64,000 bases of DNA, taken from the NCBI GenBank assembly GCA_030149325.1, contig JASBRS010000040.1, forward strand, positions 1 to 64,000. The letters are read 5' to 3'. Below the pieces are notes generated by a model that saw only the letters and a list, made by a program, of their open reading frames with translations, ran no database searches and was not told where the DNA came from. Source of the stretch: Deinococci bacterium (GTDB lineage Bacteria; Deinococcota; Deinococci; Deinococcales; Trueperaceae). A program made the translations under genes and the position numbers. Positions 1 through 64,000 of the stretch are shown piece after piece (the stretch's first letter is position 1; each line of letters begins with the position of its first letter).

Positions 1-2
1 GG

Positions 3-659
3 TTGTGGCGGCCGCTGGGCTCCGTCTTCCCGGCCGCGGGGGCTCCTTTCTCCGTCGACGCCGCTTTCGTGCTGGGACGGTGGCTGCTGGGGGCGCGGGC
101 CCCGGCGCCGCGCCAGCGCTGGCGCTCGGTGGTCCTGCCGGCCGGCCGCTGGCTCGACTTCTGGAGCGGGTCGCCGGTCGGGGAGGAGGCCGAGGATCGG
201 GCCCGCGCCGTCGTCGTCGAGGCCCGTCCGGGGCGGCCGCCGCTGCTGCTCCGGGAGGGGGCGCTGCTCCCCCTGGGCCAGGTGCGAGCCTCGACCTCCG
301 AGCCGCTCTCGGAGTTGCGGCTGGTGGTGGCGCCCGGCGAGCGCAGCGCCTTCACCGTCATCGAGGACGACGGCACCTCCGAAGCCTGGCGCAGCGGGGG
401 CGTCGCCCGGACCGAGGTGACGATGACGGCGGACGGCCGTGAGTTGGAGGTGCGCCTCGCCGCCCGCCAGGGCGGGTACGTCCCGTCGCCACGCGACCTG
501 CGCCTGGAGCTGCGGCTGGGGACTCCCCCCGAGCGCGTGCGACTCGACGGCGAGGACGTCGTCGCGGCGTGGGACGCCGAGCTGCGGGCGGCCGTGGTGG
601 ACCTGCCCGACGACGGCTCGGAGCACCAGGTCACGGTGTCGCGGAGCGGTCGGGCGTAG
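3..659 (+). CDS. Glycoside hydrolase family 31 (alpha-glucosidase type), C-terminal part
   Basis: The gene runs in from beyond the left edge and only about the last 218 residues are visible. They match the end of family 31 glycosidases: a strand with VVLPAGRWLDFWSG (about residues 44-57), the part of the C-terminal beta-sandwich that follows the catalytic barrel, and a distal sandwich with the hallmark IEDDGTSEAW. The catalytic barrel and its aspartates lie outside the window, so the substrate (alpha-glucosides or alpha-xylosides) cannot be judged. The next gene starts 18 bases downstream on the same strand. The family is fairly clear and the specificity is unknown. Confidence 0.75.
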   Translation: MWRPLGSVFPAAGAPFSVDAAFVLGRWLLGARAPAPRQRWRSVVLPAGRWLDFWSGSPVGEEAEDRARAVVVEARPGRPPLLLREGALLPLGQVRASTSEPLSELRLVVAPGERSAFTVIEDDGTSEAWRSGGVARTEVTMTADGRELEVRLAARQGGYVPSPRDLRLELRLGTPPERVRLDGEDVVAAWDAELRAAVVDLPDDGSEHQVTVSRSGRA

Positions 660-677
660 CCTCGAGGCAGGAGGCGC

Positions 678-2150
678 ATGCATCGTCGTCGAGGGCTCGT
701 CCTGTGCGGCCTGGCGCTGGTGGCGCTGGGGGGCTGCCTGCCGATCCCACGCTCCCGGGCCCCGTTGACGGTGCCCCAGCCGAGCTACCGCATGGACCCG
801 GCGGCGGTGAGTCTCGACACCTTCCGGGTCGAGGGCGCGCTCGAGCCGCACACCCCCCGCCGCTACGACGCCAGCTCCGTGGTCCGGCTGCGCGCCCACG
901 AGGACGCGCGAGCGGTGCTGGTGCTCGAGCCCGGCCTGTTCGGCGGGGCCGGCAGCCTCGAGATCCTGGGTCGTCAGTTGGTGGCGGCGATCCCCGGCCT
1001 GCAGGTGTGGCTGGTCGATCGCCGCTCGAACGCGCTGGAGGACCACGCCGGCCTCGACGCCGCGTTGCGCTCCGGGGACCCGTCGATCGCGCTTCGCAGC
1101 TACCTCGGCGAGGGCGGGGCGCCCCCGACCTACGCCGTGCCCGACCGCTCGCGGATCGGGTTCATGGCGTACTGGGGGCTGGATGTCCACCTTCGCGACC
1201 TCGCCGCCATCATCGATCGGGCCCATGGCGTTGCTCCCGTCGTCTACCTGGGCGGTCACTCGCTGGGCGCCAGCCTGGCGGCGCTCTACACCGCCTACCT
1301 GCGCCCGGACGGGCGTCCCGGCGACGCCACGGTCGCCGGCCTGGTGCTGCTGGACGGCGCTCCAGGGCGGACCGGCACCTTCGACCTGCCGGACGCCAAG
1401 GACGGCCGTTCTATCTTCGGGCTGACGGTGGTGCCCTCGATCGCCGAGCTCGAGTCGGGGAGGGCCGCCCCCTACCTCGGCCCCGGCCTGGTGCCGCAGC
1501 GCATCCTGCGCTCGGCCGTCATCTCCCTCTACGCGCGCTTCGCGCCCGACGCGTTGGCGCCGCCGGAGCTGGCCGACTACCCGGTGACGGATCGGGCGCT
1601 GGCGGGGATCACCGCCGACGCCACCTACTCGGAGCTGCCCACCTTCGCGCCGTCGTTGGGTCACGCCGTCGGCGCAGAGACCTCGGGATACGTGCTGCCG
1701 TTCCTGCTGGAGGGCGCCTACGGGGCGGCCAGCCGGACCGTGATCGGGGCGCTGCCGGGGGTTCGGGCGGTGACCTGGACGGCCGGGGAGCCTCCGGCCC
1801 CGACCGATCTGCGCAGCTACGTGCTGTCGGTGGTCGGTCCCGGCTTCGATCGCGCCGAGTGGTACTTCCCGGCCCGCTTGCTGATCGACCTCAGCGCGCT
1901 CCCGGTGGGCCTCGAGGGCGTCTCCGGCTTCGAGCCCGCCTCGGCCGTCCACGTGCCCACCCTCGCCATCGGCGCGGGCAACGGCATGATCCGCGGTCGC
2001 GACGGTTTCGACGCCTACGCCAACGTCCGCATCGGATCGTCGTTCACCACCTACGTGGTCCCCGGCCTCACCCACATCGACCTGGTCTCGGCGCGCGCCG
2101 CTCCCGTGGTGACGTTGTTCGCGCACTGGCTCGAGGCCAACGGCCGCTGA
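678..2150 (+). CDS. Lipoprotein with alpha/beta-hydrolase fold
   Basis: A 490-residue protein that begins with a positively charged N-terminus, a hydrophobic stretch and a lipobox (LGGC), so it should be a lipid-anchored envelope protein. The central part has a GHSLG nucleophile elbow with Ser195, as in esterases and lipases, and a late GLTHIDL that could supply the catalytic histidine; the acid residue is not obvious. The sequence between is long for the fold and may form lid insertions. GGAGG lies 4 bases before the ATG. Neither neighbour reveals the substrate. An esterase or lipase role is an inference from the fold; the lipoprotein call is firmer. Confidence 0.75.
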   Translation: MHRRRGLVLCGLALVALGGCLPIPRSRAPLTVPQPSYRMDPAAVSLDTFRVEGALEPHTPRRYDASSVVRLRAHEDARAVLVLEPGLFGGAGSLEILGRQLVAAIPGLQVWLVDRRSNALEDHAGLDAALRSGDPSIALRSYLGEGGAPPTYAVPDRSRIGFMAYWGLDVHLRDLAAIIDRAHGVAPVVYLGGHSLGASLAALYTAYLRPDGRPGDATVAGLVLLDGAPGRTGTFDLPDAKDGRSIFGLTVVPSIAELESGRAAPYLGPGLVPQRILRSAVISLYARFAPDALAPPELADYPVTDRALAGITADATYSELPTFAPSLGHAVGAETSGYVLPFLLEGAYGAASRTVIGALPGVRAVTWTAGEPPAPTDLRSYVLSVVGPGFDRAEWYFPARLLIDLSALPVGLEGVSGFEPASAVHVPTLAIGAGNGMIRGRDGFDAYANVRIGSSFTTYVVPGLTHIDLVSARAAPVVTLFAHWLEANGR

Positions 2151-2235
2151 TCCGGGAGTCGGCGCGGGTCTCCGCGTCCGGGGCCGCCGGGCCCCGCAGC
2201 GCCTTGAGCGCCGAGGCGGGCCGGGTCCCGGGTCC

Positions 2236-3543
2236 TCAGGCCACGTCGCGCAGCGCCGCCGCGAGCCGCCCGCAACCGTCGTCGATCTCCTTGGCGTCGA
2301 CGGTGAGGTGGGGGGCGATGCGTACGACGTTGCCGCGCAGGCCCCCGCGGCCGACCAGCAGCCCGCGCCGGCGGGCGGCCTGGAGGAGCGCCTCGGTACG
2401 CTCGGGGTCGGGGCGCTTCGAGCCGTCGGCGGCGACGATCTCGAGCGCCTGCATGAGGCCCATCCCGCGCACATCGCCGACGAAGGGGTGATCGGCGGCG
2501 GCGGCCTCGAGGTGCGCGCGCAGGCGCAACCCCTGGCGTTCGGCGTTGTCGGGGAGGTCGCGCTCCAGGATCACCTCGAGGGTGGCGAGCGCGGCCGCCA
2601 TGCTCACGGGGTTGCCGCCGAAGGTCGCGAAGGTGGTGCCGGTGACGGCGTCCGCGACCTCGGGGGTAGCGATGGTGCAGCCGATCGGGGCGCCGTTCGC
2701 CATGCCCTTGGCGAAGGTCATGATGTCGGGCTCGATGCCCCAGTGCTCGACTCCGCACAGGCGGCCCCCGGTCCGCCCCCAGCCCGTCTGGACCTCGTCG
2801 ATGATCATCAGGCCGCCGGCCTCCCGCACCAGCGGCTCGACGCGCCTGAGGTAGTCGCGGGGCAGCACCACGAACCCTCCGACCCCCTGGATGGGCTCGG
2901 CCATGAAGGCGGCGATGCGGCCACCCGGCAGCGTCTCCAGCGTCTCCTCGAGGTCCCGGACGCAGAGCTCGACGAGGGCCTCCTCGTCCAGGCCGAGCGG
3001 GGCGCGATAGCGGTCGGGGTTGCGCACGTGCCGCACGTCGCCGTCGAACGTCCCTCCCAGCCGCCAGCTCCCGTGCGCGGTGAGGCTCATGGTCTCCAGC
3101 GTCCTGCCGGCGTAGGCGTTGCGCAGCGTCACCACCGTGCGGTTGCCGGTCGCCATGCGGGCGGCGGTGACGGCGGTCTCGTTGGCCTCGCTGCCGCTCG
3201 AGGTGAAGAAGCAGCGCTGCAGCCGACCGGGGGTGAGCGCCGCCAGCTTCTCGGCGAGCCGCACCATGACCTCGTTGACGTAGAGCGTCGAGGTGTGCTG
3301 CACCCGCTCGAGCTGCTCGATTACGCGCGCGGTGACGGCTTCGTTGGCGTGCCCGACCGAGACCGTGAGGACGCCGCCGAAGAAGTCGAGGTAGGCGTTG
3401 CCGTCGATGTCCCAGACGGTGTGGCCGTGGGCGCGTTCGACCACCAGGGGATCGTCGCCGTAGTAGGGGTGGACCGCGGGGAAGAGGTAGCGGCGGTGCG
3501 CCTCGAGGATGTCCGCGGTTCGCTCGCTTCGGGGGACCGGCAT
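2236..3543 (-). CDS. Class III (pyridoxal phosphate) aminotransferase
   Basis: A 435-residue fold-type I aminotransferase. Visible hallmarks are FTSSGSEANE (the loop that binds the cofactor phosphate), the IIDEVQTGWGRTG segment whose Asp contacts the pyridine nitrogen, and TFAKGMANG carrying the Schiff-base lysine. It resembles the alanine-glyoxylate / beta-alanine type (AGXT2-like) more than ornithine or GABA enzymes, but the exact amino donor cannot be read from sequence. The ATG at 3543 is preceded by GGAGGT at good spacing, which decides the start against the longer frame reaching into serS. It is divergent from serS and has its own -10 box about 55 bases upstream. Confidence 0.85.
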   Translation of the reverse strand: MPVPRSERTADILEAHRRYLFPAVHPYYGDDPLVVERAHGHTVWDIDGNAYLDFFGGVLTVSVGHANEAVTARVIEQLERVQHTSTLYVNEVMVRLAEKLAALTPGRLQRCFFTSSGSEANETAVTAARMATGNRTVVTLRNAYAGRTLETMSLTAHGSWRLGGTFDGDVRHVRNPDRYRAPLGLDEEALVELCVRDLEETLETLPGGRIAAFMAEPIQGVGGFVVLPRDYLRRVEPLVREAGGLMIIDEVQTGWGRTGGRLCGVEHWGIEPDIMTFAKGMANGAPIGCTIATPEVADAVTGTTFATFGGNPVSMAAALATLEVILERDLPDNAERQGLRLRAHLEAAAADHPFVGDVRGMGLMQALEIVAADGSKRPDPERTEALLQAARRRGLLVGRGGLRGNVVRIAPHLTVDAKEIDDGCGRLAAALRDVA

Positions 3544-3598
3544 CGCACCTCCAGGACGCCATCGGCAGCGGGGTGGTGGGGCCCGACGGGTCGCGCGC

Positions 3599-3604
3599 AG
3601 TCTA
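3599..3604 (-). promoter_or_regulatory. Probable -10 box of the aminotransferase gene
   Basis: TAGACT on the minus strand, leaving a leader of roughly 50 bases with a Shine-Dalgarno sequence before the ATG. No clear -35 hexamer is seen. Confidence 0.4.
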
Positions 3605-3653
3605 GCACCGGCGCCCGGGCGCACGCCGTGGCCGCGACCGGGCGCGGACCTCG

Positions 3654-3659
3654 TAGACT
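3654..3659 (+). promoter_or_regulatory. -10 box of serS (leaderless type)
   Basis: TAGACT lies 7 bases before the serS ATG, so the transcript should begin at or next to the start codon. There is no Shine-Dalgarno sequence in the gap. Confidence 0.55.
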
Positions 3660-3666
3660 GGTACGC

Positions 3667-4947
3667 ATGCTGGACCTGAGGACGATCCGTGACAACCCCG
3701 ACGCCGTGCGCCGGGCGATCCGCGCCAAGCAGCTCGGCGGGGCCCTCGAGAGCCTCGAGCAGTTGCTGGTGGCCGACGAGGAGCACCGCCTGCTGCGGCG
3801 TGATCTGGAGGAGAAGCAGGCGCTGCGCAACGCCAACAGCAAGCGCATCGGCGAGCTGAAGCGCCGCGGCGAGGACGCCGACGGCCTGATGCAGGAGATG
3901 GCCGAGGTCGCCGCCGACGTCAAGCGCCTGGAGGAACGCGGCCGCAGCCTCGAGGCGCGCATCGACGAGCTGCTGCTCGAGATCCCCAACCTCCCGCACG
4001 ACAGCGTGCCCTACGGCGAGAGCGAGCACGACAACGTGGTCGTGAAGGAGTGGGGCACGCTCCCGGAGTTCGATTTCGAGGCGAAGCCGCACTGGGAGCT
4101 GGCGGTGGCGGCGGGCTGGCTCGACCTGGAGGCCGGCGTGAAGATCACCGGGGCCGGCTTCCCGGTCTTCCGCGGCCCCGGAGCGCGCCTCGTGCGCGCC
4201 CTGGAGCGCTACTTCCTCGATCGCCTGGAGGCCGAGGGCTACACCGAGCTGGTCGTGCCGCTGCTGGTCAACGCCGACTCGGCGACCGCCACCGGACAGC
4301 TCCCCGACAAGGAGGGGCAGATGTACCAGGTGGCCGACGGCTACTACCTCATCCCCACCTCCGAGGTGGCGGTCACCAACCTTCACCGCGACGAGATCCT
4401 CGATGCCGACGCGCTGCCGCTCCGCTACGCCGCCTTCTCGGCGTGCTTCCGACGCGAGGCGGGAAGCTACGGCAAGGACGTCCGCGGGTTGAACCGGGTG
4501 CACCAGTTCGACAAGGTGGAGATGGTGCAGTTCACCCGCCCCGAGGAGAGCTACGAGGCACTGGAGAGCATGACGCGGACCGCCGAGGCGATGCTCGAGG
4601 AGCTCGGTCTGAGCTACCGGCGCCTGCTGATGTGCACCGGCGACATGGGCTTCACCCAGGCCAAGAAGTACGACCTGGAGGTATGGAGCCCGGGTCAGGG
4701 GCGGTGGCTCGAGGTCTCCAGCGTCAGCAACATCGAGGCCTTCCAGACCACGCGCCTGAAGACGCGCGCCCGCCCCGGCGGCGCGTCCGGCAAGGGACGG
4801 CCGGGACCGGTCCACACCCTCAACGGCAGCGCCCTGGCGTTCCCGCGGACGCTGGCCGCGGTGCTGGAGACCTACCAGACCGAGGACGGCAACGTCCGGG
4901 TCCCGGAAGCGCTGCGGCCCTACCTGGGGCGGGAGTTCCTGGCCTGA
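3667..4947 (+). CDS. serS: Serine--tRNA ligase
   Basis: Charges tRNA-Ser with serine in the cytoplasm. The 426 residues show the usual order: a charged N-terminal coiled-coil arm (about residues 25-105) that grips the long variable arm of tRNA-Ser, then the class II catalytic core with motif 2 (FRREAGSYGKDVRGLNRVHQ) and motif 3 (NGSALAFPRTLAAVLE). Motif 3 has ALAFPR where many bacteria have GLAVGR; this resembles my memory of the Thermus enzyme. The gene has a leaderless promoter. It ends against gatC, with a palindromic terminator between the two. The tRNA-Ser gene near 53.4 kb is one of its substrates. Confidence 0.98.
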   Translation: MLDLRTIRDNPDAVRRAIRAKQLGGALESLEQLLVADEEHRLLRRDLEEKQALRNANSKRIGELKRRGEDADGLMQEMAEVAADVKRLEERGRSLEARIDELLLEIPNLPHDSVPYGESEHDNVVVKEWGTLPEFDFEAKPHWELAVAAGWLDLEAGVKITGAGFPVFRGPGARLVRALERYFLDRLEAEGYTELVVPLLVNADSATATGQLPDKEGQMYQVADGYYLIPTSEVAVTNLHRDEILDADALPLRYAAFSACFRREAGSYGKDVRGLNRVHQFDKVEMVQFTRPEESYEALESMTRTAEAMLEELGLSYRRLLMCTGDMGFTQAKKYDLEVWSPGQGRWLEVSSVSNIEAFQTTRLKTRARPGGASGKGRPGPVHTLNGSALAFPRTLAAVLETYQTEDGNVRVPEALRPYLGREFLA

Positions 4948-4952
4948 GCGGA

Positions 4953-4978
4953 CGCGTCTCGGGCCGGCCCGAGACGCG
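4953..4978. terminator. Bidirectional hairpin terminator between serS and gatC
   Basis: A perfect 26-base palindrome (left half CGCGTCTCGGGCC and its exact complement) sits just past the serS stop and reaches the gatC stop on the other strand. It has no U-tract, so termination is inferred from its position between convergent genes. Confidence 0.65.
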
Positions 4979-4979
4979 C

Positions 4980-5273
4980 TCAGTCCTCGTCGATCGTGCG
5001 CGGCACGCGCACGAAGCCGTCCTGACCGGCATTCGCGAGTTCCATCACGCGCTCGCGCGGCAGGGACGGGGCGGCGACGTCGGGACGCCACGGGCGGTCG
5101 GGGACCACCGGCCGCACCAGCTCCTCCACTCCGTCGGTCGGCACCTCGGCGAGCTGATCGAAGTAGGCCAGGATGCTGGCGACGTCGTGGGCGAGGAGGT
5201 CGGCCTCCTCGGGATCGAGCTCGAGGCGGGCGAGACGCTGGAGGTGGTCCATGTCGACGTCGTGCGCGCTCAT
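4980..5273 (-). CDS. gatC: Asp/Glu-tRNA(Asn/Gln) amidotransferase subunit C
   Basis: A 97-residue protein of the normal GatC length, with the conserved start (VDHLQRLARLEL-like), an aspartate-rich hinge (VPTDGVEELVRPV) and the tail motif FVRVPRTIDED. GatC wraps around GatA and stabilises the GatCAB complex, which converts Glu-tRNA(Gln) and Asp-tRNA(Asn) to the amide forms. gatA and gatB are not in the window. The start codon at 5273 lies 7 bases after a TAGCAT -10 box, so the message is probably leaderless. Confidence 0.93.
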   Translation of the reverse strand: MSAHDVDMDHLQRLARLELDPEEADLLAHDVASILAYFDQLAEVPTDGVEELVRPVVPDRPWRPDVAAPSLPRERVMELANAGQDGFVRVPRTIDED

Positions 5274-5308
5274 GGCAGCGATGCTAGCATCCGTCGTCGG
5301 CCGACGGC

Positions 5309-6040
5309 CTAGAACCATCGCTGCGCCAACTGGTAGAAGACCACCACCAGCAGCAGCGAGGGAAGCAAGGCGGCCACGCGCAGGCGCTTGATGTCGAGCA
5401 GGCCCAGGCCCAGCGCCACGATCAACAGGCCGCCGACGCCGTTCACCAGGAGCACCCTGGGGTCGTGGGCGGGGTCGGGGACGAGGGTGGCGAGGAGCCC
5501 GGCGGCCAGCGACAGCCCGCCCTGGTAGACGGCGATCACCGCGACGGAGAAGATCACGCCGAAGCCGAAGGTGGTGGCGAGCGCCAGCGAGGAGAAGCCG
5601 TCGAGCGCCGACTTCAGCAGCAGGAAGCTGGTCTCGCCGGAGAGCCCGTTCTGGATGCTGCCGATGAGGGCGAGGGGGCCCACGCAGAACAGCAGGCTCG
5701 CCGCGATGAACCCCTCGGTGAAGCGTCCACGGCCCCTGAAGCGGCGCTTCAGCGCCTCGCCCAGCGCCGCCAGCCCCGCATCGAGCTGCCACCATTCGCC
5801 GAGGGCGCCGCCCACGGCCAGCGCCACCAGGCCCAGGAGGATGCCGGGGGGGTGCGCGACCCGCGTCAGGTCGAAGGCGTTGTCGATGCCGATGAACAGC
5901 ACCACCAGGCCGATCGCCTGCATGACGACGGTGATGATGCGCTCGGGCAGGCGACCCCGCAACAGCAGCCCGAGCGACGATCCGAGCAGCACCGTGGCGA
6001 TGTTGACGATCGTCCCCGACGTCTGATCGAGGAGGGACAT
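5309..6040 (-). CDS. DUF554 family membrane protein
   Basis: A 243-residue integral membrane protein with about seven hydrophobic segments spread over its whole length. It begins TSGTIVNIATVLLGSSLGLL and carries the FCVGPLALIGSIQNGL and SALDGFSSLALATTFGFGV blocks typical of the DUF554 family (YqgA-like). The family's function is not established; the glycine-rich repeated halves suggest a transporter or channel, which is a guess. TAGCAT lies 10 bases before the ATG. The gene follows gatC's promoter region on the same strand and has no evident functional tie to it. Confidence 0.85.
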   Translation of the reverse strand: MSLLDQTSGTIVNIATVLLGSSLGLLLRGRLPERIITVVMQAIGLVVLFIGIDNAFDLTRVAHPPGILLGLVALAVGGALGEWWQLDAGLAALGEALKRRFRGRGRFTEGFIAASLLFCVGPLALIGSIQNGLSGETSFLLLKSALDGFSSLALATTFGFGVIFSVAVIAVYQGGLSLAAGLLATLVPDPAHDPRVLLVNGVGGLLIVALGLGLLDIKRLRVAALLPSLLLVVVFYQLAQRWF

Positions 6041-6078
6041 GTTGGGCCGGATGCTACCACGCGCACCGGCGCGTTCGG

Positions 6079-6789
6079 CTAGGGCTTGGCGGCGTGCTGC
6101 TGCTCGAGCCCCCACAGGTAGGCGCGGGTGGTGATGCCACGGTCGTGGATCTCCTTGGCCGCGGCCGCGCCGAGGTAGCGGTAGTGCCAGGGCTCGTAGG
6201 CGTAGCAGGTCTCGGACTCGTACCCCTTGGGGTAGCTCATGGCGAAGCCGAAGCGCCAGGCGTTCTCGGCCACCCACGCCCCGGTCGGCGTGGCGGCCCA
6301 GTCCTGGAAGTCCCACGGCGCCTGGCCGCCCTTGGCGCGGATATCGAGGGTCGTCCCGAGCTGGTGCTCCGAGTGGCCGGGCCGCGCGCTGGTCTTGAGG
6401 GCGTAGGCGTAGCCGTCGACCTTCACCCAGTACTGGAAGGTGGTGACCTGCGTCTGGTACGAGCGGTAGGCGCTCTGCACCGCGATGGGGTGGCCCGCCG
6501 CGGCGGCGGCCTCGGCCATCGCCTTGAGGTGCGGGATCACGAAGGCGCGGAGCTCGCCGCCCCCGCCGATGCCCGCCTCGCTCGTGGGCACCAGATCGGG
6601 CGGGCTGTAGCCTGCCGGCAGCAGGAAGTGGGTGTCGACGAGCGTCAACCCCCACTGGTCGTAGCCCGTGAAGGCGGTCGGCACGTCGGCGACCTCGCAG
6701 GTCGGCAGGGGGGCGGACGACGGCGTCGATTGCGCCATGCCCGACGGGAGGGCCAGCAGGGCCAGGAGGAACGGGAGGAACCTTCGCAC
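6079..6789 (-). CDS. D-alanyl-D-alanine carboxypeptidase, VanY / M15B family
   Basis: A 236-residue exported zinc peptidase. It starts with a signal peptide ending near ALPSGMAQ (about residue 20). The M15B signature is complete: QSAYRSYQTQ, then SEHQLGTTLD (zinc His and Asp) and EPWHYRY (catalytic Glu and zinc His). Such enzymes trim the terminal D-Ala from peptidoglycan stem peptides. A cell-wall amidase lies two genes upstream on the same strand, which fits a wall-remodelling role. The GTG start is 6 bases after TAGCGT, a leaderless arrangement. Vancomycin resistance is not implied because no other van genes are present. Confidence 0.9.
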   Translation of the reverse strand: MRRFLPFLLALLALPSGMAQSTPSSAPLPTCEVADVPTAFTGYDQWGLTLVDTHFLLPAGYSPPDLVPTSEAGIGGGGELRAFVIPHLKAMAEAAAAAGHPIAVQSAYRSYQTQVTTFQYWVKVDGYAYALKTSARPGHSEHQLGTTLDIRAKGGQAPWDFQDWAATPTGAWVAENAWRFGFAMSYPKGYESETCYAYEPWHYRYLGAAAAKEIHDRGITTRAYLWGLEQQHAAKP

Positions 6790-6823
6790 GGCGCCACGCT
6801 ACCATCCCGGTCTGAGCCGTCCG

Positions 6824-7414
6824 TTAGCCGTCCGGCGGAGCCGCCCGCAGCGGCCAGCGTACCAGCGCCTGGTAGCGCGCGCCTTCGGGGTGCAGGTGGC
6901 TTCGGTAGAGCACCACCTCGGTCACCGGCCAGGCGGCCGAGCTCTCGCGGAAGGCCTCCAGCGCGGCGGTCACCTGCTGCCGCGGGGTCTCGCCCAGGTC
7001 GGCGACGCGGGCCAGGGTGAGGTGCGGCACGAAGCGCGGGCCGGTCGGCTGCGTCAGGAGCGGCGCGAGGGCGAGCGCCAGCTCGGCCTGGAGCGCCGCC
7101 AGGCGCGCCCGGTCGTCGTCGATGCCCAGCCACAGCACGCTGGGGCGCCAGGGCGTGGGGAAGGCGCCGAGCCCTGCCGTCGACACGCGGAAGGCGGCGT
7201 GCGCGCGCACCACCGCCCCGGCCCGGCGCTCGACGAGGTCGGCGTCCGCCGGGGCCACCTGCCCGAGGAACAGCAGCGTGAGGTGCGTGCTGGCCAGCTC
7301 CGGATAGCGCGCGCGCAGCCCCGGCAGCGCTCGGCGAAGGTGATCGACCGCGCGGCGCGCTTCGCCCAGCACGCTCTCGGGGGGCTCGAGCGCCAGGAAC
7401 AGGCGCAGGCTCAT
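6824..7414 (-). CDS. thpR: RNA 2',3'-cyclic phosphodiesterase
   Basis: A 196-residue member of the 2H phosphoesterase superfamily, with the two required histidine motifs HLTLLFLG (about residue 44) and HLTLARV (about residue 133) spaced as in ThpR/LigT. These enzymes open 2',3'-cyclic phosphates on RNA ends to 2'-phosphates and can ligate tRNA half molecules in vitro. Length and start (MSLRLFLAL) are normal. Its ATG overlaps the stop of the upstream amidase gene as ATGA, so the two are translated together, although no shared function is evident. Confidence 0.92.
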   Translation of the reverse strand: MSLRLFLALEPPESVLGEARRAVDHLRRALPGLRARYPELASTHLTLLFLGQVAPADADLVERRAGAVVRAHAAFRVSTAGLGAFPTPWRPSVLWLGIDDDRARLAALQAELALALAPLLTQPTGPRFVPHLTLARVADLGETPRQQVTAALEAFRESSAAWPVTEVVLYRSHLHPEGARYQALVRWPLRAAPPDG

Positions 7415-8298
7415 CGGCTCCGCCCGGCGCGCGAGGGGGCCGCGGGGGGGATGCGCCCGACGTCGCGCAAGTACGCCAGGATGCCGTCCTCGAGGTCCTT
7501 GGCGACCGCGTCGGGTCGCTCCAGGTAGGCGCGGTCGTGGGCGTTGCTGAGGTAACCCATCTCCACGATCAGTCCGGGGGTCCGACGGGCCAGCGCGTGG
7601 CGGAAGCGGCGGGCGTTGAAGGCGTAGTACTTGAGCATGTCGATCGAGACGTTGCGGTCGTCGTCCCCCAGGGCGCTCTCGTACAGCACGGCGCGGTCGA
7701 TGTCGAGCTTGAGCAGGGGATCGCGGGGGTTGCGGAGCGGCAGGAAGTGGGCGCTCTTGTAGCCCTCGCGCGTGGGGTCGGCGTTGGCGTCGGCGTGGAC
7801 CGCCAGCACCAGGTCGGCGCGGTAGTGCACCGGCACGGTGGTGTCGAGCACGTCCACCTCGAAGCCGTCGTGCCGGAGGCGCGCGGCGAGGGCGCGCACG
7901 ATGGCGTGGTTGACGTCGACCTCCTCCACGCCGTCGACCGTCGCGCCCGTCAGGGCCCGGAGCTTGGCCAGCTCCTTGGGAGCGGCGGCGGCGTCGAGGT
8001 GGCCGACCTGCAGGCCGATCCGCACCGGGCCGCGCAGGCCGTTGAGCAGAGAGCGCAGCGGCGCAGCCACCGCGGCAGGGACCCGGCCGCCGTCGGACAG
8101 GGCGATCGCGACGTTCAGCCCGAGCAGCAGCACCAGCGCCGCCAGGAAGCTGGCGCCCAGCCACAGCCGTCGCCGCCGGCGAGCCGGCGGACGGTCGTCG
8201 TGCGCTTCGGGGCCTGCCTTGGCGGACTCGGGGTTGGGGTCGGAACGACGGGGCCCGCGGAGCAGCGGACCTTCCTGGATGGGATCGCGGCCCAACAC
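7411..8298 (-). CDS. N-acetylmuramoyl-L-alanine amidase, membrane anchored
   Basis: A 295-residue protein of the Amidase_3 fold that cuts the bond between muramic acid and the stem peptide. An arginine-rich cytoplasmic start is followed by one membrane segment (about residues 47-67), and the catalytic domain lies outside. The zinc and catalytic residues are recognisable at LQVGHLD, the Glu of GVEEVDVN, VHADAN and IVEMGYLSN. The usual first motif has Pro-Gly-His; here it is Val-Gly-His, a mild departure. The GTG start sits 7 bases after a TACCGT box. The end overlaps thpR by four bases. Confidence 0.87.
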   Translation of the reverse strand: MLGRDPIQEGPLLRGPRRSDPNPESAKAGPEAHDDRPPARRRRRLWLGASFLAALVLLLGLNVAIALSDGGRVPAAVAAPLRSLLNGLRGPVRIGLQVGHLDAAAAPKELAKLRALTGATVDGVEEVDVNHAIVRALAARLRHDGFEVDVLDTTVPVHYRADLVLAVHADANADPTREGYKSAHFLPLRNPRDPLLKLDIDRAVLYESALGDDDRNVSIDMLKYYAFNARRFRHALARRTPGLIVEMGYLSNAHDRAYLERPDAVAKDLEDGILAYLRDVGRIPPAAPSRAGRSR

Positions 8299-8362
8299 GC
8301 TCCCTACGGTACACGAGCCGGCGCGCCCGCGGGGACGGCCCCGCCGGCGGTCGGCGCGGGGC

Positions 8363-9019
8363 TCAGGGGCGCTCGCCGGTCAGCCAGAACATCACGTGTT
8401 CGTCGACGTTCTCGAGGTGGTCGCCGAGGCGCTCCAGGTAGCGAGCCACCGCCAGCAACTGGGTGGCGCGGCCGATGGTCTCGGGGTCCTCGATCATGTA
8501 GGTGAGCAGCTCGCGTTGGATCTGCTCGTAGAGGTCGTCGATCTCGCGGTCCATGGCGTGGGCGCGGCGGGCGGCCTCGACGTCGGCCTCCGCCATCGCC
8601 TTCATGGTGGTCTCGATCATGGTGCCGAGCACCTCGAGGATGCGCTGCATGTCGAGGTACTTCTTGAGCGGCGGCTGTTCGGCCAGCTTCACCGCTGCGC
8701 GGGCCACGTGCTCGGCGTAGTCGCCGGCGCGCTCGATGTCGGCGAGCGACTGGTAGGCGGCGCCGAGGAAGCGCAGGTCACGGGCCGCCGGCTGTCGCCG
8801 TGCGATCACCGTGAGGATGCGCAACTCGAGCTGAGCCTGCAGGGCGTCGATCCGTTCGTCGTTGGCGACGCAGCGCTCGGCCGAGGCCAGGTCGGACTCG
8901 ATCAGCGCGCGACGGGCCAGCTCGCACCCCTCCCGCACCTGGCTCAGCATGCGGACCAGCGAGGCGTTGATGTCCTGGAGGTCTTGGTCCAGCTGCGTCA
9001 TGTCGGACGGCCGCATCAT
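8363..9019 (-). CDS. phoU: Phosphate signalling complex protein PhoU
   Basis: A 218-residue all-helical protein built of two similar three-helix bundles, each with the metal-binding pattern of PhoU (DIERAGDYAEH in the first half, LERLGDHLENV in the second). PhoU links the Pst phosphate transporter to the PhoR-PhoB pair and keeps the regulon off when phosphate is plentiful. It is divergent from the response regulator gene and shares with it a repeat-rich region. The ATG at 9019 overlaps the likely -10 box (TATGAT), so the true start may be the ATG at 9001 (MTQLDQ). No pst genes are in the window. Confidence 0.93.
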   Translation of the reverse strand: MMRPSDMTQLDQDLQDINASLVRMLSQVREGCELARRALIESDLASAERCVANDERIDALQAQLELRILTVIARRQPAARDLRFLGAAYQSLADIERAGDYAEHVARAAVKLAEQPPLKKYLDMQRILEVLGTMIETTMKAMAEADVEAARRAHAMDREIDDLYEQIQRELLTYMIEDPETIGRATQLLAVARYLERLGDHLENVDEHVMFWLTGERP

Positions 9020-9031
9020 ACCGCACAGTCT

Positions 9032-9097
9032 GACGCCCTCCGGTCAGGGCGTCGTCAGGCCGGGTCTGACGCCGCCATGACGACGCCTCCGTATCAT
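9032..9097. promoter_or_regulatory. Probable Pho-box region between phoU and the phoB-like gene
   Basis: Two pairs of direct repeats with an 11-bp period lie here: GTCAGG at 9043 and 9054 (facing phoU as CCTGAC) and TGACG at 9067 and 9078 (facing phoB). The second pair gives 7-mers CTGACGC and ATGACGA with a 4-bp gap, 8 bp before the -10 box TATCAT (9092-9097). This is the geometry of an E. coli Pho box replacing a -35 hexamer. An inverted repeat (GACGCCCT, 9032-9039, with AGGGCGTC, 9046-9053) overlaps it. Confidence 0.5.
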
Positions 9098-9103
9098 GGG
9101 CGC

Positions 9104-9136
9104 ATGCCGAGGCGGACGCGGGCGGTGGGGTCGTGA
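9104..9136 (+). CDS. Possible 10-codon leader reading frame before phoB
   Basis: ATG at 9104 lies exactly 6 bases after the TATCAT box, the spacing seen for leaderless genes in this window. The frame encodes MPRRTRAVGS and its TGA overlaps the GTG start of the response regulator (GTGA). Ribosomes loading on the message end would be delivered to the phoB start, which has no Shine-Dalgarno sequence of its own. The peptide itself may have no function. This is a positional inference without protein evidence. Confidence 0.4.
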   Translation: MPRRTRAVGS

Positions 9137-9822
9137 GCGGTGCGACCGTGCTGCTCGTCGAGGACGACGAGACGGTCCGGGAGCTGGTGGCCTACCACCT
9201 CTCGCGGGCTGGCCTCCACGTGGTCGAGGCGGGCGCCGCCGAGGAGGCGTGGGGTCGTCTCGACGACGCCGATGTCGTCGTCCTCGACTGGATGCTCCCC
9301 GGCGAGTCGGGGCTGGCATGGCTGGCGCGCCTGCGGGAGGTGCGCGGGCAGGAGCTGCCGGTCCTGATGCTCACGGCGCGTGCCCGCGAGGTCGACCGGG
9401 TCGAGGGCCTGGAGCGCGGCGCCGACGACTACCTGGTCAAGCCCTTCAGCGCCGCCGAGCTGGTGGCGCGGGTGCGGGCGCTGCTGCGCCGCGCACCGCC
9501 GGGCCACCGCCTCGAGCTCGGATCGCTGACGGTCGATGCCGACGAGGCGCGGGTGACGCTGGCCGGACGCGAGCTCACGCTCACGCGCCGCGAGTACGAG
9601 CTGCTGGCCTTCTTGGCCGCCAACCCCGGCCGCGTGTTCGAGCGATCGGAGCTGCTCGACCGCGTGTGGGGCGAGGACTTCGTGGGCTCGGAGCGGACCG
9701 TCGATCAGCACGTGGCGCAGTTGCGGGCGCACCTCGGAGCGGCCTGGATCGAGACGGTGCGGGGTCGTGGCTACCGGCTGTCCGACCCCGAGCGGGCGGG
9801 CTCCGGCCGGGGCCCGGCGTGA
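9133..9822 (+). CDS. phoB: Response regulator, OmpR/PhoB family
   Basis: A 229-residue regulator with an N-terminal receiver domain (acid pocket E10-D11-D12, phosphorylated Asp52 in LDWMLPG, Lys in LVKPF) and a C-terminal winged-helix DNA-binding domain (LTRREYELLAFLAANPGRVF to VRGRGYRL). It is divergent from phoU and followed by a histidine kinase with a GTGA overlap, so it is most likely PhoB, activator of phosphate-starvation genes. The DNA-binding repeats in front of it suggest autoregulation. GTG 9133 is the first usable start. Receiver and effector domains are certain; the phosphate role rests on context. Confidence 0.88.
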   Translation: MSGATVLLVEDDETVRELVAYHLSRAGLHVVEAGAAEEAWGRLDDADVVVLDWMLPGESGLAWLARLREVRGQELPVLMLTARAREVDRVEGLERGADDYLVKPFSAAELVARVRALLRRAPPGHRLELGSLTVDADEARVTLAGRELTLTRREYELLAFLAANPGRVFERSELLDRVWGEDFVGSERTVDQHVAQLRAHLGAAWIETVRGRGYRLSDPERAGSGRGPA

Positions 9823-10796
9823 GCGTGGCCCCTCCGGACGCGATGAGCGCGGCGCTCCTCGACGCGCTGGAGGAGGGGGTGGTGGTGGTCGACGGCGGGA
9901 ACGTGGCGTTCGTCAACCGTGCCGCTGCAGCCCTGCTGGAGGTGGACCCCCGCCAGGCGGCGGGGCGGCCGCTGATCGGCGTGCTGCGCGACCATCGCCT
10001 GGAGGAAGCGCTGAGCGAAGGGCGTCCGGTGGAGATCGAGACGCGCGGCCGCCGGATCCGGGCCGTCCCCGTCACGGGGGCACTGCTCCTGCGCGACCTG
10101 ACGGAGCTGAGGCGAGCGCAGGAGGACGCCCGTGAGCTGCTGGCGGTGCTGTCGCACGAGCTCAGGACGCCGGTGACCGCCATCCGGGCCACGCTCGAGG
10201 CCCTGCAGGACGAGCCCCCCGAGACGCTGCGAGCGCGCTTCCTGGGGCGCGCGACGCAGGAGTCGGAGCGACTGGTGAGGCTGCTGGAGGACCTGACCGT
10301 GGAGGTGCGACCGCCGAGGGAGCGCAGCCTGGTCCTGGACGAGCTGGTTCGCCGCGCCGCCGGCGTGGTGCAGCCGGCGCTGCAGCGGCACGGCGTGCGG
10401 TTGCGCCTCGAACTCCCCGACATCGAGCTCTGGGCCGACGAGGACAAGCTGCTCCAGGTCCTCATCAACCTCCTCGAGAACGCCGCCGTGCACGGACCCG
10501 ACGGCGGCGAGGTGACGGTGGCCGTGGAGGCGGGGGTCGATCAGGTGCGGATCGAGGTGCGCGACGAAGGCGAGCCCCTCGACCCCGCACGCGTGGCCGA
10601 GCTGTTCGAGCCGCACAGCCAGGGGGACTCCGCCAAGGCGAAGGGCACCGGTCTGGGCCTCTACATCGTGCGCTCGATCGCGCAGCGCTGGGGTGGTGAG
10701 GCCTGGGGCGGTCCGCGGCACGACCGCCCGGGTCGGCCCGGCAACGCCTTCGGCGTCAGCGTGCCGCGGGCGCGCCCCGTGACCGGATCGTCGTGA
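9819..10796 (+). CDS. phoR: Histidine kinase, PhoR-like, without membrane segments
   Basis: A 325-residue kinase. A small PAS-like domain (about residues 10-95) leads into the dimerisation helix with the phosphorylated His113 (LSHELRTP), then the ATPase domain with the N box (LLENAAVHG), a G1 region (DEGEPLD) and a G2 box (GTGLGLYIV). PhoR proteins usually have one or two N-terminal membrane helices, and none is present here, so the protein should be cytoplasmic and must sense its signal through PhoU, the PAS domain or both. It starts at a GTG overlapping the stop of the regulator gene, so the two are coupled. Confidence 0.85.
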   Translation: MSVAPPDAMSAALLDALEEGVVVVDGGNVAFVNRAAAALLEVDPRQAAGRPLIGVLRDHRLEEALSEGRPVEIETRGRRIRAVPVTGALLLRDLTELRRAQEDARELLAVLSHELRTPVTAIRATLEALQDEPPETLRARFLGRATQESERLVRLLEDLTVEVRPPRERSLVLDELVRRAAGVVQPALQRHGVRLRLELPDIELWADEDKLLQVLINLLENAAVHGPDGGEVTVAVEAGVDQVRIEVRDEGEPLDPARVAELFEPHSQGDSAKAKGTGLGLYIVRSIAQRWGGEAWGGPRHDRPGRPGNAFGVSVPRARPVTGSS

Positions 10797-10815
10797 GGTC
10801 GAGGGCGCGCGCCGC

Positions 10816-11637
10816 CTAGCCGGCGTCGCCGTCGTCGGGGCCGAAGCCGGGCAGCGGCTCGAGCTCGCGGTGGCGCGGCCTGCGCGCCAGCACCCGCGGG
10901 AGGTCGGGGTAGGTCAGCTTCATGGGGTCGCGGCCGTCCACCGCCAGCTCGGGTGTGCGCAGCGGCGAGGGCTCGTGCGGTGGCGCGATGCGGCTGCGGG
11001 GGAAGGCACGCTCGTAGGCGGCCGGCGGCAGCAGCGCCAGAAGCGCCGCGCTGAGCAGCACCCCGGGGATGGCCGGTTGCTGTTGCGCCCACACCCCCGC
11101 CAGGGTGACGGTGTGGCGCTCGGCCTCGAGCAGGGCCACCCCCGCCGTCCCCCAGGCCAGCAGGTAGGCGAGGACGGCGTTGAAGGGTCCGGCCCAGCGG
11201 CTGCTGCGCGGCGAGGGGTAGATGGCGAGCCAGCCCAGGACCGCCAGCTCCAGCGCGACCACGGCCTGGTGCCAGGTCGGCGCGGTGCCGTTGGCCTGGA
11301 GCCCCGCTACCAGGGCGGCGATCGCGACCCCGACGCCGGGGCCGTAGGCGAGCGCCACCACCGCCAGCGGGAAGCGCTCGAGCCCCGTGAGCAGCCGCGT
11401 CCAGGTGGACGGGCCGAACGAGGCCGTCACCTGCGCGGCGACCAGGCTCAGGGCGAAGGCCAGCAACACCGCCCCCAGCACCCGCAACAGGATGCGCGGG
11501 CGGATGAGCACGGCGACGTCCCGGCGCACCAGGCCGGTCAGGAGCGACACAACGGCGAGGAGGAGCGCCGCCAGCAGAGCGTAGGCGAACACCGGGTCCT
11601 GCTGGACGGAGGCGAGGGCGCGTTGCAGGGCCGTCAT
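10816..11637 (-). CDS. Multi-pass membrane protein of unknown function
   Basis: A 273-residue protein with about six hydrophobic segments in the first 210 residues and a soluble proline- and arginine-rich C-terminal tail. The run of two-helix units with LERFPLAVVALAYGPGVGVA recalls the membrane sensor part of LytS-like or 5TM-5TMR proteins, but there is no attached kinase or cyclase domain, so I do not assign a role. The ATG is 6 bases after TAGATT (leaderless type). It is convergent with the kinase gene and shows no link to the glycosyltransferase gene upstream. Confidence 0.6.
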   Translation of the reverse strand: MTALQRALASVQQDPVFAYALLAALLLAVVSLLTGLVRRDVAVLIRPRILLRVLGAVLLAFALSLVAAQVTASFGPSTWTRLLTGLERFPLAVVALAYGPGVGVAIAALVAGLQANGTAPTWHQAVVALELAVLGWLAIYPSPRSSRWAGPFNAVLAYLLAWGTAGVALLEAERHTVTLAGVWAQQQPAIPGVLLSAALLALLPPAAYERAFPRSRIAPPHEPSPLRTPELAVDGRDPMKLTYPDLPRVLARRPRHRELEPLPGFGPDDGDAG

Positions 11638-11676
11638 GGCCCCAATCTACCACAGCCGGTGTGGCAAGGAACCGCG

Positions 11677-12570
11677 TCAGGGACGGGATGCAGTGCCGGG
11701 ACCGCGGTCCTGGAGGGTGGTCCCGAAGGGCCCCTCGTCGAAGTCCCCGTCGCGCGCCATCGCCGCCAGCCGGGCGTAGGCCGCGCGCCACGCGGGCCGC
11801 CGCGCCGTCCTCGCGCCGACCGCCCCCCAGATCCGCAGGACGCTGCGGTGCAGGCGCCGCAGGACGGCGGGCAGGTAGCGACGGCTCATCTGGTAGCCGC
11901 CGCGCAGGCCCTCGAGCAGGAAGTCGGGGTCGTCGGGGGTCGAGCTGCCGCCCAGGTGCACCACGGGGGCGTCGACCAGGCGGCACTGCCAACCCGCGGC
12001 GCGGGCGCGCAGGCAGTAGTCGAGGTCCTCGTTGTAGAAGCGCAGGCTGGCGTCGTAGCCGCCGACGGCGTCCACGGTGGCGCGCCTCAGGAGCTGGAGA
12101 CAACCGGACAGCCACGGCACGCTCACGCTGCCTCCGGGTCTCGCCGCCAGCCGCAGGTAGTTGGGGTGGTAGAGCGGCCCGAGGTCCTGGCGACGTCCCG
12201 AGGGTGTCCACGCCAGCGGTCCCAGCACGCCCGCGCGCGGATGGGCCATCGCGTCGGCCAGCAGGCGCGTGAAGGTGTCCGGCTCGACGTAGACGTCGGC
12301 GTTCATGACGGCGATCCAGGGGGCGTGAGCGTGGCGCAGGCCGACGTTCACGGCGTGGGCGAGGGAGTGGTTCGGGGCCCGCACGATCGTCAGCTCGGGG
12401 TAGCGGCGCTGCAGCGCGGCCAGCACCGTGGGGTCGGGAGCGGTATCGACCAGCAGCAGCTCGGCCCCGGGGGTGGCCGGCACCAGCCGCTCGAGGCATC
12501 GGGCCAGCACCTCGGGCGTGCGGTGGTGGATCACGACCACGCTCAGCGTCCCCGGCATGCCGTCCAGCAT
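11677..12570 (-). CDS. Family 2 glycosyltransferase
   Basis: A 297-residue GT-A fold sugar transferase. The N-terminal strand LSVVVIHHRTPEVLARCLE, the nucleotide-sugar metal site NADVYVEPD (about residue 99) and the acceptor region with GGYDASLRFYNEDLDYCLRA are typical of rhamnosyl- and galactosyl-type GT2 enzymes acting on surface glycans. No membrane segment is present. The start is uncertain: ATG 12570 or ATG 12558, neither with a good Shine-Dalgarno sequence; the frame continues upstream into the divergent patatin gene, which argues against a longer form. No polysaccharide cluster surrounds it. Confidence 0.85.
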   Translation of the reverse strand: MLDGMPGTLSVVVIHHRTPEVLARCLERLVPATPGAELLLVDTAPDPTVLAALQRRYPELTIVRAPNHSLAHAVNVGLRHAHAPWIAVMNADVYVEPDTFTRLLADAMAHPRAGVLGPLAWTPSGRRQDLGPLYHPNYLRLAARPGGSVSVPWLSGCLQLLRRATVDAVGGYDASLRFYNEDLDYCLRARAAGWQCRLVDAPVVHLGGSSTPDDPDFLLEGLRGGYQMSRRYLPAVLRRLHRSVLRIWGAVGARTARRPAWRAAYARLAAMARDGDFDEGPFGTTLQDRGPGTASRP

Positions 12571-12656
12571 GGCACGCCGGCGCGTCGGGGTCGAGCGCCG
12601 GCGGGGTCTCGCGCGAGTGACAAAAAACTCATGCTCCTTCCCGTACACTGAGAGCG

Positions 12657-13553
12657 ATGGACCTCCCCACAGATTCGCGAGTCGCTCCGCGCCGCTACCG
12701 GATCGGTGTGGCGCTGGGCGGCGGAAGTGCACGCGGCTACGCCCATATCGGTGCGCTCGCCAGCCTCGAGCGCCACGGCTTCGCCCCCGACATCGTCGTC
12801 GGGACCAGCTTCGGTGCCGTCATCGGGGCGCTCTACGCCAGCGGCCGTAGCCCCGAAACGATGCATCGGGAGGCGGCCGCCATGCGGCGCCGCGACGTCT
12901 TCCCGTACATCGCCGACTTCGGGCTGCACAAGGGCGCTCTGTTCGATGGGCGTCGCCTGGAGGCCTACTTCGATGCCATGGTCGAGGGACGGACGTTCGA
13001 GGACCTGGTGCGGCCGCTGGTGGTGGTGGCCACCGACGCCGACACCGGCGAGCGCGTGCTGCTGTCGCGGGGCCGGCTGGCGCCGGCGCTGCGGGCCAGC
13101 GCGTCGATCCCCGGACTGTTCGCGCCCGTCGTCATCGACGGACGGCGCCTGATGGACGGGGGCATCGGCTCGCCGGTGCCGCTCGACACCCTGCGGGACT
13201 ACGACGTCGATCTGGCGCTCGGCATCGGGGCCGGCATGGAGGCCGAGGACTCGCGCGCCATCCGCGCGGCCCGGCGCTTCCTCGGCACGCAGGTGGGTCG
13301 TCGGCTGCATCGGTCGCTGGGGCAGGGCGAGGGGCGCAACGTGGCCGCCCGCCTGGGGCGCGCGTTGGCCTACGCCGCCGACGGCTGGCTGCGCGACGGT
13401 CCCGACGACGCGGCGCTCCACGTGCACACGCGTCCTCCCATCCACTGGCTCAACTTCCATCGCGCCGAGGCGGCCATCCGCGCCGGCGACGAAGCGCTCA
13501 ACCGCTTCATCCCGCGCATCCGTCAGGCGATGGCGGCAGGCGCCGCGCTCTAG
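12657..13553 (+). CDS. Patatin-like phospholipase (RssA type)
   Basis: A 298-residue lipid acyl hydrolase. The oxyanion loop GGGSARG (residues 21-27), the nucleophile motif GTSFG (Ser near residue 50) and the catalytic aspartate in DGGIGSP (near residue 166) form the Ser-Asp dyad of the patatin fold. There is no signal peptide, so it acts in the cytoplasm or at the inner membrane face. Its lipid substrate cannot be inferred. A TACACT -10 box ends 7 bases before the ATG, without a Shine-Dalgarno sequence, so translation is probably leaderless. Confidence 0.9.
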   Translation: MDLPTDSRVAPRRYRIGVALGGGSARGYAHIGALASLERHGFAPDIVVGTSFGAVIGALYASGRSPETMHREAAAMRRRDVFPYIADFGLHKGALFDGRRLEAYFDAMVEGRTFEDLVRPLVVVATDADTGERVLLSRGRLAPALRASASIPGLFAPVVIDGRRLMDGGIGSPVPLDTLRDYDVDLALGIGAGMEAEDSRAIRAARRFLGTQVGRRLHRSLGQGEGRNVAARLGRALAYAADGWLRDGPDDAALHVHTRPPIHWLNFHRAEAAIRAGDEALNRFIPRIRQAMAAGAAL

Positions 13554-13581
13554 CCAGCTACTCTCACGCCGGCGTAGCCGG

Positions 13582-14466
13582 CTACAGGATCGACTTCCCG
13601 AGGAGGCTCGCCGCCATCTCCACCATGATGGCGGCGGTGCGATTCTGGCTGTCGAGGATCGGGTTCACTTCGACCAGATCGAGGCTGGTGGTGCGGCCGG
13701 AATCGGCCAGCAGCTCCATCAACAGGTGGGCCTCGCGGTAGCTGAGGCCGCCGGGTACCGGCGTCCCCACCCCCGGGGCCAGTCCGGGGTCGAGCGCGTC
13801 GGCGTCGAACGAGACGTGCATGCGGTCGAGGTGGCCGAGCCGCTCGACCGCCTCGGCGGCCACGCGCGCCATCCCGCGCTGGTCGATGTCCTTCATGGTG
13901 TAGGCGTGGATGCCGAGGTCGCGGATGAGGGCGCGCTCGCCCTCGTCGAGGCTGCGCAGGCCGATGAACACCAGGTCCTCGGGCCGGAGCACCGCGCCGC
14001 CGCCCCAGATGCCGGTGAGCCGCGGGTCGCCCTCGCCGAGCAGGTGGGCCAGCGGCATGCCGTGGATGTTGCCGCTGGGGCTGCTGGCGGGGGTGTTGGG
14101 GTCGGCGTGGGCGTCGATCCACAGCACGCCGGTGCGGCGACCGGCGGCGACGCCGGCGATCGTGCCCATGCTGATGGAGTGATCGCCGCCCAGCCCGAGC
14201 ACGAAGGCGGTGGGGTCGAGGGTGCGGAGTCTGTCGTAGGCGGCGTGACAGGCGGCCGCGATGGCGTCGGCGTAGTGCAGGCCGTTGCGGCGCGGGACCG
14301 CCTCGGGCACGGGGACCTCGACGTTGCCGAGGTCGGTGACGCGATGGCCCAGGTCGGTCAGGGCGGGGGCGAGCCGTGCCAGGCGCAGGGCGCTGGGCCC
14401 CATGTCCACGCCGCGGCGGCCGGCCCCGAGGTCCATGGGGATGCCGAGTATGCTGATGTTGGCCAC
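13582..14466 (-). CDS. rocF: Arginase
   Basis: Splits L-arginine into ornithine and urea with a manganese pair. The three metal motifs are intact: GGDHS, DAHAD and SFDADALDP, followed by the usual EVNP near the end. At about 294 residues it is of family length. A GTG at 14481 would lie inside the likely -10 box (CTATCT, 14472-14477), while GTG 14466 lies 6 bases after it and begins [10 protein letters not shown], so I prefer 14466. It is the third gene after gnd and zwf, but it has its own promoter and a cluster of repeats upstream that look like a regulator site. Confidence 0.92.
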
Positions 14467-14485
14467 GCCGGAAGATAGCACGGAG

Positions 14486-14553
14486 TGCGTCCAGGACGCA
14501 ACAAGTGCAACTGTATGCAGACCTGCATGATGGATATGCAGGATGCTATGCAG
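14486..14553 (-). promoter_or_regulatory. Promoter and operator cluster of rocF
   Basis: On the minus strand -35 TTGCGT (14496-14501) and -10 CTATCT (14472-14477) are 18 bp apart. A 15-bp palindrome (arms TGCGTCC and GGACGCA, 14486-14500) overlaps the -35. Farther upstream TATGCAG occurs at 14514, 14535 and 14547, with an inverted CTGCAT at 14523. The block is noticeably AT-rich compared with its surroundings. A DNA-binding regulator is likely but not identified. Confidence 0.5.
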
Positions 14554-14567
14554 CTACCGCCGTCGTC

Positions 14568-16025
14568 TCAATCGGCCGCCGGCCGGTGCCAGTAGCGGCC
14601 CTCGTCCTCCAACAGGGCGTAGGCGGCCTGCGGGCCCATGCTGCCCGCGGGGTAGTAGCTGGGCTCGGTGTCCGAGCCCTCGAGGCGTTCCAGCAGCGGC
14701 ATCACCACCCGCCACTGCGCCTCGACCTCGTCGGCGCGCATGAACAGGGTGGCGTCGCCCAGCATCACGTCGAGCAGCAGCGTCTCGTAGGCGTCCGGGA
14801 CCGGCCGGTCGAAGCTGCGCCCGTAGTGGAAGTCGAGATCGATGCGATCGAGGTCGATGCCCTGCCCCGGGCGCTTGCCGTTGAAGCGCAAGACGATGCC
14901 CTCGTCGGGCACGATCCGCAGCACCAGGCGGTCGGCCCGGAGCGGTGCGGGCAGGTCGAAGGGCACGTGCGGGGGCGTCTTGAACTGCAGCACGATCTCG
15001 GTGGCCTTGGTCTCGAGCCGCTTGCCGGAGCGGAGGTCGAAGGGGACGCCCGACCAGCGCCAGTTGCGCAGCTCGAGCTCGACCGCGGCGAAGGTGGCCT
15101 GCCGCGAGCGCGGGTCCACGCCCTCCTCCTGGCGGTAGCCGAGCATGCCGTCCTGGGCCGTGTACTGGCCGAACACCGCGCGCTCCGGCCGGGCGCAGCG
15201 CAACGCCGAGAACACCTTGACCTTCTCGTCGCGCACGCTGCCGGCGTCGTAGCGCGCGGGGGGCTCCATCGCCACCAACGCCACGAGCTGCAGCAGGTGG
15301 TTCTGGAAGACGTCGCGCAGCACCCCCGCCGACTCGTAGAAGCTGCCGCGGCCCTCCACCCCCATCGGCTCGATCATGGTGATCTGCACGTGGTCGACGT
15401 AGCGGTTGCTCCAGACCGGCTCGAAGATGCTGTTGGCGAAGCGCAGGACCGCCAGGTTCTGCGCCGTCTCCTTGGCGAGGTAGTGGTCGATGCGGTAGAT
15501 CTGCTCCTCGCGGAAGTGCTCGAGCACGTGGCGGTTGAGCTCGCGGGCGCTCTCGACGTCGTCGCCGAACGGCTTCTCGATGACGAGGCGCGACCAGCCG
15601 GCGTCCTCCCGGTGCAGGCCGGCGCCCGCCAGCCCGCGCACGATGGCCTCGTAGGTCTCGGGCGGGGTGGCGGTGTAGAACACCCGGTGGGTCGGGTCCC
15701 AGCTCGCCAGACGCTCCGCCAGGCGGGCGTAGCCGGCGTCATCGCGGTAGCCGCCCTGCACGTAGTGGATGCGGTCCCTCAGGCTGTCCCAGGCGGCCTC
15801 GTCGAGGGGGGCGGCGTGGTCGGCGAGGGCGGCGCGCAGACGCTCGCGCAGCTCCTCGTCGCTCAGCGGGCTGCGGCCGTAGCCGACGATCAGGCTGGAC
15901 GGGTCGAGGGCGCCCTGGCGGTGGAGCTGGAACAACGCCGGCAGCAGCTTGCGCGCCGCCAGGTCGCCGGTGATGCCGAAGATGACGAACGCCGTGGGCG
16001 GCGCCTTGCGGGGCGCCCTGGGCAC
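14568..16025 (-). CDS. zwf: Glucose-6-phosphate 1-dehydrogenase
   Basis: Oxidises glucose 6-phosphate to 6-phosphogluconolactone, the entry step of the oxidative pentose phosphate pathway. The 485 residues contain the dinucleotide loop GITGDLAARK near the start, EKPFG, and the active-site motif RIDHYLAKE (about residues 176-184; the common form is RIDHYLGKE). The GTG start follows the stop of gnd by a single base, so the two are co-translated. NADPH made here could be balanced by the transhydrogenase encoded 5 kb away. Confidence 0.97.
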   Translation of the reverse strand: MPRAPRKAPPTAFVIFGITGDLAARKLLPALFQLHRQGALDPSSLIVGYGRSPLSDEELRERLRAALADHAAPLDEAAWDSLRDRIHYVQGGYRDDAGYARLAERLASWDPTHRVFYTATPPETYEAIVRGLAGAGLHREDAGWSRLVIEKPFGDDVESARELNRHVLEHFREEQIYRIDHYLAKETAQNLAVLRFANSIFEPVWSNRYVDHVQITMIEPMGVEGRGSFYESAGVLRDVFQNHLLQLVALVAMEPPARYDAGSVRDEKVKVFSALRCARPERAVFGQYTAQDGMLGYRQEEGVDPRSRQATFAAVELELRNWRWSGVPFDLRSGKRLETKATEIVLQFKTPPHVPFDLPAPLRADRLVLRIVPDEGIVLRFNGKRPGQGIDLDRIDLDFHYGRSFDRPVPDAYETLLLDVMLGDATLFMRADEVEAQWRVVMPLLERLEGSDTEPSYYPAGSMGPQAAYALLEDEGRYWHRPAAD

Positions 16026-16026
16026 G

Positions 16027-16926
16027 TCAGGCCCCCTTGACCGGATGGCCGCCGAACTGGTTGCGCAACGCGGCCACCACCTTGGCGCTGAAGCCGTCGT
16101 CCTGGCGGCTGCGGAAGCGTGCGAACAGGGCGGCGCTGATGGCCGGGAGCGGCACGGCGTGCTCGACGCCGAAGTCGACCGTCCAGCGGCCCATGCCGTT
16201 GTCGTCGACGTAGCCGCGGATCTCCTCGAGTCGCGGGTCGTCCTCGAGGGCGCGCACCAGCAGCTCCAGCAGCCACGAGCGCACCACCGCGCCGTGCGTC
16301 CACAGCTCCGCGATGCGTTCGAGGTCCAGCTCGGCGTGCGGGTACGCGGCCAGCGCCTCGAAGCCCTCGCCGTAGGCCTGCAACAGGCCGTACTCGATGC
16401 CGTTGTGGACCATCTTGACGAAGTGGCCCGCCCCCACCGGACCGACGTGGGCGTGGCCCTGCGGCGGCGCCAGGCTCTCGAGCAGCGGGGTGATCAGCTC
16501 GACGGCGCCGGGCTCCCCGCCGACCATCAGGTTGTAGCCCTCCGCGAGCCCCCAGACCCCGCCGGAGACGCCGGCATCGACGAGGCGTACGCCCTTGCGG
16601 GCGGCCTCCTGGCCGCGGCGCAGGCTGTCGGTGTAGTGCGAGTTGGCGCCGTCGACGATGACATCGCCCTGGGCCAGACGGTCGAGCGCCTCCCGGAAGG
16701 TGGACTCGGTGGCCTCGCCCGAGGGCACCATCAGCCACACCACCCTCGGCGCCGCCAGCTTCTCGACCAGCTCCGCGATCGAGGCCGCCGCGGTGGCGCC
16801 CTCGCCGGCCAGCATCTCGACCTGGCCGGCGTCGAGGTCGGTCACCACCAGGTCATGCCCGTCCTTCATCAGACGACGCGTCATGTTGGCGCCCATCCGT
16901 CCTAGACCGACCAACCCTAGCTGCAT
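16027..16926 (-). CDS. gnd: 6-phosphogluconate dehydrogenase, short (NAD-type) form
   Basis: Oxidatively decarboxylates 6-phosphogluconate to ribulose 5-phosphate. At 299 residues it is the short GndA/YqeC form, which in characterised members prefers NAD. It has GLGRMGANM at the N-terminus, the substrate motif DAGVSGGVWG, and the catalytic Lys/Asn region HFVKMVHNGIEYG. GGGAGGT precedes the ATG. A TAGCAT box at 16966-16971 and a GC-rich hairpin lie in the roughly 40-base leader. It starts the gnd-zwf run; with one NADP-type and one NAD-type step the pathway would yield both cofactors. Confidence 0.95.
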   Translation of the reverse strand: MQLGLVGLGRMGANMTRRLMKDGHDLVVTDLDAGQVEMLAGEGATAAASIAELVEKLAAPRVVWLMVPSGEATESTFREALDRLAQGDVIVDGANSHYTDSLRRGQEAARKGVRLVDAGVSGGVWGLAEGYNLMVGGEPGAVELITPLLESLAPPQGHAHVGPVGAGHFVKMVHNGIEYGLLQAYGEGFEALAAYPHAELDLERIAELWTHGAVVRSWLLELLVRALEDDPRLEEIRGYVDDNGMGRWTVDFGVEHAVPLPAISAALFARFRSRQDDGFSAKVVAALRNQFGGHPVKGA

Positions 16927-16928
16927 AA

Positions 16929-19303
<2,375 letters not shown>

Positions 19304-19354
19304 GGACCAGCTTAGGTCCTCGCCGGCCCTGGGGTGGCGAGGACCGGCCCGGCG

Positions 19355-20323
19355 CTAGATCGCCAGCACGCCCGCCAGCTCGACCAGTTCCCAGTCGATG
19401 TCCTTGTGCTTCTCCCAGACGTCCTTGAGGGGCACGCGCTCGATGCCGCGCTTGTCGACGCCCACCATCACGCCGCTGCCGCCGTCGAGCAGGGTACGGA
19501 CGGCGTGGAAGCCGAGGCGCGAGGCCAGCACGCGGTCGCGCGTGGAGGGGGTGCCGCCGCGCTGGGTGTGCCCCAGGATCACCGTGCGCACCTCGTAGCC
19601 GCAGCGTTCGCGCACGCGCGCCTGCAGGTTCATGGCGCCGCCCTCGTAGGCGCCCTCGGCGACGATGACGATGCTCGAGCTCTTGCCGCGCTCCTGCGCC
19701 TTCACGATCATGTCGGCGACCTCGTCGGCGCCGGTCTTCACCTCCGGCAGCAGGATCGCCTCGGCGCCGCCGGCCACGCCGACGTGCAGGGCGATGTGCC
19801 CGGAGTGACGGCCCATCACCTCGACCAGGAACAGGCGATCGTGGCTGGCGGCGGTATCGCGCAGACGGTCGACGGCGTCGAGCGCCACGTTGATGGCGGT
19901 GTTGAAGCCGATTGACACGTCGGTGCCGTAGATGTCGTTGTCGATGGTGGCGGGGATGCCCACCACGGGGAAGCCGTGCTCCTCGAAGATCCTGTAGGCG
20001 CCGCGGAAGCTGCCGTCCCCGCCGATCACGACCAGGCCGTCGATGTCGTGAGCGGCCAGGTTGGCGGCTGCGGTAGCGCGGCCCGCGGGCTCCATGAACG
20101 GCTTGGAGCGCGCCGTGCGGAGGATGGTGCCACCGCGCTGGATGATGTTGGCGACGCTGCGCGCCCCCACCTCGACGATGTCGTTCTCGATGAGGCCCTG
20201 GTAGCCGCGGTAGACCGCGGAGATCCGGAGCCCCTCGTACACAGCCGTGCGGACGACCGCGCGGATGGCCGCGTTCATGCCGGGGGCGTCGCCGCCGCTG
20301 GTGAGGATGGCCAGGTGCTTCAC
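19355..20323 (-). CDS. pfkA: ATP-dependent 6-phosphofructokinase
   Basis: Phosphorylates fructose 6-phosphate in glycolysis. The 322-residue protein shows LTSGGDAPGMNA at the ATP site, GGDGSFRGA, the catalytic TIDNDIYGTD and VEVMGRHSGHIAL. The Gly after GGDGS and the overall length fit the ATP-dependent, allosteric bacterial form and not the pyrophosphate-dependent one. GTG 20323 gives the family-typical start VKHLAILTSGG and lies 8 bases after a TATACT box, so longer upstream starts are rejected. With glk and fba, three glycolytic genes are present in the window. Confidence 0.96.
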   Translation of the reverse strand: MKHLAILTSGGDAPGMNAAIRAVVRTAVYEGLRISAVYRGYQGLIENDIVEVGARSVANIIQRGGTILRTARSKPFMEPAGRATAAANLAAHDIDGLVVIGGDGSFRGAYRIFEEHGFPVVGIPATIDNDIYGTDVSIGFNTAINVALDAVDRLRDTAASHDRLFLVEVMGRHSGHIALHVGVAGGAEAILLPEVKTGADEVADMIVKAQERGKSSSIVIVAEGAYEGGAMNLQARVRERCGYEVRTVILGHTQRGGTPSTRDRVLASRLGFHAVRTLLDGGSGVMVGVDKRGIERVPLKDVWEKHKDIDWELVELAGVLAI

Positions 20324-20553
20324 AAAGGACCAGTATAGCCCTCCCTCGGCCGCGAGCTCGCGCGCCCGCGCCGGCGGCCGAGCGGGGGGCGCTGGCGGCT
20401 CCGCGCAGGCGTCGTGGAGCGCCTGGGACGGCCTCCCTCCGGGGCGGGACGAGCGCCGTGCTGGCGCTGTCCGTGGCCCGGTCGTGATGTTTGTCACGAG
20501 GGACGAATGTCCGGTGGTTCCCCGTTCGCGGAGTGTGTCATCATCGAAGCCAA

Positions 20554-21699
20554 ATGAATATCGTCGCGCTCAACGAAACCGTCGCAGGAGAGAGGCGCGT
20601 GGGGCTCACCCCCCAGGTCGTCGACAAGCTCGTGCGACTCGGGATGTCGGTGACGCTCGAGCCGGGCGTCGGAGGTTCACTCTTCCTCGCCGACGAGGCC
20701 TACGCCAAGGTGGGAGCCAGCTTCGAGGCCGACAAGGCCAAGCTGCTGGCGGAGGCCGACGTGCTCGTCGGCGTCAACAAGCCCACCGCCGAGGTGATCG
20801 GCGGCCTTCGGGAGGGGGCCGTGACCGTCAGCTTCCTCGATCCGTTCCGCAGTGCGGACACGGTGAGGGCGCTGGCCGACGCCAAGGTCAGCGCCTTCTG
20901 CATGGAGCTGATCCCACGCACCACCTACGCCCAGAAGATGGACGCGCTGTCGAGCCAGGCCAGCCTGGCGGGCTACGCCGCCGTGGTGATCGCGGCCGAG
21001 CGCATCGACAAGTCGCTGCCGATGATGAGCACGCCGGCCGGCACCATCCCGCCGGCGCGGGTGTTCGTGGTGGGCGCCGGCGTCGCCGGCCTGCAGGCCA
21101 TCGCCACCGCCAAGCGCTTGGGGGCCCGGGTCGAGGCCTACGACACCCGGCCGGTGGTGAAGGAACAGGTGCAGTCGCTGGGCGCCCGTTTCGTCGAGAT
21201 CGACCTCGGCGAGACGGGCCAGACCGAGCAGGGCTACGCCAAGGCGCTGACCGAGGAGCAGCTCGAGATGCAGCGCCAGCAGATGGCCAAGATCTGTGCC
21301 GGCGCCGACATCGTGGTGACTACGGCGCAGGTGTTCGGGCGTCCGGCCCCCAAGATCATCTCGGCGGCCATGGTCGCCGGCATGCGGCCCGGCGCCGTGA
21401 TCGTCGACCTGGCGGCGTCGACCGGCGGCAACGTCGAGGGGACGAAGTCGGGCGAGGAGGTCCGCAGCGACAACGGCGTGCTGATCGTCGGTCTCGAGAA
21501 CTTCCCGGCCGAGGTCGCGCGCGACGCCAGCCAGATGTTCGCCAGCAACGTCTACTTCCTGCTGGAACACGCCTTCGACAAGGAGGCGGGGAGCTTGAAG
21601 CTCGATACCGAGGACGAGGTGGTCGGCGCGGCCCTCCTCACCCACCAGGGTGAGGTCCGCGACGCGCGCGTCCGCGAGGTCGTGGAGGGATCCAAGTGA
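20554..21699 (+). CDS. pntAA: NAD(P) transhydrogenase subunit alpha, part 1
   Basis: The 381-residue soluble NAD(H)-binding domain (dI) of the proton-pumping transhydrogenase, which passes hydride from NADH to NADP. It starts with the family motif ETVAGERRVGLTPQ and has the dinucleotide loop GAGVAGLQAIATA. In E. coli this domain is fused to membrane helices; here the alpha subunit is split, as in Rhodospirillum and Thermus. The start is set at the ATG giving MNIVALNET. About 230 bases separate it from the divergent pfkA, and no clean -10 box is seen there. Confidence 0.95.
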   Translation: MNIVALNETVAGERRVGLTPQVVDKLVRLGMSVTLEPGVGGSLFLADEAYAKVGASFEADKAKLLAEADVLVGVNKPTAEVIGGLREGAVTVSFLDPFRSADTVRALADAKVSAFCMELIPRTTYAQKMDALSSQASLAGYAAVVIAAERIDKSLPMMSTPAGTIPPARVFVVGAGVAGLQAIATAKRLGARVEAYDTRPVVKEQVQSLGARFVEIDLGETGQTEQGYAKALTEEQLEMQRQQMAKICAGADIVVTTAQVFGRPAPKIISAAMVAGMRPGAVIVDLAASTGGNVEGTKSGEEVRSDNGVLIVGLENFPAEVARDASQMFASNVYFLLEHAFDKEAGSLKLDTEDEVVGAALLTHQGEVRDARVREVVEGSK

Positions 21700-21977
21700 C
21701 GATGCTCCTGCTGTTGTTCATCTTCGTGCTCTCGATCTTCCTGGGGCTCGAGCTGATCGGCAAGGTGCCGTCGCAGCTCCACACGCCCCTGATGTCGGGC
21801 TCGAACGCCATCTCCGGGATCAGCATCGTCGGTGCCCTGGCGGCCACGGCCATCCACGGCACCTTCGGCACCATCCTGGGGGTGCTGGCGGTCGCCTTCG
21901 CGACCATCAACGTCATCGGGGGCTACCTGGTCACCGATCGCATGCTGGCGATGTTCAAGACCGGCAAGAAGGACTAG
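21696..21977 (+). CDS. pntAB: NAD(P) transhydrogenase subunit alpha, part 2
   Basis: A 93-residue membrane subunit with three hydrophobic segments and the conserved SQLHTPLMSGSNAISGI stretch of domain dII. GTG 21696 overlaps the pntAA stop; ATG 21702 is an alternative that would shorten it by two residues. It pairs with PntB to form the proton channel. Confidence 0.92.
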   Translation: MTMLLLLFIFVLSIFLGLELIGKVPSQLHTPLMSGSNAISGISIVGALAATAIHGTFGTILGVLAVAFATINVIGGYLVTDRMLAMFKTGKKD

Positions 21978-21986
21978 GGAAGCGTC

Positions 21987-23366
21987 ATGGACACTGTCAT
22001 CAACCTTTCGTACATCGTCTCCGCGACCCTGTTCGTGTTCGGCCTGAAGATGCTCGGCCGGGTCGAGACGGCGCGCCGCGGCAACATGGTCTCGGCCATC
22101 GGCATGCTGCTCGCCATCGTGGCCACGCTGCTGCTGGGCGGGCTCGACTACACCTGGATCATCGTCGGCCTGGTCGTCGGCGGCGCCGTCGGCTGGTGGG
22201 CCGCTGCCGCCGTCAAGATGACGCAGATGCCGGAGATGGTCGCGCTGTTCAACGGTTCCGGCGGTCTGGCCTCGATGCTGGTCGGCTGGGCGGAGTACAT
22301 CCGCGACCCCAACCCCGACCTGGTGACCTCCATCGCCATCTTCTTCGCGGTGCTCGTCGGCGCCGTGGCGTTCACCGGATCGGTGATCGCCTGGGCCAAG
22401 CTGGCCGAGCGCATGACCGGGAAGCCGATCCTGTTCAAGGGGCAGCAGCCCGTCAACGCCCTCATCGTCGGCGGCGCGCTGGTGCTGGGCATCATCTTCG
22501 TCATCACGCCGCCCACCAGCTACGGGCTGCTGCTGATCGTCATCCTCCTGTCGCTGATCCTCGGCGTGCTGGCCGTCATCCCCATCGGCGGCGCCGACAT
22601 GCCGATCGTGATCTCGCTGATGAACAGCTACTCCGGGGTCGCCGCCCTGGCCGCCGGCTTCGTCATCCAGAACAACGTGCTGATCGTGGCCGGGACGCTG
22701 GTCGGGGCCTCCGGCCTGATCCTGACGAACATCATGTGCAAGGCGATGAACCGCTCGCTGGCCAACGTGCTCTTCAGCGGTTTCGGCGCCGTCACGACGG
22801 CGGGCACCATGAAGGTCGAGGGCGAGGTCAAGCCCATCACCGCCGAGGACGCCTACTACATCCTCGAGGCCGCCAGCTCGGTGATCTTCGTCCCCGGCTA
22901 CGGCATGGCCGTCGCCCAGGCGCAGCACGCCGTCAAGGAGCTGGCGGACATGCTGGAGAAGAACGGCGCCGAGGTGCGCTACGCCATCCACCCGGTGGCG
23001 GGCCGCATGCCGGGCCACATGAACGTGCTGCTGGCCGAGGCCAACGTGCCCTACGAGCAACTGGTCGAGCCCGACGACGTCAACCCCACCATGGAGTTGG
23101 TGGACGTGGCCGTCGTCATCGGGGCGAACGACGTCGTCAACCCGGCGGCGCGCGAGGACACGACCAGCCCGCTCTACGGCATGCCGATCATCAACGTCGA
23201 CCAGGCGCGCACGACCTTCGTCCTGAAGCGCTCGATGAACCCCGGCTTCTCCGGGGTCGACAACCCGCTGTTCTTCAAGCCCAACACGCGCATGCTGTTC
23301 GGCGACGCCAAGACCAGCATCAGCACGCTCGCTTCCGAGTTCAAGGAGGCGGCCGCGGCGGCCTGA
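21987..23366 (+). CDS. pntB: NAD(P) transhydrogenase subunit beta
   Basis: A 459-residue protein: about nine membrane helices in the first 260 residues, then the NADP(H)-binding domain dIII with [34 protein letters not shown] and the [10 protein letters not shown] loop. It completes the proton-translocating transhydrogenase. Nine bases separate it from pntAB, and the operon ends in a strong hairpin at 23393. Under proton force the complex makes NADPH from NADH for biosynthesis. Confidence 0.96.
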
Positions 23367-23392
23367 GCCGACGCACCGCCGGGTTCGTCCGA

Positions 23393-23420
23393 CGCGCCCC
23401 CCGCGGAAGCGGGGGGCGCG
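23393..23420 (+). terminator. Hairpin terminator after pntB
   Basis: A perfect 12-bp GC stem (CGCGCCCCCCGC with its complement) and a GGAA loop, 26 bases past the pntB stop. No run of T follows, so it may act through stability alone or as a transcript 3' end. Confidence 0.65.
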
Positions 23421-23496
23421 CTCGCGTGTCGGCTCCGCGCGGGCGACACCGCACGCCGGCACGACACGCGACAATGCGCAGCTAGAGGAGGCCGTC

Positions 23497-24375
<879 letters not shown>

Positions 24376-24405
24376 GCACGACGCGCCACCAGCGTGCTGA
24401 GAAAA

Positions 24406-24436
24406 CTTGACATAGAGACACTCAAGTTCCTATCAT
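24406..24436 (+). promoter_or_regulatory. clpB promoter overlapped by an HspR (HAIR-like) site
   Basis: -35 TTGACA (24407-24412) and -10 TATCAT (24431-24436) are 18 bp apart, and the -10 ends 7 bases before the ATG. CTTGACA, 7 bases, ACTCAAG (24406-24426) matches the HAIR element CTTGAGT-N7-ACTCAAG in 12 of 14 arm positions. HspR bound there would block polymerase. Confidence 0.65.
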
Positions 24437-24443
24437 CGGCAGC

Positions 24444-27020
<2,577 letters not shown>

Positions 27021-27078
27021 CGCTCGACCCGCGTCGTGGCGGCCCCCGGGCTCCGGCGCGACGGGTATCATCGGCCCC

Positions 27079-27822
27079 ATGACCGAGCTGCTGCTGATCG
27101 TGCCGCACCCGGACGACGAGGTCTTCGGGTGCGGCGCACTGTTCGCGCGCATGGCCGCCTACGGGCGCAAGGTGGCGACGCTGACGCTCACCCGTGGGCG
27201 GGCCGGACGGTCGCTGGAGCTCTGCGACCGCGACGACCTCCCCGACGTCCGCGAGGCGGAGCTCCGCGCCTCGCTGGCGGCCCTGGGGGTCGAGGACGTG
27301 ACCCTCCTCGACCATCCGGACTTCGTGCCCGACGAGAAGCGCGGGCTCGAACCGCACCCCGGCCTGCAGGTCGTGCCCGAGGCCGACATCGTCCCGGCGA
27401 TGGCCGAGGTGGTGGCGCGCACGCGACCGCGGGTGCTGCTCACCTTCCCCCCCAACGGCAGCAACGGCCACCCCGATCACGTCACCGCCCACCGGCTGGC
27501 GTGGCGCGCCGTCGAGGCCAGCGGGGTCGACGTCGAGCGCGTCTACTACTTCGCCAGCGACCGGCCCTACAGCGGCACCGAGCGCCCCGGATTCCTTCCC
27601 CCCGACGTCATCCGCGCCCAGCACCTGGCGCCGACCCACGCGGTGGAGGCCGGCCGCTACCTCGAACCCAAGCTGCGCGCCATGGCGCAGCACCGCACCC
27701 AGGCGCTGTCGGTTCTCGACTTCATGGCCCGGTTCACGAGGCGGCTGTCGGTGGAGTCCTTCCACCGCGCCCGGCCGGAGGTCGCGCCCGACGCCGGAGT
27801 GCACACCGTCACCTGGCTGTGA
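27079..27822 (+). CDS. PIG-L family N-deacetylase
   Basis: A 247-residue zinc hydrolase of the LmbE/PIG-L fold. The zinc motif HPDDE lies at the very start and the second metal histidine in GHPDHV near residue 135. Such enzymes remove acetyl groups from GlcNAc-linked metabolites. In Deinococcota and Firmicutes a relative (BshB) makes bacillithiol, and this protein could be BshB, but no bshA or bshC is nearby to support it. TATCAT ends 7 bases before the ATG. Family certain, substrate unknown. Confidence 0.85.
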   Translation: MTELLLIVPHPDDEVFGCGALFARMAAYGRKVATLTLTRGRAGRSLELCDRDDLPDVREAELRASLAALGVEDVTLLDHPDFVPDEKRGLEPHPGLQVVPEADIVPAMAEVVARTRPRVLLTFPPNGSNGHPDHVTAHRLAWRAVEASGVDVERVYYFASDRPYSGTERPGFLPPDVIRAQHLAPTHAVEAGRYLEPKLRAMAQHRTQALSVLDFMARFTRRLSVESFHRARPEVAPDAGVHTVTWL

Positions 27823-27914
27823 CGCGGCGGCGGGTGCCCTCGGCCCCCGCCCCACGAACCCGGTGTCGGGCCTTTTACATCGCCCAGGACGCACCTGCGT
27901 GGTAGCTTGAGAAC

Positions 27915-29330
27915 GTGATGTTCCGCAGGCCGCGCGGGGTGGACCTCGAGCCGGCGCAGCGCGCGCTGGCCCAGGGGCAGTACGATGTCGCCTTCGCGCT
28001 GCTCGAGGACGCCGCTCGGCGCCCTGCGGGCCGCGCCGCGCAGGGGATGGTGTGGCTGCAGCTCGCCGCGGTGTACGCGCTGTACGCGGAGGAGGGGGTC
28101 GAGAACGGCACCCCCGCACTGCGTCGGGCGGTCGCTGCCGATCCCAACCTCGCCGATCACCCGCTCTACCGCGCCCTCTACTGGGAGTTCGCCGCCTACG
28201 GCGGCGGTTCGGTCGGCGACGTCAAGCGCGGGGTTCGGCAGGTCCCCGGCGATGCCGACGGGGTGGCCGCTTACCACGCCGGCAGTGCGCTGCTCGCGGC
28301 CGGTGCCCCCAAGAGCGCGGCGAAGCGTCTCGCGGCCATCGACGCCGAGCTGTTGCCGGAGTACCTGGTGTGGCGTCGCTGGTCGCTGCTGGGGCAGTGC
28401 CGGGAGGCGCTGGGCGACTGGGAGGGCGCGGTGGAGGCCTTCGACCAGGCGGTCGCGTTGGCCCCGCGTGCCGAGGGGGAACCCGAGCGCCTGAGCCTGG
28501 CCGGCGCCTACCTCGAGCAGGGCGACCCCGGCAGGTCGCTGCAGGTGCTCGCCGATGTCGACGAGGACGCGCTGCGTCGGGAGGAGCGCGCGGTAGCGCG
28601 CTACCTCGCGGGCCGGGCCAACCTCGAGGGGGGCAACCCCAACCTGGCGCTCACGCTGCTGCGTGAGGCGCACGCGCTCGAGCAGGGCGATGGGACGGAG
28701 CCCCTCGACACCTTCCAGACGTCGCTGGCCACCGCCCAGGCGCTCACCGCGCTGGGTCGCTACCCCGAGGCCAACCGCGCCTTCTCCGAGGCGCTGGCGA
28801 GCGCCCCCGCCGAAGACCTCCCCTACGTCCGGCACGAGGCCGCCTACGCCCTCATCGAGAGCGACGAGGTGGCGGCGGCCGAGGAGCTGCTGACCGACGT
28901 CGTCAGCGACCCCACCTACCCGCATCGTGCCGACGCCCTGGCCGATCTCGCCGACGCCCGCTTCAAGATGGGGGAGTTCGACGTGGCCGAGGAGCTGGCG
29001 CAGCAGGCGCTCGAGATGGGGGCGACGGCCGCGGCCTGCCTCTGCCTGGGGAGCATCAGCTACGAGTACTTCCGACTCGACGACGCCATCCGCTGGTTCG
29101 AGCAGGCCGTCAGCGCCAGCCAGCCCGGCGATCCGGTCTGGGTCAGCGCCCAACAGCTCCTCACCGACGCCATCGCCTGGCGCGGCGAACGCATGGCCGA
29201 TCGCGTGCTCACCCACGCCCGCGCCGCCCTCGAGTACACCGACCCGTCCAGCGAGTGGTACCTGCCCCTGCGCCGCCACCTGGCCGCCGCCCAGCGGGCG
29301 CTGGGCGGTCACGACCGCCTGCTGAACTGA
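27915..29330 (+). CDS. Tetratricopeptide-repeat protein
   Basis: A 471-residue, entirely helical protein with no signal peptide or membrane segment. About ten degenerate TPR units can be followed, for example LAQGQYDVAFALLEDAARR, EALGDWEGAVEAFDQAVAL and TALGRYPEANRAFSEALAS. It should be a cytoplasmic scaffold for protein contacts. The GTG at 27915 (directly followed by an ATG) lies 6 bases after TAGCTT. rqcH starts 21 bases downstream on the same strand, so the two may be co-transcribed, but no functional link is known to me. Confidence 0.8.
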   Translation: MMFRRPRGVDLEPAQRALAQGQYDVAFALLEDAARRPAGRAAQGMVWLQLAAVYALYAEEGVENGTPALRRAVAADPNLADHPLYRALYWEFAAYGGGSVGDVKRGVRQVPGDADGVAAYHAGSALLAAGAPKSAAKRLAAIDAELLPEYLVWRRWSLLGQCREALGDWEGAVEAFDQAVALAPRAEGEPERLSLAGAYLEQGDPGRSLQVLADVDEDALRREERAVARYLAGRANLEGGNPNLALTLLREAHALEQGDGTEPLDTFQTSLATAQALTALGRYPEANRAFSEALASAPAEDLPYVRHEAAYALIESDEVAAAEELLTDVVSDPTYPHRADALADLADARFKMGEFDVAEELAQQALEMGATAAACLCLGSISYEYFRLDDAIRWFEQAVSASQPGDPVWVSAQQLLTDAIAWRGERMADRVLTHARAALEYTDPSSEWYLPLRRHLAAAQRALGGHDRLLN

Positions 29331-29351
29331 AGCGGCGGAGGAGGAGCGGCC

Positions 29352-30965
29352 GTGGAGGGCTTGCTGCTGGCGGAGGTGCTGGGCCCGCTGATCGCAGCGC
29401 TCCCGTTGGAGCGCGGAGGCTGGCGCTTCCCCGATGACCGCACGGCGGTGTTGCCGTTGCCGACGTGGGACGGCGGGCATGGCCTGTGGCTCGTCAGCCG
29501 CCCCCCCGACCCCCGGCTCGCCGTCGTCGACGACGTCCCCAACGTGTCCCCACCGCGCACGCCGTTCCAGGAGCAGCTCGTCGCCCGGGCCGCCGGCCCC
29601 CTGACAGCGGTGCGTCAGCAGGGGCTCGATCGCGTGGTGGAGCTCGATTTCGGGCCGAGCGAAGGCTTCGTGCCGCGGCCGGCCGTGACGCTGGTGGTCG
29701 AGCTGACCGGCCGCAACGCCAACCTGCTGCTGCTCGACGAACGCCGCGTGGTGCTCGGGGTCGAGCGCGTGGTGCTGGCCGATCGCAACCGCTACCGCGA
29801 GCTGCGGCCCGGGCTCGTCTACCGTCCGCCCCCTCCCTACGACAAGCTCGATCCGCGGACGGCGACGCCGGAGCAGCTCACGGCGGCGCTACGCGGCCGC
29901 CGGCTCAAGGAGGTCCGGTCGGTCCTCGATGGCGTCGGCTCCGACCTCACGGCGGCGCTGGCCGCGGGCTGCGGCGTGGACGTGACGGCGCGCCTCGAGG
30001 GCGAGGCGCTCGAGGCCGTGACAGCGGCCATCCCCGAGCTGGCCGCGGCACCTGCGGCGTGGCTGGCCGCCAGCGGCCCGCGACCCGGCCCGCAGGAGGC
30101 ACGTCGGCGGCAGCGGCGCGAGCGGGCCGAGGCGACGCTGCGCGCGGTCTACCGGAGACGGCTGGAGCTGGCCGAACGCCGGCTGGCGGATGCCGAGCGG
30201 GCGACGTTGCGGCTGGACGAGGCGGAGCGGGCACGTCGCGAGGCCGATCTGCTGATGGCGTTCCCGGGCGCCGTGCCCGCGGGAGCGGCGCGCACCGTGT
30301 TGACCGACTTCGACGGCGCCGGGGTCGAGCTGGAGCTCGACCCCGGCCTCGACGCCTTCGCCAACGCCCGCAAGCGCTACGACCGGGCACGGCGATTGCA
30401 GGAGCGGGCCCGCCGCGCGACGCAGGAGCGGCCCGACCTGGAGGAGCAACGTCGCCGGGCCGAGCACGACCTGGCGGGCCTGGAGCGCCTGCCCGACGAC
30501 GTGCTCGAGCGCCTGGCCGCGGAGGCGGAAGGGGGCCGGCAGGGGCGCGCCCGTCCGTCGGGCCCCGGGGTGCGCTTCGAGGGCCCGCACGGCTTCGAGG
30601 TGGTGGTGGGGCGCAACGCCCGTGAGAACGAGGCCGTGACCTTCGAGGTGGGCCGGAGCCGGGATCTGTGGCTGCACGTGCAGGGCATGCCGGGGTCGCA
30701 CGTGCTCGTCCGCTCGGGCGGACGCGAGGTCCCCTTCGACACGGTGCTGTTCGCGGCGCGGCTGGCAGCCGGCTTCTCCGCCGCCCGCCAATCGGACAAC
30801 GTCGCGGTCGACTACACCCAGCGCAAGCACGTGTGGAAGGTCAAGGGTCAGCCTCCGGGGACGGTGCACTTCAGCCACCAGCGCACGGTGTACGTGACGC
30901 CCGCCCGCGACGACACGACGGCTGCGGCCGCCGATGGGCCGCCACGGCCGGAAGCCGACGGCTGA
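29352..30965 (+). CDS. rqcH: Ribosome quality control factor RqcH (NFACT family)
   Basis: A 537-residue homologue of eukaryotic NEMF/Rqc2. It has an NFACT-N domain (about 1-210) with the Asp-Arg pair (GLDRVVELDF) that in Bacillus is needed for Ala-tRNA recruitment, a central coiled-coil segment (about 250-400), and the NFACT-R RNA-binding domain (GRNARENEAVTFEVG, DLWLHVQGMPGSHV, KHVWKVKGQPPG). It binds stalled 50S subunits and adds alanine tails to the trapped chain for degradation. The GTG start follows GGAGGAGC. Older annotations call this family fibronectin-binding protein. Confidence 0.9.
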   Translation: MEGLLLAEVLGPLIAALPLERGGWRFPDDRTAVLPLPTWDGGHGLWLVSRPPDPRLAVVDDVPNVSPPRTPFQEQLVARAAGPLTAVRQQGLDRVVELDFGPSEGFVPRPAVTLVVELTGRNANLLLLDERRVVLGVERVVLADRNRYRELRPGLVYRPPPPYDKLDPRTATPEQLTAALRGRRLKEVRSVLDGVGSDLTAALAAGCGVDVTARLEGEALEAVTAAIPELAAAPAAWLAASGPRPGPQEARRRQRRERAEATLRAVYRRRLELAERRLADAERATLRLDEAERARREADLLMAFPGAVPAGAARTVLTDFDGAGVELELDPGLDAFANARKRYDRARRLQERARRATQERPDLEEQRRRAEHDLAGLERLPDDVLERLAAEAEGGRQGRARPSGPGVRFEGPHGFEVVVGRNARENEAVTFEVGRSRDLWLHVQGMPGSHVLVRSGGREVPFDTVLFAARLAAGFSAARQSDNVAVDYTQRKHVWKVKGQPPGTVHFSHQRTVYVTPARDDTTAAAADGPPRPEADG

Positions 30966-31025
30966 TTCCCACGCGGGTCGCGCACCGCCCGCTCCCTGCC
31001 CCACGCGCCCGGTAGACTGTGCGCC

Positions 31026-32216
31026 ATGTCCGCGCCCGCCCGTCGCTCGCTGCTCGCCGCCGCGGGCATCCCCGGACTGCTCATCGCCGTCCACGCCACC
31101 AACGACGCCTTCTCCGCCATGCTGGCGGCGTTGCTGCCCACGCTGCAGCAGCGCTTCGGGCTGTCCGAGGCGACGCTGGCGGTGTTCGTGGCCACCCTGT
31201 CGTTCAGCTCGGCGATGACGCAACCGCTCTTCGGGTCGGTCGCCGACCGCGTCGGGCGGCGCACCATGGCGGCCCTGGGGATCATCACCAGCACCGCCCT
31301 CCTCAGCCTGGTGGCGGTGGCCCCGACCCCGGTGACGCTGTTCTTCCTGCTGCTGCTCGGCGGACTCGGTTCGGCAGCCTTCCACCCCGCCGGCACCAGC
31401 CTGATGCGCGTGCTCGGCGAGCGCTTCAAGGACCTGGCCGTGGCCCTGTTCAGCAGTGGCGGGACGCTCGGGATGGCGTTCGGGCCGGTGGTCATCCTGC
31501 TGATCGCGCGCACTGTGGGCCTCGACTACGCCCCGCTGCTGATGATCCCGGGCCTGGTGTTGGGGGCCCTGCTGCTCACCGTGCTGCCGCGTGTCGATGG
31601 CGTCAAGCAGGCGCGCCGCATCGCCTTCCTCGACCGCAAGCTGGTGATGAGCCCGGTGGGGGTGTTGAGCCTGGTGGGCATCCTGCGGAGCCTGGCCTTC
31701 GTGAGCTTCAACAACGCCATGCCCCTGTGGCTGGCGCAGGTGCGGGGCTTCGCCCCCGACGCGCCGGTGATCTCCTGGACGCTGGCCGCCTTCGCGCTGT
31801 CCGGGGGCCTGGGGGCGATCGGCGCCGGGGCGCTGTCGGCGCGGCTGCCGCGGCGCCTGCTCATCGTGGGCACCATGCTGGTGGCCCTGCCGGCGCTGAT
31901 GGCGGTGTTCGCGCTGCCGGCGGGCGGTGTCGCCTACTACCTGATGGTGACCGTCGGCGGCGCGGCCGCGAACGCCTCGGTGCCTCTGCTGATCGTCAGC
32001 GCCCAGGACCTGGCGCCGGGATCGATGGGCGCCGCCACCGGCATGCTGATGGGCTTCACCTGGGGCACGGCGGGCGTGCTGTACATGGCCGAGGGACTGC
32101 TGCAGCAGGCGATCGGGCTCATGCCCGCCATGATGCTGGCGTTCCTGTGCCTGCTGCCGGCGGCCGCGCTGGCCTACCTGGTGCTGGCGCGAGCACGCTC
32201 GACGGTCGTCGCCTAG
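31026..32216 (+). CDS. Major facilitator superfamily transporter
   Basis: A 396-residue membrane protein with twelve predicted helices. The loop between helices 2 and 3 has the MFS signature GSVADRVGRRTM. The opening (GLLIAVHATNDAFSAMLAALLPTLQ) and FHPAGTSLM resemble the fosmidomycin-resistance (Fsr) branch of drug exporters, an assignment by resemblance only. TAGACT ends 7 bases before the ATG, indicating its own leaderless promoter downstream of rqcH. It is convergent with fba, and a hairpin lies between them. Confidence 0.88.
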   Translation: MSAPARRSLLAAAGIPGLLIAVHATNDAFSAMLAALLPTLQQRFGLSEATLAVFVATLSFSSAMTQPLFGSVADRVGRRTMAALGIITSTALLSLVAVAPTPVTLFFLLLLGGLGSAAFHPAGTSLMRVLGERFKDLAVALFSSGGTLGMAFGPVVILLIARTVGLDYAPLLMIPGLVLGALLLTVLPRVDGVKQARRIAFLDRKLVMSPVGVLSLVGILRSLAFVSFNNAMPLWLAQVRGFAPDAPVISWTLAAFALSGGLGAIGAGALSARLPRRLLIVGTMLVALPALMAVFALPAGGVAYYLMVTVGGAAANASVPLLIVSAQDLAPGSMGAATGMLMGFTWGTAGVLYMAEGLLQQAIGLMPAMMLAFLCLLPAAALAYLVLARARSTVVA

Positions 32217-32245
32217 CGGCGACCGCCACGCCCTGCGCCGTCGAG

Positions 32246-32265
32246 GCCGCGGCCCACCCCGCGGC
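32246..32265. terminator. Hairpin between convergent MFS gene and fba
   Basis: A 7-bp stem GCCGCGG / CCGCGGC with a 6-base loop just after the transporter stop and directly beside the fba stop. No T-run on either side. Confidence 0.4.
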
Positions 32266-32267
32266 GT

Positions 32268-33188
32268 CTAGGCGCGACCTCCCGAACCGAACAGACGGAT
32301 CCGCTGGCGCACCACCTCGCGCATCTCGTCGCGGGCCGGCCCGAGGATCTTGCGCGGATCGAACTCGGCCGGCTTGTCACGCAGGACCTCCCGGACGCGG
32401 GTGGTGAAGGCGAGCCTGAGGTCGGTGTCGGTGTTGATCTTGGCGATCCCCTCGGTGACGGCCTGACGGACGTCGTCGTCGTGGATGCCGCTGGCGTCGG
32501 CGAGGCTGCCCCCGGCGGCGTTCAGACGCTCCACGAGCGTGGTCGGCACCCCGCTGGCACCGTGCATGACGAGCGGCTGCCTCACCCGGGCGGCGATGTC
32601 GCGGATGCGCTGGTGGTCGATGAAGGGCCGTCCCTTGCCCTTGTTGGCGCCGTGCGACGTCCCGATGGCGATCGCCAGGTAGTCGGCGCCGCTGGCCTCG
32701 ATGAAGCGCTCGGCCTCGTCGGGGCGCGTCAGAAAGGCGTCCTCGGCGCTCACCACGACGTGCTCCTCGACGCCACCGAGGCGCCCGATCTCGGCCTCCA
32801 CCGTCACGCCCACGGCGTGCGCCGCTTCGACCACGCGGGCGGTCTCGCGGATGTTGACCTCCTCGTCGGCGTGCGACATGTCGATCATCACCGAGGAGAA
32901 GCCGGCGCGGATGGCACGCAGGCAGGAGGCGTAGGACGAGCCGTGATCGAGATGGATGGCGACCGGGACGCTCGCCTCGCTCGCCATGGCGTGCACCAGA
33001 TCGGTGAGAGGCTTGCCGCCGTACTTCATGGCGCCCTCGGAGAGGGCGAGCAGGACGGGGCTGCGTTCCTCCTCGGCGGTCTCCAGGATCGCCTGGGTGA
33101 TCTCCATGTCGTTGGTGTTGAAGGCGCCGACGCCGTAGCCGTGTTCGCGCGCCGCGCCGAGGATCTCGAGTCCGGTGACCAATGCCAT
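32268..33188 (-). CDS. fba: Class II fructose-bisphosphate aldolase
   Basis: Cleaves fructose 1,6-bisphosphate to two triose phosphates in glycolysis, and runs backwards in gluconeogenesis. The 306-residue barrel has the zinc motif HLDHGSSY (His and catalytic Asp near residue 82), EAEIG, GTSHGANKG and the phosphate-binding MHGASGVP and KINTDTDLR blocks. These are class II features; no Schiff-base lysine arrangement is seen. A TATACT box ends 6 bases before the ATG, giving a strong leaderless promoter. It stands apart from the mqnB run upstream. Confidence 0.96.
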   Translation of the reverse strand: MALVTGLEILGAAREHGYGVGAFNTNDMEITQAILETAEEERSPVLLALSEGAMKYGGKPLTDLVHAMASEASVPVAIHLDHGSSYASCLRAIRAGFSSVMIDMSHADEEVNIRETARVVEAAHAVGVTVEAEIGRLGGVEEHVVVSAEDAFLTRPDEAERFIEASGADYLAIAIGTSHGANKGKGRPFIDHQRIRDIAARVRQPLVMHGASGVPTTLVERLNAAGGSLADASGIHDDDVRQAVTEGIAKINTDTDLRLAFTTRVREVLRDKPAEFDPRKILGPARDEMREVVRQRIRLFGSGGRA

Positions 33189-33256
33189 GACCCGAGTATA
33201 CCGTCCGTGACAGGGACGCCGTCCAGGACGGGAGCTACGGGACGCCGGCGGCGGTG

Positions 33257-33631
33257 TCAGGCGCGGTCGTCGGGCTCGGCGCCGGCGTCGGTCGGGTCGT
33301 GGCTGCCGCCGTCGCTCGACGGCGCGCCTCGCTCGGGCGTCGGGCCGGTCTTCGGGTAGCCCGCCTTCGGAGTCGCCGGAGGGGCCGTCCGGCCGCTCAC
33401 CAGGCCTCCGGCGAAGGCGAGGGCGACCGACGGAAGGATGGTGGCCACATGCGCGGGCGACACCAGCAGCAGCGACGCCAGCAGCAGCAGCGACGAGCCC
33501 CAGCGCCCGGCCATGCGGCGGCCCGGGCGCAGGTCGGGATCGGGGCGGAGGCCCAGCAGGTGGCCGCCCAGGAACGCCAGGCCGAGAACGATGAAGTACC
33601 CCCACAGGGGGACGGACTGCAGCACGCTCAT
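33257..33631 (-). CDS. Small membrane protein, unknown
   Basis: A 124-residue protein with two or three hydrophobic helices (about residues 8-27, 45-60 and 61-80) and a charged, disordered C-terminal tail rich in Pro, Asp and Gly. It starts in an ATGA overlap with the mqnB stop, so it belongs to the gltX-ftsY-mqnB run. I recognise no family. Confidence 0.6.
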   Translation of the reverse strand: MSVLQSVPLWGYFIVLGLAFLGGHLLGLRPDPDLRPGRRMAGRWGSSLLLLASLLLVSPAHVATILPSVALAFAGGLVSGRTAPPATPKAGYPKTGPTPERGAPSSDGGSHDPTDAGAEPDDRA

Positions 33632-34341
33632 GCGTGACCTCCCAGCTCCGGCAGGGCGGCCTCGACCGCCCGACAGGCGGCACGCACCGCCGAGGGCACG
33701 TCCCACGCGCGCCGGTCGCGCTCCCCCACCACGTTGCTGATGCCGCGGACCTCCGCGAAGGCGACGCCCATCGCCAGACATACCTGGGCGGCGGCGGCCC
33801 CTTCCATCGACTCGACCGCCACGTCGAAGCGGCGCTGGAGACGATCGGCCTCGTCGAGGCTAGCCGTGACCCGCTCGGAGGTAGCGAAGCGCTGCGGCGG
33901 CAGGCCGGTCGCCGCCGCCAGGTAGCGTGTGAGCTCGGCGTCGGTGGGCATCTCGTTGAAGTGCGCGGGTGGACCCGCCAGCAGCGGGAAGCCCAGGGCG
34001 TGCATGTCCTGCCAGGCCGCGCCCTCGCCGGCTCCGCAATCGACGTGCACGTCGACGGCGGCCGCCGCCGTCATGCCGACGCTGAGGAAGCTGCCCACGT
34101 AGGTGCCGCCGATGCCGAGCTGGACCACCGACGACGGCTGCCAACGGTCCAGCGCCAGCGCCAGTCCCGCTGCGGTGTTGACCTTGCCCACGCCGAGGAC
34201 GGTGAGCACCAGCTCCCGAGCGGCGGCGTCCGCCCGCCAGGCCTGCCCCCAGGGGGCATCGGCCGGCGTGGCCCGCAGCGAGGCGACCAGCGGCTCGAGC
34301 TCCATGGCGGTTGCAGCGACCAGCAGCAGGGGAGGGGTCAC
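33628..34341 (-). CDS. mqnB: Futalosine hydrolase
   Basis: A 237-residue nucleoside phosphorylase-fold protein. It has LLVAATAMELEPL at the start, GVGKVNTA, GIGGTYVG, VESMEGAAAAQV (the active-site Glu) and EVRGISNVVGERDRRAWDV, the last being typical of MqnB rather than of MTA/SAH nucleosidase. It removes hypoxanthine from futalosine (or adenine from aminodeoxyfutalosine) in the futalosine route to menaquinone. The other mqn genes are not in the window. It begins at a GTG 16 bases after the ftsY stop. Confidence 0.87.
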   Translation of the reverse strand: MTPPLLLVAATAMELEPLVASLRATPADAPWGQAWRADAAARELVLTVLGVGKVNTAAGLALALDRWQPSSVVQLGIGGTYVGSFLSVGMTAAAAVDVHVDCGAGEGAAWQDMHALGFPLLAGPPAHFNEMPTDAELTRYLAAATGLPPQRFATSERVTASLDEADRLQRRFDVAVESMEGAAAAQVCLAMGVAFAEVRGISNVVGERDRRAWDVPSAVRAACRAVEAALPELGGHA

Positions 34342-34357
34342 GGGGCGGACGGGCGTC

Positions 34358-35290
34358 TCAGGCGGCCGCTGCCGGCATGTCCAGCAGGGCGCGCACGTAG
34401 GCGGCGGCGTCGTACGGCTGGAGGTCCTCGGGACGCTCGCCGACCCCGATGAACTTGATCGGCAGGCCGAGCTCGCGAGCGATCGGCAGCAGGATGCCGC
34501 CCTTGCCGGTACCGTCGAGCTTGGTCACGATCACGCCGGTCACGCCCACGGCCTCGTGGAAGCGCCGCGCCTGCTCGAGCCCGTTCTGGCCGGTCACGGC
34601 ATCGAGCACCAGCCAGACCTCACGCGGCTCGCCGGCGTCGGCCTTGCCGATGACGCGCTGGACCTTGGCCAGCTCCTCCATGAGGTTGTGCTGGGTGTGG
34701 AGCCGGCCGGCGGTGTCCACGAACAGCAGGTCGATGCCGCGGGCGGCGCGCGCCCGGGCGGCGTCGAAGGCGACCGCCCCCGGGTCCGAGCGGTCGGGGC
34801 CGGTGATGGTGGGGATGCCCAGGCGCTCGCCCCACACCGCGAGCTGGGCGCTGCCCGCCGCCCGGAAGGTGTCGCCGGCGGCGAACATCACCGAGCGTCC
34901 GTGCCCCTGGTAGTACTGGCCGAGCTTGGCGATGGTGGTGGTCTTGCCGACGCCGTTGACGCCGACCATCATCACCACCCGTCCGCGGACCTCGACGACG
35001 TTGCGGTGGACGTCGAGGTCGAAGCCGACGCGACGCAGCTTCTGACGCATGCGATCGGGCTCGAGCTGGTCGAGCAACGCGCGCTCGAGCGCTTCGCGGA
35101 ACGAGGTCCCGCGCTCGCGCTCCGCCCGGGCCTCGCGCACCACCTCGGCCGCCAGCTTGGCGCCCACGTCGGCGCCGATGAGGGCGAACTCGAGGTCGTC
35201 CCAGTCCATCTCCCAGTCGCTGCCGGCGTCGGCCGCCAGCACCGAGCGGGTGCGGGCCAGGCCGTTCCGGAGCCGGTCGAACCAGCTCAT
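34358..35290 (-). CDS. ftsY: Signal recognition particle receptor FtsY
   Basis: A 310-residue GTPase that docks SRP-bound ribosomes at the membrane. It has a short helical N domain and then the NG GTPase: GVNGVGKTTTIAKL (P loop), the DTFRAAG insertion-box motif, DTAGR and TKLDGTGKGG. The acidic A domain found in E. coli is missing, as in many other bacteria; a few acidic residues (WEMDWDDLEF) remain near the start. It is translationally coupled to gltX through an ATGA overlap. Confidence 0.97.
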   Translation of the reverse strand: MSWFDRLRNGLARTRSVLAADAGSDWEMDWDDLEFALIGADVGAKLAAEVVREARAERERGTSFREALERALLDQLEPDRMRQKLRRVGFDLDVHRNVVEVRGRVVMMVGVNGVGKTTTIAKLGQYYQGHGRSVMFAAGDTFRAAGSAQLAVWGERLGIPTITGPDRSDPGAVAFDAARARAARGIDLLFVDTAGRLHTQHNLMEELAKVQRVIGKADAGEPREVWLVLDAVTGQNGLEQARRFHEAVGVTGVIVTKLDGTGKGGILLPIARELGLPIKFIGVGERPEDLQPYDAAAYVRALLDMPAAAA

Positions 35291-37017
35291 CCCGGCGAGC
35301 CCCGCTTGGCGGGGGTCGTCCGCGCCTTCGTGGCCGTTCCGCCCTTCTTCGGGGCGGTCCCCGCGGTGGTCTCGGCTGCGTCGCCGGCGGCCGCCGTCTC
35401 GTCGGCCGGCGCCGTGGCAGGTGTTCCCGGGTTGGCGGGTGCGGCCTTGGCCCGGCCCGCCGAAGTCGCCTTGGCGGCCGAAGCCGCTTTGGCCGCCGAA
35501 GCGGCTTTGGCCGCCGAAGCGGCTTTAGCCGCCGCTTTCTCGGCGTCCGCCGCGCGCTGCGGGTTGTCGTCGGGGAGCCCCTGGTTGATGGCGCTCAGCG
35601 CCTGCCCGATGCGCTGCAGCACCCGACGCTTGCCGAGGATGGTGACGAGATCGGTGACCCCGGGCGCGCTGGTGGTGCCGGTGAGCGCCGCCCGCAGCGG
35701 CTGCAGCACCTTGCCCATGCCCACGCTCTGCGCCTGCACGTAGTCGTGCAAGAGGTCGTCGACACCGTCGTAGTCGAAGAACTCGAGGATGGAGAACTCG
35801 CGCTCGAGATCCTCCAGGTACTTCTGGCCGCCCGCCAGTTGCTTGCGGGCCGAGTCGTCGTAGCGCACCTCGTCGGTGAAGAAGTAACCGGCGCCGTCGG
35901 CGATCTCGACCAGCGTCTCGGCGCGGGGGCGCAGCACGTCGACGACGTCGAGCAGGTAGTCGTGGTCGTCCCAGCGGTAGCCGCGCTCCTCGAGCAACGG
36001 CGTGACCCGGCGCGCCACCTCGTCGAGCGACAGCAGGTCGCGCAGGTACTTGGCGTTGAAGTAGCGCAGCTTCTTCAGATCGAAGACCGGGCCACCCAGC
36101 GACACGCGTTGGATGTCGAACGCCGCCACCATCTCGTCGACGCTGAAGAACTCGCTGCCGTCGGCCATGCTCCAACCCATGGTGGCGAGGAAGTTGAGCA
36201 ACGCCTCGGGCAGGATGCCCTGCTCGCGGTACGACGCCACCGAGGTGTCGAGCTTGCGCTTGCTCACCTTGCTCTTGTCGGGGTTGCGCAGGAGCGGCAT
36301 GTGCACGAAGCGGGGAGCGGGCCAGCCGAAGGCCTGGTAGAGCAGCACGTGGATCGGCGTGCTGGTGATCCACTCCTCGGCTCGGATGACGTGGGTGACG
36401 CCCATGAGGTGGTCGTCCACGACGTTGGCGAGGTGGTAGGTGGGGTAGCCGTCGCTCTTGAGCAGCACCGGGTCCCGGATCTCCTGGTTGAGGATGCTGA
36501 CCTCGCCGCGGAGCTCGTCGACGAAGACGGTGGCGCCGTCGTCGGGGGTGAGCAGGCGCACCACGTGCGGCTCGCCGGCCGCGGCGCGCTCCTCCTGGTC
36601 CTGCCTGGGGACGGAGCGGCCGCGCCCGTCGTAGCCCAGGGGCCGGCCGAGCAGCTTCTGCTCGGTGCGCATGGCGTCGAGCTCCTCGGCCGTCTCGAAG
36701 GCGCGGTACGCCCGACCGGACGCCAGGAGCTGCTCGACGTGCTGCCGGTAGATGTCGGTGCGTTCGCTCTGGCGATAGGGGCCGGCGTCGCCGCCGATCC
36801 CCGGACCCTCGTCCGGGGCGATGGAGAGCCACGAGAACATCTCGAGGATGCGGGCCTCGGCCTGCGCATCGTAGCGCTGGCGGTCGGTGTCCTCGAGTCG
36901 GAAGATGAAGCGGCCCCCGTGCCGCTTCGCGAAGGCGTAGTTGAACAGGCCGATGTACGCCGTCCCGACGTGCGGGTCGCCGGTCGGTGACGGTGCAATC
37001 CGCGTTACGACAGTCAT
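35287..37017 (-). CDS. gltX: Glutamate--tRNA ligase with Ala/Lys-rich C-terminal tail
   Basis: Class I synthetase charging tRNA-Glu (and possibly tRNA-Gln for GatCAB). The core (about residues 1-484) has RIAPSPTGDPHVGTAY for the HIGH region and KVSKRKLDTS for KMSKS, and is of ordinary length. An additional tail of about 90 residues, poor in hydrophobic residues, follows; it starts with four KAASAA-type repeats and ends in basic PKKGG / PAKRG patches, like histone H1-type tails. It should be disordered and bind nucleic acid. The leader contains AGGAGG and a TACAAT box. First gene of the gltX-ftsY-mqnB run. Confidence 0.95.
   Translation of the reverse strand: MTVVTRIAPSPTGDPHVGTAYIGLFNYAFAKRHGGRFIFRLEDTDRQRYDAQAEARILEMFSWLSIAPDEGPGIGGDAGPYRQSERTDIYRQHVEQLLASGRAYRAFETAEELDAMRTEQKLLGRPLGYDGRGRSVPRQDQEERAAAGEPHVVRLLTPDDGATVFVDELRGEVSILNQEIRDPVLLKSDGYPTYHLANVVDDHLMGVTHVIRAEEWITSTPIHVLLYQAFGWPAPRFVHMPLLRNPDKSKVSKRKLDTSVASYREQGILPEALLNFLATMGWSMADGSEFFSVDEMVAAFDIQRVSLGGPVFDLKKLRYFNAKYLRDLLSLDEVARRVTPLLEERGYRWDDHDYLLDVVDVLRPRAETLVEIADGAGYFFTDEVRYDDSARKQLAGGQKYLEDLEREFSILEFFDYDGVDDLLHDYVQAQSVGMGKVLQPLRAALTGTTSAPGVTDLVTILGKRRVLQRIGQALSAINQGLPDDNPQRAADAEKAAAKAASAAKAASAAKAASAAKATSAGRAKAAPANPGTPATAPADETAAAGDAAETTAGTAPKKGGTATKARTTPAKRGSPG
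35462..35533. repeat. Four tandem 18-bp repeats inside gltX
   Basis: Units begin at 35462, 35480, 35498 and 35516 and differ by one to a few bases (typical unit GAAGCGGCTTTGGCCGCC). On the minus strand each encodes six residues of the KAASAA pattern, so copy number can change without frameshift. Confidence 0.85.
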
Positions 37018-37129
37018 GGAGGCGCCTCCTCTTCGGAGTATTGTAGCCCAGCGTCGCGGCTACCGATGTCGGTGCCAGGGGCGTCCCCGGCGCACTTTCC
37101 CGTGCCTTCGTGCCCCTCCCGGGGCGCGC

Positions 37130-37930
37130 TCAGCGCAGGGCGAGATGGATGAGGGTGACCAGGGAGATGGCCCACAGGTAGGGCGCGAACGCGCGGAAGC
37201 GGCCGCGTCGCAACACCGCGAACAGCACCATCAACGCCAGGTAGCCGGTCACGAACGAGGCCACGAACATCGCCAGCACCGGGCCCAGCGCGATGTCGGC
37301 CGCCTGGATGTCCTTCACGCCCAGCACCGTCACCCCGAGCGACACCACCAGGTACATGAGGAACGACAGGCGCGGCGCCAGCTCGGCGTCGGCGCCGCGG
37401 CCCAGGAAGGTGGCGATGGTGATGCCCGAGCGCGAGATCCCGGGGATCACCGCCAGGCCCTGGGCGATGCCGCCCAGGAAGGCGTCGAGGAAGGTGACGT
37501 GCGCCACGTCGTGCTTGGGTCCGCTCTTGGGGGCGAACCACAGGATCACGCCGGTCACGGCCAGCGCCAGGGCCACCGGGAACGGCGCGTTGAGGCTGTC
37601 GAAGACGCCCTTCAGCCCCAGTCCGATGATGGCCGTGGGGACCGAGCCGACGAGCACCAGCAGCGCCGTGCGCCAGCCGCTCCGGCGTCGCGCCTCGGCC
37701 GAGCCCAGCCCGGCCACGAAGCCTCCGAGCGCCATGGCGACGTCGCGGCGAAGGTAGATCAGCACCGCCAGCAGCGTCCCGGTGTTGGTCGCGATGTCGA
37801 CCCACAGCTTCAACCCCGAGCCCCAGCCCAGGAAGTAGTTGGTGAGCACCAGGTGGCCGGAGCTGGAGACGGGCAGGAACTCGGTGAGCCCCTGGACGAT
37901 CCCCAGCACGGTGGCTTGGAACAGGGTCAT
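37130..37930 (-). CDS. uppP: Undecaprenyl-diphosphatase
   Basis: A 266-residue membrane enzyme with about eight helices that converts undecaprenyl diphosphate to the monophosphate carrier lipid for peptidoglycan and surface sugars. Both signature regions are present: EFLPVSSSGHLVL (about residues 17-29) and PGISRSGITIATFLGRG (about residue 163). AGGAGG lies before the ATG at 37930. It feeds the same lipid carrier used by the wecA-like enzyme at 54.3 kb. Older name bacA. Confidence 0.96.
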   Translation of the reverse strand: MTLFQATVLGIVQGLTEFLPVSSSGHLVLTNYFLGWGSGLKLWVDIATNTGTLLAVLIYLRRDVAMALGGFVAGLGSAEARRRSGWRTALLVLVGSVPTAIIGLGLKGVFDSLNAPFPVALALAVTGVILWFAPKSGPKHDVAHVTFLDAFLGGIAQGLAVIPGISRSGITIATFLGRGADAELAPRLSFLMYLVVSLGVTVLGVKDIQAADIALGPVLAMFVASFVTGYLALMVLFAVLRRGRFRAFAPYLWAISLVTLIHLALR

Positions 37931-38007
37931 GGCGTGCGGTCCTCCTGGAGGGGCCGGCGCTGGCCGCCGGTCCGGACGCGGGGCCCTCGCCCCCAAACGA
38001 CGGGCGA

Positions 38008-38029
38008 GGCGTTTCCCGAAGGGAACGCC
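38008..38029 (-). terminator. Hairpin after rpsI
   Basis: On the minus strand GGCGTTCCC, loop TTC, GGGAAACGCC forms a nine-pair stem with one bulged base, 64 bases past the rpsI stop. No strong T-run. Confidence 0.5.
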
Positions 38030-38092
38030 CCGCCACAGCCTCGATCCGATGAGGACACCGGCAGCCCGCAGGCCACGCTGGCCCTCACGAGG

Positions 38093-38478
<386 letters not shown>

Positions 38479-38479
<1 letters not shown>

Positions 38480-38904
38480 CAGGCGACCTCCAGGGCCTTC
38501 GGCTGCTGCGCCTGATGCGGATGCGCGTCGCCGGCGTAGATCTTGAGGCGGCGGATGAGCTTCCGGCCCAGGCGCGACTTCGGGAGCATCCCCCACACCG
38601 CGTGACGGATCACGCGATCGGGGTGGCGCTCCAACATCACCCGCGCGGTGGTGGTCTTGAGGCCACCCTGGTAGCCGGTGTAGCGGGTGTAGATCTTCTG
38701 GTCGAGCTTGCGGCCGCTGAACACGACCTTCTCGGCGTTCACCACGACCACGAAGTCGCCCAACGCCTGGTTGGGGGTGTAGTCCGCTCTGTGCTTGCCG
38801 CGGAGACGCGACGCGATCTGGGTTGCGAGGCGGCCGACCGTCTGGCCTTCCGCGTCGATCACGACCCAGTCGCTCTGAGTCTCCTTGGGGAAGTAGGTTT
38901 TCAC
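38479..38904 (-). CDS. rplM: 50S ribosomal protein L13
   Basis: A 141-residue protein with [22 protein letters not shown] and the [20 protein letters not shown] signature. It begins at GTG 38904 (VKTYFPKE), with AAGGAC nine bases upstream; a GTG at 38913 is less likely. It is the first gene of the L13-S9 operon. The leader of about 55 bases and the promoter at 38970 lie in the spacer to the acetyltransferase gene. Confidence 0.98.
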
Positions 38905-38969
38905 ACTCGTCACGTCCTTCGGAGGCTTGCCGGTTTGATCGGGGCCGACAATGCGCGAAGCCAAACGCG

Positions 38970-38999
38970 AGCTTAGCACGCTCGCGGTCGGGCGAGCAA
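38970..38999 (-). promoter_or_regulatory. Promoter of rplM-rpsI
   Basis: Minus-strand -35 TTGCTC (38994-38999), 18-bp spacer, -10 TAAGCT (38970-38975). A 7-bp inverted repeat (CGCGAGC, 38966-38972, with GCTCGCG, 38980-38986) overlaps the -10 and could be an operator or an end signal for the upstream acetyltransferase gene. Confidence 0.5.
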
Positions 39000-39043
39000 G
39001 CGGCGTGGCGGCGGCGTCGTCGATCCGGACCGACCGGGCCAGC

Positions 39044-39514
39044 TCAGCGCCTCCGGGCCACGACCTCGTCGCCCTCCGTCTCGCCGGTCTCGCGGAAGCC
39101 GAGGCGGGCGTAGAGGCGTCGGGCACGCTCGTTCGCCGGATCGTAGGAGAGGGCGAAGTGGCGCTGGCCGTGCGTCGAGCCCAGGTAGCGCAGGGCCGCG
39201 TCGATGCCGGCGCCGCCGACGCCGCGCCCCTGCCGGGAGGCGTCCACCATCACCCCGCCCAGCCAGCAGGCGCCGTCGCTCGGATCGACCGCCGACATCA
39301 GGAAGCCCACCACCTCGCCGTCGAGCGTCATCGCCAGCGGCGCCCACCCGACCTCGCTGTAGCAACACAGCGCCAGGTAGTAGCTGGGTTCGGCCACGAA
39401 GGCGCGCTGGTCGGGGGTGACGGAGAGGGCGGCGACGTCGCGCCAGGTGTCGGCCGACACCGGGGCGACGGCGACGGCCGGCGCGCTGGGGTCACGGTCG
39501 CTACGAGGGAGCAT
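39044..39514 (-). CDS. GNAT family N-acetyltransferase
   Basis: A 156-residue acetyl-CoA-dependent transferase. The conserved motif A ([27 protein letters not shown]) carries the R-Q-G-R-G-V-G pyrophosphate loop, and motif B follows in [19 protein letters not shown]. It resembles the spermidine/diamine acetyltransferase branch (SpeG/Bcl-type), where the N-terminal half sees the polyamine, but the substrate is not fixed by sequence. The ATG lies 6 bases after TACACT. Confidence 0.88.
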
Positions 39515-39592
39515 GCCCGGAGTGTAACGGTCGCGCTCGCCGGGCGGCGCGGACGGAGCGGTAGAATGCCGCACAGTTCCGGGAGGGCCGTC

Positions 39593-41986
39593 ATGAAGCT
39601 TGCGCTGCGCATCATCGCTGGGGTCGTCGTCTTGCTCGTGCTCGTGGCAGCAGGGGGCTACCTGTGGATGCGGACCTCGTTGCCCAAGGTGCGGGGCAGC
39701 GTCGAGGTCCAGGGCCTGCACCAGAGCGTCGACATCGTTCGCGACGCCAACGACGTGCCGCACATCTACGCCAAGGACAAGGCCGACGCCGTCTTCGCGC
39801 TCGGCTACGTCCACGCCCAGGACCGCCTGTGGCAGATGGACTTCCAGCGCCGTGTCGGAGCCGGTCGCCTGTCGGAGGTGCTGGGCGCCGCCACCCTCAA
39901 GACCGACGAGTTCCTGCGCACGCTCGGGGTGTACCGGGCGGCCCAGCAGGCGCTGACGCACCTCGACCCCGAGACGCGCGGCCTGCTCGACGACTACGTG
40001 GCCGGCATCAACGCCTACATCGCCGACCACAAGGGGGCGTGGCCGCCGGAGTACGTGGTGCTGGGGGTGAAGCCCGAACCGTTCACCGCCGCCGACGTGA
40101 TCGCCTGGGCCAAGATGATGTCGTGGGATCTCTCGGGCAACTGGGACACCGAGTTGCTCCGGGCCCGCCTGATCGCCAAGCTCAAGCCCGCGGACGCCCA
40201 GAAGCTGATCGCCACGTTGTGGCCCGGCTACCCCGCCGACGGTCCGATCGTCCTGCCCGACTTCCGCGCCCTGTACCGCCAGTTGCCGTTGAACGCCCTG
40301 GCCTCGGCATCGCCGGCGCCGTCGCCGCCCGGTCTCGGCTCGAACGACTGGGTGGTGTCGGGGGAGCACACCGCCTCCGGCAAGCCGCTGTTGGCGAACG
40401 ACCCGCACCTCGAGCTCGACGCCCCCTCGCTGTGGTACCTGGCGCAGATCAGTGCGCCCGGACTGAACGTCATCGGGGGCACCCTGCCGGGGACGCCGGC
40501 GGTGCTGTTGGGGCGGAACGACCGCATCGCCTGGGGCTTCACCAACACCGGGCCCGACACCCAGGACCTGTTCATCGAGAAGGTCGATCCCAACGATCCC
40601 ACGCGCTACCTCACGCCGACGGGAAGCGCGCCCTTCGAGACGCGCCGCGAGGTCATCCACGTCAAGGGCAAGCCCGACGTGGTGCTGAACGTGCGCAGCA
40701 CCCGGCACGGCCCCGTCATCTCCGACGTGGCGAGCGACGCCGCCACGGTGGCCAAGGAGCAGGGGGCCGGGATGGTGATCGCCATGCAGTGGACGGCGCT
40801 CGAGCCCGACGACACCACCATCCAGGCCGTCATGAAGATGAACACGGCGCAGGACTGGGGGCAGTTCACCAGCGCCCTCAAGGACTTCGTGACGCCCGAG
40901 CAGAACATCGTCTACGCCGATGTCGACGGCAACATCGGCTACTACGCGCCGGGCCGCATCCCCATCCGTCGGTCGGGGCAGGGGACGGTGCCGGTGCCTG
41001 GATGGACCGGTCAGTACGACTGGATCGGGACGGTGCCGTTCGACGCCCTGCCGCACACCTTCGACCCGTCCGACGGGCAGGTGGTGACCGCCAACAACCG
41101 CGTGGTGCCGTCGGGCTACCCGTACTACCTGACCCGCGACTGGACGGTGCCGTACCGCGCCGAACGCATCCGCACGCTCCTCGCCGGGACCCCCAAGGTG
41201 ACGCTGGCGACCATGGAGCGCATCCAGGCGGACCAGGTGTCGCCGTTCGCCCAGGCCTTCCTGCCCACCCTGCGCGCGGTCCAGTCCGACACCGAGCTGG
41301 CGCGCCAGGCGCAGGCGCAGCTCGTCGGCTGGGACGGCGCGATGGCGCGTGACAAGGCGGCGCCGCTGGTGTTCGCCGCCTGGTACCGGGCCTTCTCGAA
41401 GCGCGTCTACGCCGACGAGATGGGCGACCTCTTCGACGCCTTCTTCGGCTTCCATCCGGAGTTCCTGCAGGAGGTCCTGAAGAGCGATCCCAAGTGGTGC
41501 GACGACGTGCGCACGCCGGGCGTCGAGACCTGCGCCCAGGACGCCAAGCTGGCGCTCCAGGACGCCGTCGACCAGCTCGCCAAGAGCTACGGCAAGGACC
41601 CCTCGAAGTGGCGCTGGGGCGACGCCCACCAGGCGTTCAGCGCGCACCAGGTGTTCTCGCAGACGCCGCTGCGCGGGCTGTTCGACCTGCTCATCCCCAA
41701 CGGCGGCGGTGCCTACACCATCGATGTGGGCCGTTACGACATGGGCGACACCCAGCATCCGTTCCGTCAGATCGTCGGTCCGGGCTACCGCGCCGTGTAC
41801 GACCTGGCGAACCTCGACGCCTCGCGCTTCATCCAGACCACGGGGCAGTCGGGCAACATCCTGTCGCCGCACTACCGCGACTTCCTGACGCGCTGGCGCG
41901 ATGTCGCCTACCTGCCGATGAGTCTGGCTCGCACCGACGCGGAGAAGGGGCGCATCGGGACGCTGACGCTGACGCCGGCGCCCTAG
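39593..41986 (+). CDS. Penicillin acylase family hydrolase, membrane anchored
   Basis: A 797-residue Ntn-hydrolase made as one precursor and cut by itself. After a membrane anchor (about residues 5-25) comes the alpha part with VRDANDVPHIYAKDKADAVFALGYVHAQDRLWQMD, here given only as a region (residues 50-84). The nucleophile of the beta part is Ser250 in GLGSNDWVVSG, and the oxyanion Asn lies in WGFTNTGPDTQDLF. Relatives cleave penicillins or acyl-homoserine lactones. GGGAGG precedes the ATG, and TAGAAT lies 25 bases upstream. Its stop overlaps the convergent gene in CTAG. Confidence 0.93.
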   Translation: MKLALRIIAGVVVLLVLVAAGGYLWMRTSLPKVRGSVEVQGLHQSVDIVRDANDVPHIYAKDKADAVFALGYVHAQDRLWQMDFQRRVGAGRLSEVLGAATLKTDEFLRTLGVYRAAQQALTHLDPETRGLLDDYVAGINAYIADHKGAWPPEYVVLGVKPEPFTAADVIAWAKMMSWDLSGNWDTELLRARLIAKLKPADAQKLIATLWPGYPADGPIVLPDFRALYRQLPLNALASASPAPSPPGLGSNDWVVSGEHTASGKPLLANDPHLELDAPSLWYLAQISAPGLNVIGGTLPGTPAVLLGRNDRIAWGFTNTGPDTQDLFIEKVDPNDPTRYLTPTGSAPFETRREVIHVKGKPDVVLNVRSTRHGPVISDVASDAATVAKEQGAGMVIAMQWTALEPDDTTIQAVMKMNTAQDWGQFTSALKDFVTPEQNIVYADVDGNIGYYAPGRIPIRRSGQGTVPVPGWTGQYDWIGTVPFDALPHTFDPSDGQVVTANNRVVPSGYPYYLTRDWTVPYRAERIRTLLAGTPKVTLATMERIQADQVSPFAQAFLPTLRAVQSDTELARQAQAQLVGWDGAMARDKAAPLVFAAWYRAFSKRVYADEMGDLFDAFFGFHPEFLQEVLKSDPKWCDDVRTPGVETCAQDAKLALQDAVDQLAKSYGKDPSKWRWGDAHQAFSAHQVFSQTPLRGLFDLLIPNGGGAYTIDVGRYDMGDTQHPFRQIVGPGYRAVYDLANLDASRFIQTTGQSGNILSPHYRDFLTRWRDVAYLPMSLARTDAEKGRIGTLTLTPAP

Positions 41987-43098
41987 CGGGCGTCCTGCGC
42001 AGGGATCTCGGGCTCGAGCCCAGGATAGGGGCGCCCACGCTGCGTGGCCCTCAGGCGGTGGCGCAGCCCCAGGCTCTCGAGCAGCGCCTCGGTGGCCTCG
42101 GCCAGCGACGGTCCGTTGCGCGTGAGGAGCAGCGCCCAGCCGGGGCGGCCCAGCGGCCGCGCGCGCAGGCCGGGGGGCACCTTGGCCGGTGGGATGATGA
42201 GGTCCTCGGAGGGGATGGCGTCCTCGCGGCCGTGCTGTACGGCGACCGCTGCCAGGACGTAGTAGAGCGCGCTGCGCGAGGCGACCGGCAACGGCTCGCC
42301 GTCGAAGCTGCAGCGCAGCCGGCCCCGCAGGTTGGCCACGCTCTCGGCGTGGAGCAGCAGGTCCTCGAGGCTGATGTCGGTGAGAGCGTCCGCCTCGCGC
42401 ACCCATCCCAGCTCGGTGGCCTTCAGGGTCACGGCGACCGCCCGCCGCACGGCGCGCTCGTCGATCGCATGGCGCTCGCGCAGCAGCTTGCGCTGGCGCA
42501 GGAGCTCGAGCACCTGCCCGGGGTCGCCGCGAGGTCCCCCCAGCATCCGCCGCAGCTCGTCGGTGCCGACGTCCCGCGACAGTCGTGCCAGCTTGTCGGC
42601 CAGCCAGTCCTGCTGGAGTAGCGAGCGGGCCAGCGCCACGCGCCGCTGAGGGTCGGGGCCGCCGGTCTGGAACAGGCGAGCCATCACGCTGGGGAAGACG
42701 TCGTCGTAGAGCCCGAAGCCGTAGGCGTCCTCGCCTCGCAGCAGCAGTTGCCAGTCGCTGCCGTTGGTGTGCAGGGAGAAGACCCCGTCGACGCCGTCGT
42801 TCCAACCGAGTCCGCGGGCCAGCGGGACGCCCACGCCGTACACGGTCACCACGGCGTGCTCGCCGTCGAGCCGGATGCGGTACTGCAGGCAGGCGCCCTC
42901 GGCGCTGCCGCGCACCACGCCGAGATCGAAGATGTCGACGCCGCAGGCCTGGAGGAGCGGCAGCAACGCGACCTGGGCCACCCCCAGGGCGTCCGGGCGG
43001 GGCTGGACGACCAAGCGCTCCTTGGCACGGGCCACCGTGGCGAGCAAGGAGGGCGCGCCGGGGTCGGTCGGGAGCGTGGTGAACGTAGGGTGCCCCAT
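41983..43098 (-). CDS. Stand-alone HsdR-N-like protein with degenerate nuclease site
   Basis: A 371-residue protein with no membrane segment. Residues about 40-130 follow the pattern of stand-alone proteins that contain the N-terminal nuclease domain of type I restriction subunit HsdR: LLPLLQACGVDIFDL, then a strand pair and LHTNGSDWQLLL (usually TNG.xW). The catalytic Asp of VDYAL is LQYRI here, and the E-x-K strand reads VTVYG, so nuclease activity should be lost. The C-terminal half is helical, and I do not recognise it. No methylase or specificity gene is nearby. A moderate-confidence fold call from pattern memory. Confidence 0.5.
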   Translation of the reverse strand: MGHPTFTTLPTDPGAPSLLATVARAKERLVVQPRPDALGVAQVALLPLLQACGVDIFDLGVVRGSAEGACLQYRIRLDGEHAVVTVYGVGVPLARGLGWNDGVDGVFSLHTNGSDWQLLLRGEDAYGFGLYDDVFPSVMARLFQTGGPDPQRRVALARSLLQQDWLADKLARLSRDVGTDELRRMLGGPRGDPGQVLELLRQRKLLRERHAIDERAVRRAVAVTLKATELGWVREADALTDISLEDLLLHAESVANLRGRLRCSFDGEPLPVASRSALYYVLAAVAVQHGREDAIPSEDLIIPPAKVPPGLRARPLGRPGWALLLTRNGPSLAEATEALLESLGLRHRLRATQRGRPYPGLEPEIPAQDAR

Positions 43099-43180
43099 GG
43101 CGTCAGGTCTCGTACCCGAGCATAGCGGGCGAACGGCGCGAGAACGCCGACGATGTCTCGCCGGCCGCGCTGGCGCAGCC

Positions 43181-44572
43181 TCAGCCGGCGGGCCGAGCCA
43201 GTCCCTGAGGCAGCAGGCTGCGCACCTCGCCCGCGCTCCTGCGCCCCCAGCCCAGGGCCAGTCCGGCCACCGTCACACGCACCCAACCGTCGGGGCCGCC
43301 GTCGGCGAACGGCTCCCGGGCGAGGTAGCGCGCCAGTCGTGGGTCCTCGGGTTGCAGGTCGACCTCGTTGCCGCCGGGCGGTGCGGCCATCGCCAGCGCG
43401 TGGGCTGGCTCGAAGCGGCGGCCGCGGTAGCGTCCGAGCACCACTCCGGCGCGCAGCAGGTGCACGCCGTCGGCGGCGGGAAGGTCGCGGGGCGCCGCCA
43501 GCAGGCGATCGTGGTGCAGCAGCAGGGCGTGTTCGGGGAAGGGGACGCTCCCCAGCACGTCGTCGGCGAAGGCGTGCCAGGCGGCGAGGGCGGCGGACGG
43601 CGCCGCCGTGGCGCGGCCGTAGCCGGCGCCCGACGACCGCGAGCTCGGGGCCCCGACCGACGCTGCCTCGTCGGTCGCGTCGACCTTGCGCAGCAGCGCG
43701 ACGAAGTGGCCGTCGCCGGGCTGCCGGTGCGGCCAGATCCGCGCCGTCGCGGAGCTCGGGAGGCCGGCGCTGGCCCGTCCGGGGTCGAGACCCGGCAGCT
43801 CGAAGGGCTCGGGGCGGAACTCCGGATGCGCAGCGAGGAAGGCGGTCACCGCCCCCTCGTCCTCCGCCGGCTCGAAGGTGCAGGTGCTGTAGGCGAGGAG
43901 GCCGCCCGGCCGCAGCAGACGAGCGGCCGCCTCGAGCAGGCGCCCCTGGGTGGCGACGCAGCGGTCGACCAGAGCGGGCGTCCACTGCCCGCGCGCCTCC
44001 GCGCTCTTGCGGAACATCCCCTCGCCGGAGCACGGGGCGTCCAGCAGGACGCGGTCGAAGGTCGCTCCCCAGGCCCGGGCGAGTCGCTCGGGCTCGGCCT
44101 GCGTGACGACGGTGTGGCTGGCTCCCCAGCGCTCGACGTTGGCAACCAGCGCCCGCGCACGTCGCGCATCGGGGTCGTTGGCGACCAGCAGCCCGCGACC
44201 CCGCATCAGGGAGGCCAGGTGCGTGGTCTTGCCTCCCGGTGCCGCCGCCAGGTCGGCCACGCGCTCTCCGGGGCGGGGCCGCAGCACCTCCGCCGGCGCC
44301 ATGGCGCTGGGGTCCTGAAGGTAGAACGCGCCGGCCTGGTGGAGCGGGTGCGCCCCGGGCGCGCCGTCGGGGTCGGGGAGCAGGAAGCCGTCGGCGCACC
44401 AGGGGATGGGCACCAGCCGCCACGGGAGGCGCTCGTGAAGCGCCTCGGCCGTGATCTTGAGGGGGTTGGCGCGAAGGCCGCGTACCGCCGGAGCCGCCAG
44501 CGCGGCGAGGAGCTCGCGGGCCTCGGCGTCGCCGAGCAGCTCGCGCATCCGGGTTGCGAACGCCGACGGCAT
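43181..44572 (-). CDS. RsmF-like 16S rRNA (cytosine-C5) methyltransferase
   Basis: A 463-residue RNA m5C methyltransferase. The SAM pocket is seen at LAAAPGGKTTHLASLM, the proline-cysteine motif IV is DAPCSGEGMFRK, and the nucleophile cysteine motif VI is AYSTCTFEPAEDEG. The C-terminal about 150 residues (an RsmF/YebU-type extension ending in a PUA-like part) follow. The first ATG with family-like spacing is 44572 (MPSAFATRMRELLG); a TTG at 44608 could add 12 residues. The gene lies 85 bases after nrdR on the same strand. Confidence 0.88.
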   Translation of the reverse strand: MPSAFATRMRELLGDAEARELLAALAAPAVRGLRANPLKITAEALHERLPWRLVPIPWCADGFLLPDPDGAPGAHPLHQAGAFYLQDPSAMAPAEVLRPRPGERVADLAAAPGGKTTHLASLMRGRGLLVANDPDARRARALVANVERWGASHTVVTQAEPERLARAWGATFDRVLLDAPCSGEGMFRKSAEARGQWTPALVDRCVATQGRLLEAAARLLRPGGLLAYSTCTFEPAEDEGAVTAFLAAHPEFRPEPFELPGLDPGRASAGLPSSATARIWPHRQPGDGHFVALLRKVDATDEAASVGAPSSRSSGAGYGRATAAPSAALAAWHAFADDVLGSVPFPEHALLLHHDRLLAAPRDLPAADGVHLLRAGVVLGRYRGRRFEPAHALAMAAPPGGNEVDLQPEDPRLARYLAREPFADGGPDGWVRVTVAGLALGWGRRSAGEVRSLLPQGLARPAG

Positions 44573-44657
44573 CCCGTCGGCGTCCGCGCCCCGGCGGGGG
44601 GCGCTCAAGACCCCTCCGAGCCGCCGCGGCGCGCTCCCGCGACGCTCGCGCCGCGCT

Positions 44658-45137
44658 TCAGGACTCGCGCTCCAACTCGGGCTCCAGCGCCGCGGCGTCG
44701 CTGCCCAGTTGGCGGATCTCCTCGATGAAGCGGTCGACCGAGTCGAAGTCGCGGTAGACGCTGAGGAAGCGGATGTAGGCGACGTCGTCGAGGGACTTGA
44801 GGAACTGCAGGGTGCGTCGACCGATCTCGTCGGAGGCGACCTCCGGAGCCTGCACCTCGTCCTCGAAGCTGTAGGCGAACTCGCGCAACTGCTTCTCGGT
44901 GACGGGACGCTTGTTGCAGGCGATGCGCAGCTTGTCCAGCAGCTTGTCGGGGTTGAAGGCCTCGTGGCGACCGGAGCGCTTCCGCACCATCAGCGCCTCG
45001 AACTGGGCCCGCTCGTAGGTCGTGAAGCGCCGGTGGCACGCCGCGCACTCGCGACGGCGGCGGATCGCCGCGCCCTCGTCGGACGGCCGCGAGTTGATCA
45101 CCCGCGTGTCGTCGGAGGAGCAGAACGGGCACTTCAT
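44658..45137 (-). CDS. nrdR: Transcriptional repressor NrdR
   Basis: A 159-residue repressor of ribonucleotide reductase genes. An N-terminal zinc ribbon with Cys3, Cys6, Cys31 and Cys34 is followed by an ATP-cone domain (about 48-138: LMVRKRSGRHEAFNPDKLLDKL...) that senses ATP and dATP. The C-terminal tail is acidic. Start ATG is 6 bases after TAGCGT. No nrd structural genes are in the window, so it acts at a distance. Confidence 0.97.
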   Translation of the reverse strand: MKCPFCSSDDTRVINSRPSDEGAAIRRRRECAACHRRFTTYERAQFEALMVRKRSGRHEAFNPDKLLDKLRIACNKRPVTEKQLREFAYSFEDEVQAPEVASDEIGRRTLQFLKSLDDVAYIRFLSVYRDFDSVDRFIEEIRQLGSDAAALEPELERES

Positions 45138-45187
45138 GGTCCCACGCTACGCCGCGTAGCCGATGGCCTTCAAGCGCGACGCGCGGC

Positions 45188-46144
45188 TCACGGCAGGCGG
45201 TGGCGCGGGGTGTCCGCGAGGTCGCCCTCGAGCTCGCCGTCGTCCTCGTCGACGTGGTGCCGGCGCAACGATGGGGCGGCGTGGAAGCGGTCGAAGGGAT
45301 CGTCGGCGAAGTCGTCGGCCGGCACCGCGTCGTCGTCCGGCGAGCCCTCGCCGTCCTGCACGTCGTCGCCGTCCAGCGAGCCTTCCGCGGCATCGTCTTC
45401 GTCGTCGTCTGCGTCGTCGTAGAGGCCGGCCTCCAGGTCGTCCTGGCGCACCCGATCGTCGAGGGCCGCCCGCACCTCGGGCAGCAGCGACTCGGTGACG
45501 CGCGGTGGAGGCGGCAGCTCGACGAAGACCTCCTGCCCCGACACCCCCGACGACGCATCGGAGCCGAGGAAGCGGACGCTCTCGACCAGTGCGGCGTCGT
45601 GACGCGGGTCCGAGGCGGTGCGGGACGGCACCACGAGGTTCGCGCGGGGGCGCTCGAAGCGCTCGCAGAAGCTCCGGACCAGGTGCGACAGGGCCCCCTG
45701 GACCGCGGCCATCTGCGGCTGCCGGTGCACGGCGGGCGTGATCAGCACCACCCAGCCGCGGTCGAGCAGGCGGGCGGCGGTCTTGAGCGTGAGGTAGGCG
45801 CTGCGCAGGTCCTCCGCCACCAGCTCGGCGAACTCGCCTTCGCCCAGCTCCTCGAACGGGGTGTGGCTGACCTGGCTCGAGACGTGGACCACGCCCCCGA
45901 GCGCACCGAAGATCTCGTAGACCTTGTGGAACGCGCCCAAGACGTCCATCTGGGTGGTCATGTCGGCCTGGATGGGGATGGCCTGGCCGCCGAGCTCTTC
46001 GATCTCGGCGGCGGTCTTGGCGGCCAGGTCCACGTCGCGATCGGCGCACACGACGTCGTAGTCGGCCTGACCGTAGGCGAGCGCCACGGCCCGTCCGAAG
46101 CCCTGGCCGACGTTGGTGACCAGGACGATACGGGCTGGTTCCAT
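45188..46144 (-). CDS. SDR-fold protein with lost catalytic residues and acidic tail
   Basis: A 318-residue protein. Residues 1-about 215 are a short-chain dehydrogenase/reductase fold with the dinucleotide loop TNVGQGFGRA and a VHVSSQ strand. The catalytic set is gone: the Ser strand is VVLITP, and Y-x-x-x-K is replaced by M-x-x-x-Q in MAAVQGALSHL. The last about 95 residues are an acidic low-complexity tail (runs of Asp and Glu). It may bind NAD(P) but should not catalyse. It lies divergent from the bactofilin gene. TATCCT ends 7 bases before the ATG, with GGGAGG in the gap. Confidence 0.75.
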   Translation of the reverse strand: MEPARIVLVTNVGQGFGRAVALAYGQADYDVVCADRDVDLAAKTAAEIEELGGQAIPIQADMTTQMDVLGAFHKVYEIFGALGGVVHVSSQVSHTPFEELGEGEFAELVAEDLRSAYLTLKTAARLLDRGWVVLITPAVHRQPQMAAVQGALSHLVRSFCERFERPRANLVVPSRTASDPRHDAALVESVRFLGSDASSGVSGQEVFVELPPPPRVTESLLPEVRAALDDRVRQDDLEAGLYDDADDDEDDAAEGSLDGDDVQDGEGSPDDDAVPADDFADDPFDRFHAAPSLRRHHVDEDDGELEGDLADTPRHRLP

Positions 46145-46438
46145 GCCTCCCAGGATACGACGTGGTCGCGCCCGCATGCAGCCCGCGCGGGGCCGGCGGC
46201 CTGTGAAGCGTTTAATCCCCGCCGGACCCGTGGGCGCGGTACAACCGAGGCGGACGCTCGGTCCGACAGGTCGCGGCACCCGACGGGTCCCGGCGTCGAC
46301 CGGACCGCGGACCCCCGCGAGGTGCGGCGAGCTACGCCATCGCACCGCGCGGACGTTGGGACGAGGGGGAAGCCCCCGAGAGCGCCCGGCATCGGCCCCC
46401 GGATCGGGGGCGGGACGCCGCGCGAGGGAGAGGACCTC

Positions 46439-46963
46439 ATGCTGGGACGTAGCAGCAAGAAGACGAAGCAGGAGACGACGGCCAGCGAGCCGTTCACCTA
46501 CATCCACCGCGGAACCAAGCTGGTGGGCGACCTCGAGGCCAGCGGACGCGTGCGCGTTCACGGCGCGATCCACGGCAACGTGAAGGTGAGCGGTGTCCTG
46601 GAGGTGGCCGAGGCCGGCGTCATCGAGGGCGATCAGGTCGAGGCCGACGAGGTGAAGATCCTCGGCAAGGTCCGCGCCAACGTCGACGCCAAGGGCAAGA
46701 TCGAGATCTGGAAGGACGGCCAGCTCGAGGGCAACGTCCGTGCGGCCGCGCTCGATATCGAGGAGGGCGCGTCGTTCACGGGGCGCAGCGAGATGACGGC
46801 GGGGCGGCGCGGCGGGGCCGCACGCCTGCCGGAGAGCGCCTCTCCGTCGCGGCCGGCTTCCCTGGGCGGTGAGGAGCCTGCTACGCTGCGCGGCGACCCG
46901 AGCTCAGGCTCGGCGGGGGACGACACGGTGCCGGCCGAGGAGCCCGCGGCGAACGAGAGCTGA
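46439..46963 (+). CDS. Bactofilin
   Basis: A 174-residue self-polymerising cytoskeletal protein (DUF583). Residues about 20-115 form the right-handed beta-helix of six-residue turns (LVGDLEASGRVRVHGAIHG, NVKVSGVLEVAEAGVIEG) that stacks end to end into filaments. The short N-terminal and longer C-terminal tails (about 116-174) are disordered, as usual. Bactofilins recruit cell-wall enzymes and shape cells. GAGAGGAC precedes the ATG. The 294 bases between it and the divergent SDR-fold gene hold no other gene and no clear operator. Confidence 0.93.
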   Translation: MLGRSSKKTKQETTASEPFTYIHRGTKLVGDLEASGRVRVHGAIHGNVKVSGVLEVAEAGVIEGDQVEADEVKILGKVRANVDAKGKIEIWKDGQLEGNVRAAALDIEEGASFTGRSEMTAGRRGGAARLPESASPSRPASLGGEEPATLRGDPSSGSAGDDTVPAEEPAANES

Positions 46964-47022
46964 GCGCCGTCGGCGTTCGGGGCGGCTTGAGGCTGCGGTG
47001 GGCGCGACTGCTAGAATGGCGC

Positions 47023-47088
47023 GTGCACGTACGGTCGACGACACGACGTCGCAACCCCTGGAAGGCGAGGAGGCCGCATGGCGCTTGA
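47023..47088 (+). CDS. Possible 21-codon leader frame overlapping accD
   Basis: A GTG 5 bases after TAGAAT (47012-47017) opens a 21-codon, Arg-rich frame whose TGA lies 10 bases inside accD in another frame. accD also has AGGAGG. Weak evidence; positional only. Confidence 0.2.
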
Positions 47089-47971
47089 ACGTTGGTTCCG
47101 CCGGAACCGGCCCACGCGCAAGGAGGACGACAACGCGCCCGCCGGCCTGTGGCTGAAGTGCGAGGCGTGCAGCGCCCAGATCTACCGCAAGGACCTCGTC
47201 GCCAACGCCTACGTGTGCCCCGAGTGCGGGCACCACTACCGCATGCCGGTGGAGGCGCGCATCGAGTTGCTGGCCGACGCCGGTAGCTTCGAGCCGTGGT
47301 CGGGCGGCATCCAAGCGGAGGATCCGCTGGGGTTCGTCGACACCCAGCCCTACCCGGAGCGGCTCGAGAAGAACCGGCAGAAGCACGGCCGCCCCGACGC
47401 CATCGTCACCGGAGGGGCGACCCTCGACGGCGAGGCGATCGGCCTGGTGGTGATGGACTTCCAGTTCCTGGGTGGCTCGATGGGTTCGGTGGTGGGCGAG
47501 GAGATCGCCCGGGCCGCCGAGCGCTCGGCGCAGGAGGGGCGCGCGCTGGTGGCGGTGACCGCCTCCGGCGGGGCCCGCATGCAGGAGGGCGCGCTGTCGC
47601 TGATGCAGATGGCCAAGACGACGGTGGCGCTCGAGCTGCTCGCCGAGCGCGGCCTGCCGTTCGTGAGCGTGCTCACCGACCCCACCACGGGCGGCGTGAC
47701 GGCGAGCTTCGCCACCCTCGGCGACGTGATCTACGCCGAGCCCGGGGCGCTGATCTCCTTCGCCGGCCCGCGCGTGATCCAGCAGACCATCAAGCAGGAC
47801 CTTCCGGAGGGCTTCCAGCGCTCGGAGTTCCTGCTGGAGAAGGGCATGCTCGACGACGTGGTGTCCCGCAAGGCGCTCAAGGAGCGTCTCGCCGTGACGA
47901 TCCGCCTGCTGCGCGCCGGGTCCGTGGCCCGGGAGCGCGAGAAGGGGGTGGGCCGTGCCGCTGCCCTTTGA
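47078..47971 (+). CDS. accD: Acetyl-CoA carboxylase carboxyltransferase subunit beta
   Basis: Moves the carboxyl group from biotin to acetyl-CoA, together with AccA, to make malonyl-CoA for fatty acids. The 297 residues start with a four-cysteine zinc ribbon (CEACSAQIY...CPECGHHY, about residues 28-50) that binds its own mRNA and DNA in E. coli, and continue as the crotonase-fold domain with [10 protein letters not shown] and [18 protein letters not shown] precedes the ATG. The end overlaps accA by 17 bases. A TAGAAT promoter box lies 61 bases upstream. Confidence 0.98.
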
Positions 47972-48908
47972 GAAGCCCATCGAGGACCTGGAGATCAAGA
48001 TCGAGGAGATGCGCGCCTACGCCGGCGAGCAGGGCATCGACCTCAGCGACGAGATCACGCTCCTGGAGCAGCGGCTCGAGCGCCTGCGACGCGATACCTT
48101 CGACAACCTGACGCGCTGGCAGCGGGTGCAGGTGGCGCGGGCGGCCGGACGGCCGACGGCGATGGACTACCTGCAGGGCGCCTTCGACGGCTTCACCGAG
48201 CTCCACGGCGATCGCACCCTGGGCGACGACCCCGCCATCGTGGCGGGCCTGGCCCGGCTCGGCGAGCGCAGCGTGGTGGTGATCGGGCAGCAGAAGGGGC
48301 GCGACACCAAGGAGAACATCCACCGCAACTTCGGCATGGCCCACCCCAGCGGGTACCGCAAGGCCATGCGCATGTTCGATCTGGCCGACAAGTTCGGGCT
48401 GCCGGTGATCACCCCGATCGACACCCCCGGCGCCTACCCCGGCATCGCGGCCGAGGAACAGGGCCAGGCCTGGGTGATCGCCGAGAGCATCCGCCGCATG
48501 AGCCGCCTGCAGGTGCCGGCGATCAGTGTGGTGATCGGCGAGGGCGGCTCGGGCGGCGCGCTGGCGGTGGGGGTGGCCAACCGCGTGCTCATCCTGGAGA
48601 ACGCCATCTACTCGGTGATCAGCCCGGAATCGTGCGCCGCCATCCTGTGGCGCGACGCTGCCGAGGCGGAGAAGGCGGCCGAGGCGCTCAAGCTGACCGC
48701 CTACGACCTGCTCGAGCTGGGGGTCGTCGACCGGGTGATCGACGAGCCGGTGGGGGGCGCCCACAAGGATCGCGAGGAGACGATCCGGCGCGTGCGCGAG
48801 GCCATGCTGGCGGAGGTCGCGTCGCTGATGCCGCTCGATCGCCAGGCGCTGGAGGCGCAGCGCCGCGAGCGCTTCCGCGCCCTCGGTCGTTTCCGCGACG
48901 CCGCCTGA
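47955..48908 (+). CDS. accA: Acetyl-CoA carboxylase carboxyltransferase subunit alpha
   Basis: A 317-residue partner of AccD. An N-terminal helical segment ([19 protein letters not shown]) is followed by the carboxyltransferase domain with the oxyanion glycines in [16 protein letters not shown] and [17 protein letters not shown]. The GTG start lies inside the 3' end of accD, so translation is coupled and the subunits stay equimolar. accB and accC are not in the window. Confidence 0.98.
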
Positions 48909-48991
48909 ACCAAGCCGTCACGTCGATCTAGAAGGAGCCGGCCTGGCCGCGCTGGGGCCGATGGGGTCGTGGTGCCCGGTACGAGGGGATC

Positions 48992-49654
48992 TCAGCCGGC
49001 CGCGGCCGCGCGCAGCTCGGCGATGGTCTCGGCGACCGAGCCGTGCCCGCCGAACACCGCGCTGCCGGCCACCAGGATGTCGGCGCCCGCCGCCACTGCG
49101 GGCCCGGCCGTGGCGCGGCCGATGCCGCCGTCGACCTCGATGCGGCAGTCGGGGCGGAGCTCGTCGCGCAGGCGCCGCACGCGGGCGATGCGCTCGAGGC
49201 TGCCCTCGATGAAGGTCTGCCCGCCGAAGCCCGGGTTCACGGTCATCAGCAGCACCAGATCGAGGTAGGGGAGTGCGTCCTGGAGCACGTCCAGCGGGGT
49301 CAGCGGGTTGAGGGCGAGGCCCACCCGGACCCCCGTCTCGCGCACCTGCTGGAGCAGACGGTGGAGGTGGGGGGCCACCTCGGCGTGCACCGTGATGCCG
49401 TCGGCCCCTGCCTCGGCGAAGGCGTCGACGAACGCCTCGGGGCGCTCGATCATGAGGTGGACGTCGAGCGGCAGGGTGGTCACGCGCCGCGCCGCCGCCA
49501 CCACCACCGGTCCCATCGTCAGGTTGGGGACGAAGTGGCCGTCCATCACGTCGATGTGGATCAGATCGGCGCCGCCGGCCTCGGCCGCGCGGATGGCCCC
49601 GCCGAGGTCGGCGAAGTCGGCGGCCAGGATCGAAGGGGCGACCTGTACGTTCAC
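48992..49654 (-). CDS. rpe: Ribulose-phosphate 3-epimerase
   Basis: Interconverts ribulose 5-phosphate and xylulose 5-phosphate in the pentose phosphate pathway, directly after the Gnd reaction. The 220-residue barrel has the metal histidine and Asp in HIDVMDGHFVPN, DVHLMIE, MTVNPGFGGQ and IEVDGGI. The GTG lies 7 bases after a TATACT box. The promoter sits directly beside a strong hairpin that ends gabT. Confidence 0.97.
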   Translation of the reverse strand: MNVQVAPSILAADFADLGGAIRAAEAGGADLIHIDVMDGHFVPNLTMGPVVVAAARRVTTLPLDVHLMIERPEAFVDAFAEAGADGITVHAEVAPHLHRLLQQVRETGVRVGLALNPLTPLDVLQDALPYLDLVLLMTVNPGFGGQTFIEGSLERIARVRRLRDELRPDCRIEVDGGIGRATAGPAVAAGADILVAGSAVFGGHGSVAETIAELRAAAAG

Positions 49655-49671
49655 GCCGGGGAGTATAGCAA

Positions 49672-49709
49672 GCGCGCTTCCGGCTGCGGAGCGGCAGCCG
49701 GAAGCGCGC
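49672..49709 (-). terminator. Long hairpin terminator of gabT
   Basis: A perfect 16-bp stem (arms GCGCGCTTCCGGCTGC and its complement) with a GGAGCG loop, 15 bases past the gabT stop and 4 bases before the rpe -10 box. It should insulate rpe from read-through. Confidence 0.75.
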
Positions 49710-49724
49710 GATGGAGCAACGTCG

Positions 49725-51041
49725 TCAGGCGACCGTGGCGACCGGCTCGAGCACCGCCCGGACGGAGCGCTCCAGCAGCTCCAGGCCCTCGTCGAGCTCG
49801 GCGTCGCTGAGCTTCAGCGGCGGCAGCAGGCGGATCACGTTGCCGTAGGTGCCGGTGGGCAGCAGCATCAGCCCCTGCTCGCGGGCGTGCGCCACGATGG
49901 CGGACACGGCGGCCGCATTGGGCTCCCGCGTACCCGCCTCGACGAACTCGATGCCGATCATGGCGCCGCGGCCGCGGACCTCGCCGATGGCGGGGAACTC
50001 GCGCTGGAGTGCGCCGAGCCGTTCGAAGGCGCGCTCACCGATGGTGCGGGCGCGCTCGAGCAGCCCCTCCTCCTCGATGACGTCGAGCGTCGCCAGGGCG
50101 GCGGCGCAGCTCACCGGGTTGCCACCGAAGGTCGAGCCCAGCATGCCGGGACCGATGGCGTCCATGATGCTGGCCTTGCCGATCACGGCGGAGAGCGGGA
50201 AGCCCGACGACAGCGCCTTGGCGCTGGTCACCAGGTCGGGCTCGAGGCCGTAGGCGTCGACCGCCCACATGGTGCCGGTACGACCGATGCCGGCCTGCAC
50301 CTCGTCGTCGATCCACAGCGCGCCGATCTCGTCGGCGTAGGCGCGCAACCCTGCCAGGAAGCTGCGCGGCGCGGGGATGAACCCACCCTCGCCGGCCACC
50401 GGCTCGACGATGAAGGCCGCCACCTCGGACTCGCCGATGGTGGTCTTGACCTGGTCGCGGAGCGCATTCAGGGTACGGGCGCCGACCTCCTCGGGATCGT
50501 CGAGACCCCAGGGGTTGCGGAAGGCGTAGGGGTAGGCCGCACGGTAGACCTCGCTGGCCCGAGGCGCGAAGCCCGCCTTGTAGGGAACGGCCTTGGCCGT
50601 CAGCGACATGGCCATGTGGGTGCGGCCGTGGAAGGCGTGGGTGAACGCCACGATGCCGGCCCGACCGGTGTAGGCGCGGGCGATCTTGACGGCGTTCTCC
50701 ACGGCCTCGGCGCCCGAGTTGACGAGGAAGGTGCGCTTGGGGCTGTCGCCGGGTGCCAGGGCGTTGAGGCGCTCGGCCAGGGCGATGTAGCTCTCGTGCA
50801 TGGCCACGGCGAAGCAAAGGTGCTGGAACGACGCCGCCTGCTCCTGCACCGCCGCGATCACCTTGGGGTGCGAGTGGCCGACGTTCATGACCGCGATCCC
50901 CACCGAGAAGTCGAGGTAGCGCCGACCGTCGGCGTCCCAGACGTAGGCGCCCTCCGCCCTCACGGGGTAGAAGGGGTGGGTGCTGTAGGCGGCGGGCGCG
51001 ACGGCGTCGCGTCGCCGCTGGGCGAGGCTGGCGTTGCTCAT
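49725..51041 (-). CDS. gabT: Class III aminotransferase, GABA aminotransferase-like
   Basis: A 438-residue PLP enzyme. Features are FLVNSGAEAVENAVKIAR (cofactor phosphate loop), HAFHGRTHMAMSLT, WIDDEVQAGIGRTG (Asp on the pyridine) and SAKALSSGFPLS with the Schiff-base Lys. It matches 4-aminobutyrate/omega-amino aminotransferases best; ornithine or acetylornithine cannot be fully excluded. AAGGAGGA precedes the ATG at 51041. A palindrome that may be an operator lies about 50 bases upstream. No succinate-semialdehyde dehydrogenase is nearby. Confidence 0.87.
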   Translation of the reverse strand: MSNASLAQRRRDAVAPAAYSTHPFYPVRAEGAYVWDADGRRYLDFSVGIAVMNVGHSHPKVIAAVQEQAASFQHLCFAVAMHESYIALAERLNALAPGDSPKRTFLVNSGAEAVENAVKIARAYTGRAGIVAFTHAFHGRTHMAMSLTAKAVPYKAGFAPRASEVYRAAYPYAFRNPWGLDDPEEVGARTLNALRDQVKTTIGESEVAAFIVEPVAGEGGFIPAPRSFLAGLRAYADEIGALWIDDEVQAGIGRTGTMWAVDAYGLEPDLVTSAKALSSGFPLSAVIGKASIMDAIGPGMLGSTFGGNPVSCAAALATLDVIEEEGLLERARTIGERAFERLGALQREFPAIGEVRGRGAMIGIEFVEAGTREPNAAAVSAIVAHAREQGLMLLPTGTYGNVIRLLPPLKLSDAELDEGLELLERSVRAVLEPVATVA

Positions 51042-51089
51042 GGGCGTCCTCCTTCGACCGGGTGAGCTTCGATTCGTTCGGGGATGGCT

Positions 51090-51111
51090 TAGGAAACCTA
51101 CGATCCGTAGG
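51090..51111. promoter_or_regulatory. Palindromic operator candidate upstream of gabT
   Basis: CCTACG-ATC-CGTAGG (51097-51111) is an exact 6-bp inverted repeat; a second one (TAGG-AAA-CCTA, 51090-51100) overlaps it. On the minus strand the overlap includes TAGGTT, a possible -10 of gabT, so a repressor is plausible. Confidence 0.4.
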
Positions 51112-51165
51112 TGACCGCAGCGGACCACGCTCGCTTCCTAGGCGTCGCGTGCATATCCTCAGCGC

Positions 51166-52059
51166 ATGCTATCACCCGGCGGAGGCGCCGTGAACCCCCT
51201 ACACCACGGCACACCGGCCCGCCGGGGCTCCCGTCGGCAGCGCCCCGCCGTAGCATGGGTCGTGATCCCTGGAACGTCCGGCCCCGACGACGCGCGCGCC
51301 CGTGTGGCGGTGAAGGCGACGTCGCCGTCGCTGCTCGCTGCGGCCGAGGCGCTCGCCGCGAAGCTCGGGCTGAGGTGCGTGGTCAAGGGCGACGAGCCCG
51401 TCGAGGCGTGGCTCGAGCTGGGGGAGGAGGGGCTGAGCCTGCGGGCCGCCGGCGGCCCGGCCGTCACCGTGACGCCCCGCGCTGCGGTGCAGCGGCCGCC
51501 GGGTGGACGCGACCTGCTGCGGCGCGCGGTGGGGCGCGTGTCGCCGGACGCCTGGGTGGCAGACGCCACCGCCGGCCTGGGCGTCGACGCCTTCCACCTG
51601 GCCAGCCACGGACTGCGGGTGGTGCTGATCGAGCGCTCGCCGTTGGCGGCGGCGCTCCTCGAGGACGGTCTGGAGCGGGCCCGGTCGGGCCGGGAGGGGC
51701 CCGACGCGCGCCGTGCCGCGGAGCGCATGCGCCTGCTGCAGGGCGACGCCCGCCGTCTGCTCCCCGAGCTCGAGCCCGCGCCCGAGGTGGTGGTGCTCGA
51801 CCCCATGTACCCCCGCAGCGGCAAGCGCGCCCGCCCCGGCAAGGGGATGGCGCTGTTCCGCGAGCTGGTGGGGGAGGACGCCGACGCCGCCGGACTGCTC
51901 GAGGTCGCGCGCGCGGTGGCGCTCCGGCGGGTGGCGGTCAAGCGCCCGTTGCGTGCGCCCCCGCTGGGGGCCGATGCCGGCGGGGCGGCACCGAGCGGCA
52001 GCGTGGTGGGTACCACCACCCGCTTCGACCTCTACGCGGGTCGCGGCCGCACCACCTAG
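51166..52059 (+). CDS. rsmJ: RsmJ-like 16S rRNA (guanine-N2) methyltransferase
   Basis: A 297-residue SAM-dependent methyltransferase. It shows the RsmJ blocks DATAGLGVDAFHLASHG, ERSPLAAALLEDGLERA, the catalytic VVLDPMYPRSGKRARPGKGM and the end motif GTTTRFDLYAG. In E. coli RsmJ modifies G1516 of 16S rRNA. The start is open: ATG 51166 is 6 bases after TATCCT, but residues 1-32 look unlike the family, and GTG 51262 is 5 bases after TAGCAT. The shorter form (265 residues) may be the real one. Family assignment is strong for the C-terminal half. Confidence 0.8.
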   Translation: MLSPGGGAVNPLHHGTPARRGSRRQRPAVAWVVIPGTSGPDDARARVAVKATSPSLLAAAEALAAKLGLRCVVKGDEPVEAWLELGEEGLSLRAAGGPAVTVTPRAAVQRPPGGRDLLRRAVGRVSPDAWVADATAGLGVDAFHLASHGLRVVLIERSPLAAALLEDGLERARSGREGPDARRAAERMRLLQGDARRLLPELEPAPEVVVLDPMYPRSGKRARPGKGMALFRELVGEDADAAGLLEVARAVALRRVAVKRPLRAPPLGADAGGAAPSGSVVGTTTRFDLYAGRGRTT

Positions 52060-52111
52060 ACTGGACCTCGGCGGTCGCGGCACGCTCGCGGTCGCTGGAA
52101 GCGAGGTAGGC

Positions 52112-52939
52112 ATGGCATCGGTGGAGCGTGTGGCCGTGCTCGGCGCCGGCACCATGGGGGGCGGCATCGCCACCCTGCTGCTGGCCAGCGGCCTGGAGGT
52201 GGCGGTGTACGACGTGGTGGCGGAGGCGCGCGAGCGCGCTGCCGCCCGCATCGCCAAGCGCAACGAGCCCGAGGCGGTCGAGCGCCGCTTGCGGCTCACC
52301 GGAGACCTGGGCGAGGCGGTGCACGACGCCGACTTCGTGATCGAGGCGGCGCCGGAGCAGCTCGAGCTCAAGCGCAGCCTGTTCGCCGACCTGGACCGCC
52401 TGGCACCGCCGTCGGCGGTGCTCGCCAGCAACACCAGCGAGCTCTCGGTGACGGCCATCGCGGCCGCCACCCAGCGTCCCGACCGGGTGGTCGGCATGCA
52501 CTGGTTCAACCCGCCCGAGCGCATGGCCCTGGTGGAGCTCGTGCGGGCGGTGCAGACCTCCGAGGCCACCCTGGAGCAGACCCGCGCGCTGGCCGAGCGC
52601 TGCGGCAAGACCACCGTCACGGTGGCCGACCGTCAGGGCTTCGTGACCACGCGCGCCGTGGCCGCGCTGTTGCTGGAGGGCGTGCGCATGCTCGAGGAGG
52701 GGGTCGCGAGCGCGGAGGACATCGACGCCGCGGTGAGGCTGGGGCTCAACCACCCCATGGGACCGCTGGAGCTGTCGGACTACATCGGGCTCGACACCAT
52801 GCTGCTCATCGCCGAGTCGATGACCGAGGCGCTGGGGGAGCGCTTCCGTCCTCCCCAGCGGTTGCGCAAGCTGGTCGAGGCGGGCCGGCTGGGGCGCAAG
52901 ACCGGCCAGGGCTTCTACGACTACCGCGACGGCGGCTGA
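52112..52939 (+). CDS. 3-hydroxyacyl-CoA dehydrogenase
   Basis: A 275-residue NAD-dependent enzyme of beta-oxidation or butyrate metabolism. N-terminal Rossmann domain with VLGAGTMGGGIA, the catalytic His in GMHWFNPPERM (the Glu follows) and the C-terminal helical domain with LGLNHPMGPLELSDYIGLD. It is short and free-standing like HbdH/PaaH, not the fused FadB type. GAGGTAGGC precedes the ATG. TAGACT overlaps the stop codon of the methyltransferase gene 49 bases upstream and may be its promoter. Confidence 0.94.
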   Translation: MASVERVAVLGAGTMGGGIATLLLASGLEVAVYDVVAEARERAAARIAKRNEPEAVERRLRLTGDLGEAVHDADFVIEAAPEQLELKRSLFADLDRLAPPSAVLASNTSELSVTAIAAATQRPDRVVGMHWFNPPERMALVELVRAVQTSEATLEQTRALAERCGKTTVTVADRQGFVTTRAVAALLLEGVRMLEEGVASAEDIDAAVRLGLNHPMGPLELSDYIGLDTMLLIAESMTEALGERFRPPQRLRKLVEAGRLGRKTGQGFYDYRDGG

Positions 52940-52964
52940 CGGACGGGAGCGTCGAGCAGAGAGA

Positions 52965-52986
52965 ACGCCTCCCGTGAGGGAGGCGT
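52965..52986. terminator. Bidirectional hairpin between the dehydrogenase gene and tRNA-Gln
   Basis: A 9-bp perfect stem ACGCCTCCC / GGGAGGCGT with a GTGA loop, between the end of the plus-strand dehydrogenase gene and the 3' end of the minus-strand tRNA. Confidence 0.7.
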
Positions 52987-52988
52987 CG

Positions 52989-53062
52989 TGGCTGGCCCAC
53001 AGGGATTCGAACCCCGACCGACCGGACCAAAACCGGTTGTCCTGCCATTAGACGATGGGCCA
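52989..53062 (-). tRNA. tRNA-Gln (anticodon TTG)
   Basis: 74 bases including an encoded CCA end. Acceptor TGGCCCA pairs with TGGGCCA, the anticodon stem is ACCGG/CCGGT around loop TTTTGGT (anticodon TTG), and the T arm has GGTTCGAATCC. It lies 133 bases downstream of a near-identical copy with a different anticodon and has its own promoter. Confidence 0.97.
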
Positions 53063-53098
53063 CCGCGCCGATCCGGCGTGGCGTGCCGGGCAAGGCAG

Positions 53099-53127
53099 AG
53101 TGTATCCGCGGAGCCCAGGAGTGTCAA
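53099..53127 (-). promoter_or_regulatory. Promoter of tRNA-Gln(TTG)
   Basis: Minus-strand TTGACA (53122-53127), 17-bp spacer, TACACT (53099-53104), starting about 30 bases before the mature tRNA. The best consensus promoter in the window. Confidence 0.75.
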
Positions 53128-53195
53128 GGAGAACCGTCGTAGACGGCGTTCGTTGGGATGTCACAGGGCGGTAGCCAACCGCCGGGAGAAGAAAA

Positions 53196-53269
53196 TGGCT
53201 GGCCCACAGGGATTCGAACCCCGACCGACCGGACCAGAACCGGTTGTCCTGCCATTAGACGATGGGCCA
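53196..53269 (-). tRNA. tRNA-Gln (anticodon CTG)
   Basis: 74 bases with encoded CCA. It differs from the copy at 52989 only in the first anticodon base (CTG instead of TTG), so one appears to be a recent duplicate of the other. Confidence 0.97.
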
Positions 53270-53283
53270 GCGGGACGAACCCG

Positions 53284-53313
53284 AGTGTATGGAAAGCGCG
53301 GCCGTCCCGTCAA
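53284..53313 (-). promoter_or_regulatory. Promoter of tRNA-Gln(CTG)
   Basis: Minus-strand TTGACG (53308-53313), 18-bp spacer, TACACT (53284-53289), about 15 bases before the mature tRNA. Confidence 0.65.
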
Positions 53314-53362
53314 GGTCCGGCGCACCCGACCCCTTCCGGCGACGCCCCCGGGGCTGGTAGGG

Positions 53363-53368
53363 TATACT
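53363..53368 (+). promoter_or_regulatory. -10 box of tRNA-Ser
   Basis: TATACT about 66 bases before the tRNA-Ser 5' end; no good -35 hexamer is visible. Confidence 0.4.
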
Positions 53369-53434
53369 CTCGACGCTCCGAGGCCGGAGCGGACCGCCCC
53401 TGGGGCGGCCCACCGACCGGCCGGCACGACGCCC

Positions 53435-53525
<91 letters not shown>

Positions 53526-53528
53526 ATC

Positions 53529-53552
53529 GGGCCGTTCCGTCAGGAACGGCCC
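53529..53552 (+). terminator. Terminator of tRNA-Ser
   Basis: A perfect 10-bp stem GGGCCGTTCC / GGAACGGCCC with loop GTCA, beginning 3 bases after the tRNA and followed by only two T. Confidence 0.75.
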
Positions 53553-53611
53553 TTCGCGTGCCGCCAAGGCGCAGCTCGGTTCGCTGCCACGGCGCAGGAC
53601 AGGAGTGAGCC

Positions 53612-54238
53612 ATGCCCGTGACCGTCGTCGATCATCCGCTGATCCAACACAAGCTGTCCGTCCTCCGGGACCGTGACACCAACGTCCGCGACTTCCGTGC
53701 GCTGGCGACCGAGATCACCATGCTGATGGCCTTCGAGGCGCTGCGCGACCTGCCGCTGGAGGACGCCGTGGTCCAGACGCCGGTGGCGCCGGCGCACGTC
53801 AAGCGACTGGCGGGCAAGAAGCTGGCGCTGGTGGGCATCCTGCGGGCCGGGCTGGTGATGGTGGACGGCATCCTGGGCCTGGTGCCCAACGCGCGCGTCG
53901 GCCACATCGGGCTCTACCGCGACCCGGCCACGCTGAAGCCCGTCGAGTACTACACCAAGCTCCCCAGCGACATCGCCGAGCGCCACGTGTTCCTGCTCGA
54001 CCCCATGCTCGCCACCGGCGGCAGCGCCGCCAAGGCGGTGACGGTGCTCCAGGAGCACGGTGCCTCGTCGATCAAGCTGCTCTGCATCATCGGCGCGCCG
54101 GAGGGCATCGAGGTGGTCCAGACGGCCCACCCCGATCTCGACATCATCCTCGCGGCGCGCGACGAGCGGCTCGACGAGCACGGCTACATCGTGCCGGGCC
54201 TGGGCGACGCCGGCGACCGCATCTACGGCACGCGATGA
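53612..54238 (+). CDS. upp: Uracil phosphoribosyltransferase
   Basis: Salvages uracil to UMP with PRPP. A 208-residue protein of standard length with [13 protein letters not shown] at the start, the uracil loop [12 protein letters not shown], the PRPP-binding [12 protein letters not shown], and the end motif [16 protein letters not shown]. Probably a single-gene unit; AGGAGTGAGCC before the ATG contains a Shine-Dalgarno-like GGAG. Confidence 0.98.
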
Positions 54239-54320
54239 CGTCTGGGTCGTGGCCCGCGGCGGTCTCCCGGTCGTCTCGCCTGCCATGCTGGGCCTTCCCG
54301 CCGCGGCCTAGAATGGTGCC

Positions 54321-55427
54321 GTGAGCCCCACCCTCATCGCATCGTTGCCGGGCGCTTCACTGGCCTTCTTCACCGCCCTGGTGGCGGTGGGCTGGTTCGT
54401 TCCGCGGGTGCGCCGCTTCGCCCTGCGCATCCACGCCGTCCAGGAGGGCGGCGGCTCGCACGGCAAGGGCGTGCGGATGCACGTCGGCGCGGTGCCCAAC
54501 ATCGGCGGCATCGCCATCCTGGGCGGCTTCCTGCTGGCCGTGCTGGTGGGCAGCCTGGTGGCGCCCGCGCTCATCGACCCCTACCGCGTGCAGCTCCTGG
54601 CCATCGGCCTGGGGGCCGCCCTCATGGCGCTGGTGGGCTTCATCGACGACATGTGGGAGGTGCCGCCGGCCATGCGCCTGGCGTCGCAGTTCGTGGCGGC
54701 CGGCATCCTGGTCGTCAACGGCGTCAGCATCGGCTTCGTCACCAACTACTTCGGGCCCAGCACCTACCTGTTCGTGCCCGAGCTGGTGTCGGTGCTGGGA
54801 ACGCTGCTGTGGGTGGTCGGCTTCACCAACGCCTTCAACTTCATCGACGGCCTCGACGGCCTGTCGTCGGGCATCGCCGCCATCTCCAGCATGAGCCTGC
54901 TGGCGGTGGCGCTGCAGTTCCCGGAACGCGGCGCGGCGGTGCTGCTGCTGGCGGCGCTGGCGGGCTCGGCGCTGGGCTTCCTGCGCCACAACTTCAGCCC
55001 CGCCAAGATCATCATGGGCGATTCCGGCGCCTACCTGCTGGGCTACGTGCTGGCGGCGGTGAGCGTGCTGGGCGCGCTCAAGGTGACGGCGGCGGTGGCG
55101 GTGGTGGCGCCCATCCTGGTGCTGGCCCTGCCGGTGGTCAACATCACCCAGGTGACGGTGCGCCGGCTACGGCGCGGCTCCAGCCCCGCCGAGGCCTCCA
55201 ACGACCACATCCACGACCTGCTGCGTGCCCGCTCGGGCTCCAAGCGCGGGACCGTGATCCTGCTGTGGATCGCCACCCTGGCGCTGGGGCTGGTGGGCAT
55301 GATGCTGTCCAACACCCCGCCGGTCCTGACGCTGTTGACGCTGCTGGTGACGGTGGTGATGATCGGCGGCGTGTCGCTCCTGCGGCTGGCCGAGGTGCGG
55401 CGCGAGCGCCAGGGCGTGCTGCCGTGA
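54321..55427 (+). CDS. WecA/TagO-like undecaprenyl-phosphate GlcNAc-1-phosphate transferase
   Basis: A 368-residue membrane enzyme with about eleven helices of the polyprenyl-phosphate sugar-1-phosphate transferase family. It shows [19 protein letters not shown] (metal Asp pair), the NFIDGLDGL loop, [13 protein letters not shown] and a cytoplasmic [14 protein letters not shown] segment. The last, together with the next gene wecB, favours UDP-GlcNAc as substrate for a surface polymer rather than MraY of peptidoglycan. The GTG start is 6 bases after TAGAAT. Its stop overlaps the wecB start. Confidence 0.9.
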
Positions 55428-56587
55428 GCGACGGCTCGGCCGCACGCGTGTGCGTGGCCTTCGGCACCCGCCCGGAGGCGCACAAGATGGCACCGGTGGT
55501 GCGGGCGCTGGAGGCCGCCCCGGGGCTCGAGCCCGTGACCCTGGTCACCGGCCAGCACCGTGAGCAGCTCGACGACTCGCTGCGCATCTTCGGCATCACG
55601 CCGGTCGCCGACCTGGCGGTGATGACCGAACGGCAGACGCTGCCGGAGCTCACCGCCCGCATCGTGCCGGCGGCGGCCACGCGGCTGCGCGAGCTCGCCC
55701 CCGACTACGTGCTGGTGCACGGCGACACCCTCACCACCTTCGCGGTGGCGCTGGCCGCCTTCTTCGAGGGCCTGCCGGTCGCGCACGTCGAGGCGGGGTT
55801 GCGTTCGCACGACCTCGCCCAACCCTTCCCCGAGGAGGCGAACCGGCGGCTCACCGACGTCCTCACCGACCTCGACCTGCCGCCCACCGAGCTGGCGCGC
55901 CGCCACCTGCTGGCCGAAGGCAAGTCGCCCGACGCCATGGTCGTCACGGGCAACACCGCCGTCGACGCCGTGCGCATGGCCCGCCCGCAGGCGGCGTTGC
56001 CGCGGCCCCTGCCCGACGGTCCGGTGGTGGCGGTGACGATGCACCGGCGCGAGAACCTGCCGGTGATGGCCGAGCTGGCCCAGGCCCTGGCGCGGGTGGC
56101 CCGCGACCACCCCGAACGCACCTTCGTCTACCCGGTCCACCTCAATCCGGCGGTGCGCGAGGCGGTGCGGCCCGCTCTGGCGGCCCTCCCCAACGTGCTG
56201 CTGGAGGAGCCCTGGGACTACCTGGGGATGCTGGCGCTGCTCGACCGCAGCGAGCTGATCGTGACCGACTCGGGCGGCATCCAGGAGGAGGGAGCCGCGC
56301 TGGGCGTGCCGGTGGCGGTGCTGCGCAACGTCACCGAACGCCCCGAGGGCGTCGACGCCGGCGTGCTGCGCCTGCTGGGGAACGACCCCCAGGAGGTCGA
56401 GCGGGGCCTACGGGAGCTGCTCGGCGACGGCGCCGCGCTCCAGGCGATGCGCGCCGCGCCCAACCCCTACGGCGACGGACGCGCCGGCGAACGCGTGGCG
56501 CAGGCGGTGGCGTGGCGCCTGGGGCTCGGCCCTCGCCCCGCCGACTGGCGCTTCGTGGCCGGGACCGGGGCCCGCGGCGATGGCTGA
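55424..56587 (+). CDS. wecB: UDP-N-acetylglucosamine 2-epimerase (non-hydrolysing)
   Basis: A 387-residue enzyme of the GT-B fold turning UDP-GlcNAc into UDP-ManNAc. Hallmarks are [49 protein letters not shown], and [17 protein letters not shown]. Coupled to the wecA-like gene through a GTGA overlap; together they start a ManNAc-containing glycan or linkage unit. Overlaps folP by eight bases, although folate synthesis is unrelated. Confidence 0.95.
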
Positions 56588-57494
56588 GCCCCCCGCCTCC
56601 TGGTCCGGCATCGAGCACCGCCTGACGTTCACGCGCCCGACCCCGGGGGCCGAGCCGGAGGCCGCCGGCCGATGGCGCCTGCGCTGGCGTGGGCCCGCGC
56701 TCATGGGTGTGCTGAACGTGACCCCCGACAGCTTCAGCGACGGCGGGCGCCACCGCGACGCCAGCGCGGCCGTCGAGGCGGGGCTGGGGCTGTGGCGCGA
56801 GGGCGCCGCCTTCGTCGACGTCGGCGGCGAGTCGAGCCGGCCCGGCGCCGAGGGGGTGCCGGCCGCCGAGGAGCTGCGGCGCGTGCTGCCGGTGGTGGCG
56901 GGGCTGAGCGCCGCCGGCGTGAGCGTGAGCATCGACACCGTGAAGCCGGAGGTGGCGCGCGAGGCGCTGGCCGCCGGCGCCTGCCTGGTGAACGACATCC
57001 GCGGGCTCCGCGACGAAGCCATGCGGCGCGTCTGCGCCGAGGCGGGAGCCCCGGCGGTGCTCATGCACATGCAGGGCGAGCCCCGCAGCATGCAGCGCGC
57101 GCCCCACTACGACGACGTGGTCGACGAGGTCGAGGCGTTCCTGCTGGCGAACGCGCGACGCGCCCTGGACGAGGGGGTGCCGGCGGTGGCGATCGATCCC
57201 GGCGTGGGCTTCGGCAAGACGGTGGCGCACAACCTGGCGCTGCTGGCCGCGACCGCGCGCCTGGCAGGGCATGGCCTGCCCCTGCTGGTCGGGGCGTCGC
57301 GCAAGAGCATGATCGGCAAGCTGGTCGGGGAGCTCGGTCCCAGCGAGCGACTGCCCGGGACGCTGGCGCTGCACGTCTTCGCCGCCGAGCGCGGTGCTGC
57401 GCTGCTGCGGGTGCACGACGTGGCCGAGCACGCCCAGGCCCTGGCGGTGCGGGCCGCCCTGGCGGGCGCGGAGGGGGCCGAGGGGCATGGATAG
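56580..57494 (+). CDS. folP: Dihydropteroate synthase
   Basis: Joins 6-hydroxymethyl-dihydropterin diphosphate and p-aminobenzoate. The 304-residue barrel has [43 protein letters not shown] and GASRKSMIG; it is the sulfonamide target. About 35 residues precede the core, so a later start such as ATG 56704 is not excluded, but the overlap with wecB favours 56580. First of three folate genes in a row. Confidence 0.96.
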
Positions 57495-57840
57495 GATCGT
57501 CCTGGAGGGGCTGGAGTTCCACGGCTACCACGGCGTCTTCGAGGAGGAATCGAAGATGGGCGCGCGCTTCGTGGTCGACGTGGAGCTGCGGCTCAGCCTG
57601 CCCGAGCGCGACAGCCTGCGGCAGACCGTCGACTACAGCCAGGTCTACGAGCTGGTCAGGGGCGAGGTCACGGAGAAGCGCTACAAGCTCATCGAGGCGC
57701 TGGCCGCCAAGATCGCGCGTGCCCTGCTGGCCTCCGAACCGCGGGTGGAGGGCGTGACGGTGCGGGTTCACAAGCCCCACGCCCCGCTCCCCGGGGTGGT
57801 GCGCGACGTCTACGTGGAGGTCCACCGCGAGCGCGCCTGA
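57487..57840 (+). CDS. folB: Dihydroneopterin aldolase
   Basis: A 117-residue protein of the tunnelling fold: the first motif LEFHGYHGVFEEE has the catalytic region, and Lys near KPHAPLPG is the active lysine. It cleaves dihydroneopterin to glycolaldehyde and the 6-hydroxymethyl pterin. Overlaps folP by eight bases. Confidence 0.96.
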   Translation: MDRIVLEGLEFHGYHGVFEEESKMGARFVVDVELRLSLPERDSLRQTVDYSQVYELVRGEVTEKRYKLIEALAAKIARALLASEPRVEGVTVRVHKPHAPLPGVVRDVYVEVHRERA

Positions 57841-57880
57841 CGCCGAACGGGGGGAGGAGGGCGCGGCCGACATCGCCCTG

Positions 57881-58372
57881 GTGGCGATGGGCAGCAATCT
57901 CGACGATCCCCTCGCGCAGCTCCGCCGCGCCGCCGCGGGGCTCGAGGCGCTGGCGCGGACCACGCGGTTCTCCTCGATCTACCGCACCGAACCGGTCGGC
58001 GGGCCCGCCGGACAGGGCGCCTACCTCAACGCCGTGGCGGCGCTCGAGCCGCACCCCGCATGGTCGACGCCGGAGGCGCTGTTGGACGCACTGCTCGCCG
58101 TCGAGCGGGCCCAGGGCCGGGTGCGGCGCGAGCGCTGGGGGCCACGCACCCTCGACCTCGACCTGCTGGCGTGGGGTCCGTCGCTGCGCTCGTCGGCGGG
58201 GCTGACGCTGCCGCACCCGCGCATGATGGAACGCGCGTTCGTGCTGGCGCCGCTGTGCGAGCTGGTCCCGGAGTGGCGCCATCCCCGCAGCGGCGAGGGC
58301 GCCTGCGCGGCGCTGGAACGGCTCGGGTGCGAGGGCGTGCAGCGCACGCGACTGGCCTGGCGGCCACGGTAG
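57881..58372 (+). CDS. folK: Hydroxymethyl-dihydropterin pyrophosphokinase
   Basis: Supplies the diphosphate substrate for FolP. The protein has AMGSNLDDPLAQL, RFSSIYRTEPVGG, QGAYLNAVAAL, and RERWGPRTLDLDLLAWG followed by LPHPRMMERAFVLAPL, with every core motif. The first standard start is GTG 57881, which cuts into the first beta strand and has no Shine-Dalgarno sequence. The frame stays open upstream as ADIALVAMGSN, with GGAGGAGG 11 bases before an ATC at 57872. The true start may be this ATC or the CTG at 57878. Confidence 0.93.
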   Translation: MAMGSNLDDPLAQLRRAAAGLEALARTTRFSSIYRTEPVGGPAGQGAYLNAVAALEPHPAWSTPEALLDALLAVERAQGRVRRERWGPRTLDLDLLAWGPSLRSSAGLTLPHPRMMERAFVLAPLCELVPEWRHPRSGEGACAALERLGCEGVQRTRLAWRPR

Positions 58373-58384
58373 ACTGGGCCCCCC

Positions 58385-59122
58385 ATGCGCCTGTTCGCCA
58401 TCGCCGATCCCCACCTGTCGCGCGCCGATCCGAAGCCGATGACGATCTTCGGGCCGGGATGGGAGGGCCACCCCGACGCCTTCTTCCGCGGCTGGCGCAG
58501 CGTGGTGGACGACGACGACCTGGTCCTGGTGCCCGGCGACGTGTCGTGGGCGATGCGCTTCGACGACGCCCTGCTGGATCTGCGCGACATCGCCGATCTG
58601 CCGGGGCGCAAGGTGCTGCTACGCGGCAACCACGACTACTGGTGGCCGTCGATCTCGAAGCTCCGCCGCGACCTGCCGAAGGGCATGTATGCCGTTCAGA
58701 ACGACGCCGTCGTCGTCGACGGGGTGGTGGTGGCGGGGACCCGGGGGTGGGTCTGCCCGGGCAGCCGCGGTTTCGGGGAGCAGGACGAGCGCATCTACCG
58801 GCGCGAGGCCGAGCGCCTGGCGCTGTCGCTGCGCGCGGCCGAGCGGCTCGAGGGCGACTACCGCGTGGTGATGCTGCACTTCCCGCCCACCAACCCGCGC
58901 CTCGAGGCCTCCGAGTTCACGCGGCTGATCGCGGCGGCGGAGCCGGATGCGTTGGTGTTCGGGCACGTCCATGGCGAGCCGGACGGCGTGCTGGAGGAGC
59001 TGGGGTCGGTCGACGTGCACTTCGTCGCGGCCGACGCGCTGGGCTTCGTACCGCGCCTGATCTGCGACCTCGGTCTACGACGCCGAGCGCCCCTGGAGGC
59101 GCTCGGCGCGGAACGTACCTGA
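58385..59122 (+). CDS. Metallophosphoesterase
   Basis: A 245-residue calcineurin-type phosphatase. Metal-binding motifs in order: ADPHLS (for D-x-H), PGDVSWAMR (GD), LRGNHDYWW (GNHD), VMLHFPP (H) and FGHVHG (GHxH). It resembles the YkuE/predicted-phosphohydrolase branch, whose substrate is unknown. TAGACT overlaps the folK stop and lies 9 bases before the ATG, so the gene has its own start signal and is perhaps not dependent on the fol run. Confidence 0.9.
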   Translation: MRLFAIADPHLSRADPKPMTIFGPGWEGHPDAFFRGWRSVVDDDDLVLVPGDVSWAMRFDDALLDLRDIADLPGRKVLLRGNHDYWWPSISKLRRDLPKGMYAVQNDAVVVDGVVVAGTRGWVCPGSRGFGEQDERIYRREAERLALSLRAAERLEGDYRVVMLHFPPTNPRLEASEFTRLIAAAEPDALVFGHVHGEPDGVLEELGSVDVHFVAADALGFVPRLICDLGLRRRAPLEALGAERT

Positions 59123-59129
59123 AGGGATC

Positions 59130-59549
59130 TCAGGCGCTGGCGCCGCCGTGCCCGGTGGGGGTGGGCGTGTCGCCCGCGCCGGCAGGGAGCGGCCGGCTGG
59201 CCTCGTCGCCGTTCAGGCGCCGGTAGTGGGTGATGGCGTCCTGTCCCTTGGCCCAGGTCAGGCACACGACCTCGGCGCCGAGCTGGCTGGGGAAGTCGAC
59301 GAGGCCGCCCTCGACGTCGCGGATCCGGACGCCGAGGCGGTCGAGCTCGGCCTTGCTGGTGTGCACCACGCCCAGGAGGAAGGCCACCTCGGTGGCGATG
59401 TTGCGCGCTTCCAGGCTGCCCTCGGGGAGCCCGGTCAGGCGCTCGCGGAGGCGCGCCAGGTCGGCGGCGGCGCTCTGCAGGGCGCCGAGGTGCTCGTCGA
59501 CCACAGGGAGGAGACGGGTCGCTTCGTGAAGGGTGAACAGCCTGTACAT
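59130..59549 (-). CDS. DUF2203 family protein
   Basis: A 139-residue cytoplasmic protein. It starts LFTLHEATRLLPVV, the hallmark of DUF2203, followed by two long helices and FPSQLGAEVVCLTWAKGQD...WH-type end (here ITHYRRLNGDEA). Its function is unknown in any organism I know; the charged helices suggest a dimeric helical bundle. AGAGGAGG precedes the ATG. A possible promoter (TTAGCG, 18 bp, TATAAA on the minus strand) lies in the AT-rich patch near 59610-59634. Confidence 0.8.
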   Translation of the reverse strand: MYRLFTLHEATRLLPVVDEHLGALQSAAADLARLRERLTGLPEGSLEARNIATEVAFLLGVVHTSKAELDRLGVRIRDVEGGLVDFPSQLGAEVVCLTWAKGQDAITHYRRLNGDEASRPLPAGAGDTPTPTGHGGASA

Positions 59550-59684
59550 AACGCCTCCTCTCGGTCATGAGGATACCGCTCGGGAGGGGACCCTCTCTGT
59601 CACCATTTATACATAACCTGAGCCTTCTACGCTAAGGTCGCCCGTCCCGCTCGCCGAGCCCCGGGGGGCCGAGACCCCCTCTGG

Positions 59685-59690
59685 TAGACT
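59685..59690 (+). promoter_or_regulatory. Probable -10 box of ackA-glk
   Basis: TAGACT 88 bases before ackA. The leader carries a 26-codon frame (59702-59782) that ends in the ackA start. Confidence 0.4.
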
Positions 59691-59701
59691 TCGTCGGGAC
59701 C

Positions 59702-59782
59702 GTGACGCCGCGGTGGCGGCCGTCGGTCGCGTCCCAGCCGCCGCTCCGGCGGGTGGAGTGGGGCGCTGGGAGGATACGATGA
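59702..59782 (+). CDS. Possible 26-codon leader frame coupled to ackA
   Basis: A GTG 11 bases after TAGACT opens a frame rich in Arg, Pro and Trp. Its TGA overlaps the ackA ATG as ATGA. ackA also has GGGAGG within this frame. Positional evidence only. Confidence 0.3.
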   Translation: MTPRWRPSVASQPPLRRVEWGAGRIR

Positions 59783-60969
59783 AGCACTCCGGCATCCTCG
59801 TGGTCAACGCGGGGAGCTCGAGCCTCAAGGTCAAGCTGTTCCCGTCCCGGGACGCCGTCCTGGTGGAGCGCATCGGCGGCGAGAGCCGTCTCGCCTCGAG
59901 CTTCGGCGCCACCTCGGAGCGCCCCGTGGCCCGGCACGACGAGGCCCTGCACCTGGTCCTGGAGGTGCTCGAGGAGCGCCTCCCCGAGGGCGGCATCGCC
60001 GCCGTGGGGCATCGCGTGGTCCACGGCGGCATGCGCTTCTCGGCGCCGGTGGTCATCGACGACCCCGTGGTGCGGATCGTCGAGGAGCTGGCGACGCTGG
60101 CGCCACTCCACAACCCCGCCAACCTCGAGGGCATCCGGGCGGCGCGCGCGCTGCTGCCGGACGTGAAGCACGTAGCGGTGTTCGACACCGCGTTCCATGC
60201 CACCATGCCGCCGCGCGCCTTCCTCTTCGGGCTGCCGATCGAGCAGTACCGCGCCCACCGCATCCGGCGCTACGGCTTCCACGGCCCCAGCCACGATTTC
60301 GTCACGCGGCGAGCCGCCGAGGTCCTGGGACGGCCGCGCAGCGAGCTGAAGCTGGTGTCGCTGCACCTGGGCAACGGGGCCAGCGCGGCGGCGGTCGACG
60401 GCGGCCGGAGCGTCGACACCAGCATGGGGTTCACGCCGCTGGACGGGCTCCTGATGGGGACGCGCAGTGGCGCGCTCGACCCAGGGGTGCTGCTGCACCT
60501 GTTGCGCGGCGGCATGAGCGTCGACGAGCTCGACGCCATGCTCAATCGCGAGTCCGGGCTGCTGGGTCTCTCGGGGGTCTCGAACGACATGCGGGACGTG
60601 CGCGCGGCCGCCGAGCGCGGGCACGAGGACGCACGCGCGGCGCTGGAGGTGTTCGCCTACCGCATCGCCAAGACGGTGGGCGCCTACGCGGCCGCGATGG
60701 GCGGCCTGGACGGCATCGTGTTCACCGGTGGCATCGGCGAGAACGACGCTCGCATCCGCAGCGAGAGCCTGCGCAGCCTGGAGTTCCTCGGCGCCCGACT
60801 CGACGAGGTGCGCAACGCCGAGCACGCCAAGCGCATCTCGTCGGACACCTCGTCGGTGGCGGTCCTGGTGGTCCCCACCGACGAGGAGCGCATGATCGCG
60901 CGCGCCACGGCCGAGCTGGCCGGACTCGCGCTCGAGGGCGTGGGTGCCCTCCAGGAGGAGACGGCATGA
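59779..60969 (+). CDS. ackA: Acetate kinase
   Basis: Interconverts acetyl phosphate and ADP with acetate and ATP. The 396-residue protein shows LVVNAGSSSLK, GHRVVHGG, the FDTAFHATMP active-site region, RRYGFHGPSH, LHLGNGAS and FTGGIGEN. Standard length. GGGAGG precedes the ATG. pta is not adjacent. It is linked by an ATGA overlap to the glucokinase gene, so acetate and glucose phosphorylation are co-expressed. Confidence 0.96.
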   Translation: MKHSGILVVNAGSSSLKVKLFPSRDAVLVERIGGESRLASSFGATSERPVARHDEALHLVLEVLEERLPEGGIAAVGHRVVHGGMRFSAPVVIDDPVVRIVEELATLAPLHNPANLEGIRAARALLPDVKHVAVFDTAFHATMPPRAFLFGLPIEQYRAHRIRRYGFHGPSHDFVTRRAAEVLGRPRSELKLVSLHLGNGASAAAVDGGRSVDTSMGFTPLDGLLMGTRSGALDPGVLLHLLRGGMSVDELDAMLNRESGLLGLSGVSNDMRDVRAAAERGHEDARAALEVFAYRIAKTVGAYAAAMGGLDGIVFTGGIGENDARIRSESLRSLEFLGARLDEVRNAEHAKRISSDTSSVAVLVVPTDEERMIARATAELAGLALEGVGALQEETA

Positions 60970-61859
60970 AGACGTTGGGCCTCGACCTGGGCGGGACCAA
61001 GATCGCGGCGGCCGTCGTGGACGACGGGCGCATCCTCGATGCCACGCGCGTCGACACGCCCCAGACGGGCTTCCCCGACGTGGCGGCGGCGCTGGAGCGC
61101 GCCGCGCGGACGCTGCTGGAGCGCGGCCACGGCGACGTGGCGGCGGTCGGGGTGGGGTCGCCGGGGCCGCTGGACTACCGCAACGGCACGGTGCTGTTCG
61201 CACCCAACATCGCCGGCATGGAGGACGCCCCCATCGTCGCCGAGCTCGAGCGCAGGCTCGAGCGCACCATCGTGCTCGAGAACGACGCCAACGCCGCCGG
61301 CCTGGCCGAGCACCTCTTCGGCGCGGCGCGCGAGCTGGAGTCGAGCCTGTACCTGACGATCTCCACCGGCATCGGCGGCGGGCTGTTCATGGGCGATCGC
61401 GTCATCCGCGGCGCCCACGGGCTGGCGGGGGAGGTCGGGCACATGACCTTGCTGCCCGGCGGGCCCATCGGGGGGGACGGCCTGCTCGGGAGCCTGGAGG
61501 CGATCGCTGCCGGCCGCTCCATCGCGCGCGATGCCAGCTACGGCTACGGCCGCGAGATGGACACGCGCGAGGTGTTCGACCGCGCCCGCAAGGGCGAGCC
61601 CAAGGCCCTGACCATCGTCGACAACGCTGCACGCTTCACCGGCATCGGGATCGCCAACCTCGCCAAGATCTTCGATCCCGAGGGCTTCGTCATCGGCGGC
61701 GGCATGAGTCAGGTCGGCGCGTTCTACCTCGACCGCATCCGGGCGGCCACCGCGGAGTACCTCCGCGGCTACCCCGAGGCCGACATCCGGCTGGCCGAGC
61801 TGGGGACCGACGCCGGGGTCATCGGCGCGGCCGCGGTGGCGGCGCAGGCGGTCGGCTAG
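60966..61859 (+). CDS. glk: ROK-family glucokinase
   Basis: A 297-residue sugar kinase, first step of glycolysis. It has the phosphate loop LDLGGTKIAAAV, the catalytic Asp in LENDANAAGLAE, STGIGGG and AGEVGHMTLLPGG. The zinc motif of ROK kinases (C-x-C-G-x-x-G-C) is absent: the stretch reads IGGDGLLGSLE, with every cysteine replaced. Activity probably remains because the Glu and His are kept. The stop overlaps the convergent lipoprotein gene in CTAG. Substrate glucose is inferred; other hexoses are possible. Confidence 0.9.
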   Translation: MKTLGLDLGGTKIAAAVVDDGRILDATRVDTPQTGFPDVAAALERAARTLLERGHGDVAAVGVGSPGPLDYRNGTVLFAPNIAGMEDAPIVAELERRLERTIVLENDANAAGLAEHLFGAARELESSLYLTISTGIGGGLFMGDRVIRGAHGLAGEVGHMTLLPGGPIGGDGLLGSLEAIAAGRSIARDASYGYGREMDTREVFDRARKGEPKALTIVDNAARFTGIGIANLAKIFDPEGFVIGGGMSQVGAFYLDRIRAATAEYLRGYPEADIRLAELGTDAGVIGAAAVAAQAVG

Positions 61860-62152
61860 CCGGCACCCGAGGGGGACGAGCTGCCGAGCGGCTGGGCCGA
61901 GCGCACCGCGATGCGACCGTCGGGGAGCAGCGTGCCGGTCAGGTAGACGGGGACTGCGGGCAGGCGCTCGAGCCCGGTGAGGATCACGCTACGGCCGTCG
62001 TTGAGCTCGGCGCGGACCGTGCCGTCGGCGAGCGCCGTCAGGCGCTGGGCCACGAACGCGGTCGGCGGCGGCGCCGTCACGGGGCAGCAGGCGGTGCTCA
62101 GCAGCAGCAGGCCCAGCAGCGCGAGGGCGAGAGTCCCGCGTCCCGTGCGCAC
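61856..62152 (-). CDS. Small lipoprotein
   Basis: A 98-residue protein with a signal peptide and lipobox (LLLLSTACCP, Cys near residue 22). The mature part is short, about 75 residues, probably a small beta-domain (GTVRAELNDGRSVILTG). Function unknown. GTG start one base after the stop of the acyltransferase gene upstream, so the two form an operon. Confidence 0.65.
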   Translation of the reverse strand: MRTGRGTLALALLGLLLLSTACCPVTAPPPTAFVAQRLTALADGTVRAELNDGRSVILTGLERLPAVPVYLTGTLLPDGRIAVRSAQPLGSSSPSGAG

Positions 62153-62153
62153 C

Positions 62154-63074
62154 TCAGGAGTGCCCTCGCGCCTCGACGGCCGCCGGCGTCGGCGCCGGCT
62201 CGACGTCGCCGGTCGCCTCCCCCTCGCCGTCCTGGGCGTAGTCGGGGTTGGCGCGGATCTCCGGCGGGCGCGGCATCCGCCGGGCGTCGACCGCCAGCAT
62301 CGAGAAGCGCGGGTCGTGGGCCCGCTCCTTCCATACCCGCGGCTTGGCGGGGATGCCCAGCCCCACCACGTGGGGCTCGAGGTCGTGGGTGGCCAGCGCC
62401 ATCGCTCCCAACATGCTGTCGTCGGACAGCACCGTGCCGGCGAGGACGGTGGCGTGGTAGGCGACCCGTACCCCGCGGCCGATGACGGTGCGCTTGAGCG
62501 TGACGTCGGGCGCTTCGAGCAGGTCGTGGGTGTGCGAGTAGATGTTGGCGTAGTCGCTGATGCTGGCGCCGTCGTGGATCTCGACGCCGCCGATGTCGTC
62601 GATGAGCACGTGGCGGTGGATGACGACGTCGTCGCCGACCTCGAGGTTGTACCCCACCGACAGCTCGACGTTGGGGAAGATCTTCAGGCCGCGTCCGGCG
62701 CGCGCGAGAACGCGCTCGGCCAGCATGCGCCTGAGCGGCACGCCGCTCGCGACCGACTGGCCCAGGGGTGTGGCATCGAGCGTCCGCCACAGCCACAGGA
62801 GCGGCTTGACGCGGGCGAAGCGCTGGGGGTCGGTGGCCGCGTAGTACTCGGCCTCGAAGCGGACGTTGCGGGGGTCGAGCGCGAAGGCCGCCATCGGCGC
62901 GTCCGTGGCGAGATCCTCGAAGCTGCAGGCATGGAGCTGGCGCGCCAGCGTCTCCCGCACCACCTCGTTGCGATCCTGCGCCGGGTCGTCGAGGCGCTCG
63001 GCCAGCTCGCCGAGGAAGCGGTGGAGGTGCGCCGCCGCCTCGGGGGCGAGCGGGCGTTCCATGAGCCAGGGCAT
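62154..63074 (-). CDS. Acyltransferase with left-handed beta-helix
   Basis: A 306-residue protein. Residues 1-about 130 are helical, and about 133-240 carry hexapeptide repeats that form a left-handed beta-helix (VGYNLEVGDDVVIHRHVLIDDIG, HDGASISDYANIYSHTHD, LAGTVLSDDSMLGAMA) with the histidine of an acetyl-CoA O-acetyltransferase (SHTHD). It resembles maltose/serine-type acetyltransferases; a surface-sugar substrate is a guess. An acidic, proline-rich tail ends it. Precedes the lipoprotein gene by one base. Confidence 0.85.
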   Translation of the reverse strand: MPWLMERPLAPEAAAHLHRFLGELAERLDDPAQDRNEVVRETLARQLHACSFEDLATDAPMAAFALDPRNVRFEAEYYAATDPQRFARVKPLLWLWRTLDATPLGQSVASGVPLRRMLAERVLARAGRGLKIFPNVELSVGYNLEVGDDVVIHRHVLIDDIGGVEIHDGASISDYANIYSHTHDLLEAPDVTLKRTVIGRGVRVAYHATVLAGTVLSDDSMLGAMALATHDLEPHVVGLGIPAKPRVWKERAHDPRFSMLAVDARRMPRPPEIRANPDYAQDGEGEATGDVEPAPTPAAVEARGHS

Positions 63075-63151
63075 CGTGCCCCAACGTTAGCCAGCGACGT
63101 GCGGGTCCTCGTGTCGGTCTCGATACGCTTGGCCGCGTGGGGGCGACGCCG

Positions 63152-63784
63152 TCAGGGGCGGCGTACGCCGACGATGCGGCCCTCGGCGGTGGTGCGGAGC
63201 TCGACCGCGGCGCCGAGCACGTCGCGCGCCCGCTGCGTCAGGGCGTCCGGCGCGGGAGCAGAGCTGCCGTCGTGCACGAGGACGGGGCGGGCGTCGAGGG
63301 CCAGCGTCGCCGTTCGCTGCAGACGGCGCGCCACCGCTTCGACGGTCCAGTCGTCCTGGTAGAGGGCCTTGAGGGCCATCAGGGCGGGTCGGCCGCCGCT
63401 CGCCTGCACGCCGTCCTCGCCCGGCCGGCGGACCCGCACGGCGCCGTGCAGCTCGGCGATGGCCCCGTAGAAGTCGTCGATGAACTCGTCGAGGAGGTAG
63501 GTCTGCCGGATCAGCTCGCGGGCCTCCGGCACGGCCTCCTCGAGGTCGTCCTCATCGGGGTCGGCGACGTCGACGGCGGAGAACACCTCGAGCAGGCGCT
63601 CGGGCAGGTTGTTCCAGCGGTAGAAGCGTTCCTCGGCCGCGGCCGGCACCACGATGAGGGTGCCGAGCGGCACGCCTGCATCCGCCAACCGAGCCAGGTC
63701 GGCGAGCTCGGGCTCGGTCGCCAGGAGCTGCACCGGCGTTCGCGCGAGGGTCATCGGGGTGGCAGCGGAAGCATCGGCGTTCAT
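63152..63784 (-). CDS. Hypothetical protein
   Basis: A 210-residue cytoplasmic protein I do not recognise. The first 60 residues form a mixed domain (VPLGTLIVVPAAAEERFYRW), the middle is a charged helical stretch (PDEDDLEEAVPEARELIRQTYLLDEFID), and the end looks like an alpha/beta domain with ARPVLVHDG. The ATG is 6 bases after TAGCAT, which supports it as a real leaderless gene. Confidence 0.6.
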   Translation of the reverse strand: MNADASAATPMTLARTPVQLLATEPELADLARLADAGVPLGTLIVVPAAAEERFYRWNNLPERLLEVFSAVDVADPDEDDLEEAVPEARELIRQTYLLDEFIDDFYGAIAELHGAVRVRRPGEDGVQASGGRPALMALKALYQDDWTVEAVARRLQRTATLALDARPVLVHDGSSAPAPDALTQRARDVLGAAVELRTTAEGRIVGVRRP

Positions 63785-63909
63785 GGCTCCATGCTACGGC
63801 GCGCAGCGCCGCCACGGCGTCGCCGGGCCCCGTGGCGAACGTTAAGAATTCCCTTGGGGACGGCGCTTGTGGCTCACAGGCCGTTCATCGGTCGTGGTAG
63901 ACTTCGGCC

Positions 63910-64000
63910 GTGGTGGACGATCCCAGGACGGCGACCGAGGCGCGCGCCCAGGCGTACCGGCGCAAGCGCTTCCGGCTCATGGCCGTGGCCGCGCTGCTCC
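63910..64000 (+). CDS. N-terminus of a gene cut by the window end (probable membrane or exported protein)
   Basis: A GTG 6 bases after TAGACT (63898-63903) opens a frame that stays open to the right edge. The first about 25 residues are charged and basic (ending YRRKRFRLM) and then turn hydrophobic (AVAALL), like a signal peptide or first membrane helix after a cytoplasmic tail. The function cannot be read. Confidence 0.5.
   Translation, partial: MVDDPRTATEARAQAYRRKRFRLMAVAALL

Follow-up and report, generated by a model that had tools for sequence, protein, structure and literature searches.

The divergent phoU and phoB genes

The phoU gene and a gene encoding a PhoB-like regulator diverge in a 3.04-Mb draft genome, on the minus and plus strands, respectively. 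They are separated by an intergenic region of 80 bp. The window, that is, the whole 64-kb stretch of DNA that was analysed, contains the following features at this locus.

8363-9019, minus strand: phoU (TIGR02135, 191.9 bits, cut-off 130.25)
9027-9032, minus strand: CAGACT, probable -10 element of a PhoB-dependent phoU promoter, 10 bp past the second TGAC; the phoU start codon, ATG at 9019, follows by 7 bp
9058-9043, minus strand: candidate PHO box of phoU, CTGACGACGCCCTGAC, two half-sites with TGAC cores and an 11-bp period
9066-9081, plus strand: candidate PHO box of phoB, CTGACGCCGCCATGAC, a pair of half-sites with the same 11-bp period
9092-9097, plus strand: TATCAT, -10 element of the predicted phoB promoter, 10 bp past the second TGAC, with no -35 hexamer
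9104-9136, plus strand: putative leaderless upstream ORF of ten codons (MPRRTRAVGS*), predicted from sequence only
9133-9822, plus strand: PhoB-like response regulator of the OmpR family (Response_reg and Trans_reg_C domains), start codon GTG at 9133
9819-10796, plus strand: PhoR-like histidine kinase (PAS, HisKA and HATPase domains), with a 4-base overlap with phoB

The phoU gene is the only member of its family found by a PF01895 search of the genome. The regulator belongs to the OmpR/PhoB family, as both the receiver domain (PF00072) and the winged helix (PF00486) score above the cut-offs. Its best NCBIfam model among 94 families is PhoB (TIGR02154, 230 bits), although the cut-off of 296.2 is not reached. 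No membrane helix is predicted in the PhoR-like kinase, and the same holds for most of its relatives; thus phosphate must be sensed indirectly. PhoR of D. radiodurans is also short, 331 aa (PMC11219805).

The intergenic region contains two pairs of direct repeats, GTCAGG at 9043-9048 and 9054-9059, and TGACG at 9067-9071 and 9078-9082, both with a period of exactly 11 bp. The minus-strand pair is directed toward phoU, and the plus-strand pair toward phoB. These coordinates, periods and opposite directions, as well as the position of TATCAT, had been given in the preliminary description of this DNA, and all of them agree with direct examination of the sequence. The distance of 8 bp to TATCAT given there is correct if counted from the 7-mer ATGACGA, and equals 10 bp from the second TGAC. 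A PHO box is defined as two 11-nt direct repeats, and its consensus is species-dependent (PMC4415409). Such pairs of 11-nt units are present here, with half-sites CTGAC and ATGAC rather than the CTGTCAT of E. coli. The reading of the pairs as PhoB sites in the preliminary description is supported, with the correction that the core is CTGAC instead of the enterobacterial one.

Conservation of the repeats and the candidate regulon

Taken alone, the 11-bp geometry is not significant, as it is not enriched in the 64-kb window: 127 five-mers are repeated at 11 bp (168 in dinucleotide shuffles), and there are 4 clusters of such repeats (7.6 in shuffles). Hence the significance of the repeats rests on their recurrence in related genomes and elsewhere in the same genome.

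The box was sought within 150 bp upstream of phoB at 30 loci from relatives and the present genome. The pattern TGAC-N7-TGAC was found at 26 of them, with 0.1 expected from shuffles, and upstream of divergent phoU genes at 16 of 19 loci, with 0.08 expected. The exact box is absent from the remaining four phoB loci (L012, L014, L018, L025). Every other gap length between 2 and 15 separates two TGAC in at most three of the sampled phoB and phoU loci. Outside the box, alignment columns are near chance identity (27% in the upstream flank), with the exception of the base preceding the box and the -10 element. Thus the conservation of the box is not due to overall similarity; the relatives are non-independent samples, although their flanks are saturated. 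The boxes of relatives retain the orientation toward their genes. At nearly all box-bearing loci they stand at a fixed distance from a -10-like hexamer, in the place of the -35 element: at phoB, a hexamer of the TAnnnT type lies 9-11 bp past the second TGAC, and at phoU, a hexamer of the CAnnCT type lies 10 or 11 bp past it.

It is hardly credible that the repeats arose by chance in GC-rich DNA, or that they are arms of a hairpin formed by GACGCCCT (9032-9039) and AGGGCGTC (9046-9053): five-mers repeated at 11 bp are indeed common in the window, though fewer than in shuffles, but the fixed-spacing recurrence at the phoB and phoU loci of relatives suffices in itself to reject the chance reading, which we took seriously, and the arms of the inverted repeat at 9032-9053, a candidate hairpin or terminator, were not seen in the relatives.

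The divergent position of phoU had been considered less usual. In Trueperaceae it is the rule, being observed at 19 of 21 loci, whereas elsewhere in the order phoU lies downstream of phoB-phoR, the box at phoB being retained.

A genome search with the loose pattern TGAC-N7-TGACS was too unspecific (25 matches, 4 in the control). Specificity was gained by requiring a -10 element and barring G before TGAC. The resulting full promoter pattern was H-TGAC-N6-H-TGAC followed after 9-12 bp by YAnnnT, and the reversed pattern served as a control. It has four matches in the 3.04-Mb genome and none in the control. All four precede phosphate genes, namely phoU, phoB, the pstSCAB operon and an ugp-like operon. 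The outcome named as refuting in the preliminary description, a lack of the motif at further phosphate genes, is therefore not observed. The pstS gene (TIGR00975, 356 bits) is followed by pstC, pstA and pstB. The ugp-like ABC operon encodes two permeases and a binding protein whose best NCBIfam models are UgpA, UgpE and UgpB, all of them below the cut-offs; a similar operon in the related genome G013 also carries the box. Among relatives, pstS is preceded by the box in 15 of 17 genomes, with unchanged spacing to a -10-like hexamer.

A de novo search with the same pattern in 12 genomes of the family produced 49 matches, against one in the control. About 30 of these precede phosphate genes: phoB (9), phoU (1), pstS-type genes (10), ugpB (3), ugpA-like permeases (3) and phosphonate-binding proteins similar to PhnD (4), some of the assignments being made by resemblance to scanned genes. 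A UgpB among the products of these genes scores above the curated cut-off. The other 19 or so matches precede genes without an obvious tie to phosphate, and those upstream of oligopeptide- and iron-type binding proteins and of DUF6454 were left out of the phosphate count. The genes recovered from the motif alone are the classical Pho regulon.

In the present genome, no box was found near the three other response regulators identified (contigs C31, C2 and C80). Sites of the type H-TGAC-N6-H-TGAC on contigs C5, C48 and C54 were rejected as apparently intragenic or situated at gene edges, and those before hemA (C27) and near pilT (C55) as having no -10 element at the right distance. One more such site (C16:95960; L059, L198), upstream of an ABC operon with a solute-binding protein, is followed by TAGGAT after only 7 bp. 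A gene of genome G018 whose product has a similar N-terminus is preceded by a regular box (L104). It is possible that the C16 operon is a further member of the regulon.

In other families of the order there is a second 11-bp direct repeat, similar to GTGACG-N5-GTGACG, with TAnnnT 9-11 bp later (L204-L213, L222, L223; sites in G028, G030, G032, G034 and G038). It precedes genes of lipoproteins and exported proteins and of a 61-aa protein, and probably marks another OmpR-family regulon. At L083 (from 1501) and L100 (to 2501), the sequence TTGACACCCCGTTGACACCC followed by TA(C/A)GCT precedes the gene of a 64-94-aa protein with distant likeness to this 61-aa protein.

The existence of this second motif in related genomes, together with the fact that every known OmpR/PhoB-family site consists of direct repeats with roughly such a period (PMC4832192), leaves room for an explanation in which the repeats at phosphate genes are bound by another regulator of the family, and PhoB uses a different site. 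We consider it very unlikely. The element tracks the gene of PhoB itself, phoU, pstS, ugp and phn-like genes, which is the pattern that an autoregulated PhoB would produce, whereas the GTGAC motif precedes the lipoprotein and exported-protein genes instead. It is almost certain that the two pairs of repeats in the phoU-phoB intergenic region are predicted docking sites of PhoB, standing back to back.

Candidate promoters and start codons of phoU and phoB

The CAGACT hexamer upstream of phoU, the probable -10 element, is weak. At 10 of 19 loci (L006, L009, L011, L013, L015, L017, L019, L020, L021, L026), an extended -10 element TGnTAnnnT overlaps the first start codon of phoU, and a second start codon follows about 8 bp later. 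NTA predominates as the second codon of phoU, also where codons ending in A make up 2-6%. Accordingly, PhoB might bind here with a mainly repressing or neutral effect of the phoU-side box, phoU being transcribed from the extended -10 element farther downstream. This arrangement seems rather unlikely: the CAnnCT hexamer is conserved 10 or 11 bp from the box, the start codon lies about 5-8 bp behind it, the spacing is the same as at phoB, and in the window the extended element is degraded. The observations suggest nested phoU promoters in the relatives, one PhoB-dependent and one basal.

At phoB, the ATG at 9104 lies 6 bp past TATCAT and opens the micro-ORF, whose stop codon TGA overlaps the GTG of phoB as GTGA (9133-9136). 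The phoB transcript probably starts at this ATG. A start codon 5-8 bp past the -10 element opens a micro-ORF at 12 of 21 phoB loci of the family; these ORFs end 4, 8 or 11 nt into phoB and encode unrelated peptides. At L013, L014 and L017, for example, the start codon following the -10 element is that of phoB itself. The micro-ORFs terminate at NTGA in seven loci and at an out-of-frame TAA inside phoB in five loci of four genera (L004, L005, L007, L008, L012). As this TAA is formed by a T-ending codon, while third-position T accounts for 1-9% in these genes, selection for the overlap of the micro-ORF and phoB is suggested, the count being small and the regularity noticed after the fact.

About 40% of genes in Deinococcus-Thermus were predicted to be leaderless, TAnnnT preceding their start codons by about 12 bp (PMC3160421). 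The starts of phoB, phoU or the upstream ORFs 5-8 bp past the -10 elements conform to this. What differs is that the putative leaderless ORF is in many cases distinct from phoB, being a micro-ORF that overlaps this gene and lies under a candidate PHO box. Translational coupling via NUGA overlaps has been described in M. tuberculosis, as in uPPE2-PPE2 (PMC11260477). There, as here, the upstream ORF is short, its stop overlaps the next start by 4 nt, and a Shine-Dalgarno sequence is absent; in contrast to it, there is no riboswitch here, the predicted transcript start coincides with the beginning of the micro-ORF, and the coupling is putative. Tentatively, and with somewhat less than even confidence, we suggest that PhoB autoregulation in Trueperaceae operates via the leaderless micro-ORF, the mRNA beginning at its start codon and phoB being translated mainly by termination-reinitiation. 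In that case, a single module would combine the autoactivation of transcription with the delivery of ribosomes.

Proposed regulation and comparison with known PHO boxes

Taken together, the data are consistent with two divergent class II activator promoters, of phoB-phoR and of phoU, in each of which a single PHO box would replace the -35 element and which PhoB would drive under phosphate scarcity. We assign to this model as a whole a probability of roughly 0.92. Under phosphate scarcity, the cytoplasmic PhoR-like kinase would phosphorylate PhoB, and a head-to-tail dimer of the latter would occupy CTGAC-N6-(C/A)TGAC and recruit RNA polymerase to a -10 element of the TAnnnT type 10-11 bp downstream. 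PhoB-family dimers are known to bind direct repeats head to tail (PMC4832192). The plus-strand box would provide positive autoregulation of phoB-phoR, and the minus-strand box would provide negative feedback via phoU; in E. coli, PhoU is needed for switching PhoB off (PMC4415409). The same site elsewhere in the genome would induce pstSCAB and the ugp-like transporter. Ribosomes would probably be loaded at the leaderless ORF of ten codons and reach phoB via the GTGA overlap.

The site agrees with the general definition of the PHO box and is predicted to work like one, as an operator. The candidate box of the CTGAC type recurs before classical phosphate genes across Deinococcota, and we have not found this spelling described. 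In the open-licence literature searched, we found neither an earlier description of a PHO box in Deinococcota nor one of a phosphate operator in D. radiodurans, whose phoR mutants are reported to be radiation-sensitive (PMC11219805). The prediction of a phosphate-starvation operator and regulon for Deinococcota is directly testable, in D. radiodurans as well.

In an alignment of ten PhoB orthologs, the recognition helix RTVDQH[VI][AT]QLR is nearly invariant, whereas the aligned RegX3 and OmpR-family sequences mostly have D-V-H-V-[KR]-R-LR at the same positions. The residues of TVDQH[VI][AT]QLR may be the cause of the changed spelling of the half-sites. If so, the CTGAC box and the different helix would be a natural case of regulator-operator co-variation.

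The PHO box of E. coli stands in place of the -35 element. It consists, like the boxes described here, of two 11-bp direct repeats, CTGTCAT-N4-CTGTCAT, strictly spaced from the promoter core, and is found at phoB, pstS and ugpB (PMC4415409, PMC10294691, PMC4832192). This strict spacing is required in E. coli (PMC10294691). The differences are as follows. Firstly, the half-site is CTGAC instead of CTGTCA, one base apart in an ungapped comparison (CTGACA and CTGTCA). Secondly, the A/T-rich spacer is absent. Thirdly, phoU, which closes the pstSCAB-phoU operon in E. coli, is separate from the pst genes here and carries a divergent box of its own. Finally, the recognition helix differs from that of E. 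coli PhoB in being TVDQH[VI][AT]QLR.

The PhoP box of Streptomyces, GTTCACC-N4-GTTCACC, is similar in that the genome is GC-rich, the direct repeats have a period of 11 bp, and the phosphate regulator reading them is of the OmpR family (PMC4415409, PMC4832192), but its half-site is GTTCACC, whereas here it is CTGAC. Thus the spellings of PHO boxes, CTGTCAT and GTTCACC, would be extended to CTGAC.
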